NCBI GenBank assembly: GCA_017481825.1 | Contig: JAFUOR010000006.1 | Span: 1-46,135 of the forward strand | Direction of reading: 5' to 3' | Source of the DNA: Clostridia bacterium | GTDB taxonomy: Bacteria > Bacillota > Clostridia > Christensenellales > Aristaeellaceae | DNA length: 46,135 nucleotides | In this document: piece by piece, positions 1 to 46,135 of the stretch | How positions within the stretch are numbered: position 1 is the stretch's first letter | Layout: the number at the start of each line of letters is the position of its first letter | The notes under the pieces: model-generated | Databases searched by the model: none | What the model was told of the DNA's origin: nothing | The model's input: the letters and a program-made list of their open reading frames with translations, nothing else | Program-made: the position numbers and the translations under genes

Positions 1-10
1 GTCTACATTC

Positions 11-631
11 CTACCCAATTTTCGTATCTTTTCGTTCATTTTCAGCCCTTTTTACCCATTTCAGAAAGGTGTTATGGGATACTTGCAGCTGTTTTGCGGC
101 CTGTCTGGCCGATATTTGCCGCATCTCCCATTGCTGACTGTATGTATCAAACAGCTCGGGCTTGTCCTTCGGCTTCGGCCCGAAGCGGACACCGCGGGCT
201 TTCGCCGCCGCGATCCCCTCCGCCTGGCGCATCCGGATGAATTCCCGCTCCGTCTGTGCCACATAGGACAGCAGCTGCAGAACAATGTCTGCAATCAGCG
301 TACCGATCAAATCCTTTCCCTGCCGCGTATCCAGCAAAGGCATGTCCAGAACTACGATATCTGCCTGTCTGCATTTTGTGATCTGCCGCCATTGCTCGAT
401 GATTTCATTGTAGTTTCGCCCCAACCGATCAATGGATTTCACAACCAATATGTCGCCCGGCCTGAGCTTCTTGACAAGTCGCTGATACTGTGGCCGGTTG
501 AAATCCTTACCGGAAACCTTATCCAGGTAGATATGCTTTTCGGCCACACCCCATTGCCTGAGCGCAATCAGTTGACGATCCTCATTTTGATCTTTGCTTG
601 ATACCCGTGCATACCCATATGCAGCACTCAT
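11..631 (-). CDS. Serine recombinase (resolvase/invertase family)
   Basis: A 206-residue site-specific recombinase of the Tn3 resolvase/DNA invertase type. The N-terminus has the catalytic-serine motif YARVSSKDQN (residues 7-16) and later IDRLGRN, both hallmarks of the resolvase catalytic domain. The last 45 or so residues (RQISARQAAKQLQVSHNTFLKWV) fit the C-terminal helix-turn-helix of small serine recombinases. Length matches resolvases, not the large integrases. A GGGGAGG ribosome-binding site lies 7 bases before the ATG. It is next to a decayed Fic gene, so this edge looks like the remains of a mobile region. No res site or transposase is visible. Family is certain; resolvase versus invertase is not. 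Confidence 0.93.
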   Translation of the reverse strand: MSAAYGYARVSSKDQNEDRQLIALRQWGVAEKHIYLDKVSGKDFNRPQYQRLVKKLRPGDILVVKSIDRLGRNYNEIIEQWRQITKCRQADIVVLDMPLLDTRQGKDLIGTLIADIVLQLLSYVAQTEREFIRMRQAEGIAAAKARGVRFGPKPKDKPELFDTYSQQWEMRQISARQAAKQLQVSHNTFLKWVKRAENERKDTKIG

Positions 632-869
632 CGTGATACCTCCCCGTCATATTCTGTTGCCACAGGAGAAAATCTCCCTCCACCTTCATCATAATATAAT
701 TCATCCCTCATCCGCTGTTCCCTACGCTTATCACACGACCGCGGATGCTCTATGAGCAAATCGGTGCATGTATCGCCCCTTTAATCTCCCGAATTGCATA
801 ATCACCCATAAAAAACAGCACCGGGACTTGCCATAACCGCGCAGCCCCGGTGCTGTTCCGTTTTTTATT
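632..869. other. Intergenic region between recombinase and Fic remnant
   Basis: No gene seen. The stretch just upstream of the recombinase is AT-rich (about 690-702) and may hold its minus-strand promoter, but no well-spaced -35 was found. The right part contains the terminator listed separately. Confidence 0.4.
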
Positions 870-870
870 T
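808..870. terminator. Bidirectional intrinsic terminator
   Basis: A 12-bp perfect stem (814-825 with 846-857, arm AACAGCACCGGG) has six T's on the plus side (861-866) and a run of A's on the left (808-815), so it can stop transcription from either strand. On the minus strand it closes off the Fic remnant. Confidence 0.8.
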
Positions 871-1110
871 CAGTAGATCATATAGCGATTCGCAAAGATT
901 ATCGCCGCGCGCTTGTTGCCGTGGTTGAACACCTGCCTCTTCATGCAGTGCAGACACAGGCGGATGGCCTTGTCCACTTTCGATGATGTCCTCCGTCTAT
1001 GGGAAGGTCGTGGCAACACCTTCCAACACTGCCTGGTCATAAATGTTGGCTTCATGTTGACGCGGGCGAAGTCCAGATTCATCATCACCCGCGTCACCGG
1101 GGTGACCGGC
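870..1110 (-). pseudogene. Fic-family protein remnant (decayed)
   Basis: The minus-strand translation contains NLDFARVNMKPTFMTRQ and, further on, LHCMKRQVFNHGNKRAAIIF. These match two conserved blocks of one Fic/DOC subfamily: LNLDF(I/L)xxxNEFxxRNE, and the core MCMRSQMFxDGNKRTxxxxAN. Between and before them the sequence is short, basic and unlike the family, there is no N-terminal half, and no ribosome-binding site fits. This looks like a truncated, frameshifted remnant of a gene that normally encodes 250-300 residues. The canonical HPFxxGNGR histidine is Gln here, as in the subfamily. Fic enzymes AMPylate proteins and often act as toxins. No antitoxin is visible. Confidence 0.6.
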
Positions 1111-1130
1111 GGACGGAGCAGTATTGTGCA

Positions 1131-1175
1131 GTAAAATAAACATCGTGCCTCCCCATTGCCGGGGAGGCGCGATGC
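1131..1175 (-). terminator. Intrinsic terminator of the zinc-ribbon gene
   Basis: Arms 1141-1154 and 1161-1174 pair over 14 positions with one wobble. On the minus strand the hairpin is followed by TTTATTTTA. It lies directly after the stop codon of the 1183-1623 gene. Confidence 0.85.
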
Positions 1176-1182
1176 TGTTTGT

Positions 1183-1623
1183 TTACTCATTCACCTCAGG
1201 AAAAATGGACTTGCCGCATTCCGAGCAGAGGTAGTCCTCATCGAAATCCACGTCAGAAGCACGGAACTTGATCTCATGGCCGCAGTGGGGGCAGGCATAG
1301 GCGATCAGTTCATCATCGTCGATGATGCCCTCATCCTCGTCGTCCTCATCGTCATCGGCACATTCTTCGCAGTCGCAATCCTCGTCGTGAAGCTCCTCGT
1401 CGCCAAAGAGGGTTTCCTCCAGGTCGGCCAGGTCATCGTCGATGGATTCGACATACTCATTCAGGTCGTTGTGCGCTTCGACCATGACCTGCATCTCCTC
1501 AGCCATTTCGCCCATGGCGTTCAGCATTTCGATCATCAGCTTGTTGGCGTCCTTCTCCATGTTCAGCTTGAGACCAGCCGCCATGCCCTTCAGGAAGCTG
1601 ATGCGATCGGTGAGCTTGCTCAT
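1183..1623 (-). CDS. CD1247-like acidic zinc-ribbon protein
   Basis: A 146-residue protein. The N-terminal 60 residues are helical (MSKLTDRISFLKGMAAGLKL), followed by an extremely acidic middle (VESIDDDLADLEETLFGDE, then runs of D and E) and a C-terminal zinc ribbon with two CPHC/CSEC-type pairs (ACPHCGHEI and LCSECGKSI). This layout is that of a conserved Clostridia family annotated as CD1247 N-terminal domain protein; the function is unknown. The start at 1623 is preferred over one 66 bases upstream because an AGGGAG site sits before it and family members begin here. A CDCEEC motif in the acidic part may add further metal ligands. It lies downstream of efp on the same strand. Confidence 0.85.
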   Translation of the reverse strand: MSKLTDRISFLKGMAAGLKLNMEKDANKLMIEMLNAMGEMAEEMQVMVEAHNDLNEYVESIDDDLADLEETLFGDEELHDEDCDCEECADDDEDDEDEGIIDDDELIAYACPHCGHEIKFRASDVDFDEDYLCSECGKSIFPEVNE

Positions 1624-1730
1624 ACGTTTTCCCTCCTTGGAATCATTACTGTTCATATATGCACACTGCCCGGCGAAGCATGACAGCATTCACCAGGCAG
1701 ATGCAATTTGCATTTTTACGAAGCGTCAGC

Positions 1731-2291
1731 TTACTTGGCGCGCTCCATGTACTCGCCGGTGCGGGTATCGATACGGATCATGTCGCCAGTGTTGATGAAC
1801 AGGGGCACCTGCAGGCTGAAGCCGGTCTCGAGGGTCGCGGGCTTGTAGGTGTTGGAAGCGGTATCGCCCTTGAAGCCAGGCTCGGTGTCGGTGACCTCCA
1901 GGGTCACAAAGTTGGGAGCCTCCACGGAGAAGGGAGAGCCCTTGAAGAAGCGCATGGTAACGTTGGTGCCTTCCTTCACGTAGGGGATGGCGTCCTCCAC
2001 CTGATCCAGCGCCAGGGGGATCTGGTCGTAGGTTTCCACGTCCATGAAGTAGTACATCTCGCCGTCATTGTAGACGTACTGCATCTCCTTGGTCTCGATG
2101 ATGGCACGGGGCATCTTGTCGGTGGGGTTGAAGGAACGCTCAACCACAGCGCCGGTCATGATGTTCTTGATCTTGGTGCGCACGAAGGCAGCGCCCTTGC
2201 CGGGCTTGACGTGCTGGAAATCAACGATGTTCCACACGCCGCCGTCCCACTCAATGGTAATACCCTTACGGAAATCGCCAGCAGTAATCAT
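1731..2291 (-). CDS. efp: Elongation factor P
   Basis: A 186-residue full-length EF-P, which binds between the P and E sites of stalled ribosomes and promotes peptide-bond formation at polyproline stretches. All three beta-barrel domains are present: the N-terminal KOW-like domain with [10 protein letters not shown], the central OB domain, and the C-terminal domain with the signature [15 protein letters not shown]. The tip residue is Lys32, the type modified post-translationally in Bacillus rather than the Arg32 rhamnosylated in Pseudomonas. No modification gene is seen here. A GGAGG site precedes the ATG, and a promoter lies about 85 bases upstream. Confidence 0.98.
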
Positions 2292-2374
2292 GAATCAATT
2301 CCTCCATTGATATGAATATCGTTTCTGTACTCTATATACGCCATACGCACGGTATGCGGGCATATCCAGCGAAT

Positions 2375-2403
2375 ATTGTATCACAAAATCTCGCCCTTGT
2401 GAA
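2375..2403 (-). promoter_or_regulatory. Promoter of efp, with inverted repeat over the -35
   Basis: Minus strand: TTCACA, 17 bases, TACAAT. The -35 lies inside the perfect inverted repeat GCCCTT-GTG-AAGGGC (2393-2407), which could be an operator or chance. No competing promoter was seen before efp. Confidence 0.5.
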
Positions 2404-2569
2404 GGGCTTTTTGCGTCCCAATGGACGGAAAACACATTTTTTTGCACGTTTCAGGCTCCAAATCATGCTTTGCCGGCCATGATTCTTCCCCAAGGCCCTG
2501 CAAAATATGCACAGAAGCCTGCCTGTTGAAGCAGCGGTGCAGAAATTTCTATCCTTCCAAATTTATCGA
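2404..2569. other. Intergenic region between efp and the DtxR-family gene
   Basis: Divergent space with no ORF of interest. It contains T-rich stretches and the two outward promoters listed separately. No further element was recognised. Confidence 0.4.
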
Positions 2570-2598
2570 TTGCAATTTCATGCATAACATGCTAAGAT
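2570..2598 (+). promoter_or_regulatory. Promoter of the DtxR/MntR-family gene
   Basis: TTGCAA, 17 bases, TAAGAT, 33 bases before the ATG. GCAT-AAC-ATGC, a short inverted repeat, lies between the boxes (2582-2592) and could be an operator for the metal-dependent repressor itself; that is inference. Confidence 0.6.
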
Positions 2599-2631
2599 GA
2601 AAAAGAAAAAGCATGAAAGAAGGAACCGCTG

Positions 2632-3009
2632 ATGAATATCCACGAATCCGCTGAAGATTACCTGGAGGCAATCCTGCGTCTGCGGGAGACCAAGGGCTAT
2701 GTGCGTTCCGTGGACATTTCGCTCCTGCTGGGCGTGACCAAGCCGTCGGTTTCCTTTGCGATGAAGAAGCTGCGGGAGAATAATTACATCCTCATGGACG
2801 AGGACAGCCTTATCACCCTGACGGAAAAGGGCGAAGAGATTGCCCGGCGCGTGTACGACCGCCACAAGACGCTCATGTCCTTCCTCGTAGCTATTGGCGT
2901 GAGCGAGGAAACCGCCCGCGAAGACGCCTGCAAGATTGAGCACGACATTTCCCAGGAGTCCTTTGAGGCCCTGCAGCGCCAGCTGGTGCTGCTCAAAACG
3001 CAGCAGTGA
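2632..3009 (+). CDS. DtxR/MntR-family metal-dependent transcriptional regulator
   Basis: A 125-residue repressor of the DtxR/MntR family, which binds Mn(II) or Fe(II) and represses metal uptake genes. The N-terminus ESAEDYLEAILRL is the typical first helix; a winged helix-turn-helix follows (VRSVDISLLLGVTKPSVSFA). The C-terminal dimerisation half carries CKIEHDISQESFEAL, equivalent to the C-x-x-EH metal-site helix of the family. The length matches the short MntR type without an SH3-like domain. It is monocistronic, preceded by its own promoter and a GAAGGA ribosome-binding site. No metal transporter lies next to it, so the target is unknown. Mn versus Fe cannot be decided here. Confidence 0.9.
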   Translation: MNIHESAEDYLEAILRLRETKGYVRSVDISLLLGVTKPSVSFAMKKLRENNYILMDEDSLITLTEKGEEIARRVYDRHKTLMSFLVAIGVSEETAREDACKIEHDISQESFEALQRQLVLLKTQQ

Positions 3010-3029
3010 TCCATCACCGCATGGCTTTA

Positions 3030-3190
3030 TGCCGTGTGACAGCCGAGTCTGAAAAAGCCCCGCCCGTGCGGCGGATAGATGAGTCGAAGACTCCCCGCGA
3101 TACCATGCAGTCAGAGGGCCTGCGGGTCCTCCGACACCTCCCAAGGTTTTTGACAGTCTGACCGTTTCCTTTTCTGGGAACGGTTTTTTC
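3030..3190 (+). ncRNA. Possible structured RNA or long hairpin 3' UTR
   Basis: After the regulator gene, about 130 bases hold several consecutive hairpins: GAGTC-GAA-GACTC (3082-3094), a GC-rich CCGCC/GGCGG hairpin near 3060-3076, and GAGGGCC-TGCG-GGTCCTC. They end in a terminator. No known riboswitch or ncRNA family was recognised, and no ORF explains it. It could be an independent small RNA, the leader of the next gene (though that has a promoter after the terminator), or a repeat. Confidence 0.3.
3162..3190 (+). terminator. Intrinsic terminator
   Basis: Stem CCGTTTCC with GGGAACGG (one wobble), loop of six, then six T's. It ends transcription from the regulator gene and lies upstream of the promoter of the dehydrogenase gene. 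Confidence 0.85.
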
Positions 3191-3228
3191 ATTTTGATGA
3201 ACACTTTCTATCAAACCCTGCGCATTCG

Positions 3229-3257
3229 TTGACAGTGCCATGGAATGGTGCTATGCT
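3229..3257 (+). promoter_or_regulatory. Promoter of the ADH-like/ALDH fusion gene
   Basis: TTGACA, 17 bases, TATGCT. An upstream in-frame ATG at 3240 lies inside this promoter, so translation must start later, at 3297. Confidence 0.8.
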
Positions 3258-3296
3258 CAGCATGGTAGTATACCGTTATCAACGAGGGATGTTACG

Positions 3297-5351
3297 ATGA
3301 AAAAAACGCAGACCATGATCATCCGCGCGCATCAGGCGGTATCCAAGCTGACGCACAACGCCAAACAGATGGAAGCGGCCGATCCGCATCAGCTGACCAT
3401 CGTCGAACTGCTGACCCACTGCATCGAGGCGTATTTACGCTCGGGCGCAAACCGTCAGCAGCGGCAGGCGGCGCTGGAGGCAGCGGGCGCACTGATCCGG
3501 CATGCCTGGGCGGACGTTGCGTCCTCCGAGGCGGAAGCGGCCCTGCAAAATGCAGCCGACTGTCTGAAAGCTCTGTCCGCGCCGCAGTATCACGGCTATG
3601 CCTACGGCATGGCGCTGGCACTGGGACAGATGCACGACATCCCCTTTGACATGGCTATGGCCGCAGCGCTGCCCGTGGTGCTGGACGCCTATGGCCACGC
3701 TGCCGTCAAGCCCCTGGCAGCTCTGGCACAGGCGGCGGGCCTTACCTCCCAGGGAGCAGGCAGCGAGGTTGCCTGCGCATCCCTGATGACATGGCTGCGG
3801 GAGCATTTCGCACTGCTGAACGTTCCCCAAACCTTCAGCGCCATCCGCCGCCGGGATATCCCTGCGTTGGCCGTTATTGCCGACCGCTGCTGCAACCCGG
3901 CCTATCCCGCCCTGACGGAGCTGGACCGCTTCGAGCTGGAGGATCTCTTCCTGCGTCTGATGCCCCTCACCGAACGCGAACAGGACATCACACGCCTTGT
4001 CGAATGTCAGCGCGCCTATTTCCGAACAAATGCAACCCTGCCCCTGTCCGTCCGCGCTGATGCGCTGATCCGGCTGCGCAAGGCCATCCTTGCCCGCGAG
4101 CATGATATTCATGAGGCTCTGCACGCTGATCTGGGCAAATGCCCGGAGGAAGCCTATCTGTGCGAGACGGGCATGGTGCTCTCCGAGCTCAGCCACATGC
4201 AGCGCCACTTCCGCCGCTATGCCGGAAGAAAGCGCGTTGCAACGCCCCTGCACCAGTTCCCCGCCAACAGCTATACCCTGCGCCGCCCCTATGGCGTGAC
4301 GCTGATCATGTCGCCCTGGAACTATCCCTTCCTGCTGACCATGGGCCCGCTCATCGGGGCGATTGCCGCCGGCAACTGCTGCGTGGTAAAGCCCTCCGCC
4401 TATGCCCCGGCCACCAGCGCCATCATCCGGGAGATCATCGAAAGCTGCTTCCCGCAGGAGCATGCAGCCGTGGTCGAGGGCGGGCGCGAGGAGAATCAGG
4501 CTCTGCTGGATCAGCACTTTGACAAGATCTTCTTCACCGGCGGCGAAAACGTGGGCCGGGAAGTGCTGCGCAAGGCTGCCGATCACCTGACCCCTGTGAC
4601 CCTTGAGCTGGGCGGCAAGAGCCCAGTGGTCATCACGGATTCGGCGAAGATCGACCTGGCTGCCAGGCGCGTGGCCTTCGGCAAGCTCCTCAATGCCGGA
4701 CAGACCTGCGTCGCACCGGATTACGTGCTCATTGACCGCAGCGTCAAGAACGAATTCGTTGACCGGCTCAAATATCATCTGGCCCATATGATGTGGGAAA
4801 ACCCGCTGGCCAATGACAGCTACGTCCACATGATCAACCGCCGCCACTATGACCGGGTGATGACGCTGATTGACCGGGAGCATGTCGTCTACGGCGGCGA
4901 GGGAGACCCGGAGACGCTGCGCATCCAGCCCACCATCCTGGATAACATCACCGAAGTCGACGCCGTGATGCAGGAGGAGATCTTTGGCCCGGTACTGCCC
5001 ATCCTCGAATACGAGGCGCTGGACGAGGCCATCCGCTTTATTGCCGACCGTCCCACGCCGCTGGCCTGCTATCTCTTCACTGAGGATAAGGCCGAGAAGG
5101 AGCGCTTCCTGGCAGAAACGCCCTTTGGCGGCGGATGCGTGAACGACACCATCATCCATCTGGCCTCCAGCCGCCTGCCCTTTGGCGGACTGGGCCGCAG
5201 CGGCATGGGCCATTACCACGGACGATACAGCTTTGAGTGCTTCAGCCATACGCAGAGCATGGTGGACAAGGCAACCTGGCTGGATCTTCCCATGCGCTAT
5301 GCCCCCTACAATAAGCAGATGATGAAGCTCGTCCGGTTCTTCCTGAAATAA
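3297..5351 (+). CDS. Aldehyde dehydrogenase with N-terminal degenerate Fe-alcohol-dehydrogenase-like domain
   Basis: A 684-residue protein. Residues about 240-684 are a complete NAD(P)-dependent aldehyde dehydrogenase of the family-3 type, with SPWNYPF (Asn342), LELGGK (Glu437) and NAGQTC with catalytic Cys471. Residues about 30-225 align with the C-terminal helical domain of iron-containing alcohol dehydrogenases (LTHCIEAY, YGMALALGQMHDIPFD, then NPAYPALTE). The Fe-ADH nucleotide-binding half is missing. Of the four metal ligands, the Asp is Glu37 and only His41 remains; the other two histidines are Tyr103 and Phe117. The domain is therefore unlikely to bind iron and may act in oligomerisation or substrate handling. 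The order is opposite to AdhE, where ALDH comes first. The gene stands alone with its own promoter; a GAGGG site precedes ATG 3297. Confidence 0.88.
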   Translation: MKKTQTMIIRAHQAVSKLTHNAKQMEAADPHQLTIVELLTHCIEAYLRSGANRQQRQAALEAAGALIRHAWADVASSEAEAALQNAADCLKALSAPQYHGYAYGMALALGQMHDIPFDMAMAAALPVVLDAYGHAAVKPLAALAQAAGLTSQGAGSEVACASLMTWLREHFALLNVPQTFSAIRRRDIPALAVIADRCCNPAYPALTELDRFELEDLFLRLMPLTEREQDITRLVECQRAYFRTNATLPLSVRADALIRLRKAILAREHDIHEALHADLGKCPEEAYLCETGMVLSELSHMQRHFRRYAGRKRVATPLHQFPANSYTLRRPYGVTLIMSPWNYPFLLTMGPLIGAIAAGNCCVVKPSAYAPATSAIIREIIESCFPQEHAAVVEGGREENQALLDQHFDKIFFTGGENVGREVLRKAADHLTPVTLELGGKSPVVITDSAKIDLAARRVAFGKLLNAGQTCVAPDYVLIDRSVKNEFVDRLKYHLAHMMWENPLANDSYVHMINRRHYDRVMTLIDREHVVYGGEGDPETLRIQPTILDNITEVDAVMQEEIFGPVLPILEYEALDEAIRFIADRPTPLACYLFTEDKAEKERFLAETPFGGGCVNDTIIHLASSRLPFGGLGRSGMGHYHGRYSFECFSHTQSMVDKATWLDLPMRYAPYNKQMMKLVRFFLK

Positions 5352-5358
5352 CCCTTAT

Positions 5359-5383
5359 GGGAGCACGTAATGCGCGTGCTCCC
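5359..5383. terminator. Terminator between convergent genes
   Basis: Nine-bp perfect stem GGGAGCACG/CGTGCTCCC between the convergent stops at 5351 and 5389. The T-tract is weak (GTTTGTCATTT). Confidence 0.6.
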
Positions 5384-5388
5384 GTTTG

Positions 5389-6828
5389 TCATTTCAGGCC
5401 AGTTTGTGCCGGGCCGTCCAGCAGCTTGCCATCGTAATCAAACCGGGAACCATGGCAGGGGCAGTCCCAGGTCTTCTCATCGGGGTTCCATTCCAGCTGG
5501 CAGCCCAGATGCGGGCAGCGCGGATACACGATGTGGCAGTGTCCTTCCCCGTCCCTGTACACGCCCACCTTGCGGCCCTCCACCTCGACGATACCGCCAT
5601 GCTCCAGGGGCAGTTCTGCCATCAGGCCGCGGGGGAGCGCCAGCACCTCCCGGGTCAAACCGCGGACAGCGTGCCCCGTCTCATTTGCCAGGGACTGCGC
5701 CGATGCGGACAGCCGAAGCCTCTGCGGCGAAAACACACCTGCCCATTCCGGTGTATGACCGGCGATCATCCCGCTCAGCAGCTGCGCCGCTACCATCGAT
5801 GTGCTCATGCCCCATTTGGCAAAGCCTGTCGCCACGTACCATCGGGGCTCGGACGGGGCATACTGGCCGATGTAGGGCACACCGTCCAGCGTCATGCAGT
5901 CCTGGGCTGACCAGCAGACCTTCTCCTGGCTGCCGGGAAACAGCGTCTTGGCCGCCTGCTGAAGCTGCGCATAGCGTCCGCCGGTTCGGTTTTCGCCCGT
6001 CCGATGCCCTCCGCCTCCAAGGAGCAGCAGCCCCTCCGCCTCCCGGAAGGACAAGCCGTCTTCGTCAATGCCCAGGTACATCCCCCGCGGCTTCCAGCTG
6101 CTTTGCAGCGCCAACACGTAGCTGCGCTCCTGATGCATGCGCATGAAATACCACCCCGGCACGTTGACAAAGGGAAAATGCGTGGCAAATATGATATGCT
6201 CCGCCGTGACCGTACCGCGCTCCGTGTGCACCTGCTGCCCGCTGACCGTCGTGACGCGGGTCTGCTCATGAATGGTCAGGCCATCCAAAATGCCCCGTAG
6301 GAACTTCAGCGGATGGAACTGTGCCTGCCCGCCAAAGCGCACGGCTCCCGCCACTTTAAAGGGCAGCTCCGTCTCCCGGACAAAGGCTGCGTCGATGCCG
6401 AGGGTGCGGGCTGCCTCCGCCTCCTGCGCAAGGGGCGAGGTCTCCTGAGTGCTGTAAAGATATGCATCGCGCATGGAAAAACCGCATTCAATCCCTTTCT
6501 TATGGATGATGCGGTCGTAGGCGGCGATGGCCTCTTCATTGGCCTGCGCATATTGGGCAGCCTTGTCCCGCCCAATGGATCGGATCAGGCGGTCATAGAT
6601 CAGATCGTGCTGGCTGGTGATCTTCGCGGTGGTTCGGCCCGTCTGACCACTGGCGATGCGCGACGCCTCCAGCACCACGACCTTCACGCCGCGCTGATGG
6701 AGCAGATACGCCGTCAAAAGGCCCGCCATGCCGCCGCCGATGACCACCGCCTCCGTGCCCGTATCTCCTTGGAGCGGCGGATATTCCGGCAGCGCCGCCG
6801 TCTGCTGCCACAGGGATGCATGCTTCAT
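5389..6828 (-). CDS. FAD-dependent oxidoreductase with C-terminal Rieske [2Fe-2S] domain
   Basis: A 479-residue protein. The N-terminus has a DAO-type FAD-binding fold: VIGGGMAGLLTAYLL (dinucleotide motif) and a following acidic VVLEAS. Near residue 330-350 comes the second FAD contact (GVPYIGQYAP...YVATGFAKWGM). The last 90 residues form a Rieske cluster domain with CPHLGC and CPCHGSRFDYDG, the CxH...CxxH ligands all present. This arrangement is found in a Bacillota family related to YhfW of Bacillus; its substrate is not established. There is no signal peptide, so it is cytoplasmic. A GAGGAGG site precedes the ATG. It is divergent from the PRC-barrel operon and probably monocistronic. Confidence 0.9.
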   Translation of the reverse strand: MKHASLWQQTAALPEYPPLQGDTGTEAVVIGGGMAGLLTAYLLHQRGVKVVVLEASRIASGQTGRTTAKITSQHDLIYDRLIRSIGRDKAAQYAQANEEAIAAYDRIIHKKGIECGFSMRDAYLYSTQETSPLAQEAEAARTLGIDAAFVRETELPFKVAGAVRFGGQAQFHPLKFLRGILDGLTIHEQTRVTTVSGQQVHTERGTVTAEHIIFATHFPFVNVPGWYFMRMHQERSYVLALQSSWKPRGMYLGIDEDGLSFREAEGLLLLGGGGHRTGENRTGGRYAQLQQAAKTLFPGSQEKVCWSAQDCMTLDGVPYIGQYAPSEPRWYVATGFAKWGMSTSMVAAQLLSGMIAGHTPEWAGVFSPQRLRLSASAQSLANETGHAVRGLTREVLALPRGLMAELPLEHGGIVEVEGRKVGVYRDGEGHCHIVYPRCPHLGCQLEWNPDEKTWDCPCHGSRFDYDGKLLDGPAQTGLK

Positions 6829-6953
6829 TTCGTCTCAGCCTCCTCATATTCAGCATGACCCTGTTTCGTCCAAACATTCGCGGCACGTGCGAAATTTGCC
6901 ATCATGCTGCGCCCCTCTTCGGCGCATACTGACCGCTGAAGGAGGGATGCAAC

Positions 6954-7106
6954 ATGATCCAACGACCCAAAAAGAGACCCGATGCGCTGACGGAGGCCCT
7001 CAAGGCCGAGCAGCAGCGCAAGAGCCACACGGATGTGCTGGGTTCCTACACCGGCGTGCCGTGGGATGAATGGGACGAGCCCGTGCAGGACGCAGATGAC
7101 CTGTGA
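6954..7106 (+). CDS. Small conserved protein, 50 residues
   Basis: A short ORF with a strong AAGGAGGG ribosome-binding site and a hydrophilic product (MIQRPKKRPDALTEALKAE at the start; tryptophan-rich acidic VPWDEWDEPVQDADDL at the end). The stop codon overlaps the start of the PRC-barrel gene (ATGACCTGTGA), which indicates translational coupling in a four-gene operon. The ending resembles short Clostridia hypothetical proteins, but no function is known. Confidence 0.7.
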   Translation: MIQRPKKRPDALTEALKAEQQRKSHTDVLGSYTGVPWDEWDEPVQDADDL

Positions 7107-7560
7107 CATGCGCCTGGGCCGCGTGCTGGGGCTGCCGGCGATCCTGGGCGAGCATCAGATTGGCCATGTGGAGCGCGCTGTGCTGAGCCGCAACGGCCAT
7201 CACCTGATGGGACTGATGATCCGCCGGGGCCTGGGCAGCGCCAAGTGGGTTGATCACCGGGCCATCGGCGTGCTGGGGGACGTATCCGTCATCCTGTCGG
7301 ACAAGCCCTGCCGTCCGCCGAAGGACTGCGATTTTACCCTGCACACCGTCAAGGATGAAAGCGGCCTCACCCTCGGGTGGGTCACTGACGCCTGGATCAG
7401 CCCGGAAACCCTTGACGTAACTGCCCTGGAGATCTCCCTGGGCTATCTGGAGGATCTGCGCCGGGGCCGCCTGATCGTGCGCGACTGGGCGGTTCAGCCC
7501 GGCGATCACGAAGGGGCGCAGGTGCTCATCCCCCGCGAGGAATGGGAGGTGAAGGCATGA
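7096..7560 (+). CDS. PRC-barrel domain protein
   Basis: A 154-residue protein with two PRC-barrel-like halves: MRLGRVLGLPAILGEHQIGH... and TLHTVKDESGLTLGWVTDAW... PRC-barrels are small beta-barrels found in RimM, photosynthetic reaction-centre H subunits and sporulation proteins of the YlmC/YrrD kind. There is no catalytic motif. Start 7096 is chosen because AGGA lies five bases before it; ATG 7108 is an alternative. It overlaps both neighbours (the upstream stop at 7106 and the downstream ATGA at 7557), so it is co-translated with them. Its link to the membrane protein two genes downstream is suggestive of an envelope role but unproven. Confidence 0.75.
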   Translation: MTCDMRLGRVLGLPAILGEHQIGHVERAVLSRNGHHLMGLMIRRGLGSAKWVDHRAIGVLGDVSVILSDKPCRPPKDCDFTLHTVKDESGLTLGWVTDAWISPETLDVTALEISLGYLEDLRRGRLIVRDWAVQPGDHEGAQVLIPREEWEVKA

Positions 7561-7703
7561 ACAAGCTGATGGTTGGCTCCGCCCTGGGCTTCATGATGGG
7601 CGTGAGCCTGATGATGATGCCCGCAGGCAAGACGCTCCGCAAGGACATGCAGCGCGGCATGAACAAGGCCAAGCAGATGATGAAGAGCATGGAGCAGCAA
7701 TAA
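7557..7703 (+). CDS. Small YtxH-like membrane protein, 48 residues
   Basis: A very short ORF, coupled to the preceding gene by an ATGA overlap and followed 19 bases later by the transporter gene. It has an N-terminal Gly/Met-rich hydrophobic helix (MVGSALGFMMGVSLMMM) and then a basic amphipathic tail (TLRKDMQRGMNKAKQMMKSM). This is the layout of YtxH-type small membrane proteins. Methionine content is striking: 12 of 48 residues. Function unknown. Confidence 0.7.
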   Translation: MNKLMVGSALGFMMGVSLMMMPAGKTLRKDMQRGMNKAKQMMKSMEQQ

Positions 7704-7722
7704 CCCCAAGGAGGCCGTCAGG

Positions 7723-8739
7723 ATGGAACGTACCCGTGTCGCCCATCGCTGGCGGCTTTCTTTTCTGGTTGCAGGCGCTCTGGCAGCCATTGTGCTCCTT
7801 CGACAGGTGCTGTGGGCTCTGATTGTGCAGCTGTGTGCAGGAGCACTGCTGATGCTGCTGGCGCTTCCCCTTTGCCGCATGCTGGAAAGGCGTCTGCCGC
7901 CCTCCCTGGCCTCGGCGCTGTCCCTGCTGTTGCTGGGCGCCATGACGGTGCTGGCGCTGATGCTCCTGATCCCGCCCATCGCCCGGCAGATGACGCAGCT
8001 CACCGCCGCCTTTCCTGATTTGCTGGAATGGGCGCAGGCCCAGTGGACGGCCATCAGCGGCTGGCTCTCGGGGCGCGGGGTCGATCTTTCCCCGATGAAG
8101 GAGCAGCTCTTCAGCCAGATCAGCAGCCAGGCCGCGCAGCTCCTCCCACGGGTGATGAGCGCCCTCACCAATGCGGTCTCCGGGCTGAGCAAGGTGCTGC
8201 TGGCGCCGCTTCTGGCCTTCTACCTTCTCAGGGACAGGAAGCGCATCGCCTCGATGCTCACGCTGCTTTTGCCGGTCAGGCACCGTGCGCAGGGCGTGCG
8301 CGCCGCGCGGGAGATGCGCCGGGAAGCCATCGCTTATCTGCGGGGACAGCTGCTGCTCTCCCTGTCCGTCGCCGCGCTGACTGCGGCAGGGCTGTTGCTG
8401 ACCGGCACGCCGGGCTGGCTGCTGCTGGGCGTGCTGATGGGCGTGATGGAGCTGGTGCCCTATGTCGGCCCGGTGATTGCCGGTGTGCCGGCTGTGCTGC
8501 TGTCCCTGCAAAACGGCCTCATGCCCGCCCTGTGGACGCTGGCGGTGCTGCTCCTCATCCAGCAGCTGGAGGGCGCAGTGCTTTCCCCCAGGCTGCTTTC
8601 AGGCGCCACGCGACTCCATCCCATGCTGGTGCTGCTGGCGATTTCCGCCGGAGGCATGGTGGGCGGCGCCATCGGCATGGTGGCGGTGATCCCGCTGGTG
8701 GTATCCCTGCGGGGAGCGCTGCGGGGCTGGCGGAATTAG
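7723..8739 (+). CDS. AI-2E family transporter (first copy)
   Basis: A 338-residue polytopic membrane protein. Two N-terminal helices (residues about 10-55), a helix pair near 62-85, a soluble segment (about 90-150), then four or five C-terminal helices. The signature LLGVLMGVMELVPYVGPVIAGVPAVLL is that of the AI-2E/PerM/TqsA family, and LSPRLLSGATRLHPMLVLLAI is the second family block. Family members export autoinducer-2, act as Na+/H+ antiporters, or are sporulation proteins (YtvI). Which one applies is unknown. It is the last gene of the PRC-barrel operon, with an AAGGAGG site. A paralogue lies at 17692-18870. Confidence 0.88.
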   Translation: MERTRVAHRWRLSFLVAGALAAIVLLRQVLWALIVQLCAGALLMLLALPLCRMLERRLPPSLASALSLLLLGAMTVLALMLLIPPIARQMTQLTAAFPDLLEWAQAQWTAISGWLSGRGVDLSPMKEQLFSQISSQAAQLLPRVMSALTNAVSGLSKVLLAPLLAFYLLRDRKRIASMLTLLLPVRHRAQGVRAAREMRREAIAYLRGQLLLSLSVAALTAAGLLLTGTPGWLLLGVLMGVMELVPYVGPVIAGVPAVLLSLQNGLMPALWTLAVLLLIQQLEGAVLSPRLLSGATRLHPMLVLLAISAGGMVGGAIGMVAVIPLVVSLRGALRGWRN

Positions 8740-8742
8740 CCC

Positions 8743-8772
8743 TTGCACACCAGGCCACAGGAATGGTATAAT
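8743..8772 (+). promoter_or_regulatory. Promoter of the RmlD-like gene
   Basis: TTGCAC, 18 bases, TATAAT. The upstream in-frame ATG at 8771 overlaps the -10 box, so the start at 8807 is the real one. Confidence 0.8.
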
Positions 8773-8806
8773 GCATCCCAGAAAACACATGCTGAGAGGT
8801 GCATCC

Positions 8807-9664
8807 ATGAAGATCATGGTCACAGGTGCCCGGGGATTGCTGGGGCAGGAGGTCATTCGCGCGCTACTGGAGCGGGGACATGCCTGTCTGGGCGTGTCCT
8901 CGGCAGACTTTGACCTGTGCGACGCAGCAGCCACGCGCCGGGCCGTATCAGACTGGCAGCCGGAGGCGATCATCCATTGCGCGGGCTACACGGCTGTGGA
9001 CCGGGCGGAAAGCGAGCCTGCCCGCTGCATGGTCGTCAACAGCCTGGGAACACTGAATCTCGTCCGCGCGGCATTGAGGGCAGACGCCAAGCTTCTCTAT
9101 GTCTCCACCGACTACGTTTTCGACGGCAGCGGCGATGCGCCCCGGGAAACCGGCGCGCCCACCGGCCCGCTGAATGTCTACGGTCTGTCCAAGCTCCAGG
9201 GCGAGGAGACCGTCCGCGCCCTGATGACGAAATTCTTCATCCTGCGCACCTCCTGGATGTTCGGTATGGGCGGCGGCAATTTTGTCCGCACGATGCTGTG
9301 CCTTGGCAGCGAACGACCTCGGGTGAATGTGGTGTGCGACCAGTTCGGCGCACCCACCTATGCGCCTGACCTGGCGCAGCTGATATGCCAGATCATCGAA
9401 AGCAGCCGCTACGGCGTCTACCACGGCACGAACGAGGGCTGCTGCTCCTTCGCGGAATTCGCCAATGCCATCATGCAGCAGGGCGGACGCCGATGCCAGG
9501 TGACGCCTATTCCCTCATCCGCCTATCCCTGCGCTGCCCGGCGGCCGCTCAACAGCAGGCTGAGCAAAAGGAGCCTCGATCTGGCAGGCTTCCGACGGCT
9601 GCCTCCCTGGGAGGACGCGCTGGCACGCTATCTGACCGAACTGAAAAACCACAACAAGCTGTGA
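8807..9664 (+). CDS. dTDP-4-dehydrorhamnose reductase-like (RmlD substrate-binding) SDR
   Basis: A 285-residue extended short-chain dehydrogenase. The Rossmann motif is MVTGARGLLGQEV, the substrate region has CAGYTAVDRAE (typical of RmlD), then STDYVFDG, and the catalytic YGLSK. RmlD reduces dTDP-4-dehydro-L-rhamnose with NAD(P)H, the last step to dTDP-rhamnose. Length and motifs match full-length RmlD. No other rml genes (rmlA, rmlB, rmlC) are nearby, so the sugar may differ or the pathway may be scattered. It is a single gene with its own promoter and a strong terminator; GAGAGGTG precedes the ATG. Confidence 0.88.
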   Translation: MKIMVTGARGLLGQEVIRALLERGHACLGVSSADFDLCDAAATRRAVSDWQPEAIIHCAGYTAVDRAESEPARCMVVNSLGTLNLVRAALRADAKLLYVSTDYVFDGSGDAPRETGAPTGPLNVYGLSKLQGEETVRALMTKFFILRTSWMFGMGGGNFVRTMLCLGSERPRVNVVCDQFGAPTYAPDLAQLICQIIESSRYGVYHGTNEGCCSFAEFANAIMQQGGRRCQVTPIPSSAYPCAARRPLNSRLSKRSLDLAGFRRLPPWEDALARYLTELKNHNKL

Positions 9665-9670
9665 ACCATG

Positions 9671-9706
9671 ACGGATTCCCGAATTCTTTGGGGAATCCGT
9701 TTTTTC
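9671..9706 (+). terminator. Intrinsic terminator of the RmlD-like gene
   Basis: Ten-bp perfect stem ACGGATTCCC/GGGAATCCGT followed by six T's. Confidence 0.9.
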
Positions 9707-9849
9707 GTTCTGTCGAAAATTTTCGGCCCTGTGCGTCGCGGCCTCCATGACGGCCAGATGACACAAATCAATCACCTCGAACATACACGAACATGGATGT
9801 TTATGCATTTATGCAGCATTCATACGCAGGATACAATGCGAAAAAATGA

Positions 9850-10044
9850 TTGTCCACAGGGCTATCCACACAAATCGCCAATGTGGACGAATCCTGTGGA
9901 TAACTTGTGGACAATGGGGATAACTCTGCACACACCCGCGATTTTCCGTGGTTTTTGCCTGTTGAAATTGTGGATAACCCTGTGGACACTGTGGATGAAT
10001 AGGTTCTTTGGCTGTGCATAACCAGTTTTTACAATTGTGAATAA
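9850..10044. other. Cluster of eleven DnaA-box-like 9-mers (candidate oriC or DnaA reservoir)
   Basis: Two perfect DnaA boxes (TGTGGATAA, the complement of TTATCCACA) lie at 9895-9903 and 9969-9977. One-mismatch boxes are at 9850 (TTGTCCACA), 9862 (CTATCCACA), 9906, 9915, 9990, 10013 and 10036. Two-mismatch boxes are at 9882 and 9981. The first two are on the plus strand and the rest point the other way. There is no credible gene from 9665 to 10200. The AT-richer flanks (around 9705-9725 and 10021-10150) could supply an unwinding element, but none is proven. No dnaA, dnaN or parAB is in view. mnmG, often near origins, is 12 kb away. Confidence 0.7.
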
Positions 10045-10200
10045 GCATACCTGCACAGCCTGCCCGCAGCCCAAAAGCCGTAAAAAACGGCATTTTCCGC
10101 TTCGCATTCGTTATGCATATATGTGTATACAGATGTTCTCTATCGTCAGTTGTAATTGCGCTGCCGCGCGCATAGGCTTTGCCAAACGGAGGTGTATCCT

Positions 10201-10995
10201 ATGGCAGACAAGCATCGTCCCATCGTGCCGCCGCACAAGGCAGAACGCTACCTGACCCTCGCCGTAGGGCTGCTGGTGCTCATCGGCGGCCTGTTAGCGG
10301 TTGCCGCATGGCGCAAGGAAGCCACATCCCCCGCGCCCCACACTCATGAGACGCCCGCTCCGACCCTCACGCCCGCCCCCATCGGCCCGCTTTCTGGCCT
10401 GACCATTCTGGTGGATCCTGGCCACGGTGGCTATGACGGCGGCGCGCGCTGCCGTGACTCCGGCATCTGGGAGAAGCATCTCAACCTCGCCGTTGCCCTG
10501 GAGGTTGAAAAAAGCCTCGTCCAGCGCGGCGCATCGGTCATCATGACCCGCCGCACGGACGAGGACTTATGTGAGGAAGACCGCCCTGCCGCCCTCACCA
10601 AGAAGCGCCAGGACATGCAGAACCGCGTCGCCATGGCGGTAGACGGGAATGCCCACATGGTGCTGTCCATCCATATGAACGAATACCGCAGCCGGGCTGA
10701 ATCCGGGCCCCAGGTATTCTACCGCGAGGGCAGCTCCGCCTCCCGCCTCCTTGCCGGATGCATACAGAGTTCCCTCATCAGCGGCCTCTCCCCCAGGAAG
10801 GAGCGCGTCGCCATGGCCGGCGACTACTTCATCCTGCAGCTGGAGGTACCTTCGGTCCTGATCGAATGCGGCTTCATCTCCAACGCCGCAGAGGAAAAGC
10901 TGCTGCTCTCCCATGACTATCAGGCGCGCCTGGGCGAAGCCATCGCTGGCGGCGTGGAGGAGTACCTACGCCTCGATGCCATTGGCGCGCAGTGA
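10201..10995 (+). CDS. cwlD: N-acetylmuramoyl-L-alanine amidase, CwlD-like
   Basis: A 264-residue membrane-anchored peptidoglycan amidase. A single N-terminal helix (LTLAVGLLVLIGGLLAVAAW) is followed by a Pro/Thr-rich linker and an Amidase_3 domain. The zinc-site motifs are LVDPGHGGYDGGA (His), the Glu in IWEKHLNLAVA, and LSIHMNE (second His); the catalytic Glu is in VLIECGFISN. It cleaves between muramic acid and the stem peptide. CwlD makes muramic-delta-lactam in the spore cortex, and the size and single anchor fit; a vegetative amidase is possible. Start 10201 follows CGGAGG. The 3' end overlaps convergent rluD by 30 bases. It begins 156 bases after the DnaA-box cluster. Confidence 0.85.
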   Translation: MADKHRPIVPPHKAERYLTLAVGLLVLIGGLLAVAAWRKEATSPAPHTHETPAPTLTPAPIGPLSGLTILVDPGHGGYDGGARCRDSGIWEKHLNLAVALEVEKSLVQRGASVIMTRRTDEDLCEEDRPAALTKKRQDMQNRVAMAVDGNAHMVLSIHMNEYRSRAESGPQVFYREGSSASRLLAGCIQSSLISGLSPRKERVAMAGDYFILQLEVPSVLIECGFISNAAEEKLLLSHDYQARLGEAIAGGVEEYLRLDAIGAQ

Positions 10996-11871
10996 TTTCA
11001 CAAATTCCGCCGGCAGCTCCGCCGTGAAGGTCATGCGTTCCCCCTTCGTGGGGTGGGTGAAGGTCAGGCTGTAGGCATGGAGCATCAGCCGGGCAACCTT
11101 CGCCCCTTTGGCGCTGCCATAGATGGGATCGCCGCACACGGGATGGCCGATATGACGCATGTGCACGCGAATTTGATGCGTGCGCCCTGTGAGGATATGC
11201 ACGTCCAGCAGCGACACGCCCCTGCCGCGCTCCAGCACCGTCCACTCGGTGGTGGCCTCGCGCCCCTCTTCGTCCACAGCCATTTTCTTGCGATCCTTCT
11301 TGCTGCGGGCGATGGCGGCCTCAATGCGTCCGCTGTCCTCGCGGATGACGCCCTCCACCAGCGCACGGTAGTGCTTCTCCATCGAACGCTCGCTGAGCTG
11401 AGTGCTCAGAGCCAGCTGGGAGGCGTCGTTCTTCGCCACCAGCAGAAGGCCGCTGGTATCCTTGTCAAGGCGGTGCACGATGCCCGGACGCAGCTCGCCG
11501 CCGATGCCGCCCAGGCTGTCCAGATGGTGCAGAAGCGCGTTGACCAGCGTACCATCCTCATTTCCTGCCGCCGGATGCACCACCATGCCGCAGGGCTTGA
11601 CCACCACGGCAAGATCCGCATCCTCATGCAGGATGGTAAGGGGGATATCCTGCGCCTCAGGCGCGGCGGGCTTGGGCGCGGGAATCGTGAGAACCACCGT
11701 CTGGCCTGCCCGCGGCTTCGCACCGGCCTTCTTTTGAGGAACGCCATCCACAGTGACAAGGCCCTCCTCCATCAGGGACGCAATGCGACTGCGGGTCAAA
11801 CCTGAGGCCTCCGCCAGCTGCACATCCAATCGGCGTCCGTCCGCCGGCAATGTCATCTCATGTGCTTCCAT
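10966..11871 (-). CDS. rluD: RluA-family 23S rRNA pseudouridine synthase (RluD-like)
   Basis: A 301-residue RNA pseudouridine synthase. The N-terminal S4 RNA-binding domain (LDVQLAEASGLTRSRIASLM) is followed by the catalytic domain with HRLDKDTSGLLLVAKND, in which the Asp is the nucleophile. The C-terminal block GRTHQIRVHMRHIGHPV is also present. RluD modifies helix 69 of 23S rRNA in E. coli; the exact target here is inferred. The ATG, after GGAG, overlaps the end of lspA by 14 bases, the classical lspA-rluD pair of Bacillota. It is convergent with cwlD. Confidence 0.93.
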   Translation of the reverse strand: MEAHEMTLPADGRRLDVQLAEASGLTRSRIASLMEEGLVTVDGVPQKKAGAKPRAGQTVVLTIPAPKPAAPEAQDIPLTILHEDADLAVVVKPCGMVVHPAAGNEDGTLVNALLHHLDSLGGIGGELRPGIVHRLDKDTSGLLLVAKNDASQLALSTQLSERSMEKHYRALVEGVIREDSGRIEAAIARSKKDRKKMAVDEEGREATTEWTVLERGRGVSLLDVHILTGRTHQIRVHMRHIGHPVCGDPIYGSAKGAKVARLMLHAYSLTFTHPTKGERMTFTAELPAEFVKSLRANGIEA

Positions 11872-12316
11872 CTTTTTCTCTCCAATCCTCTGTAAAAAAC
11901 AGCAGCGATATCGCCATCAGCACCGCACCTGCCGTCAGGGCTGCATCTGCCACATTGAAGACGGCGAAATCAAAAAGCAGCACCTCAAACATATCAATCA
12001 CATAGCCCTGCATAAGCCGGTCGATCATATTGCCTGCCGCGCCGCCCAGCATCAGCATCGCCGCCATGCGGGACAGCATCCCCAGGCGGTAGCGGCGCAG
12101 CACCAGCCAGCCAATCAGGATACACAGCCCCGACAGGATTCCCAGCAGCCACGGCATCCCGCTGAGCAAACTGAAAGCCATTCCGGTATTCTCCGCATAG
12201 GTCAGCCGCAGCACCCCGGGGATCAGCGTCACACTGCCCGTCAAACCGACGCACAGCCGCTTCACCACCTGATCCGCCGCGACCACCACCGCCGCCAGCC
12301 AGTACCATTTTCGCAT
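11858..12316 (-). CDS. lspA: Lipoprotein signal peptidase (signal peptidase II)
   Basis: A 152-residue, four-helix membrane aspartyl protease that removes the signal peptide of diacylglyceryl-modified prolipoproteins. The catalytic aspartates lie in GNMIDRL and FNVADAAL, and the conserved YAENTGMAFSLL block (family N-x-G-x-A/S-F) is present. Length is typical. It starts three bases after the DUF5665 gene stop and overlaps rluD, so the three form one minus-strand operon. Confidence 0.96.
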   Translation of the reverse strand: MRKWYWLAAVVVAADQVVKRLCVGLTGSVTLIPGVLRLTYAENTGMAFSLLSGMPWLLGILSGLCILIGWLVLRRYRLGMLSRMAAMLMLGGAAGNMIDRLMQGYVIDMFEVLLFDFAVFNVADAALTAGAVLMAISLLFFTEDWREKDGST

Positions 12317-12319
12317 CCT

Positions 12320-12604
12320 TTACTCCAATCTGCGCTGCACCAGGCTCACAATCTCCGCCAGGAAATCCCCGATTACCGGGAGATTCCGCTGCGCCAACCC
12401 CTGCAGCAGCCACACAAGCACCGCACCAAGAATCGTGAAGCCGATGGCCGATCCCACCCCCCGCAGAATCCCGGCCACAAACTGCGTCCGATAAAACCGC
12501 CTCCGGTCCTCCAGATAGCTGATATACTCCGGCAGCCGCAACCGCTCCAGCGCAAACAGGTGCTCATCCATCTTGTTCGCCATCCATGCCGCCCATTCCT
12601 TCAT
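12320..12604 (-). CDS. DUF5665 family membrane protein
   Basis: A 94-residue protein. A helical N-terminus (MANKMDEHLFALERLRLPEY) is followed by a hydrophobic segment (FVAGILRGVGSAIGFTILGA and onward) and the conserved end NLPVIGDFLAEIVSLVQ. This pattern matches DUF5665, which is conserved in Clostridia and Negativicutes and has unknown function. The start at 12604 is chosen because it follows an AGGAGGG site. The frame extends 84 codons upstream, but that part crosses a repeat and a plus-strand promoter and does not look like protein. Confidence 0.85.
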   Translation of the reverse strand: MKEWAAWMANKMDEHLFALERLRLPEYISYLEDRRRFYRTQFVAGILRGVGSAIGFTILGAVLVWLLQGLAQRNLPVIGDFLAEIVSLVQRRLE

Positions 12605-12839
12605 ATCCCGCGCCCTCCTTTTCTCAGGATGGGCATTTTTGTTGTGGTGTATACCAGGGGCGGCCGCCCTTCTGATGTAGTGAGAGACGTCCCCCTTCTG
12701 CGGAGGGGCACGGGAGTTACTGGATACTAAAAACCTTCCTGTCACCGGGACTCCCGGTTCTGGGGAAGGTGTCGCCACGCTTGCGCGGTGACGGATGAGG
12801 TTCCCCCGCGTCCGCAGGCACGACCCTGCCACCAGCCTC
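12605..12839. other. Intergenic region with REP-like repeat
   Basis: No gene. It contains several palindromic GC-rich stretches, including GGGGAAGGTGTCGCC and GACGGATGAGG (12761-12808), described under repeats. The outward promoter of the sigma gene begins at 12840. Confidence 0.5.
12741..12815. repeat. REP-like palindromic repeat, copy 1
   Basis: Core: CCGGGACTCCCGG hairpin, then GGGGAAGGTGTCGCC, an inverted pair CGC..GCG, and GACGGATGAGG. The block GGGGAAGG-x-TCGCC-x-GACGGATGA recurs at 36663-36735. Similar short repeats are common between genes in gut Clostridia. Confidence 0.5.
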
Positions 12840-12868
12840 TTGCACCCACACTTCATCCACGCTACAAT
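12840..12868 (+). promoter_or_regulatory. Promoter of the ECF sigma factor operon
   Basis: TTGCAC, 17 bases, TACAAT, 96 bases before the start codon. In the leader, the near-palindrome GTAAAGCGTTTTAC (12928-12941) could be an operator or part of a second, ECF-type promoter. Confidence 0.6.
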
Positions 12869-12963
12869 ATAGAAAGAAATTCAATCCCCACGGAACCTGC
12901 GGGCATCTTCCTCCATCTATAAGGTGTAAAGCGTTTTACTTCAGCCCCAAGGGAGGCCTTCCT

Positions 12964-13440
12964 ATGACCAATGAAGCATTCGCCGAGCGCATCATCGCGA
13001 TGCAGCCGACACTCTACCGGGTGTCATGCAGCCTTCTGCGCCAGGCCTGTGACCGGGAGGATGCCGTGCAGAGCTGCATCATGCATGCCTGGCAGAAACG
13101 CCATCTGCTGCGGGACGAAAGCAAGCTGCAGGCCTGGGTCACACGCATCCTCATCAACGAGAGCTACGCTATCCTCCGCAGAAGCAGACGGGAAACGCCC
13201 ATCGAGAGCATCCCGGATACGCCTGCGCCACCCAGCGCCGATCCCGACTTGTACCGTTTCTTCACGGGCCTGACGGAAAAGCTTCGCCTGCCCATGGTGC
13301 TGCACTATGTCGAGGGCTATGATGTGCGGGAAATTGCGGCGATCCTGCGCATCCCCCAGGGAACCGTCAAAACCCGCCTGATGCGTGGACGCGAAAAGAT
13401 GAAGCAGGCAGAATACTTTCAGGAGGTGCAGGATCTGTGA
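12964..13440 (+). CDS. ECF RNA polymerase sigma factor (sigma-70 family)
   Basis: A 158-residue group 4 sigma factor. Region 2 runs from residue 10 to about 75 (YRVSCSLLRQACDREDAVQSCIMHAW and ILINESYAILRRSRR). Region 4 is near 105-150, with LPMVLHYVEGYDVREIAAIL and the recognition helix IPQGTVKTRLMRGREKM. Region 1.1 and region 3 are absent, as expected for the ECF class. A strong GGGAGG site precedes the ATG. Its stop overlaps the GTG start of the DUF4179 gene (GTGA), so the two are coupled, typical of a sigma/anti-sigma pair. Confidence 0.94.
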   Translation: MTNEAFAERIIAMQPTLYRVSCSLLRQACDREDAVQSCIMHAWQKRHLLRDESKLQAWVTRILINESYAILRRSRRETPIESIPDTPAPPSADPDLYRFFTGLTEKLRLPMVLHYVEGYDVREIAAILRIPQGTVKTRLMRGREKMKQAEYFQEVQDL

Positions 13441-14258
13441 AGCAATTGCAGGATATCGACTTTACCAAAGCCTTCGGCGACGTGCCGGAATCCTTCGCCG
13501 CCCGCGTGCAGTATGCCCTGCGCTGCACCGAAAAGGAGGAAAACGCTGTCCGCCGCAAGCCCCTGTATACCATCGCCATCGTCGTGCTGCTGCTGATGCT
13601 GGCAACAACGGCTGTAGCCGCAGTGCTGTCCAGAACCATTGAACGCTTTGGCGTTGAGTATGGCGGCTCATTCAAAACCCATCTGGAGCAGGGCGTCCTT
13701 GCTCCAGGCGGACAGACCACCGAGTTCAACGGCATAGTCTTTTCCCTGGATGACTTTGTCATCACAACCCGCACCCATGAGGAAAGCCCGCAGCCGGCCC
13801 TAAACTTTTATGCAACTGCTGTCATTTCTCCCAAGGAAGGCGAAAACATCGTGCTGATGGCCTGGGATGAATACACCGTTCACGATCCCGCTGGTTACGC
13901 GCTGTTCTATGGCAGCAAGTACCCAACACCTCCGGCTGGCGCTCCCACCTACGCAGAAATAGCCGCAGAGAATGGCGCGGTGATCCGCAGAGTCTCCTGC
14001 ATTGCCAACGGCGTGCTGGACGAAAACGGCGATATCTACCCCGGCGTCGTCGGTTCTGCTCTCATCCCGCAAACGGATGGCACGGTGCTGGTCTTTATCG
14101 AAATAGTTCCTGAAATCGCCTTCAGCTCTGTGCAGGACAGCTACCAGCTCAGCCTGTGGCTCGGCTGTCAGGACATGGATCAGGAAGGCCTCCCCATCGA
14201 GGACAGCCGCATCAGCATGGACTGGGTAATCACCGTGAGTCCCAGCGCCGGGGAATAA
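13437..14258 (+). CDS. DUF4179-type transmembrane protein, probable anti-sigma factor
   Basis: A 273-residue protein with a GTG start overlapping the sigma-factor stop. A cytoplasmic stretch of about 40 residues (QDIDFTKAFGDVPESFAARV) is followed by one membrane helix (LYTIAIVVLLLMLATTAVAAV) and an extracytoplasmic beta-rich domain. This is the layout of DUF4179 proteins encoded with ECF sigma factors in Bacillota, which are thought to hold the sigma factor until a signal arrives. No zinc-binding anti-sigma motif (HxxxCxxC) is seen, so the binding mode is of the DUF4179 kind. The signal is unknown. Confidence 0.75.
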   Translation: MKQLQDIDFTKAFGDVPESFAARVQYALRCTEKEENAVRRKPLYTIAIVVLLLMLATTAVAAVLSRTIERFGVEYGGSFKTHLEQGVLAPGGQTTEFNGIVFSLDDFVITTRTHEESPQPALNFYATAVISPKEGENIVLMAWDEYTVHDPAGYALFYGSKYPTPPAGAPTYAEIAAENGAVIRRVSCIANGVLDENGDIYPGVVGSALIPQTDGTVLVFIEIVPEIAFSSVQDSYQLSLWLGCQDMDQEGLPIEDSRISMDWVITVSPSAGE

Positions 14259-14272
14259 TCTGATACACAAAG

Positions 14273-14299
14273 GCGGCTTCCCTTCATCAGGGAAGCCGC
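14273..14299. terminator. Bidirectional terminator
   Basis: An 11-bp perfect stem GCGGCTTCCCT/AGGGAAGCCGC lies between the convergent stops at 14258 and 14306. The T-tract is poor on both sides. Confidence 0.6.
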
Positions 14300-14305
14300 T
14301 TGATA

Positions 14306-16849
14306 TTACTCCGCTGCCGGAGCCGTCACGCCCTTGGGAAGGATGATCACCGGGAAGGAGGCCTTCACCGCCGGGTTATCCTCGCTGGCGGCGGTAACCA
14401 CCACCAGCTGGGGCTCCGTTACTTCCTTGGCGTACACCACGCCATTGCTGACCGTAGCAATATCGCTGGAGCAGTTGATCGACCAGGTGAGGCGCTTGTT
14501 CGTCGCGTCCGAGGGTGCGATGGTATAGCGCAGGCGCAGGCTGCGGCCTGCGGTGACGCTGCTGCTGCCCGCCAGGGTGATGCTCTCAATAGGCTTCACC
14601 ACGCGCACGGTGAAGCTGGCGTAGCGTCCGGAGCCGTCATTGGCCTTGGCGGTAATCACTGCGGTACCGACCTTCTTACCTGTTACCAGGCCGTTGCCGT
14701 TGACCGTCGCCACACTGGAGCGGCTGGAGGACCAGCTCACGCCCTGTCCCGCCGTGTCAGGCGTGCAGGTGGCATAGAGCTGCAGCGTCGGGGCAGCGCT
14801 GGTGATATCGATCCAGCTCTGCTTGGCGCTGATGGTGATGCGGCCCACGGCCGGACGGATGGTCACCACATGGGTCGCCGTCAGGGAGGGATCCTCCTTG
14901 CTGGCGGCGGTGACAGTCACCTGTGTGGGCTCCGTCACCTTCTTGGCGGTCAGCCGTCCGCTGCTGGAGATGGTTGCCACCGTCGAGGGGCAATCCACCG
15001 ACCAGGTCACGCTCTTGTTCGAGGCATTGTCGGGGGTCACGGTGGCCGTCAGCTTGATGTTGCGGCCCGCCGCCAGCTCCGTGGCACCGGTGATGGAAAT
15101 GCCCTTGACGGCATTGACAATCTTGATGGTGATCTTCGCGCTGCGGCCGGAGCCGTCCGTCGCCTTAGCGGTAATGGTCACCGTGCCGGTACTCTTGGCG
15201 GTTACCAGACCGTTGTCATCCACCGTAGCACGGCTGCTGCTGGAGGACCACTTCACCTGCTGGGAAGCATGCTCCGGCGCGCACACGGCGCTGAGCTGGA
15301 GGGTCTTGTCCTCCGAAGCAAAGTCAATGATGGTCTGAGGCGCGGTAATGGTGATCTTCTCCACTGCCGGGCAGATGGTCACCTGATGGGTATCGAAGAT
15401 GGCGGAATTCTCCTCGCTGACCGCCTTGACCGTCACGGTCACAGGCTCGGTGATTCCCTTCTTCGCCGTCAGCTTACCGGAGGAGCTGATGGTCGCGATG
15501 GACTTATCGCAGTCCACGGACCAGATCACATCGTCGTTGGAGGCATTGGCCGGCGTCACGCTGGCCTTGAGGGTGATGCTCTTGCCCGCCGCCACGCCAC
15601 TTGCACCGGTGATGGTCACGCCCTTGACGGCCTTGACGATCTTGATGGTGAATGTTGCCTTGCGGCCGGAGCCATCCGTCGCCTTGGCGGTGATGGTGAC
15701 CGTACCGGCACGCTTGGCGGTCACCAGACCATTCTCATCCACCGTGGCACGGCTGGAGGAGGAGGACCAGGTCACGCTCTGGGCTGCATCCTCCGGCGTG
15801 CAGGCAGCCGTCAGCTGCAGCGTCTTGTTCTCGGACTCGATATCGATAAAATTCTGCGGCGCGGAAATGGTGATCTTGCTCACCACCGGGCGGATGGTCA
15901 CGGTATGCGTGGCGATGATCGCCGGATTCTGCTTGGAAGCCGCCGTCACGGTCACCACCGTGATCGCGTCCACCTTCTTGGTGCGCAGCTTGCCGCTGCT
16001 GGAAATGGTGGCAATGCTGCTGTCGCAGTCCACGCTCCATGTCACACCCTTGACGGAGGCGTCCTCCGGGACAATGGCGGCCTTCAGGGTGATGGACTTG
16101 CCCGCTGCCACGCTGTCGGAACCGGTAATGGTCAGCCCCGTCACGCCCTTCACCACCTGCAGGGTGATCCGTGCGTACTTGCCGGAGCCGTCCGCCGCCT
16201 TGGCGGTAATGGTCACCTTGCCCGTCTTGTGGGCAGTCACCAGACCATTTTCGTCCACCGTGGCGATCTTGGTGCTGCCGGAGGACCAGTTGATGCCGTC
16301 CATAGCGTCCATGGGCTCGCAAGAGGCACTCAGCTGCAGCGTTCCCGTGCCGGATAGATCGATATAGGTGTCGGGTGCAGTGATGGATACCTTCGTAACC
16401 GAGGGTACGATGGTCAGGGCGAAGCTATCGTAAATCATGGGATTGGCCTTAAGCACCGCAGTGACCTGCACGCTCTGGGCATAGGAGACCTTCTTCGTGG
16501 TCACGGTGCCGCGGGAGATGCTCGCCAGAGACGTATCGTTGGGATACAGCGCCCAATCCACCTCACTGGAGGACAGCTTCACGCCGTCCAGGCTGGCCGT
16601 CAGCGTCACCTTGCCGCCGCCGCGCACGGTGCTGCTGCCGGCAATCACCATTTCGCCATCCACCGGGATTTCGGGCTCGTCTGGCTCATCAGGCGTATCC
16701 GGCACCGAGGGTAAATCCGTATCGGTGGTGATATCCGTCGGGGTACTGATATCCGTGGGGGTGATGACCTCGGCGCGGGCATCTGCCGGCAGCGCAGACA
16801 GCATCACCAGCGACAGGACCAGCAGAACCAGTTTTTTCAGCATGTTCAT
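14306..16849 (-). CDS. Secreted protein of tandem bacterial Ig-like (Big_2) domains
   Basis: An 847-residue exported protein: signal peptide (LVLLVLSLVMLSALPADARA), then an acidic Thr/Pro/Asp linker (residues 28-66), then ten or so Big_2 Ig-like domains of 80-90 residues. Four tandem pairs of about 170 residues repeat the same phrases: ATVDENGLVTAK, VTITAKATDGSGR, AAGKSITLKA, SVDCDKSIATISSSGKL. There is no LPXTG anchor, SLH domain or enzyme domain, so it may be released or bound non-covalently. Big_2 domains occur in adhesins and polysaccharide-binding proteins. It has its own promoter and GGAGG site. It resembles the 24318-26363 protein. Role unknown. Confidence 0.9.
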   Translation of the reverse strand: MNMLKKLVLLVLSLVMLSALPADARAEVITPTDISTPTDITTDTDLPSVPDTPDEPDEPEIPVDGEMVIAGSSTVRGGGKVTLTASLDGVKLSSSEVDWALYPNDTSLASISRGTVTTKKVSYAQSVQVTAVLKANPMIYDSFALTIVPSVTKVSITAPDTYIDLSGTGTLQLSASCEPMDAMDGINWSSGSTKIATVDENGLVTAHKTGKVTITAKAADGSGKYARITLQVVKGVTGLTITGSDSVAAGKSITLKAAIVPEDASVKGVTWSVDCDSSIATISSSGKLRTKKVDAITVVTVTAASKQNPAIIATHTVTIRPVVSKITISAPQNFIDIESENKTLQLTAACTPEDAAQSVTWSSSSSRATVDENGLVTAKRAGTVTITAKATDGSGRKATFTIKIVKAVKGVTITGASGVAAGKSITLKASVTPANASNDDVIWSVDCDKSIATISSSGKLTAKKGITEPVTVTVKAVSEENSAIFDTHQVTICPAVEKITITAPQTIIDFASEDKTLQLSAVCAPEHASQQVKWSSSSSRATVDDNGLVTAKSTGTVTITAKATDGSGRSAKITIKIVNAVKGISITGATELAAGRNIKLTATVTPDNASNKSVTWSVDCPSTVATISSSGRLTAKKVTEPTQVTVTAASKEDPSLTATHVVTIRPAVGRITISAKQSWIDITSAAPTLQLYATCTPDTAGQGVSWSSSRSSVATVNGNGLVTGKKVGTAVITAKANDGSGRYASFTVRVVKPIESITLAGSSSVTAGRSLRLRYTIAPSDATNKRLTWSINCSSDIATVSNGVVYAKEVTEPQLVVVTAASEDNPAVKASFPVIILPKGVTAPAAE

Positions 16850-16893
16850 CGCTTGATTCCTCCATCAGAATCTTCAATCATGGGTCACTCCTG

Positions 16894-16922
16894 ATTATAG
16901 CATAACTGCTCCCGGCCATCAA
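16894..16922 (-). promoter_or_regulatory. Promoter of the first Ig-repeat protein
   Basis: Minus strand: TTGATG, 17 bases, TATAAT. The -35 box lies inside the loop of the hairpin (16905-16936) that follows the SpoU gene, so terminator and promoter overlap. Confidence 0.75.
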
Positions 16923-16936
16923 GGCACAGGAGCAGT
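16905..16936 (-). terminator. Weak terminator hairpin after the SpoU methyltransferase
   Basis: Arms ACTGCTCC and GGAGCAGT, eight bp, 16-base loop, with a poor T-tract (TTATGCTATAAT). It may give only partial termination. Confidence 0.4.
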
Positions 16937-16950
16937 GATCAATGTAAATT

Positions 16951-17676
16951 TTACCGCTGGGTAAAGCCGTAGATGCCGATGGCCGCCGCGATGGACAGAT
17001 TCAGCGAATCGATCCGCTCGTTGCTGGGGATGCGCACCGGCTGGCCCTTGGCCGCAAACTCCGGCGGCAGCCCGCTGCCCTCATTACCGAAGACCAGCGT
17101 CCACCGGGACGCCACATCGCCCGCCAGCACATCCGGCAGGGACCTGGAGCCATCCAGCATGAAGGGATACAGCGCCCGGCCAGCATGCTCTGCCTCGTAG
17201 GCCTCAAAGGTGTCGTAGGTGTGGATGCGCAGCTGGAACAGGCTGCCCATGCTGGCACGCACCACGCGGGGATCGAACACGTCCACACAGGGACGAATCA
17301 GCGCCACGTCCTCCACGCCAAAGCCCAGGGCCGTGCGCAGAATGGTGCCCACATTGCCGCAATCCGACGGATGGTGCAGCACCACATGGGGCTTATCCTG
17401 CGCAAGCGCATCGTCAAATTTGGCAAAGACCGCCGCTGCAAAGCAATTCTCCTTGCCGGAAATGCGGGCAAGGGCGCGGTCTGCTTCCTCCACGCGAACA
17501 TGGAGGCGCTCCGCCAGTTCCGTCAGCCGCTGCGCACCCTCGGTGCCTGCCGCCTTGGTGTGCAAAAGCACGCGGCGAGCCAGGTCAGGACGGTGCAGCA
17601 GGCACTCCATGGCCGGAAACATCCCCGGCGCATAAGCGTAATCAAGGTCGGAACGGTAGGGGGACAACGAGGGCAT
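16951..17676 (-). CDS. SpoU/TrmH-family RNA methyltransferase
   Basis: A 241-residue SPOUT-class 2'-O-ribose methyltransferase. The trefoil-knot signatures are clear: HHPSDCGNVGTILRTALGFG (motif 1), TLVFGNEGSGLPPEF (motif 2) and IPSNERIDSLNLSIAAAIGIY (motif 3). The N-terminal part is about 90 residues, with a helical LTELAERLHVRVEEADRAL. The specific RNA target (tRNA or 23S rRNA) cannot be told. An AGGGAGG site precedes the ATG. It follows the AI-2E-family gene by 15 bases, so it is probably co-transcribed with it. Confidence 0.88.
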   Translation of the reverse strand: MPSLSPYRSDLDYAYAPGMFPAMECLLHRPDLARRVLLHTKAAGTEGAQRLTELAERLHVRVEEADRALARISGKENCFAAAVFAKFDDALAQDKPHVVLHHPSDCGNVGTILRTALGFGVEDVALIRPCVDVFDPRVVRASMGSLFQLRIHTYDTFEAYEAEHAGRALYPFMLDGSRSLPDVLAGDVASRWTLVFGNEGSGLPPEFAAKGQPVRIPSNERIDSLNLSIAAAIGIYGFTQR

Positions 17677-17691
17677 AACGCGACCTCCCTT

Positions 17692-18870
17692 TTATCTGAA
17701 GAGGGTATTCTTTCGTTTGGGTTCGGGCGGAATCTCAAAGACCGTCACGCCCTTTTCCCGGGCCTGCATATCGCGGCCCAGGAGGCGGTAGAGCGCCGAT
17801 GCCAGCGGCACGCCCAGAAGCATCCCCAGCACGCCCAGCATACCGCCGCCGACGGTCACCGCAACCAGCACCCACACCGCAGGAAGCCCGATAGAGGAGC
17901 CCACCACACGAGGGAAGATCACATTGCCTTCGATCTGCTGAAGGATGGTCAGGAAAATCACGAACAGCAGCGCCTGCAGGGGACTCTCCACGAAGATCAT
18001 GAACGCGCCCACCGCCGCGGCAAAATACGCGCCCGCGATGGGAATCAGCGCCGTGAAGCCCACCATGACGGAGATGGTCATGGCGTTGTGGAACTGGAAA
18101 ACCATCATGCCCAGGAAGCACAGGCAGCCCAGGATGATCGCCTCCGTACACTGGCCGACGATGAAGCTATGAAAGGACGCATCCAGCGTCTCCAGGACGT
18201 AGAAGACCTTCTGCGCCGTCTTTTCGCCCAGGTATGTCCTCGCTACGCGATGCACCTGCGCGCCAAGCCGCTCCTTACCGGCCATGAGGTAAATCGCAAA
18301 CACGATGGCCAGAAACAGCGTCACCACGGTGGAGAACAGCGTCGATACCACCGATACCGCCGCACCCATCACGCCGCCAACGCCCGTCAGCAGCAGATTG
18401 AGCGCACTGGACACCGCGCCGTTCCAGTCGAAGTTTTCCGACGGCACAAGACCAGTATCCGCCAGGTAGGTGCTCAGGCTGAACTCCTCCTCCAGCCAGG
18501 CGAAGAGCTGCCGCAGCGCATCGGGCAGCGCCCGGATGAGCCAGTCCGCCGCATAGATCAGCTCCGGTATGATGGTCGCCATGAGCCAGTACAGAGCCAG
18601 CAGCACCGTCACAAAGGCCAGCAGCATGCACACCGGACGGCGGACTTTGGAGATGATAGGCTTTTTGCTTTTCACAAAGAAGCTGCGCTCATAGAACGCC
18701 ATCAGGATATTGGCCACATAGGCAATGCACGCGCCCAGCACCAACGGCGACGCCGCGCCGATGGCAAGGCCGATAAAGGCCGTGACGCTGTGCCAGTAGG
18801 TGCAGGCGAGGTATACCAGCACTACGGTCACACCTGCACGCAGGCAGGTCTTCCAGGATAGTTGCTTCAT
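17692..18870 (-). CDS. AI-2E family transporter (second copy)
   Basis: A 392-residue membrane protein with about seven hydrophobic segments and the family signature GFTALIPIAGAYFAAAVGAFM near residue 250, followed by VFPRVVGSSIGLPAVWVLVAV. It is larger than the copy at 7723-8739, with a long hydrophilic part around residues 95-150 and a basic C-terminal tail (IPPEPKRKNTLFR). The start at 18870 follows AAAGGAGG; an upstream in-frame ATG (18921) has no such site. Substrate unknown. Divergence between the two copies suggests different roles. Confidence 0.88.
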   Translation of the reverse strand: MKQLSWKTCLRAGVTVVLVYLACTYWHSVTAFIGLAIGAASPLVLGACIAYVANILMAFYERSFFVKSKKPIISKVRRPVCMLLAFVTVLLALYWLMATIIPELIYAADWLIRALPDALRQLFAWLEEEFSLSTYLADTGLVPSENFDWNGAVSSALNLLLTGVGGVMGAAVSVVSTLFSTVVTLFLAIVFAIYLMAGKERLGAQVHRVARTYLGEKTAQKVFYVLETLDASFHSFIVGQCTEAIILGCLCFLGMMVFQFHNAMTISVMVGFTALIPIAGAYFAAAVGAFMIFVESPLQALLFVIFLTILQQIEGNVIFPRVVGSSIGLPAVWVLVAVTVGGGMLGVLGMLLGVPLASALYRLLGRDMQAREKGVTVFEIPPEPKRKNTLFR

Positions 18871-18894
18871 ACAGGAGATACCTCCTTTGCTTGT

Positions 18895-18970
18895 GCCGCC
18901 AAGAAAGGGAAGAGGGAACATTCTCCCGGGAGAGCCCCTCAGCCTTCACTCGCGAGGGAGCCTTTTGGCG
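18895..18970. repeat. REP-like palindromic sequence
   Basis: Between the 132-residue gene and the transporter: CTCCCGGGAG (18926-18935) and CTCGCGAG (18949-18956) are both perfect palindromes, in a context rich in GGCTCCCTC and GAGGG. It resembles short intergenic repeats seen in Clostridia. Confidence is limited because only one copy is in view. Confidence 0.35.
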
Positions 18971-18974
18971 CGCA

Positions 18975-19373
18975 TTACAACAGCCCTTCAAGCTGCTTGC
19001 AAAGGCGGGCGATTTTCGCTCGTTCAGTGGCTGCCTGCCCGGGTCTGTGCCGGCAGTTCCAGTCGCTGCTCCATGCTTCCAGATCACGCTGGAAGTCATC
19101 AACCGCTTCCTGCGCCAACTCACGCGCACTGACAGTCACAGTATATGTTTCCGTCGCATCGCCATCCATGATGGTCAGGCGGGTTACCGCATCGGATTCC
19201 AGCCGCCACGTCCACCCTTCTGCATCAAAGGTCACATCTGCCGCGGCATTGGTCGAGAGCGCACGAATAAACGTCATCAGCAGCATTTCCGGCACGGGCT
19301 CGATATAACTCACCCGCAGCCGGTGCTCACCGATGCAGATATCCGACCAACCATGCTCCGGACGGGACAGCAT
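18975..19373 (-). CDS. Hypothetical protein, 132 residues, coupled to ftsY
   Basis: No family recognised. The start codon overlaps the ftsY stop (ATGA-type junction, 19371-19375), so the gene is translationally coupled to ftsY. The product is soluble, with a beta-rich first half (DICIGEHRLRVSYIEPVPEM, then WTWRLESDAVTRLTIMDGDA) and a helical charged end (ELAQEAVDDFQRDLEAWSSD). It contains four Trp. The frame runs 26 codons further upstream inside ftsY, but coupling supports the shorter form. Confidence 0.6.
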   Translation of the reverse strand: MLSRPEHGWSDICIGEHRLRVSYIEPVPEMLLMTFIRALSTNAAADVTFDAEGWTWRLESDAVTRLTIMDGDATETYTVTVSARELAQEAVDDFQRDLEAWSSDWNCRHRPGQAATERAKIARLCKQLEGLL

Positions 19374-20287
19374 CAGAACAGCGCCTCGATAAACTCCTTG
19401 GCGTTGAAGGGCTGCAGATCGTCGATGCCCTCGCCCACGCCGATGTACCACACCGGAACCTCCAGCTCCTGACGGATTGCCAGCGCTATGCCGCCCTTGG
19501 CCGTGCCATCCAGCTTGGTCAGGATGATGCCGCCGATCTCACAGACCTCCTTGAAGGCCCGGGCCTGCGCAAGGCCGTTCTGGCCCGTGGTCGCATCCAG
19601 CACCAGCATGCAGCGCACCTCGGCTTCGGGGTACTCCCGGTCGATGACGCGGCGCATCTTGTTCAGCTCATCCATCAGATTCTTCTTGTTGTGCAGGCGG
19701 CCCGCCGTATCCACGATAAGCAGATCAGCGCCCTGAGCCTTGGCAGACTTGATGCCGTCAAACACCACCGCAGCCGGGTCAGCACCCTCGGCATGCTTGA
19801 CAATCGGCACGCGGGCGCGGTTCGCCCACACGCTCAGCTGCTCAGCAGCTGCCGCACGGAAGGTATCGCCCGCACACAGGATGATGCGGCGGCCGATGTT
19901 CTGGAATCGCAGGGCCAGCTTGCCGATGGTGGTGGTCTTACCCACGCCGTTCACGCCGACAACGAGCATCACCATTGGCCAGCGCAGCGGCGGACGCGGG
20001 ATATCCATCTGCTCTACCATGATCTGCTTGAGGATCTCCCTGGCCGCCTCCGCATCCTTGATCCTGTTCGCCTCCACGCGGGTGCGCAGCTCATCCATGA
20101 TCGCCATGGTAGCCTTCATGCCGCAGTCGGACAGAAGCAGGATATCCTCCAGCTCCTCATAGAAATCCTCGTCGATCTTACGAGTCTCCTTGACCAGCGT
20201 ATCCACACGACCCGTCAGATGATCGCGGGTCTTGCTCAAGCCTTCACGCAAACGGGCAAACAAGCCCTTCTTTTCCTTCTCAGCCAT
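19373..20287 (-). CDS. ftsY: Signal recognition particle receptor FtsY
   Basis: A 304-residue SRP receptor GTPase, which docks SRP-ribosome complexes at the membrane. The N domain (residues 1-90) is short, with no acidic A domain, as usual in Bacillota. The GTPase has P-loop [14 protein letters not shown], the insertion-box region [22 protein letters not shown] (G3) and [10 protein letters not shown] (G4), and a C-terminal [28 protein letters not shown] site precedes the ATG. ffh is not nearby. It shares a junction with the 132-residue gene downstream. Confidence 0.97.
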
Positions 20288-20450
20288 GGGAGTTCTCCTC
20301 CTTCAATAAGATACTGTCCATTAGTTTACCATAGAATCCGGGTTTTGGGAAGTCCCACCGGTGGCTCTGCCTCTGGACTCCGGTCAGGGTTATGCCCTGA
20401 CAAGCCGCCACGGGCTCTGCCCTCCACCCACGAAGGGCTTTCTGCCCTCT

Positions 20451-20582
20451 CGACCCCCTTTTCGCGATGCGGTTGTGGCCTTCGGTTGAGGTTGCGCGCG
20501 CGTGTTCATCGGGAGAACGAAAGCTACATGTGCCTTGTGGAACACGCTTTGGCTCGGATCCGTGAACAAGGTCGCCCTGGGG
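20451..20582 (+). repeat. Dispersed repeat, copy A (partial)
   Basis: Matches copies B and C over the CCCCCTTTTCGCGATGCGGT, GAACGAAAG and CACGCTTTGGCTCGG blocks. The left half (CGTTTACTCAACAT part) of the full copies is missing here. It lies between EamA and ftsY. Confidence 0.65.
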
Positions 20583-20586
20583 GGCT

Positions 20587-21489
20587 TCACCCGCGCCGAC
20601 GGAGCATTCCCATCGATCCCATCAGATACAGAACCAGACCGGCGATGGTCACCGAGCCGCCGATAAACAGCAGCGTTGTGGGCATTTCGCCAAACATGAG
20701 CATGCTCCAGAGCATTGCGCCCACCGGCTCGCCCAGAAGAGCGAAGGAGACCACCGTTGCGCTCACCTTGCCCAGCGCCAGGGTGAACATGGAATGCCCC
20801 AGCAGCGTGCACCCCACCGCCAGGCCCAGCACGCACAGAAGCGCCATCCATGTCATCTCAAAGCCGCCAAGGAAGGGCAGTGAGCACAGGAGGATCAGTG
20901 CCGTCTGGGCATACAGCAGGAGCATGAAGGGCAGCGCCTCCACCGTGCGGCGGGCATAGCGGTTGCACAGCCAGTGCCCGGCCATGAGCACGGCTCCGGC
21001 CAGCGCCAGCAGGTCGCCTGCGAAATCGCCAGACAGTCCCGTAAGGCTGTTGGCACCGATCAGCAGCGCGCCCACTACGGCGACAATCGCACCCAGACGG
21101 GCATCCTTTGGCATGCGCTCCTTGAGCACCACGCCCGACAGCGCTGCCACAAACAGCGGCTGCGTGCATACCAGCGCCACGGAGGCGAAGGTCGAGGTTG
21201 CATCAAGGGAGGTCATCCATGTCAGATAGTGCAGCGCGAGGCACACGCTGGCTGCCACGCTCCACAGCCACTGACGGCGGGTCATCCGCATGAGGCTGCG
21301 GATGGGCGCCTCTACCTGCCCCTTGCGCTTCACGCACATGATAGGCAGCAGGATCAGGGCGGACAGCACCATGCGCATCAGCGCGATGGATGCAGGATTG
21401 GCCCCGGCGTTCAGCCCCGCCTTTACCAGCGGGCCGGAGTAGGACACCATCGCCACGCCAAGGAGCACCAGCAAATAGGAAGGGTTCAT
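20587..21489 (-). CDS. EamA-family (DMT superfamily) transporter
   Basis: A 300-residue membrane protein with ten predicted helices in two EamA halves, the second beginning near LAGAVLMAGHWLCNRYARR. The LLGEPVGAMLWSMLMFGE block near residue 245 is typical of drug/metabolite exporters; the substrate is unknown. The start at 21489 (MNPSYLLVLLGV) follows AGAAGG; the ATG 33 bases upstream would add a non-hydrophobic leader. It lies 29 bases from the GNAT gene on the same strand. Confidence 0.88.
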   Translation of the reverse strand: MNPSYLLVLLGVAMVSYSGPLVKAGLNAGANPASIALMRMVLSALILLPIMCVKRKGQVEAPIRSLMRMTRRQWLWSVAASVCLALHYLTWMTSLDATSTFASVALVCTQPLFVAALSGVVLKERMPKDARLGAIVAVVGALLIGANSLTGLSGDFAGDLLALAGAVLMAGHWLCNRYARRTVEALPFMLLLYAQTALILLCSLPFLGGFEMTWMALLCVLGLAVGCTLLGHSMFTLALGKVSATVVSFALLGEPVGAMLWSMLMFGEMPTTLLFIGGSVTIAGLVLYLMGSMGMLRRRG

Positions 21490-21518
21490 AGGAATGCGGC
21501 CTTCTTTCCATTCGGAAT

Positions 21519-21959
21519 TCACAGATCAAGGCGGAGCTCGTGCTCACCGTACTCGAAGACGCCGGTAGGGATGAAGCCGAGCTTTTTGTATACATGCTCG
21601 GCAATCTTGTTGTCAGGATGATAATCGATGAGCAGGAAATCGTACTTGCCGCTTTCCCGCGCCAGGTCGATGATCTTCCTGATCGCCGCCGTACCGTAGC
21701 CCTTGTTCTGGTGCTCCACCGGAAACATGATGCGCCAGATGATGAGGCAGCGCTCGTCAGCGTCCTCATCCAGCATCATGAAGCCCACAGGCTCCTCGTC
21801 GTCATAGACGGCAAAGGGATATACATCATTTGCCTCCCGGTAGAGCCACGCCTGCGCCAGCGAGTAGGCGTTGGCCGCCACGAAATGCTCGCCCTCCGGG
21901 CGCTTCATGCAAATAATCGCGTCAAAATTGTCCTCGTTGATACCACGAAAGTTTACCAT
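21519..21959 (-). CDS. GNAT family N-acetyltransferase
   Basis: A 146-residue acetyl-CoA-dependent N-acetyltransferase. The GNAT motif A is HQNKGYGTAAIRKIIDLARE (acetyl-CoA pyrophosphate loop Q-x-x-G-Y/x-G), followed by PDNKIAEHVYKKLGFIPTG (motif B). The start of the sequence (FDAIICMKRPEGEHFVAAN) resembles the spermine/spermidine acetyltransferase BltD/PaiA group; the substrate is not certain. A GAGGAG site precedes the ATG. It lies between mnmG and the EamA gene. Confidence 0.88.
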   Translation of the reverse strand: MVNFRGINEDNFDAIICMKRPEGEHFVAANAYSLAQAWLYREANDVYPFAVYDDEEPVGFMMLDEDADERCLIIWRIMFPVEHQNKGYGTAAIRKIIDLARESGKYDFLLIDYHPDNKIAEHVYKKLGFIPTGVFEYGEHELRLDL

Positions 21960-21997
21960 AGCAGACTCCTCATAAGGTCGATATCAAACCACGATTC

Positions 21998-23854
21998 TCA
22001 CGAAGCGCCGCATTTCTCCAGGTACACCATCAGCACCGCCACATCCGCCGGAGACACCCCCGGGATGCGGCTGGCAGCAGCAAGGCTGCGAGGTCGCTGA
22101 CGTTCGAGCTTCTGGCGGGCTTCCAGGCGCAGCCCGGTCACCTCGGAATAGGGCAGCGCCTCGGGCAGCAGCGTTTCCTCCATCGCCCGGGCGCGGCGGA
22201 TGAGCGCATCCTGCCGGTCAAGATAACCGGCGTACTTCACCGCAATCTGTCCCTGCTCGGCGGCCTGATGATCATAGACGCCCAAAGACGGCGTGATCTC
22301 CGCAAGGTCCTGCAGCGTGATCTCCGGACGGCGCAGCAGCTCCTCCGCGCTGACGGAGGCAGGCGGAACGGACTGACCATGCGCCTCCATCCATGCATTG
22401 AAATCTGCACCGGGGGTGTAGCGGATGTTGCGCAGCTCTCCCAGGAGCTGGGCGGTGTCGCGCTGTTTTTTTTCGGTGCGCTCCATGCGCTCCCGGGTGG
22501 CGAGGCCAAGGACGTAGCTGATTTGGGTCAATCGCAGATCGGCGTTGTCCTGACGCAGCTTCAGCCGATGCTCTGCGCGGGAGGTCATCATGCGGTAGGG
22601 CTCGTCGGTTCCCTTGGTGGTCAGATCGTCGGTCAGCACGCCGATGTAAGCCATGTCGCGGGTCAGAACGAGAGGCTCCTTCCCCTGCATGCCCAGGGCG
22701 GCGTTCATGCCCGCCAGCAGGCCCTGACAGGCGGCCTCCTCGTAGCCGCTGGTGCCGTTGATCTGCCCGGCGAAGAACAGGCCCTTCACATGGAGGCTCT
22801 CCAGCGATGGCTTCAATTGGCGGCTGTCAATGCAGTCGTACTCGATCGCATAGGCAAGGCGCGTCAGCTCACACCGGCGAAGCCCCGGCACGGAGCGGTA
22901 CATCGCCCACTGCACATCCTCCGGCAAGCTGGTAGACATGCCCTGCACATACCATTCATGGCTCTTGGCGCCCTCGGGCTCCAGGAAGACCTGATGGCGA
23001 TCCTTATCGGCAAACTTGACGATCTTATCCTCGATCGACGGGCAATACCGCGGGCCCACGCCGTGAATCTTGCCGGAATACAGCGGTGCACGGTGCAGAT
23101 TCGCGCGGATGATATCGTGGGTTTCAGGACTCGTCCAGGTCAGGTAGCACTGATGCGTGTTGATGAGCTGTCTCTGCGTCAGGAAGGAGAAGGGCACCAC
23201 CGGATCATCGCCGGGCTGGGGCGTCATCTCGTCAAAATCAATGGTGCGCACGTCAATGCGGGCGGGCGTGCCGGTCTTGAAGCGGCGCAGCGGAAAGCCG
23301 AGGCTTTCAAGGCTTGCCGACAGAAGCGGCGCACTCATCAGCCCCTGCGGGCCGCCGGGGGTGATGCTCTCCCCGATGATGATATTCGAGCGCAGATACA
23401 CGCCGCTGGCTACGATGGCCGCCCGGCAGGCGATGCGCTGTCCCGTGGCGGTATGCACAGCCACGACGCGCCCCTCCTCCACCTCAATGGAGGCGCATTC
23501 CCCCTGGCGCACCGTCAGGCGCTGCTGCGTAAAGAGCGCCCTGCGCATGCGGTTCTGATATTCCTGCTTGTCCGCCTGAGCGCGAAGGGCATGCACCGCC
23601 GGCCCCTTGGAGGTATTGAGCATACGGGACTGCAGGAAGGTATCATCAATCGCCAGACCCATTTCGCCGCCCAGCGCATCCAGTTCGCGCACCAGATGCC
23701 CCTTGGCGCTGCCGCCGATAACGGGATTGCACGCCATGAGGGCGATGCCATCCATATTCAGCGTCAGCAGCAGGGTATCCACGCCCAGCCGCGCCGCAGC
23801 AAGGGCGGCCTCGCAGCCTGCATGGCCGCCGCCGATAACAACAAGATCCGCCAT
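21998..23854 (-). CDS. mnmG: tRNA uridine 5-carboxymethylaminomethyl modification enzyme MnmG (GidA)
   Basis: A 618-residue FAD enzyme that with MnmE installs the cmnm5 group on wobble uridine of tRNAs. The FAD motif is VIGGGHAGCEAALAAARLG; CNPVIGGSAKGHLVRELDAL is a GidA signature, as is FAGQINGTSGYEEAACQG. The C-terminal helical domain ends in RIPGVSPADVAVLMVYLEK. The start at 23854 follows AAGGAGGGATGAGC; the ATG six bases earlier lies too close to the site. rsmG and mnmE are not adjacent, unlike the usual mnmE-mnmG-rsmG order near oriC. Confidence 0.97.
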   Translation of the reverse strand: MADLVVIGGGHAGCEAALAAARLGVDTLLLTLNMDGIALMACNPVIGGSAKGHLVRELDALGGEMGLAIDDTFLQSRMLNTSKGPAVHALRAQADKQEYQNRMRRALFTQQRLTVRQGECASIEVEEGRVVAVHTATGQRIACRAAIVASGVYLRSNIIIGESITPGGPQGLMSAPLLSASLESLGFPLRRFKTGTPARIDVRTIDFDEMTPQPGDDPVVPFSFLTQRQLINTHQCYLTWTSPETHDIIRANLHRAPLYSGKIHGVGPRYCPSIEDKIVKFADKDRHQVFLEPEGAKSHEWYVQGMSTSLPEDVQWAMYRSVPGLRRCELTRLAYAIEYDCIDSRQLKPSLESLHVKGLFFAGQINGTSGYEEAACQGLLAGMNAALGMQGKEPLVLTRDMAYIGVLTDDLTTKGTDEPYRMMTSRAEHRLKLRQDNADLRLTQISYVLGLATRERMERTEKKQRDTAQLLGELRNIRYTPGADFNAWMEAHGQSVPPASVSAEELLRRPEITLQDLAEITPSLGVYDHQAAEQGQIAVKYAGYLDRQDALIRRARAMEETLLPEALPYSEVTGLRLEARQKLERQRPRSLAAASRIPGVSPADVAVLMVYLEKCGAS

Positions 23855-23921
23855 GCTCATCCCTCCTTCAAAAATCATGACACAACAGATAATTATAGCA
23901 CATATTGATCTTCCTGCAAAG

Positions 23922-23957
23922 AAAAATCGCACGGCCGCCCGCAAAGGCAGCCGTGCG
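23922..23957 (-). terminator. Intrinsic terminator
   Basis: Stem CGCACGGC/GCCGTGCG with an inner GCC/GGC pair. On the minus strand ATTTTTCTTT follows. It ends the 113-residue gene just upstream of mnmG. Confidence 0.8.
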
Positions 23958-23963
23958 AAAGCT

Positions 23964-24305
23964 TCAAACTGTGTATCCGCTATGGATATCAAAGGGCATG
24001 ATGAGCAGCTTCATGATCTCCTTACCATAGCGGGCAAAGAGCCATGCGGTGGCCTGACCGCAGCTTTCAATGCTGTCAAACTCCAGGAAGCCATAATACT
24101 TCACACACTTGACGACCTTGGTCAGCATCCGCGGCGCCTCGCCCGCGTTCACATCATCAAAGATGTAGAAGCGCTTCATATACCGCGCCGAAATGCATCC
24201 GGGGAGCTTCTCCTGCGCCGCGCGGATATCTGCCATCAGCATCTCGAAAGCCTCCAGCTGGTCAGGTTTGACCTGAAACAGCAGCGTCTGTGCAAATGTG
24301 CTCAT
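23964..24305 (-). CDS. Hypothetical 113-residue protein, ABM-like fold possible
   Basis: A small soluble protein starting MSTFAQTLLFQVKPDQLEAF, with LMADIRAAQEKLPGCISARY and YYGFLEFDSIESCGQATAWL. The beta-alpha-beta pattern, with FQVKPDQLEAFE and the Leu-Pro-Gly-Cys turn, resembles dimeric alpha-beta barrel (antibiotic biosynthesis monooxygenase-like) proteins, but I cannot confirm it. It begins 12 bases after the second Ig-repeat gene stop on the same strand; its own terminator follows. Confidence 0.55.
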   Translation of the reverse strand: MSTFAQTLLFQVKPDQLEAFEMLMADIRAAQEKLPGCISARYMKRFYIFDDVNAGEAPRMLTKVVKCVKYYGFLEFDSIESCGQATAWLFARYGKEIMKLLIMPFDIHSGYTV

Positions 24306-24317
24306 ACATCCACCTCA

Positions 24318-26363
24318 TCAATATCCGTAGGCGTCGATCACCTTGACCTGCCAGGTGAATTCCTCCTGATTTTCCTCGCGGATGGAACGGCTGTAACCGT
24401 CTGCCGTGCGGTAGCCGGTGATGCGCATGACCACCTTGCCGATGCCATAGGGGCGGCTGAATTCACTGCCGAAGGAGAACTGGCCGTGCCTGGTCGCCTC
24501 GCCGGGCCCCAGCGTATAGTAGTAGCTGCCCTCGAAGGTGTTGGTGTGATTCTCGTCGTTGCAATCCAGCGGATTGCCCCAGGCATCGTAGACGTCGATC
24601 TCATAGTAGAAGCGGTCGATGGTCAGGTTGCTCTGGTTGTACACCACGATGCGGATATAATCGCTCTCCGCATAGAGGTTGGTGATCTTCAGCGCCTCGT
24701 CATAGTTGCCGACGGTCACCTTGAAGGTCGCCACATAGCCGCCGTCCTGGGTCACGCCGATAATGTTGGTTTCGCCCCATGCCTTGCCGGTCACGGTGGC
24801 CTTGTTCCTGCTGCCAGAGACAGTCGCGATGCGCTCATCCTCGCTGTACCAGGTCATGGCGGTGTTGGTGGCGCCGCTGGGCAGGAGCTCAGCCGTGTTG
24901 GTCACCTGACGGTCAACGCCCACGCTCACCTCGTCGTACTTCATCTCCACGCCTTCCACGGGCTGGGTGACGGTGACTTTGATGGTAGCCTTCTTGCCGG
25001 AGCCGTCGTTCGCCGTGGCATACACATACGCCTCGCCGCGCATGAGGCCGGTGACGCAGCCATCCTGGCTGACCAACAGCACATTTTCCTTGTTGGTGGA
25101 CAACGTTACGGAGGTATCCGTCGCCGTATCCGGCGTGACCTCCCAGCCCAGGTAGATGCTGCTGCCCACGCTGACCGTGGCGGACTTGTCGGTGAAGGCC
25201 ACCTTCGTCACAGGCTGATACACGCTGACGACGGCCTCGGCGCAGAGCTCAGGGAAATCCTCGCTCGCGCAGGTAATGATGGCCGTGCCGGGAGCCACTG
25301 CCGTCACGCGACCGCTGCTGTTGACCTTCGCCACGGAAGCGTCCGAGGACGTCCAGGTGACGGACTTGTTATTGGTGGTGCTGGGCAGCACGGTTGCCTT
25401 CAGGGTCTTGTAATTGCCAGCTTTCAGGGTGAAATCGTATTCATTCAGCTCGATGGATTCCGGCTGCTGCTTCACCGTCACGGTGAAGGTGCCATACTGG
25501 CCGGAGCCATCCGCCGCCTTGGCCGTGATGGTCGCGGTACCCTTGCTCACGCCAGTCACCACGCCATATTCATCTACGATGGCGTTCTTCTCGTTGCTGG
25601 AGGACCACACGACGTTCTGAATCGTGGCGTTATCGGGGGTGATGTTCGCCGTGAGCATGATATCCTCACCCACAAACATCGACTTTTCCTCGCCCGTCAC
25701 GCGCACCTTGGTCACCGGCTGCACCACCAGAACGTGGTATTGCACGCTGACCTCGGGGTTCTGGATGCTCTGCACCGTCACGATGCACTCGCCCACATCC
25801 TTGCCGGTCAGGGACGTACCGCTGGCCTTGACGATATCCGCATCCGAGGAGATCAGCTGCCACTTGCGGTTCGTCGCATCCTTGGGGCTCAGGGTTGCGC
25901 TGATGGTCGTGCTCTTGCCCTTGCGCAGCACCAGCACCGGCAGATCCGTAACCTCACTGAGCACCTCTGCTACCAGAGGATCATCCGCGCTGTACAGCGC
26001 CAGTTTGCTCTCGCTGACCTCAATGCCCGTCACAGCGCGCGCAACGGTCACGGTGAGCTTCGTCGTCCAGGTACGCTTGGCGCCCTTGAGCGTCGCTGTG
26101 ATTGTCGTCGTACCCTTGCTGAGGCCATATACCACGCCGTATTCATCTACCGTGGCAATCTTCTTGTTGGACGACGTGAAGGACAGCTCGCCATCATCAG
26201 CGCAGTCGCCCTCCCGCACAAGGATCAGCTGGGCACTCTCGCCCTCCATCACCGTGTTGACGGCCTTGTCAAAGTGGAACTTATTCTCCGCCAGCGCCGT
26301 GCCGGTCAGGCCGGCCGCCAGAAGCATGGCGATCATAAGCATCGTCAGCAGTCTCTTCATCAT
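24318..26363 (-). CDS. Secreted Ig-like (Big_2) repeat protein with C-terminal beta domain
   Basis: A 681-residue exported protein: signal peptide (MLMIAMLLAAGLTGTALA), then about six or seven Big_2 Ig-like domains (phrases ATVDEYGVVYGLSKG, IVDEYGVVTGVSKGTATITA, VTWTSSDASVAKVNSSGRV) and a C-terminal beta-rich domain from about residue 570 (LKITNLYAESDYIRIVVYNQ and ITGYRTADGYSRSIREENQ) that looks like a small ligand-binding or FxLYD/DUF5780-like domain. No anchor motif. It is a relative of the 14306-16849 protein but with more varied repeats. Own promoter and GGAGG. It may be cotranscribed with the 113-residue gene. Confidence 0.88.
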   Translation of the reverse strand: MMKRLLTMLMIAMLLAAGLTGTALAENKFHFDKAVNTVMEGESAQLILVREGDCADDGELSFTSSNKKIATVDEYGVVYGLSKGTTTITATLKGAKRTWTTKLTVTVARAVTGIEVSESKLALYSADDPLVAEVLSEVTDLPVLVLRKGKSTTISATLSPKDATNRKWQLISSDADIVKASGTSLTGKDVGECIVTVQSIQNPEVSVQYHVLVVQPVTKVRVTGEEKSMFVGEDIMLTANITPDNATIQNVVWSSSNEKNAIVDEYGVVTGVSKGTATITAKAADGSGQYGTFTVTVKQQPESIELNEYDFTLKAGNYKTLKATVLPSTTNNKSVTWTSSDASVAKVNSSGRVTAVAPGTAIITCASEDFPELCAEAVVSVYQPVTKVAFTDKSATVSVGSSIYLGWEVTPDTATDTSVTLSTNKENVLLVSQDGCVTGLMRGEAYVYATANDGSGKKATIKVTVTQPVEGVEMKYDEVSVGVDRQVTNTAELLPSGATNTAMTWYSEDERIATVSGSRNKATVTGKAWGETNIIGVTQDGGYVATFKVTVGNYDEALKITNLYAESDYIRIVVYNQSNLTIDRFYYEIDVYDAWGNPLDCNDENHTNTFEGSYYYTLGPGEATRHGQFSFGSEFSRPYGIGKVVMRITGYRTADGYSRSIREENQEEFTWQVKVIDAYGY

Positions 26364-26451
26364 TCATTCCTCCATACCGATGGGGGTGTTTCCAATGATA
26401 AAACGATCCAGGGATGGATTTTCTTCCCTGAAATCATTCGCTTACATATTA

Positions 26452-26479
26452 AGTATACAAAAAAATATCTGAAATGCAA
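26452..26479 (-). promoter_or_regulatory. Promoter of the second Ig-repeat protein
   Basis: Minus strand: TTGCAT, 16 bases, TATACT, about 88 bases before the start. Confidence 0.6.
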
Positions 26480-26530
26480 CTGGTTTTGTGTTTTTCCTGT
26501 GGCGGCCAGTGGATGCGAGGCCAGTATCTC

Positions 26531-26751
26531 TGTCCCTGGCCCCTGCTTAGGGATCGTTTACTCAACATCGTCCTTCTCTTTCGCCTGCGTCGAACTCCCC
26601 GCTGGAGAGCCGCTCCGAGCGATGCCCCCGCGAACCCCTTTTCACGATTCGATCGAAGGCCTTCGGTTGGAGTTGCGCGTGTGTGTTGATTGAGGGAACG
26701 AAATTCTCGTGTACTTTGTTAGCCACGCTTTGGTTCGAGTCCCCTGCGGTC
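26531..26751 (+). repeat. Dispersed repeat, copy B (full)
   Basis: A full copy in the plus orientation: TAGGGATCGTTTACTCAACAT, CCTTCTCTTTCGCCTGCGTC, CGATGCCCCCGCGAACCCCT, GGGAACGAAAT, CACGCTTTGG, CCCCTGCGG. It lies between the PIG-L gene and the Ig-repeat gene, with no gene in 26480-26846. Confidence 0.75.
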
Positions 26752-26846
26752 GTTTCGCGTCGCCCGCGGCCTGCGCGTCCGCAGATGCGGTTTGTTGGCC
26801 TATCCTCCTTCTTCATGGTTTGTATTGGCAATGATATTTCGGCATT

Positions 26847-26877
26847 CAAAAACCCGGCAGCGCAACACTGCCGGGTT
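26847..26877 (-). terminator. Intrinsic terminator of the PIG-L/NAGPA gene
   Basis: Ten-bp perfect stem AACCCGGCAG/CTGCCGGGTT; on the minus strand TTTTTGAATG follows, nine bases after the stop codon. Confidence 0.85.
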
Positions 26878-26885
26878 CATGACTT

Positions 26886-29024
26886 TTACTGCACCTCGTA
26901 AATACCGACCTGATCGGAATAGCCCACACCCATGACCTCGCAGGTTTTGCGGGAATTCGTCTTGCCGCCGTCATAGGCGCCGATCTGGTTGATCTGCTTG
27001 CCCATGAAGATCATGACCGCCGTCTGACCGCCGTCGAGGTTGAAGGCGTTTTCGCAGCCCTTGGCGCGCATGAGCTTGGCGAGGTAGGACACCGTCACGC
27101 CCTCGGAGCGCTTGAGGCGGCCCTCCGCCATAATGGCCACGTAATGACCGGGCTCCACCATGCCGATGGCGCAGCGGGGATTCTTGCTCTCGCTGCTGTC
27201 GTAGGCCATGGCAGACAGCTTGCCGTCCTTCATCAGGTACGGTCCGAAGGAGTACACCGCATACGCGCCCTGATCCACCAGCTCCTGGGCGGTGATCTCA
27301 TAGCTGCGGTAAACATTCATGCTGCCATCCTTGAAGAAGGCCAGCATATCCAGATTCGGGAACAGGCCGCTGACATTGGCCTTCTGCTCGGTATAGGGCT
27401 CATCGTAGAGAATTTCGCCATCGCGCACGACCACGCCTGTCACACGACCGGAAGCGTCCACGTCCACGCGGTAGGTGAAGTAGTCAGTGTTCATCGCGAA
27501 CACCACGCCATTCTTGATGGCGGTCTCCGCCGCGTCAACGCGCACCTTGGTTCTCTTTTCCTCGTCGTTCCAGATGGTCTTGAGCATCTCGCCGGCTTCC
27601 ACGTCGGTGTAGATGTCCGCCTCGAACCAGGTCAGGGGCTGAGTCGCGTCGTACTTGCGCTCGATGATGATCTTGCTCGTCTCATCGATGAATATCCACA
27701 GGCCCTCCTCCTCAGAGGAGTAGATGAACTCGCCCGCATCCATGAAGCCACGCTCATTAAGAGCGGGCAGCAGGTGCGCATAGCGGGTAGTATCGGCAAC
27801 GACCTCCTGCTTTTCCACAGGAGCGGTCTCCGTCAGCTCAATATTCTCCAGGAAGTCGTTCTTCTGCACATCCTCGCCCACAGTGCTGTACACCAGGCCG
27901 AAGATGCGGTTGTCGTACTCCACACCGGTCTCCATGACGGAGAAGCCGGAGGAGGCCTGCGTCTTGTGGTAGATGCGGTAGGCCTCGTCCGCCAGTTCCA
28001 GGCCGGTGTAGCCGTTCATGCTGGCGAGGGGGACGCTCCAGTCGAAGGTGATCTGGTTTTCCGGCCACAGGTGGCGGTAGAACTTTTTGACCGCCCAGGT
28101 ACCGTAGGCGACGGTCAGATCGGTGTACTGATCCTCGTCTGCGGCGATCTCAATGGCATTGAAAGCCGCCTCGGAGACCATCTTGTGCTGGGTGTGGCCA
28201 TACTCACCGTCTACGTCCTGCGTGACAACAACCTCGGGCTTGTACTGCCGGTACAGCCCCACAACCCATTCGTTGACCGCACTCTTGCCGCCGGCGTTCT
28301 TGTAGGCGGCGGTGACATTCTTGGCCTTGCTGTCGCGGAAATCGCCAATGACGGGATAATTCCTGACGCCCATGTGCCACAGGCCATTGAGGAGCTCAGA
28401 GGAGCGGGTGGTATTGGAGCGGGTGAAATACGCCACGACCACCTTGCGCTGCATCTCCGCCGCATAGGTGGGGATCGCGCCGCCGAAGAAGATCAGCTCA
28501 TCGTCCGGATGGGTGGAGATAAACAGGATATCGGCCTTCTCGTGCGTGGGTTCCCAGACCTGCACCCAGTCGGGCAGCTCGCCCTCGGAAAGCGCAAAGA
28601 TCTCGTTCACACGCAGGGTGTACTTCTTATCAGAGGACACGATAACGCGGGCATACTGGCTGGGTTCAGGCAGCTCCACATAGCTGTGCAGGAAGCGGGT
28701 GTCGCCCTCCACGGCCTTGAACCAGTCCTCGCCGTCGTCAGAAATCTGCACCTCCCAGGAGGTGGGCATGTTGCCAAAGCAGATGTACAGGCCTGCAATC
28801 GGCTTGTCCTCCGGCGCGGTCAGGGCAATGTAGGGATTCTTGACAGACTTGCTCTCCCAGTAGGAGGTGTACTTCTTGTCCGTCATCTGAGTGTATTTGC
28901 GTCCGGTGTAGGCCACCTTGAACTTGCACTCATCGGTGATATCCACGGCTTCTGCTGCCAGCGCGGTGCAGCTTGCACCAATCATCAGCAGGGTCACCAG
29001 CATACCGAGCAGCCATTTTTTCAT
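26886..29024 (-). CDS. Secreted PIG-L deacetylase / phosphodiester glycosidase (NAGPA) fusion
   Basis: A 712-residue exported protein. Signal peptide (residues 1-24) and a discoidin-like beta domain (about 30-150: SYWESKSVKNPYIALTAPED, WEVQISDDGEDWFKAVEG). Then a PIG-L/LmbE zinc deacetylase (about 165-330) with THPDDELIFFGG and GEYGHTQHKMVSEAAF supplying the metal ligands. The C-terminal third is a NAGPA/phosphodiester-glycosidase domain (about 520-712) with VVFAMNTDYFTY and the signature NAFNLDGGQTAVMIFMGKQI. PIG-L enzymes deacetylate GlcNAc groups; NAGPA-type enzymes cleave GlcNAc-phosphodiesters. The fusion suggests action on a cell-wall or host glycan with GlcNAc-phosphate, which is inference. 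Own promoter; GAAAGG before the ATG at 29024. Confidence 0.87.
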   Translation of the reverse strand: MKKWLLGMLVTLLMIGASCTALAAEAVDITDECKFKVAYTGRKYTQMTDKKYTSYWESKSVKNPYIALTAPEDKPIAGLYICFGNMPTSWEVQISDDGEDWFKAVEGDTRFLHSYVELPEPSQYARVIVSSDKKYTLRVNEIFALSEGELPDWVQVWEPTHEKADILFISTHPDDELIFFGGAIPTYAAEMQRKVVVAYFTRSNTTRSSELLNGLWHMGVRNYPVIGDFRDSKAKNVTAAYKNAGGKSAVNEWVVGLYRQYKPEVVVTQDVDGEYGHTQHKMVSEAAFNAIEIAADEDQYTDLTVAYGTWAVKKFYRHLWPENQITFDWSVPLASMNGYTGLELADEAYRIYHKTQASSGFSVMETGVEYDNRIFGLVYSTVGEDVQKNDFLENIELTETAPVEKQEVVADTTRYAHLLPALNERGFMDAGEFIYSSEEEGLWIFIDETSKIIIERKYDATQPLTWFEADIYTDVEAGEMLKTIWNDEEKRTKVRVDAAETAIKNGVVFAMNTDYFTYRVDVDASGRVTGVVVRDGEILYDEPYTEQKANVSGLFPNLDMLAFFKDGSMNVYRSYEITAQELVDQGAYAVYSFGPYLMKDGKLSAMAYDSSESKNPRCAIGMVEPGHYVAIMAEGRLKRSEGVTVSYLAKLMRAKGCENAFNLDGGQTAVMIFMGKQINQIGAYDGGKTNSRKTCEVMGVGYSDQVGIYEVQ

Positions 29025-29078
29025 ATGTTCAGCATCTGCCTTTCTGAATCGTCCGTTTATGATGGCATTAACATATGA

Positions 29079-29107
29079 AGGATAGCATATCAGTAAAGGA
29101 ATGTCAA
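29079..29107 (-). promoter_or_regulatory. Promoter of the PIG-L/NAGPA gene
   Basis: Minus strand: TTGACA, 17 bases, TATCCT, about 48 bases before the start codon. The in-frame ATG at 29132 lies upstream of this promoter and is not used. Confidence 0.75.
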
Positions 29108-29196
29108 TGAACGCAACACCCCCTCCCCGCATTTTTACAGGTTCTTCACACGCAGCAACCCCTCACTCCATCAATCATAGAACATTCACTATCCCG

Positions 29197-29422
29197 CCGA
29201 CCTCCGCAGGGGAGCCGAGCCAAAGCGTGCACAACAAGGCACCACAAGATTTCGTCCCCTCAGCACCCACGCGCACGCACCCCCACCAAGGCGATTAACT
29301 CCATCGCGAAAATGGGTTCGCGGGGGTATCGTTCGGAGCAGCTCCCCAGTGGGGAATTCGCCGCAGGCGAAAGCGAAGGACAATGTTGAGTAAACGATCC
29401 CTATGCAGGGTGCAGGGACAGC
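29197..29422 (-). repeat. Dispersed repeat, copy C (full, inverted)
   Basis: On the minus strand it reads TAGGGATCGTTTACTCAACAT, CCTTCGCTTTCGCCTGCGGC, CGATACCCCCGCGAACCCA, GGGACGAAAT, CACGCTTTGGCTCGG, CCCCTGCGGAGG. It is close to copy B along its whole length. It lies in the space between the PIG-L gene and the DUF3298-like gene; no gene was found in 29108-29497. Confidence 0.75.
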
Positions 29423-29497
29423 GCCCCTGCCAGGGTCCATGTGCAAAGCCTCTGGCATCGCCCGCAGGAGATTCCCCTGCCCCTGGGGATTGAAAAC

Positions 29498-29526
29498 TTG
29501 CTTTCATTCGTTAAATGTAGTAAAAT
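29498..29526 (+). promoter_or_regulatory. Promoter of the DUF3298-like gene
   Basis: TTGCTT, 17 bases, TAAAAT, with a TATAAT just after. A CGGAGG site and ATG at 29548 follow. The ATG-like codons upstream of 29548 lie in the promoter. Confidence 0.6.
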
Positions 29527-29547
29527 ATAATGTCCCGGAGGTATTGT

Positions 29548-30696
29548 ATGATGAAGCACAGACTGACAAGCCTGTTCTTGGCGCTGGCGATGTTCCTTTT
29601 GCCCCTGAGCGCCGCATCCGCCCAGGAGGTTCCTTCCGGGCCCGTCGTTAATGACGTGGGCCTTGACCTGATGGACAACAGCGTCCATTATCCCCAGCTG
29701 ACCGGATTGGCGGACGAGACCATCCAGACGGCCGTCAACACCGCCATCATGGAGAGCGGACAGATCGAAGCGCGCCTGAACCGCATGGCGATGCTTCTGT
29801 CCTCCCCGGTGAAGCTGAATATCTCCTACACGTATACCCTGATGGGCAATATTTTCTCCTGCGCCATCCTGGCCGACGGCGCGGTGGAAAACAATCGTGC
29901 CACGCAGGTTTGGTCTTCGGTGAATTATGACCTGCAGACCGGTGAAGCCCTCCCCCTGGCGAGCCTGTTCGCCGACGGCGACGCCGCCGTGGCCTTCATC
30001 GAGACCTATCTGAACGATGAGGTCGCGCCGGAGCTGTCCGCCCATCTGGCCTCCGGTCAGCTGACGCCCATCCCGGACACCTTTTCCTTTTCGCCCACAG
30101 GGCTGACGCTCTATTATGATATTGATGATTTCCGCACCCTGTCGGACAAGGCGGGCACGGTGACCATCCTGTGGGGCGAGTTCCCCCGCGAGATGCTGGC
30201 GGAGAAGGGGATCGCCGCGCACCTGACCTTTGCAGAGGATGCGAAAAACACCCTCACCGCGGCGCTGGCCGGCGGCTCCTTTGAGGGGATTCCCGCCGTG
30301 ATCGGGCAGAACGTGGCTGAGCTGGTTGACCGCCACGCCCTGCTCACTGACCCCGACCTGTATGAGAACAGCCGCATGATCGCCCTGGAGGACGGCGCCT
30401 TCCGCAAGGTGTGGATTCTCACCGACGCGCTGAGGGAGGAATTCGACCAGAGCGTCGTGCAGGGCATCCGCGCCGACAGGCTGAATCTCCACGGCCTTTG
30501 CACCGGCGTGACGACCCTCGACCAGTGGCGCGAAGCCCTGGGCGAGCCGGATGCGACCATCATCGTGGACGAAAGTCAGGCCGACAGCTGGCGCATCGTA
30601 CCCGGCACAAGCGACTACTACACCCTTGGCTCCTACCGCCTGCGCCTGCATGCCGATACGGACGGCATCTTGCGCAGCGTATTCCTGACACAGTAA
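29548..30696 (+). CDS. Exported DUF3298/RsiV-like protein
   Basis: A 382-residue protein with a signal peptide (LTSLFLALAMFLLPLSAASA). The first half resembles the DUF3298/DUF4163 (RsiV, PdaC-like) fold, with YPQLTGLADETIQTAVNTAI, VNYDLQTGEALPLASLF and LTLYYDIDDF. In RsiV this fold binds lysozyme; in PdaC it precedes a deacetylase. No membrane anchor or enzyme domain is seen. The last third (about residues 285-382) is unassigned, with WREALGEPDATIIVDESQAD and YYTLGSYRLRLHADTDG. It starts 23 bases before spoIIIE and may be co-transcribed with it. Confidence 0.72.
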   Translation: MMKHRLTSLFLALAMFLLPLSAASAQEVPSGPVVNDVGLDLMDNSVHYPQLTGLADETIQTAVNTAIMESGQIEARLNRMAMLLSSPVKLNISYTYTLMGNIFSCAILADGAVENNRATQVWSSVNYDLQTGEALPLASLFADGDAAVAFIETYLNDEVAPELSAHLASGQLTPIPDTFSFSPTGLTLYYDIDDFRTLSDKAGTVTILWGEFPREMLAEKGIAAHLTFAEDAKNTLTAALAGGSFEGIPAVIGQNVAELVDRHALLTDPDLYENSRMIALEDGAFRKVWILTDALREEFDQSVVQGIRADRLNLHGLCTGVTTLDQWREALGEPDATIIVDESQADSWRIVPGTSDYYTLGSYRLRLHADTDGILRSVFLTQ

Positions 30697-30719
30697 ATGC
30701 TTAAGCAACGGAGGACAGC

Positions 30720-33700
30720 ATGGCTCAGAAAAACAAAGCAAAACAGGGCAAGCGGGTTCCGGCCTATTCCGCCGACAGCATGGCGGTATGCCTGATCCTC
30801 GGCCTTTTATTGATCGCACTGGGCGTGCTGATCTTCCTGGCCACCGCCGTGGGCCTCACAGGGGATGTGTTCCTGGGGCTCAAGCAGCTTGCACGCGGGC
30901 TGACCGGCACGCTGGGCCTCATTCTTCCCGTGATTCCCATCTGGGGCGGCGTGCTGGTGGTCATGTCCACCCAGCGCAAACCGCCGCTTCGCCCCTTTGT
31001 GCTGGCCTGCGTGATGCTGGTACTCATCTGCGCCGCAGCAACGCTGCTGACCTTCGTAGGCAGCCAGAACCTGATGGACTACATCGCCAGCGCAAACCGC
31101 AGCCGCGGGGCAGGCGAGGATATGGGCGCCTTCCTGACGCGCGCCTTCGATCTGGGCGGCACGCACGGCGTGGGCGGCGGCCTCCTCGGCATGCTGCTGG
31201 CCTGGCCGCTGTGGACGTTTCTGAGCGCCATCCCGGGTGCGATCATCGTGATTCTGCTGGCGATTGTGACCTTCCTGTTCCTGATCAAGCTGGACGTGAA
31301 AGGCATCGCCGGCAGCATGAAAGCCCGGCAGGATGACCGCCGCATGCGCAGCGAGCAGCAGCAGGCGCAGCTCCGCCAACAGGAACTGGCGTGGCAGCAG
31401 GAGCAGATGCGCATCCAGCAGGAGCAAATGCGCCTGCAGCAGGAACAGCGCCGCCTGCAGGAGCAGCAGCGGCAGCAGCATCAGTCCTCCTGGGAGGGCA
31501 TGATGCCCGATGGCGCCGCCAATTGGAACAGCATGCAGGGTTATCAGCAGCAAATGCAGATGCCCGTGCAGCAAAAGCCCGTGCCGGTGGTGCAGCAGGT
31601 ACAGCCGGTATCCACCGCCAAGCCCGCACGCCAGAAGAAGCAGAAACCGCAGTTTGGCTTCCAGCCCACGCCGGAGGAAAACGGCCAGTACGCCCCGCCC
31701 CAGCCTATGCCGGAAGCGCAGTATGAAGACGAGGAGCCTGCACCCAAGAAGAAGCGCACCGGCCTGTTCAAGCGAGACAAGGAAACCGAACCCGTAGCGC
31801 TCCCCCGCCGCAAGGGCCTCTTTGACCGCACGGTAGAAGAAGAGGAGAGCTTCCAGCAGCCTGTGGAGGAGGTGCCGCCGCGCCGCCGCAGCATCTTCCC
31901 CTCCGAGCAGGAGGAACTGGATGTGCCGGATGTAATCTACACCGAGGAGGAGCCGATCTTCGAGGAGCCTGAACCCGCGCCCATACCCGCGCCGGAGGAT
32001 AACAGCTTCAAGGCCCGCCTCCAGCGCGCGCAGGCGGCCGCCAATGCCCCGGCAGATAAGCCTGCCCGCAAGTCCCGCAAGGACACGCCCTCCGCCTGGA
32101 CCAATCAGGAGAGCAGCAACGCCTCCTGGCGCAACGACGAGGAATGGCCCCAGCCTGCTGCCCGCTCCACCGGACGCAGCGCTGCCAGAGCCGCAGCTAC
32201 TCCGGCGAAGGAGAGCCCCTATGCCCGCCCCGCGGCAGCGGAAAACAAGGCTCCCGCGCCGCAGAAGCAGAAGCCCACTTCCTCCTGGGCCGATACGCCC
32301 CCGTGGGAGGATTCCCCTGAATATTACGAGATTGAGCAGCCCCAGGAGGCTGTGGTGCCCGTGCTGACCCAGAAGCGTCCCGAAGGCGCATGGGAGGCCG
32401 ATCTGAAACTCCCGCCCAAGCGGAATGGCAGCAGCGCGCCGGACGAAACCATGTTCGAGGAGCACATCGAAATCCCCTATGTCTTCCCGTCCATGGATCT
32501 GCTCAAGAAGCCCGAGCCCCAGCAGGGCATCAGCGAGGAGGAGGATGCGCTGCGCTCCCGCCGCCTCGAAAATACCCTCCAGTCCTTCCGCGTGCCGGCG
32601 AAGGTGCGCCACATCACCCACGGCCCGGCTATCTCCCGCTTTGAGCTGGAGCTGGCGGCGGGCATCAAGGTGTCGAAGGTCACTGATCTGAACCGCAATA
32701 TCGCCATGAACATGGAGGTCAAATCCGTCCGCATTGAGGCCCCCATTCCCGGCAAGTCCCTGGTGGGCGTGGAGGTACCCAACAAGCACCGCGCCACCGT
32801 AACCCTGCGCGAGGTGCTGGAGGCTGACGTGATGCAGACCTCCACCAAACCCCTGGTGGTGGCGCTGGGCAAGGACATCGCCGGTACGCCCATCATCTGC
32901 GATCTGGCGAAGATGCCCCATCTGCTCATCGCCGGTGCGACGGGCTCCGGTAAATCGGTGTGCATCAACACCATCATCAACAGCCTGCTCTACCGCTGCA
33001 GCCCCAAGGACGTCCGGCTGATCCTCGTTGACCCCAAGGTCGTAGAGCTCCAGTGCTACAACGGCATTCCGCACCTGCTCATCCCCGTCGTCAGCGATCC
33101 CCACAAGGCCAGCGGCGCTCTGGCATGGGCCGTGGGCGAGATGATGGACCGCTACAAGCGCTTCCAGGAGGCAGGCGTGCGCGCCATCGACGGCTACAAC
33201 GACTCCCTGCCCGAGGGTGAGGAGAAGATGCCCCGCATCGTCATCATCATTGACGAGCTGGCCGACCTCATGATGACCTGCAAGAAGGACGTGGAAGAAC
33301 GCATCTGCCGCCTGGCCCAGCTGGCACGCGCGGCGGGCATTCACCTGATCGTCGCCACCCAGCGTCCCTCTGTGGACGTCATCACCGGCCTGATCAAGGC
33401 CAACATCCCCAGCCGCATCGCCTTCAAGGTGTCCTCCAACGTGGACAGCCGCACCATCCTTGACCGCATCGGCGCAGAGCAGCTGCTGGGCAACGGCGAT
33501 ATGCTCTATCTGCCCACGGGCGAGTTCACGCCCATCCGCGTGCAGGGCTGCTTCCTGTCCGACCCGGAGGTCAACCGCATCACCGACTTCATCCGCGAAT
33601 CCTGCCCCTCGGATTACGACCCGGCGGTGCTGGAGGAGCTGGAGCGCCTCCAGGGCGAGAGCGAGGGCAGCCCCGTGCCCGATATGATGGGCGGCGGCGA

Positions 33701-33944
33701 GGAGCTCTCCACCAGCGACGGCAGCCTGCTGGCCCAGTGCATCGAGATGGCTGTGAACGATGGGCAGGTCTCGACCTCCCTGATTCAGCGTAGACTCAAA
33801 CTGGGTTATGCCCGCGCGGGCCGCCTGGTGGACGAAATGGAAAAGCGCGGCATCATCTCCCAGAAGGATGGCGCAAAGCCCCGTATGTGCCTGATCTCCC
33901 GCGACGAATTTGAAGCCATGAAGGCTGCGGGCGATCTGGATTGA
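30720..33944 (+). CDS. ftsK: DNA translocase FtsK/SpoIIIE
   Basis: A 1074-residue septal DNA pump. N-terminal membrane domain (four or five helices, residues about 20-200), then a long Gln- and Pro-rich linker (about 205-590; runs of QQEQMRIQQEQMRLQQEQRR at 215-250), then the motor: alpha/beta domain from about 600, Walker A GATGSGKSVCINTII near 739, Walker B VIIIDELADLMM, and a C-terminal gamma winged helix (LLAQCIEMAVNDGQVSTSLI) that reads the polar KOPS/SRS sites. The linker is long compared with Bacillus SpoIIIE (about 790 residues in all). In spore formers it pumps the chromosome into the forespore; otherwise it clears DNA from the septum. A CGGAGG site precedes the ATG. Confidence 0.97.
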   Translation: MAQKNKAKQGKRVPAYSADSMAVCLILGLLLIALGVLIFLATAVGLTGDVFLGLKQLARGLTGTLGLILPVIPIWGGVLVVMSTQRKPPLRPFVLACVMLVLICAAATLLTFVGSQNLMDYIASANRSRGAGEDMGAFLTRAFDLGGTHGVGGGLLGMLLAWPLWTFLSAIPGAIIVILLAIVTFLFLIKLDVKGIAGSMKARQDDRRMRSEQQQAQLRQQELAWQQEQMRIQQEQMRLQQEQRRLQEQQRQQHQSSWEGMMPDGAANWNSMQGYQQQMQMPVQQKPVPVVQQVQPVSTAKPARQKKQKPQFGFQPTPEENGQYAPPQPMPEAQYEDEEPAPKKKRTGLFKRDKETEPVALPRRKGLFDRTVEEEESFQQPVEEVPPRRRSIFPSEQEELDVPDVIYTEEEPIFEEPEPAPIPAPEDNSFKARLQRAQAAANAPADKPARKSRKDTPSAWTNQESSNASWRNDEEWPQPAARSTGRSAARAAATPAKESPYARPAAAENKAPAPQKQKPTSSWADTPPWEDSPEYYEIEQPQEAVVPVLTQKRPEGAWEADLKLPPKRNGSSAPDETMFEEHIEIPYVFPSMDLLKKPEPQQGISEEEDALRSRRLENTLQSFRVPAKVRHITHGPAISRFELELAAGIKVSKVTDLNRNIAMNMEVKSVRIEAPIPGKSLVGVEVPNKHRATVTLREVLEADVMQTSTKPLVVALGKDIAGTPIICDLAKMPHLLIAGATGSGKSVCINTIINSLLYRCSPKDVRLILVDPKVVELQCYNGIPHLLIPVVSDPHKASGALAWAVGEMMDRYKRFQEAGVRAIDGYNDSLPEGEEKMPRIVIIIDELADLMMTCKKDVEERICRLAQLARAAGIHLIVATQRPSVDVITGLIKANIPSRIAFKVSSNVDSRTILDRIGAEQLLGNGDMLYLPTGEFTPIRVQGCFLSDPEVNRITDFIRESCPSDYDPAVLEELERLQGESEGSPVPDMMGGGEELSTSDGSLLAQCIEMAVNDGQVSTSLIQRRLKLGYARAGRLVDEMEKRGIISQKDGAKPRMCLISRDEFEAMKAAGDLD

Positions 33945-33986
33945 CCCTTTCCCCCAAGGTAAGCGATGGTTGAATGAAGTGGTAAG

Positions 33987-34106
33987 ATGGCAAATGCTTT
34001 TTTGTCAGATGCAATTGCAGAAATCGAAGGTTTGACTTACGGTAAATCGAGATTTATGCAAGCCGCAGATGACGGAAAAGGCATCGTCAGCTCCGCCACC
34101 GAATAA
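33987..34106 (+). CDS. Possible small ORF, 39 residues
   Basis: An open frame starting MANAFLSDAIAEIEGLTYGK, between ftsK and the DUF2974 gene. The ribosome-binding site is poor (AAGTGG), and the promoter of the next gene lies inside it, so expression is doubtful. Base composition is AT-richer than the neighbours. It may be the leftover of a decayed gene. Confidence 0.25.
   Translation: MANAFLSDAIAEIEGLTYGKSRFMQAADDGKGIVSSATE
34032..34060 (+). promoter_or_regulatory. Possible promoter of the DUF2974 gene cluster
   Basis: TTGACT, 17 bases, TATGCA, 75 bases before the ATG at 34135. Confidence 0.5.
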
Positions 34107-34134
34107 ATCAGCGATTACAAAGGAGGCGTCAAAC

Positions 34135-35262
34135 ATGGCCAATGTGATGGATTATCTGGCATGGCGCGGCGATGTGTCCGTGGCCTACTCGCCATGGAAC
34201 GAGGTGGACAGCCTCATCATGGCCAAGCTCAGCTATCTTGATTTCCCCGGCGGCGCCACGCCCATTCGCGATTTGGGCATGCTGGTTCCGCCCCTTGGCC
34301 CCGGGGCCATCACCTTTGTGCATGAATCCCGCGCGCTGCTCAGCGCCGCCGCCATGACGGAGCGCTTTGCAGGCGTCACGATGCGCCATCCCGTCTCCGT
34401 GGTTGATCAGGAGCGGGATATGCAGTTCGCCGCCATCACGGCAGATCTGCCCGATGGCACGCACTTCGTGGCCTTCCGCGGCACGGACAATACCATCGTG
34501 GGCTGGCGCGAGGACTTCACCATGGCCTTTGAGAGCCCCATCCCTGCACAGCGCGCCGCTGTAAAGTACCTCAACGAAGCCGCCGCGCTGACCGACGGCC
34601 CCCTCCTTCTGGGCGGCCACAGCAAGGGCGGGAATCTCGCCATCTACGCTGCCGCCCATGTGTCTGCGGAGGTGCAGGCGCGCATCCGCCTCATCTACTC
34701 CTTTGATGGCCCAGGCCTGGATGATGCCACAGTCGCCTCGCAGGGGTACATCGCCATTGCCCGGCGCATCCGCTCCTTCGTGCCGCAATCTTCCGTCGTG
34801 GGATTGCTGCTGGCCTACCATCCGGAGTACACGGTGGTCAAATCGGACGCCATCGGCCTTTTGCAGCACGACAGCTTTACCTGGCAAATTCTCGGCACCT
34901 CCTTTGTGAAGGTGGAGGAGCTTGACGTGGGCAGCCAGCTGGTCGATCAAACCGTGCATGCATGGCTTGCCCGGGTGGCTCCCGAGCAGCGAAAACGCTT
35001 TGTCAACACGCTCTTTGACCTCCTGGAGGCCACCGGCGCCACTACCATGAAGGAGCTCCTCCATGACGTGCCCGGACGGGCGACGGCCATCCTGCGCGCG
35101 CTGCAGGGCGTTGATTTTGAAACCGCCAAGATGATCGTGACACTGCTGGGGCAGTTCGTGTCCATCGGCGCGACGAATGTCATCGAGCTCATCCGCCAGC
35201 GCCTGAACCCCGATGAATCACAAATCGAACAGATACAAGGAGAGACGACTCATGCTGAATGA
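34135..35262 (+). CDS. DUF2974 (Mbeg1-like) alpha/beta hydrolase
   Basis: A 375-residue cytoplasmic protein of the DUF2974 family, lipase-like alpha/beta hydrolases common in Bacillota. The nucleophile elbow is GGHSKGGNLAIYAA (the Ser in GHSKG), preceded by VAFRGTDNTIVGWREDFTMA, a lipase class 3-like FRGT block. The N-terminus MANVMDYLAWRGDVSVAYSP is the family's start. The C-terminal 130 residues are helical and less conserved. An AAAGGAGG site precedes the ATG at 34135. The substrate is unknown. The next gene overlaps its 3' end by 11 bases. Confidence 0.88.
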   Translation: MANVMDYLAWRGDVSVAYSPWNEVDSLIMAKLSYLDFPGGATPIRDLGMLVPPLGPGAITFVHESRALLSAAAMTERFAGVTMRHPVSVVDQERDMQFAAITADLPDGTHFVAFRGTDNTIVGWREDFTMAFESPIPAQRAAVKYLNEAAALTDGPLLLGGHSKGGNLAIYAAAHVSAEVQARIRLIYSFDGPGLDDATVASQGYIAIARRIRSFVPQSSVVGLLLAYHPEYTVVKSDAIGLLQHDSFTWQILGTSFVKVEELDVGSQLVDQTVHAWLARVAPEQRKRFVNTLFDLLEATGATTMKELLHDVPGRATAILRALQGVDFETAKMIVTLLGQFVSIGATNVIELIRQRLNPDESQIEQIQGETTHAE

Positions 35263-35803
35263 ACTGAAAGCCGAAATCGCCCTCGTGCTTGACAGCGCCG
35301 TGGACGCGCTGCAAAAGGCCGGAGACATCACTCCCGGCGGACTGATCGTGCTGGGCTGCTCGACGAGCGAGGTGGCCGGTGCGCGCATCGGCAAGGGGAG
35401 CGTCCCGGAGCTGGGCGAGATTATCGCAGAGGCCATGCTGGACGCTTGCCATAAGCGCGGCCTGAATGCGGCCTTCCAGTGCTGCGAGCACCTGAACCGC
35501 GCCATCGTGATGGAGCAGCAGGTGCTTGACGATCGCCGCCTGACGCAGGTGCGCGCCATTCCGCAGCCCAAGGCCGGCGGCAGCGTTCCTGCAGCGGCTT
35601 GGAAGCGTCTTAACAAGCCCGCGCTGGCCATGGCCGTGCAGGCGGAGGCTGCCATCGATATCGGCGATACGCTGGTGGGCATGCACATTCGCCCCGTGGC
35701 GGTGCCGCTGCGTATTGAGCATGGCAAGGTCGGGCATGCCAATCTGGTGATGGCGTACAGCAGGCTGCCCTATGTGGGCGGGGCCAGGGCGGTGTATGAG
35801 TAA
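35252..35803 (+). CDS. UPF0340/TIGR01440 family protein (YwlG-like)
   Basis: A 183-residue protein of the UPF0340 family (Bacillus YwlG; TIGR01440), with GGLIVLGCSTSEVAGARIGK, AFQCCEHLNRAIVMEQQV and MHIRPVAVPLRIEHGKVGHA. The function is not established. The start ATG overlaps the DUF2974 stop region by 11 bases after AAGGAG, so it is co-translated with it. The ending overlaps the next gene's ATGAGTAA junction. Confidence 0.92.
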   Translation: MLNELKAEIALVLDSAVDALQKAGDITPGGLIVLGCSTSEVAGARIGKGSVPELGEIIAEAMLDACHKRGLNAAFQCCEHLNRAIVMEQQVLDDRRLTQVRAIPQPKAGGSVPAAAWKRLNKPALAMAVQAEAAIDIGDTLVGMHIRPVAVPLRIEHGKVGHANLVMAYSRLPYVGGARAVYE

Positions 35804-36167
35804 CACCCGCAGGCAGGAACTGTGCACCTATCTGCTGTATGCGGCATTTATCGCGCTGATTTGCGCAGCCGTGTTGCCTCTGCTGCAGGCCATCGCACCC
35901 GATCTCATGGCGGAAGCGGGCTTTGATCCCGCACATCCCGCTATGCTGGCCATTGGCGGCGGACTGCTGGGCGGCGGCTTCTACACGGCCTGCCGGTGGA
36001 TCAGCCGCCTTTCCAAAAGGGAAAGCTGGAGCGAAATGACTCATTTGGAATGGCGCTTTCGCCGGATGGATCGCCGTGTGGCGGTGTGTTTCATTCTGAT
36101 GATGTGCCTCTTTCTGTTTGTACCGCTCTATTTGGTGGCGCTGGCACGGTACTGGCGCGCACGATAA
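35796..36167 (+). CDS. Small membrane protein, 123 residues
   Basis: Two or three hydrophobic segments: residues 12-31 (LLYAAFIALICAAVLPLLQA), a Gly-rich segment (MLAIGGGLLGGGFYTAC) and a final helix (CFILMMCLFLFVPLYLVALA). The loop between contains KRESWSEMTHLEWRFRRMDR. No family recognised. It overlaps the previous gene by eight bases (ATGAGTAA) and is followed 12 bases later by another membrane protein, so it belongs to the same operon. Confidence 0.6.
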   Translation: MSNTRRQELCTYLLYAAFIALICAAVLPLLQAIAPDLMAEAGFDPAHPAMLAIGGGLLGGGFYTACRWISRLSKRESWSEMTHLEWRFRRMDRRVAVCFILMMCLFLFVPLYLVALARYWRAR

Positions 36168-36179
36168 AGGTGGTTTCCT

Positions 36180-36662
36180 ATGACCCTGACACAATGGCTT
36201 CTATGGATATTAAACGCAGCATTCACCGTCAATTGCTGGCGGCAGCGGCATCTTGATGCGCCGGAGGATCAACCCCATAAGGTACGCTTCACCCATGCAT
36301 GGCGCCGGTTTATGCTGATCTGCTTCATTGCCTGTGAACTGCTGGCACCCCTTGCGGCGTATACGGACGAACCCGCCGCCGCTTGGTATCTGCTGATCGT
36401 CGCGCTGCTGTTCGCCATCCTGTCTCCGACGGCCTTCCTAAGCTGTATCCGGTATGGCGAAAACACGCTGACCATCCGCACCTATTTCGGCGTGACCCAC
36501 GAGCTGCACTGGGAGGATATCGTATCTGTTCCTGCCTATGTAGCGGACAACAGCAAGTCAATGATCCTAAGAACAATGGACAAGCGGTTCATTCTAAACC
36601 CCAACATGAAGGGCTGCGAAGATTTTGTGCGCTATGCATCGGAACGCATGGAGCAGCGCTAA
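36180..36662 (+). CDS. Membrane protein with PH-like C-terminal domain, 160 residues
   Basis: Two or three N-terminal helices (WLLWILNAAFTVNCW, RRFMLICFIACELLAPLAAY, YLLIVALLFAILSPTAFLSC) and a C-terminal beta-strand domain (IRYGENTLTIRTYFGVTHEL, SMILRTMDKRFILNPNMKGC) that resembles bacterial PH-like (bPH) domains. The function is unknown. AAAGGTGG precedes the ATG. It is the last gene of the DUF2974 operon. Confidence 0.6.
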   Translation: MTLTQWLLWILNAAFTVNCWRQRHLDAPEDQPHKVRFTHAWRRFMLICFIACELLAPLAAYTDEPAAAWYLLIVALLFAILSPTAFLSCIRYGENTLTIRTYFGVTHELHWEDIVSVPAYVADNSKSMILRTMDKRFILNPNMKGCEDFVRYASERMEQR

Positions 36663-36735
36663 CCGTCCGGCAGCCTTCCCCTTGAGGGGAAGGCTGATTC
36701 GTCGCCAGGCGAAGACGGATGATGTGGACGCCCCA
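36663..36735. repeat. REP-like palindromic repeat, copy 2
   Basis: Hairpin AGCCTTCCCC-TTGA-GGGGAAGGCT, followed by TCGCC-AGGCGA and GACGGATGATGTGG. It shares the GGGGAAGG...TCGCC...GACGGATGA core with the copy at 12741-12815. Confidence 0.55.
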
Positions 36736-36754
36736 TCTGCAAACCGCACGCAAG

Positions 36755-36794
36755 AGAGCGGGTCTGCCTCACACAGAAGCAGACCCGCTCTTTT
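36755..36794. terminator. Terminator between convergent genes
   Basis: A 13-bp perfect stem AGAGCGGGTCTGC/GCAGACCCGCTCT with four T's on the plus side. It lies between the convergent stops at 36662 and 36800. Confidence 0.8.
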
Positions 36795-36799
36795 CATAT

Positions 36800-37273
36800 T
36801 CAGTCGTTGTTCGAGTCGATCACGCAGTCGATGGTCAGCACCACGGCCAGCGCAATGATCTCATCTACCGGGTTGGCGATAGTCAGCTCGTAGCTGTCGC
36901 CCCGGGCCATCAGCTCCTTGCTGATGGATACGATGGGCATGGCGTTCTTACGTATCTCGTACTCATGCAGCCAGAAGGAACCGTCAACCTCCCAGCCCAG
37001 GCCCTCGATCTCATATTTGGGATGGAACCATGAGAACTTCTGCTTGATTACCGCCACTTCGCAGCCATCCTGATAGACATGGTATTCCGCCAGCATGAAG
37101 GTGATCTTCTGCTCGATGTAAGCCACCTCGCGCCCGCTCATATCGTACACATGCAGCTTTTTGCCGAGGGTCCACACCTCGCCTTCGACGTAGTAGCGAT
37201 CCTCGCCGTTCTCATCCTTGACGTGGAACCGGTCCTTCCAGGAGAGCAGCTTCTGCCTGATGTACAGCTTCAC
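36800..37273 (-). CDS. LURP-one-related (LOR) family protein
   Basis: A 157-residue beta-barrel protein of the LURP-one/Tubby-like family (formerly DUF567). The start MKLYIRQKLLSWKDRFHVKD and the spaced VYDMSGREVAYIEQKI, YHVYQDGCEVAVIKQKF and YELTIANPVDEIIALAVVLT match the repeated strands of the family. The start is taken as GTG 37273 because AGGAGG (37280-37285) ends six bases before it, whereas the upstream ATG (37279) touches the site; homologues begin with MKLYIKQK. The function is unknown. It lies 21 bases after the GH31 gene stop on the same strand, last in the operon. Confidence 0.82.
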   Translation of the reverse strand: MKLYIRQKLLSWKDRFHVKDENGEDRYYVEGEVWTLGKKLHVYDMSGREVAYIEQKITFMLAEYHVYQDGCEVAVIKQKFSWFHPKYEIEGLGWEVDGSFWLHEYEIRKNAMPIVSISKELMARGDSYELTIANPVDEIIALAVVLTIDCVIDSNND

Positions 37274-37294
37274 GCCCATCCTCCTTTGCAATGA

Positions 37295-39541
37295 TTACTT
37301 GTGTACCACCACGGTGTAGGGCTTCACGGAATCCGTCTCCACCTTCGCCTCACCATCCACCATAGTCACAGTGAAGGTCGCGGCGACCTGGCCCTTAAGG
37401 TCGGGGATTTCGACGGTCTGGCTCTCGCCGTCCTCCAGCTGATAGACGTGCAGCTCCAGGTTGTCGAGGTAGTCGTAATCAGGACGGTTGTCCACCGCAC
37501 CCAGGGGCAGCACCGTGCCGGGACGCACCATCAGGGGCAGGGACATAAAATCGTGAATTTCGGTCTGCCAGTGGCCGCCCTCCACCGTACCGCCGTCCAG
37601 CAGGCTCGTCCATACGCCGTCAGGCAGGTAGTACTGCACCTGACCATCCTTGCGGAAGATGGGCGCGGTGAGCACCGCGTCGCCCAGCATGTACTGACGA
37701 TCAAGGGTGTCGCAGGCGGGATCATCCGGGAATTCCATCATCATGGGGCGCATCATGGGCACGCCATGCTCGTGGGCCTCCACAGCCTTGCCGTACAGGT
37801 AGGGCATCATGCGGCACTTGAGCTTGGTGAACTTGCGGCACACATCGACGGACTCCTCGTCAAAGAGCCACGGCACACGGTAAGAGGTGGAGCCATGCAG
37901 GCGGCTGTGGGAGCTGAGCAGGCCGAACTGCAGCCAGCGCTTGTACACATCCGCAGGCGCGGTAGACTCAAAGCCGGAGATATCGTGGCTCCAGTAGCCA
38001 AAGCCAGAGTGAGACATGGACAGACCTGCGCGCAGGGTCTCCGCCATGGAGATGTAGGAGGCGCTGTTGTCGCCGCCCCAGTGCACGGGGAACTGCTGGC
38101 CGCCCACAGTGGCGCTGCGGGCAAAGAGGATGGCCTCACCCTCACCCTTGCGATCCTTCACCACATCGAAGACGACCTTGTTGTACAGGAAGGTGTAGTA
38201 GTTGTGCATCTTGACCGGATCGGAGCCATCATGCCAGGCAATGCCGCGCACAGGGATACGCTCGCCAAAGTCGGTCTTGAAGCAGTCGATGCCCATATCC
38301 ATGAGCTTGTACAGATAGGAAGCATACCACTTGCAGGCATCGGGATTGGTGAAGTCAACAATCGCCATGCCGGCCTGCCACATGTCGGTCTGCCACACGT
38401 CGCCGTTGGTCTTCTTGACGAAGTAGCCCTTCTCCAGGCCCTCCCAGAACAGGGGGCTGGCCTGACCGATGTAGGGGTTGATCCAGCAGCACAGCTTCAG
38501 GCCCTTATCATGGTAGCGCTGGAGCATGCCCTCGGGATCCGGGAACACATCGGTATCCCACTCGAAGTCACACCAGTTGAAGCCCTTCATCCAGTAGCAG
38601 TCAAAGTGGAAGACGGACAGGGGGATGTCGCGCTCGGCCATGCCGTCAATAAACGAGGAGGTAGTCTTCTCGTCATAGTTAGTGGTGAAGGAGGTGGACA
38701 GCCACAGACCGAAGGACCACGGAGGCAGCAGCGCAGGGCGACCGGTCAGGGCAGTGTAGAGATCAACGGTGCCCTTGGGGGTGCCACCCCAGATCACGTC
38801 GTACACCAGCGTCTCACCCTCATGGGAGAACTGCACGCGCTCCACCTTCTCGCTGGCAACTTCAAAGGACACATCGCCCGCATCCTCCACCAGCACGCCG
38901 TAGCCGCGGTTGGTCATGTAGAAGGGGATGTTCTTGTAGGCCAGCTCGCTGGCCGTGCCGCCGTCGGCATTCCACATATCAACGGTCTGGCCATTCTTGA
39001 CATAGGCCCCAAAGCGCTCGCCCAGGCCGTACACGCACTCGCCCACATCCAGCTGCAGGGAGTCAGACATGTAGGACTTGCCGTGGGGCAGGAGAGAGCA
39101 GTCCGTGCCGTCCTTGGCCAGGGCACGGCCCATGCCGCGCCAGCCGGAGGTGGTCAGCAGGCGGTCGCCCACCATGAAGTCCACCTGCCACTGGCCATGG
39201 GCCTTCAGGACGCGGGCGGTCAGTTCGCCGGAGGTGAAGGAAGCGTACTTCTCATTCTCCTGGATGACGGGCGTCACATCCTGGGTATAGGTCTCAAACT
39301 TCGGCTCGCGCACCTTCGTGCCGGCAAAATGGGTCACCTTCACGCGGATGATGTTCTCGCGGGGCGCGGTAAAGGTCACATCCAGCGTGCCGCCGTCAAG
39401 GATATCGCCGCGATGGCCGATGGGGCGGCAGGCGCTGATGACCTGCAGGGCCTTCTCGCTCTTGTTCACACGCACCGCCTGCGTGGCATAGGACATGTTG
39501 TAATTCTGTTTGATCATCCAATAACCCTGGGTAAACTTCAT
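37295..39541 (-). CDS. yicI: Alpha-xylosidase, glycoside hydrolase family 31
   Basis: A 748-residue YicI-type GH31. The catalytic nucleophile Asp424 lies in CFKTDFGERIP, a signature of alpha-xylosidases, and the acid/base Asp491 lies in VHWGGDNSASY. The MKFTQGYWMI N-terminus also matches the alpha-xylosidase subgroup. Domains: N-terminal beta-sandwich (1-270), TIM barrel (about 275-600), C-terminal beta-sandwiches. It removes alpha-1,6-xylose from the non-reducing end of xyloglucan oligosaccharides. There is no signal peptide, so it acts in the cytoplasm. An AAGGAG site precedes the ATG; the fucosidase gene ends 32 bases upstream. Confidence 0.94.
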   Translation of the reverse strand: MKFTQGYWMIKQNYNMSYATQAVRVNKSEKALQVISACRPIGHRGDILDGGTLDVTFTAPRENIIRVKVTHFAGTKVREPKFETYTQDVTPVIQENEKYASFTSGELTARVLKAHGQWQVDFMVGDRLLTTSGWRGMGRALAKDGTDCSLLPHGKSYMSDSLQLDVGECVYGLGERFGAYVKNGQTVDMWNADGGTASELAYKNIPFYMTNRGYGVLVEDAGDVSFEVASEKVERVQFSHEGETLVYDVIWGGTPKGTVDLYTALTGRPALLPPWSFGLWLSTSFTTNYDEKTTSSFIDGMAERDIPLSVFHFDCYWMKGFNWCDFEWDTDVFPDPEGMLQRYHDKGLKLCCWINPYIGQASPLFWEGLEKGYFVKKTNGDVWQTDMWQAGMAIVDFTNPDACKWYASYLYKLMDMGIDCFKTDFGERIPVRGIAWHDGSDPVKMHNYYTFLYNKVVFDVVKDRKGEGEAILFARSATVGGQQFPVHWGGDNSASYISMAETLRAGLSMSHSGFGYWSHDISGFESTAPADVYKRWLQFGLLSSHSRLHGSTSYRVPWLFDEESVDVCRKFTKLKCRMMPYLYGKAVEAHEHGVPMMRPMMMEFPDDPACDTLDRQYMLGDAVLTAPIFRKDGQVQYYLPDGVWTSLLDGGTVEGGHWQTEIHDFMSLPLMVRPGTVLPLGAVDNRPDYDYLDNLELHVYQLEDGESQTVEIPDLKGQVAATFTVTMVDGEAKVETDSVKPYTVVVHK

Positions 39542-39573
39542 ATGCTTTCTCCTTACTCCATTGCGAATTTTTC

Positions 39574-41043
39574 TTAATCCGTCGTGACCTTCACGACCAC
39601 AGGCATGTCGCTGCGGAAGCCGCCCATGTCCACATGGAGGGCCTCATCATCGCGGCTCCACTGGCACTCGCCCGCACCCAGCACCTCGACCTTTTCGATC
39701 ACGCCGTGCCACAGGGGCAGATGGCTCGCATCGGCACAGCGCAGGGACTTGATGTGGAGCTTGCCATCCTCGGGGCACTTGAGGCAGGTGGCGTACACTC
39801 GGCTGCCATTGCAGGTGAAACGGAAGTCCTCACTGGTATAGCCGCGGGCGGCGCCGTCGGCAAACTGACCCTCCTGGATCTTCGTGGGGCCCTCCTGGGC
39901 AATGCGCCAGACGGTGGTGCCGTGGATGGCCTCGTCGTTGACCTTCATCCACGCGGCCATGGCCTGCAGAATCTCGATCTCCTTCTCCCGCAGCGCGCCG
40001 TCGGGCTTGGGGCCGAAGTTCAGCAGCAGGCGGCCATTCTTGCACACCACGTCCACCAAATCGCAGATGACCTCCGCCGGGGTCTTGAACACCGCCTTGC
40101 CGGGCTGCTCGGAGTAGCACCAGCTGTGACGCATGACGGACGTATCGCTCTGCCACAGGAAGGGCTTGGCCTCGGCAAACTGGCCGCGCTCGATATCCGG
40201 CACACCGATGCCAAAGGGCATGGCGTCATGCTTGTAGTTGATCACACAGCCGCCGTACTCCTCCATACGGTTGAAGTAATAGGCTGCAAAGCGCCGGAGA
40301 TAGGGTTTGACCGCACTGTGCTGAATCCACCAGTCGAAATAGAGGATACGGGGATGGTAGCGATCCACAATCTCGCAGCAGCGCAGCAGCCAGTCGGTGA
40401 GGAACTCATCGGTGGGCGTAGGCTCGGAGTACAGATCGTGGTGATTAGCCTCCGCCATAGCGGGCCATTCGTAGTCGCCCAGCTTCATTTCATCGCCAAA
40501 GCAGCCCAGTTCACGGCCATGGCCGAGGAAGAACCAGTGCTCCACGCGGTGGGTGGAGGCGCCCAGCGTCATGCCCGCGCGCTCCGCCTCCAGCAGCAGA
40601 TCGCCCATGATATCGCGATGGGGGCCCATCTCGGCAGCGTTCCAGTGGGACAGTTCGCTCTTGTAATTCTGGAAGCCGTCATGGTGCTCCGCCACGGGGA
40701 CGATGTAATCCGCGCCAGCCTCCCGGAAGAGCTTCGCCCACAGCTGCGGATCGAAATGCTCCATCTTGAATTCAGGAATAAAATCCTTGAAGCCGAACTC
40801 CTTCGGATCACCATAGCGCTCCAGATGGTGCTTGTACTCCTCTGAATCCTTGATGTACATGTTGCGGGCATACCAGTCGTGATATGCCGGAACGGAAAAC
40901 ACGCCCCAGTGCAGGAAAATGCCCAGGCGCTTCTCCCGATACCAGTCGGGCACGGGGTGCTTGGCCAGAGAATCCCAGGTGGGCTGATACTTGCCCTCGC
41001 GGTTGACCCGGTCGATCTCCTGAAGATACTTAAGTCGATCCAT
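39574..41043 (-). CDS. Alpha-L-fucosidase, glycoside hydrolase family 29
   Basis: A 489-residue GH29. The family blocks are KRLGIFLHWGVFSVPAYHDW, VAEHHDGF and the nucleophile Asp237 in RILYFDWW. The C-terminal domain (about 390-489) is a beta-sandwich. GH29 retains configuration and removes alpha-L-fucose; linkage (1,2; 1,3/4 or 1,6) cannot be told. No signal peptide. The start at 41043 follows AGGAGG; an in-frame ATG 57 bases upstream has no site. It is the first gene of a minus-strand operon (GH29-GH31-LURP-one) facing away from the GH3 gene, which suggests shared induction. Confidence 0.92.
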   Translation of the reverse strand: MDRLKYLQEIDRVNREGKYQPTWDSLAKHPVPDWYREKRLGIFLHWGVFSVPAYHDWYARNMYIKDSEEYKHHLERYGDPKEFGFKDFIPEFKMEHFDPQLWAKLFREAGADYIVPVAEHHDGFQNYKSELSHWNAAEMGPHRDIMGDLLLEAERAGMTLGASTHRVEHWFFLGHGRELGCFGDEMKLGDYEWPAMAEANHHDLYSEPTPTDEFLTDWLLRCCEIVDRYHPRILYFDWWIQHSAVKPYLRRFAAYYFNRMEEYGGCVINYKHDAMPFGIGVPDIERGQFAEAKPFLWQSDTSVMRHSWCYSEQPGKAVFKTPAEVICDLVDVVCKNGRLLLNFGPKPDGALREKEIEILQAMAAWMKVNDEAIHGTTVWRIAQEGPTKIQEGQFADGAARGYTSEDFRFTCNGSRVYATCLKCPEDGKLHIKSLRCADASHLPLWHGVIEKVEVLGAGECQWSRDDEALHVDMGGFRSDMPVVVKVTTD

Positions 41044-41160
41044 GGTTGATTTCCTCCTGTTCAGGAAGTCATAGGAATAACTGATACAATCATACGACAC
41101 GCCCCCCCTTTTCCCCTGCCGACAGCATCGACGAAAATCAGCGAAATTTCACAGGACGGA

Positions 41161-41189
41161 TTGCTTTTGCCCGCCCGATAGGATAAGAT
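41161..41189 (+). promoter_or_regulatory. Promoter of the GH3 gene, in the divergent GH29/GH3 space
   Basis: TTGCTT, 17 bases, TAAGAT, 64 bases before the ATG at 41253. The 209-base space also must hold the minus-strand operon promoter (TATGAT at 41087-41092 is a candidate -10). No regulator gene is adjacent. Confidence 0.55.
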
Positions 41190-41252
41190 ATAGGCAGTAT
41201 CCGCCCACAGCGGAACAGAACGTGTCAATGAAATACAGGAGGTATTGATCAT

Positions 41253-43379
41253 ATGCTGTCCAATGAAGCCATCCAGCTCCGCGTTGAGGAGCTTCTTCAT
41301 CAGATGACCCTGGAGGAAAAGGCCGCTCAGATGGTGCAGGTCCCCTACACGGTGGTAGGCCGTGAGGAGGCGCTGCGCTGGGCCAAATTGGGCGCAGGCT
41401 CCTTCCTGCACGTGCTGGGCGATGACGCCCGCGAGGTGCAGAAGACCGCCATCGAGCAGAGCCGTCTGGGCATCCCGGTGATCTTCGGCATCGACGCCAT
41501 CCATGGCCATGGCCTGAAGCATGAGGCCGCCATCTTCCCCTCCCAGCTGGCCACGGCCTGCGCCTGGGATCCGGATCTGGCCGAGGAGATGGGCCGCATC
41601 ACCGCCCGCGAGGTCGCCACTGACGGCCTGCACTGGACGTTCTCTCCCGTTTTATGCCTTGGACGCGACACCCGCTGGGGACGCGTCAATGAGACCTTCG
41701 GCGAAGATCCTTACCTGAGCGGCGAACTGGCGGCGGGCATCATCAAGGGCTACCAGGGGAAATCCCTGGATGACGACGAGAGCATCCTGGCCTGCGCCAA
41801 GCACTACATCGGCTACGGCGAGGCCGTGGGCGCCCGCGACGCCTGCGATACCGAAATCACCTACCGCAAAATGAAGGAGGTCTTCCTGCCGCCCTTCAAG
41901 CGCGCAGTGGACGTGGGCTGCGCCACCTTCATGACCGCCTACGGCTCGGTTGACGGCACGCCCTTCACCGCCGACAAGAAGACCCTGAAGACCATTTTGC
42001 GCGATGAACTGGGCTTTGACGGCTTCGTCGTGACGGACTGGGACAATTGCTCCAGCCTCGTCAAGGTGCAGCACGTCGCCGCCAGCATGAACGAGGCCGC
42101 CATCCTTGCCGCCGAGGCCGGAAACGACATGATCATGACCTCCGTGGACTTCTACGAGGCAGCCATCAGGGCGGTTCAGGAAGGCAAGCTGGAGGAATCC
42201 GTGCTGGATGACGCCGTGCGCCACATCCTGACCATCAAGCTGCGCATGAACCTCTTCGAGAAGCCGGAAAAGACCGGCATGCCCGGCTGCATCGGCTGCG
42301 CGGAGCACCAGGAAGCCACGCTGCGCGCCGCCCGCCGCACCATCACGCTCCTGAAAAATGACGGCACGCTGCCGCTGAGCAATATCCGCAAGCTGGCCGT
42401 TATCGGACAGAATGCCGACGATATCCAGTCCCAGTACGGTGACTGGACGTACCTGACCCACCCCGATCCGGCGCATGCGCTCAAGCCCCGCCGCCCCTAC
42501 GTCACGGTGAAGGAGGGCTTTGAGCAGCTCTGCGCCGAAAAGGGCATCGAATGCGTGTATCATCGCGGCTGCGGCGTGCTTCCCTCCGAAACGGACGATA
42601 TCCCCGGCGCAGTGGCCGCCGCTGCCGATGCAGACGTGATCGTACTGGCAGTGGGCGACGTGATCTCGCAGGTGGGCGAATGCAAGGATCGCGCCAGGCT
42701 GGAGCTTTCCGGGCGTCAGATGGAGCTCTACCGCGCCCTGCTCGCCCTTGGCAAGCCCGTGGTGACAGTGCTGGTGTCCTCCAAGCCCCTGGCCATCCCT
42801 GAAATTGCCCGGAGCACCAACGCCCTCATCTGTGCCTTCAACGGCGGCATGTTCGGCGGTCAGGCCGTAGCGGAGGCTGCCTTTGGCTGCTTCAATCCTT
42901 CCGGGCGCCTGCCCATCAGCTTCCCCCACCATTCCGGCCAGGTGCCGGTCTACTACAACCAGCTGCCTGGCTGGCATTGGGGCAAGTACTGTGACATGCC
43001 CAAAGAACCCCTGTTCACCTTCGGCGAGGGCATGGGCTATTCGGCCTTCACCTACGCCAACCTCACCTTTGACGCAGATACCTTCACCGCCGCAGTGGAT
43101 GTAACCAACGCCGGTCAGGTGAAGGGTACCGAAACCGTGCAGGTCTACATGCACGATGTGGTCGCCAGCGTGATGCAGCCGGTAAAGCAGCTGATCGCCT
43201 TCACCCGGGTGAGTCTTGCGCCTGGGGAAACAAAGACGGTGACCTTCCAGCTGGGACGCGAAGATTTCTCCATCGTGAACCGCGAGGAGCAGCGCGTGGT
43301 GGAGCCCGGCGAATTCGAGCTCTTCGTCGGCCACAGCAGCAAGGACGACGATCTGCTGAAAACAAGCTTTGTCCTGTAA
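41253..43379 (+). CDS. Beta-glucosidase, glycoside hydrolase family 3
   Basis: A 708-residue GH3. TIM barrel (about 10-350) with FGIDAIHGHGL, CAKHYIGYGE and the nucleophile Asp262 in VVTDWDN. The alpha/beta sandwich (about 375-600) contains VGECKDRARLELSGRQ, which carries the likely acid/base Glu, and a fibronectin III-like C-terminal domain (PFTYANLTFDAD region to the end, with FELFVGHSSKDD). It is like BglX in order but has no signal peptide, so it acts on imported cello- or xyloglucan-derived beta-glucosides. AGGAGG precedes the ATG. Strong intrinsic terminator downstream. Confidence 0.95.
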   Translation: MLSNEAIQLRVEELLHQMTLEEKAAQMVQVPYTVVGREEALRWAKLGAGSFLHVLGDDAREVQKTAIEQSRLGIPVIFGIDAIHGHGLKHEAAIFPSQLATACAWDPDLAEEMGRITAREVATDGLHWTFSPVLCLGRDTRWGRVNETFGEDPYLSGELAAGIIKGYQGKSLDDDESILACAKHYIGYGEAVGARDACDTEITYRKMKEVFLPPFKRAVDVGCATFMTAYGSVDGTPFTADKKTLKTILRDELGFDGFVVTDWDNCSSLVKVQHVAASMNEAAILAAEAGNDMIMTSVDFYEAAIRAVQEGKLEESVLDDAVRHILTIKLRMNLFEKPEKTGMPGCIGCAEHQEATLRAARRTITLLKNDGTLPLSNIRKLAVIGQNADDIQSQYGDWTYLTHPDPAHALKPRRPYVTVKEGFEQLCAEKGIECVYHRGCGVLPSETDDIPGAVAAAADADVIVLAVGDVISQVGECKDRARLELSGRQMELYRALLALGKPVVTVLVSSKPLAIPEIARSTNALICAFNGGMFGGQAVAEAAFGCFNPSGRLPISFPHHSGQVPVYYNQLPGWHWGKYCDMPKEPLFTFGEGMGYSAFTYANLTFDADTFTAAVDVTNAGQVKGTETVQVYMHDVVASVMQPVKQLIAFTRVSLAPGETKTVTFQLGREDFSIVNREEQRVVEPGEFELFVGHSSKDDDLLKTSFVL

Positions 43380-43385
43380 ACAACC

Positions 43386-43416
43386 AGCCCGCGTCTATAT
43401 TCAGGCGCGGGCTTTT
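43386..43416 (+). terminator. Intrinsic terminator of the GH3 gene
   Basis: Stem AGCCCGCG/CGCGGGCT followed by TTTT. It sits six bases after the stop. Confidence 0.8.
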
Positions 43417-43459
43417 CTGACATTTCAGGCGGCGAAATGTATCTTTGGAGCAGGATTCC

Positions 43460-43487
43460 TTGATTTTTTCCTGTGGCGTAGTATCCT
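43460..43487 (+). promoter_or_regulatory. Promoter of the secreted HExxH gene
   Basis: TTGATT, 16 bases, TATCCT, 19 bases before the ATG at 43507. Confidence 0.45.
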
Positions 43488-43506
43488 ATCCGCAGAGGTG
43501 ATCGAT

Positions 43507-45114
43507 ATGCTGCGTTCAAAGTGCTGCTGGATACTCGTCCTGATGCTCGTGCTGCTCACGTTCACGGCCTCCGCCGAGGAGATCGAGTACAGGCCTCAGA
43601 CCTACATTGCTTTCTCGGAGCCCTACGGCTATCAGCTGGTCAATGTCGGCCCGGGCTGCACGGCGCAAATCGGGCAGCACACATACTACTTCCTGACCTC
43701 CACCGGAGAGGACAAGCGTGACGCCATCATTGCGCAGACCGAGGCTGCGTTTACAGCCCTGCAAGCCTGGGGCGCGCATGACAGGGCGTACACCATCCAT
43801 GTCGTCAAGGGCAGCTATGAACCCCGGGTGGAGGGCGACACGCTGTATCTCGGCACGACAGCGTACAACACTGCTTCTTACATTACCGGCATGGCCAAGC
43901 TGGTCTTTGGCAACAGAGTGAACTACGGCCTGATCTACGGCGTGAGCTGCGAGGCTGCTGCAGCGCTGGGCGTGGCAGTGGATGACCCCATCCCGTTGCA
44001 CGATGCGCTGTCCGTCATGACAGGCGGTAATCGCGCCTACCTTGACCTGAGCTATGCCTGCTTCATTGAGCCCTACGCCGACGCAGCGATGCAGGCAAAC
44101 GTCCAGTCCATTGCGCGGAGCCTGACGGCTTCCATGTCGGCACAGGAGAAGTCCGTCCTGCTGAGGGATTACTCCGACGAAGCATTCTACGCCCGCCTGA
44201 ACGCCTTCCTTGCTGCGAACGGACAGGAGGCGTATGAGAATGCTGACATGTGGGGCATCTCCTTCCATGGCGGCGGACGGGATGTGCGGCTGAGGTGGGA
44301 AACGGAGAATGCGAGCTATGTTGTGGATAACGGGTTTGAGGATTTTGACCTGGAGCACATCAGACAATACATCGGTGAACAGAACCCGCTGAATGACGCT
44401 TATCCCCAACTGCGCAGGAGCATCCTGTCCTTTGAGACCGTCATCACCTATACGCAGGAGTACTTTGCGCCCTATCAGATCAGTGCGCCGCCTACCATAT
44501 GGTTTGAGAACAACAACGTCAATTACAAGAGCGGTTACAACCGCCTGCTCTGGGCCGCGTTCTACGATCCCGCCAATCATACCATCCATCTTGGCGCGGT
44601 TGATTCGCTGGGACATGAGTACGCTCATGCCATCATGGAGCCCACGGATTCGATGCTCGCCATTGAGGAATGCCTTACCTATTACTACGGCTACTTTGGA
44701 ACGCCGAATGGACTGATTGCCACCTTTCCGATGATGGCTGATGCAGTTGCCGGTAATGACAACGAGAACTTCCTTGCCCTTGTCGATCAGATGTCCGTGC
44801 TGATCGGGCATGAGGTCGATTTCCACAACCCAGCCGACTACATCGCCGTCACAGAGGCCGAACTGGTTCACGCCGGCGGCGCAAGCTGGCACATCCTGAG
44901 CGAGAATGCCTTCACCACCGCCGCTACCGGTTTAGACACCGGTGCCCGCTTCTGCTTCGCTCATCATCTCCTGACCATCTATGGTAAGGATCTGACCATC
45001 CGCGCCATCGCCGAGAATGACCCGGAAACGCTGTTGGGCAAATCGTGGGACGCCCTTGTGACCGACTGGAGCACTCATTTGAACGATACCTACGGCCATC
45101 TATTCGCCAAATAA
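43507..45114 (+). CDS. Secreted putative zinc metallopeptidase (HEYAH)
   Basis: A 535-residue exported protein with a signal peptide (WILVLMLVLLTFTASA, residues 8-23). Near residue 370 it carries HEYAH inside SLGHEYAHAIMEPTD, then an acidic pair 13 residues later (AIEECLTYYYGYF, Glu387/388), the pattern of an HExxH...E gluzincin zinc site. The N-terminal 340 residues contain no domain I recognise. There is no anchor, so it is probably released. The nearest family is not known to me. It follows the GH3 gene with its own promoter; GAGGTG before the ATG. Peptidase activity is inferred from the motif only. Confidence 0.7.
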   Translation: MLRSKCCWILVLMLVLLTFTASAEEIEYRPQTYIAFSEPYGYQLVNVGPGCTAQIGQHTYYFLTSTGEDKRDAIIAQTEAAFTALQAWGAHDRAYTIHVVKGSYEPRVEGDTLYLGTTAYNTASYITGMAKLVFGNRVNYGLIYGVSCEAAAALGVAVDDPIPLHDALSVMTGGNRAYLDLSYACFIEPYADAAMQANVQSIARSLTASMSAQEKSVLLRDYSDEAFYARLNAFLAANGQEAYENADMWGISFHGGGRDVRLRWETENASYVVDNGFEDFDLEHIRQYIGEQNPLNDAYPQLRRSILSFETVITYTQEYFAPYQISAPPTIWFENNNVNYKSGYNRLLWAAFYDPANHTIHLGAVDSLGHEYAHAIMEPTDSMLAIEECLTYYYGYFGTPNGLIATFPMMADAVAGNDNENFLALVDQMSVLIGHEVDFHNPADYIAVTEAELVHAGGASWHILSENAFTTAATGLDTGARFCFAHHLLTIYGKDLTIRAIAENDPETLLGKSWDALVTDWSTHLNDTYGHLFAK

Positions 45115-45116
45115 CA

Positions 45117-45160
45117 AAAAGATCGCTGCCGCATACAATCACGGCAGCGATCTTTCTTTC
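45117..45160. terminator. Bidirectional terminator
   Basis: A perfect stem AAAGATCGCTGCCG/CGGCAGCGATCTTT lies between convergent stops (45114 and 45165). T's follow on the plus side, and the matching A's on the left serve the minus strand. Confidence 0.85.
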
Positions 45161-45164
45161 CGGA

Positions 45165-45911
45165 TTAATCTTCCTCTTCCTCTTCAGGCAGCTCGGCGTT
45201 GTGGTAGACGTTCTGCACATCATCGTTATCATCGAGCATCTCCAGCATCTTCTGGATGGCCTTGATGGTATCCTCATCGGACACGGCGACGGTGTTCTGG
45301 GGGATCATATCCACCTCAGCGGAGAGGAAGGTCAGGCCCTGGGCCTCGAGGGCTTCGCGTACGGCGGAGAAATCAGCGGGCGCGGTGTAGATCTCGAAGC
45401 AATCCTCCTGCGTCTGCATGTCCTCAGCGCCGGCATCCAGCGCCTGCATCATCAGCTCTTCCTCGTCGACGCCGGGGGTCTTTTCGACAACCAGCAGGCC
45501 CTTCTCATCGAACATGAAGGAAACGGAGCCGGTGGTGCCCAGGTTGCCGCCGTTCTTGGCGAAGCAGTGGCGCACGTCGGAGGCGGTACGATTGCGGTTG
45601 TCGGTGATGGTCTTCACGATGACCGCCACGCCGCCGGGCGCATAGCCTTCGTAAGTGATCTCCTCGTACACCACGTTAGACAGCTCGCCGCTGGCCTTCT
45701 GGATGGAGCGCTTGATGTTGTCATTGGGCATGTTGTTGGCCTTGGCCTTGGCGATGATATCGCGCAGCTTGTTGTTGTTATCGGGGTTGGGGCCGCCCGC
45801 GCGCACAGCAATTGCAATTTCACGGCCGATCTTGGTGAAGATCGCACCGCGGGCCGCGTCAGCCTTGCCCTTCTTGGCCTGAATATTATGCCACTTGGAA
45901 TGTCCGGACAT
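45165..45911 (-). CDS. yebC: YebC/PmpR-family regulator
   Basis: A 248-residue YebC-family protein, with the invariant N-terminus [20 protein letters not shown], followed by [19 protein letters not shown]. It has three domains: helical N-terminal, then two alpha/beta domains. Members are DNA-binding regulators and, more recently, translation factors that help ribosomes at proline runs. A C-terminal acidic tail (ELPEEEEED) is unusual in length. GGAGGG precedes the ATG and a strong promoter lies upstream. It is convergent with the HExxH gene. Confidence 0.96.
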
Positions 45912-45959
45912 TGGTATTCCCTCCTATATGTCGAAAGCGTTTATACACAGGAACACTTC

Positions 45960-45989
45960 ATTATATCACTGGATATGCAGGCACGTCAA
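45960..45989 (-). promoter_or_regulatory. Promoter of yebC
   Basis: Minus strand: TTGACG, 18 bases, TATAAT, 49 bases before the ATG. Confidence 0.75.
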
Positions 45990-46059
45990 GGGCTGATTTG
46001 CGGCGTTTTTCACGGCTGTGTAGCGTTACAATAGAAGTGAGACTGAAGGTATAGAAAAA

Positions 46060-46120
46060 GACGATTGAGATCATTAGAATAAAGCTACCACACCCAAACT
46101 AATGAAAGGACTCAATCGTC
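46060..46120. repeat. Perfect 10-bp inverted repeat at the window end
   Basis: GACGATTGAG (46060-46069) and CTCAATCGTC (46111-46120) are perfect inverted repeats, extended by the inner pair TCATTAG (46071-46077) and CTAATGA (46099-46105). An ATG at 46102 begins a frame MKGLNRQGNG that is cut by the window end. This could be the left end of an insertion sequence, but nothing proves it. The stretch before it (45990-46059) holds no other gene. Confidence 0.35.
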
Positions 46121-46135
46121 AAGGCAATGGTAACA

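Follow-up and report, generated by a model that had tools for sequence, protein, structure and literature searches.

Does a dense group of DnaA boxes lying between an rmlD-like gene and a spore cortex amidase gene mark a replication origin, or does it hold DnaA away from an origin located elsewhere? The question is raised by positions 9850–10044 of the window, by which we mean the whole stretch of 46,135 nucleotides that was analysed. The window is contig C42 of genome G000 (3.16 Mb in 163 contigs; completeness 91, contamination 5.4), the nearest named relatives of which are 'Clostridia/Clostridiales' MAGs, many of them from ruminant guts, and the DnaA protein of this genome contains the Bac_DnaA_C DNA-binding domain. 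The original prediction offered two readings of the locus, an unusual oriC and a DnaA reservoir, and was supported in part: the first reading was not supported by the analysis and the second was strengthened by it.

Architecture of the DnaA-box cluster

A scan of the window recovered exactly the eleven 9-mers that had been claimed, all within two mismatches of TTATCCACA: two boxes are exact (starting at 9895 and 9969), seven carry one mismatch (9850, 9862, 9906, 9915, 9990, 10013 and 10036) and two carry two mismatches (9882 and 9981). Most boxes also share a direction, as had been proposed, with the plus strand reading TGTGGATAA-like in nine of the eleven and the remaining two facing the opposite way. 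Six of the eleven form two head-to-tail triplets on the minus strand. Triplet A (9895–9923) comprises the boxes at 9895, 9906 and 9915, with offsets of 0/11/20, and triplet B (9969–9998) comprises those at 9969, 9981 (the latter with two mismatches) and 9990, with offsets of 0/12/21. They are separated by a spacer (9924–9968) that places the last box of A and the first box of B 54 bp apart, start to start, and this distance is 52–54 bp in genus members retaining both triplets. The outer boxes are less well conserved: identity across the genus is 0.64 and 0.72 for the two in the TTATCCACA sense on the plus strand (9850–9858 and 9862–9870), and 0.63 and 0.52 for two weak boxes on the minus strand (starting at 10013 and 10036, spanning 10013–10044).

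The density of boxes had been called very unlikely by chance, and comparison with shuffled sequence agrees, since none of the controls came near it. First-order Markov resamples of the 9850–10044 stretch (n = 2000) contained on average 0.09 and at most two boxes with up to one mismatch, against nine observed, and none of the 2000 reached nine. When 200 permuted 9-mers were scored on the same stretch, each was found at most once, and the densest other 195-bp stretch of the window holds two boxes (scan step 15). Across the whole window there are 17 sites with at most one mismatch where 5.2 are expected, a number that none of 100 shuffles equalled. The boxes are clustered well above chance, as in clusters of the B. 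subtilis type, and an artefact of chance or base composition is contradicted by the shuffles, by the permuted words and by the conservation of the boxes described below; we regard its probability as practically negligible.

The cluster lies downstream of the rmlD-like gene (9029–9664, plus strand; ORF open from 8771), at the 3' side of which a terminator-like hairpin can be seen by eye at about 9673–9705, and upstream of cwlD (10201–10995, plus strand), which matches the TIGR02883 family with an E value of 1.2e-54; its score of 185 bits falls short of the curated threshold, 221.55. With this reservation for cwlD, the gene names originally given (rmlD, cwlD and mnmG) are correct. The statement that no gene occupies 9707–10200 holds in that the codon model calls none there and fails in that open frames do cross 9665–10200. 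Two short elements lie between the cluster and cwlD, both read from the alignment: TGTATACA at 10124–10131, which is kept in many of 12 aligned loci and in several relatives is preceded by a TGTATGCA-like partner, and GCATAGGCT at 10170–10178 on the plus strand, also kept in many aligned loci, which we take to be a possible -10 element of a sporulation-type cwlD promoter.

Association with cwlD and separation from it

The cwlD gene was found in 17 of 18 genus genomes (loci L120–L136), and in 11 of these 17 the 800 bp preceding the gene contain 5–10 boxes per 250 bp; no box cluster was found in that interval in the other six (G004, G006, G009, G012, G014 and G015). The 30 best named relatives partly coincide with the genus set (nine are the same contigs); 29 of them have at least three boxes per 250 bp upstream of cwlD, and 60 shuffles of each such locus never gave more than two. 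Of 50 more distant cwlD loci three were dropped as too short, and at least three boxes were found in two of the 47 that were scored. The conservation is concentrated in the boxes themselves: aligning 11 genus members gives an identity of 0.80 for box columns and 0.49 for spacers. When the box mask was shifted circularly, none of 380 placements reached the observed 0.80 (the best gave 0.78). Triplet B has identical first and third boxes in all 11.

The spacing between boxes is equally regular. Across 2.04 Mb of contigs, a set that is drawn mostly from the window's genus and so is not independent, same-strand spacings peak at 9, 11–12, 21, 31–34, 43–44 and 52–55 bp, about one helical turn apart, with as many as 30 pairs in a bin where about 0.05 would be expected. 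Opposite-strand pairs in the same contigs reach at most eight per bin and form no comparable series. A search for triplet B allowing two mismatches matched 12 of the 18 genomes of the genus. Six of these have a single matching place and six have two; in five of the latter, the second place is on the dnaN contig. The reversed control pattern gave no match in any of the 18. In four low-GC MAG loci (L097, L100, L109 and L119), 5–6 boxes are packed into about 75 bp, 0.4–3.4 kb upstream of cwlD; this compact cluster, which in L097 and L109 lies not far from a parB-like gene (named by eye), possibly marks an origin in such genomes.

A tree of DnaA groups G004, G006, G009 and G012 and places G014 with G008 (G015 was left out). 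Because G014 is split from the other four, the genus members without a cluster at cwlD probably reflect at least two separate changes. A CwlD tree was discarded, as 7 of its 22 sequences were missing and the branches of G007 and G012 were implausibly long. As for the gene neighbourhood, mnmG (21998–23992) is 11 kb from cwlD in the window and adjoins it in G004, G006, G009, G012 and G015, which are the cluster-less relatives except G014; in the window it is flanked by two proteins with 5–6 Big_2 immunoglobulin-like domains (14306–16849 and 24318–26363).

Absent from cwlD in G014, a cluster with the same spacing is found in this genome at C25:19130–19331, between converging kinase-like and threonine-aldolase-like genes (named by eye), and is 72% identical to the window cluster over 136 bp (E = 2.6e-7). 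Of the six genus members without a cluster at cwlD, this is the one in which a displaced cluster was found: when the G014 cluster DNA was compared with the genus, the other five gave only weak matches, the best of which (G015, E = 6.8e-4) is a cluster linked to a DUF1292-like gene. This other conserved cluster lies at L034:8533–8799 in the window's genome (G000:C62:25532–25798) and also at L307, L308 and L310; a low-molecular-weight phosphatase-like gene stands alongside it in G000 and G001 (both neighbours named by eye), and its distance from dnaN in G008 is 45 kb.

These observations bear on whether the boxes regulate the transcription of cwlD, and with it sporulation, for which the activation of sda by DnaA in B. 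subtilis provides a model. Such a role would fit the position of the cluster, which in many genomes is no more than about 550 bp upstream of the cwlD match, its persistence beside cwlD in relatives where the gene upstream of it varies, and the conserved possible promoter between the two. Against it, the G014 cluster persists away from cwlD, and its position between converging genes argues against a cwlD promoter element; six genus members have cwlD with no cluster, as do 45 of the 47 distant cwlD loci, and in the phylum sample described below the cluster follows tsaD. We consider regulation of cwlD quite improbable.

Position of the replication origin

As predicted, dnaA is located away from the cluster: it lies on contig C161 (L033, 3137–4480), and dnaN lies on a third contig, C77 (L035–L036, 20232–21335). 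The two genes are on different contigs in all 15 same-family genomes in which both were found (17 searched), some of these contigs being long (in G008, dnaA is at 396 kb on a contig of 548 kb and dnaN at 117 kb on one of 130 kb), whereas they are adjacent in all seven genomes of other families, from which we conclude that dnaA left dnaN in the window's family. The dnaA gene retains three boxes upstream, while dnaN retains a recF-like gene (identified by eye), an addA-like gene and several box clusters. Contig C77 has 41 boxes in its first 40 kb, the dnaN contigs carry several clusters, and one cluster lies within the addA-like coding sequence itself (L035:15944–16046 on G000:C77, and likewise in G008, G016, G017 and G007).

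With dnaA and dnaN separated in all 15 genomes, the origin could in principle lie anywhere, and the window cluster might be the chromosomal origin, or a second one, of such a family; its boxes are dense, and its 0/12/21 triplet is common to a cluster on the dnaN contig. Plain GC skew, which the original prediction had proposed as a check, proved too weak and noisy in the window and its relatives for an origin call, and gene strand bias was too weak to use; in G008 the plain skew does fall away at the cluster, from about -0.04 to 0, which would speak for an origin. Plain skew was replaced by skew at fourfold sites, comparing plus- with minus-strand genes within 40 kb on each side, with intervals from a gene bootstrap and genes called by a simple and crude codon model.

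The fourfold skew does not reverse in the sense of an origin at the cwlD cluster in any of five genomes. Its sign is unchanged from upstream to downstream in G016 (-0.18/-0.23), G007 (-0.10/-0.19), G010 (+0.28/+0.29) and G008 (-0.19/-0.03), and the change in G000 (+0.07/-0.15) runs opposite to that of an origin, its left interval (8 genes) spanning zero; one interval also spans zero in G016, G007 and G008, and neither does in G010. The displaced cluster of G014 likewise displays no reversal (-0.20/-0.19). At dnaN, the skew reverses with both intervals clear of zero in G000 (-0.33/+0.40) and G007 (-0.27/+0.52), changes in the origin sense in G016 (-0.11/+0.21) and does so weakly in G006 (-0.15/+0.03); there is no reversal at three of the seven dnaN sites (G008, -0.04/-0.03; G012, -0.19/-0.12; G024, +0.02/-0.24, with five genes on one side).

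The origin is most likely at dnaN. The putative oriC of the genus on the dnaN contig, which has the 0/12/21 triplet in common with the window cluster, combines a skew reversal (in some genomes) with several clusters within about 10 kb, and the window site has neither. Other families keep dnaA and dnaN together and some of them still have the cluster at tsaD or cwlD; in addition, the AT content at the cluster is 50–55%, with no AT-rich stretch standing out. That the cluster is an origin of either kind is therefore very improbable, and the 'unusual oriC' part of the prediction is not supported: the reversal sits at dnaN on C77 and in a relative, not at the cluster. The window cluster is probably not oriC and, judged indirectly from skew, resembles the clusters of B. 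subtilis in this respect too.

Link to tsaD and relation to known DnaA-binding loci

An exact triplet search across 297 genomes of the order, made independently of any gene, found 21 matches distributed over 17 genomes, and the reversed control pattern gave none in the same 297. Ten matches, spread over four families, are close upstream of cwlD, two are the cluster on the dnaN contig, and nine lie elsewhere, two of these near a recF-like gene and one near a tsaD-like gene (by eye). The order tsaD, boxes, cwlD is found at L058, L060, L066, L142, L144 and L148, and more loosely at L351; at L143, L146 and L147, tsaD is near cwlD and there is no cluster.

A phylum-wide sample of tsaD comprised 61 genomes, of which 60 were scored after a partial gene (G362) was dropped. 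At least three boxes per 250 bp were found within 800 bp downstream of tsaD in 40 of the 60, including the doubtful L372, L398 and L399 and two loci of the same genus and layout (L384 and L385), and at least four in 32; L391 has only 459 bp downstream of the gene. None of 1200 Markov resamples reached the threshold. Among 29 loci with both flanks, the cluster is downstream of tsaD in 21 and never upstream or inside the gene, and 108 of 121 downstream boxes share one orientation. In a tally of boxes with at most two mismatches, which took 41 of the 60 tsaD loci as input, the 32 clusters resolved in detail contained a 0/9/21 triplet in 18 cases and 0/12/21 in 12; the layout differs in that 0/9/21 is commoner at tsaD than the 0/11/20 and 0/12/21 of the window. 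The remaining 20 genomes, the window's among them, have no downstream cluster: the tsaD gene of G000 is on C48 with no boxes nearby, so that the window cluster is not just downstream of tsaD. In G008, looked at separately from the phylum sample, no boxes occur at 97.0–101.5 kb around tsaD. Judged from these sequences, a tsaD-linked cluster is present in many families of the phylum.

Because several loci join tsaD, the cluster and cwlD, this synteny ties the window cluster to the one at the 3' side of tsaD (gcp), and we consider it likely that the former is a displaced ortholog of the latter, which would bind DnaA and restrain initiation. Ancestrally, members of this order of bacteria probably carried tsaD, the cluster and cwlD in that sequence; tsaD would then have departed in the genus of the window, with the cluster remaining beside cwlD. 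The conserved box positions, the persistence apart from cwlD and the tsaD synteny favour the predicted reservoir, by analogy with the clusters of B. subtilis. B. subtilis DnaA-box clusters outside oriC were reportedly described by Okumura et al. in 2012, and gcp is the older name of tsaD.

In PMC4447404 the fourth-ranked DnaA-binding region of B. subtilis, with 10 sites, is placed downstream of gcp and ydiF, with a Kd of 0.15 µM for ATP-DnaA and 0.33 for ADP-DnaA, and 16-fold more of its DNA was recovered with ATP- than with ADP-DnaA. Like the window cluster it lies outside oriC and has about ten boxes, its place downstream of gcp being the presumed ancestral arrangement; its high affinity for DnaA is presumed for the window cluster as well. 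Unlike it, the window cluster is displaced from tsaD, attached to cwlD and has an explicit double-triplet spacing, and the likeness is drawn from the gene neighbourhood given in PMC4447404 rather than from sequence letters. In our literature search this was the only paper joining DnaA, gcp and ydiF, and none joined a DnaA box with tsaD or cwlD; the conservation may have been noticed earlier. As to function, two papers report that deletion of six B. subtilis clusters leads to early initiation (PMC5295017, PMC13220808); the first of these, a review, also denies the clusters any significant part in initiation.

By analogy we infer DnaA binding, a preference for ATP-DnaA and an effect on timing for the displaced ortholog in the window. 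Two phased head-to-tail triplets on one face of the helix would allow cooperative assembly of DnaA, probably in its ATP form, and the cluster would thereby draw DnaA away from oriC; once the fork had duplicated it, more DnaA would be bound and the next initiation delayed.

A datA- or DARS-like site would go beyond mere binding and alter the nucleotide state of DnaA. E. coli datA, to which the window cluster may be likened, is a multi-box locus outside oriC that lowers the available ATP-DnaA, with five boxes and a requirement for IHF where the window cluster has 11 boxes. DARS1 and DARS2 have a core of three boxes (PMC4585315) with conserved spacing, as in the window triplets; their known activity is the reactivation of ADP-DnaA, with IHF and Fis required at DARS2. 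That two three-box modules are held at a fixed spacing is suggestive of a structured complex, and the ATP-DnaA preference of the B. subtilis gcp site (PMC4447404) points the same way. B. subtilis, however, lacks an IHF homologue, and no regulator that switches DnaA between its ATP and ADP forms is known in it (PMC13220808); we think such an activity unlikely.

More broadly, and tentatively, a structured two-triplet element may have been kept at the 3' side of tsaD since before the families of the phylum, probably including that of B. subtilis, diverged, as a Gram-positive counterpart of datA and DARS that sets the ATP state or the free amount of DnaA and, being independent of its neighbours, can be displaced. 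A function of its own is argued for by the occurrence of the cluster at one locus in 40 of 60 genomes, mostly in one orientation, with recurrent spacing and separable from its neighbours. Work on DnaA-box clusters outside oriC covers few bacteria, and what such clusters do in Gram-positives is disputed; the tsaD-linked clusters supply many presumably orthologous sites.
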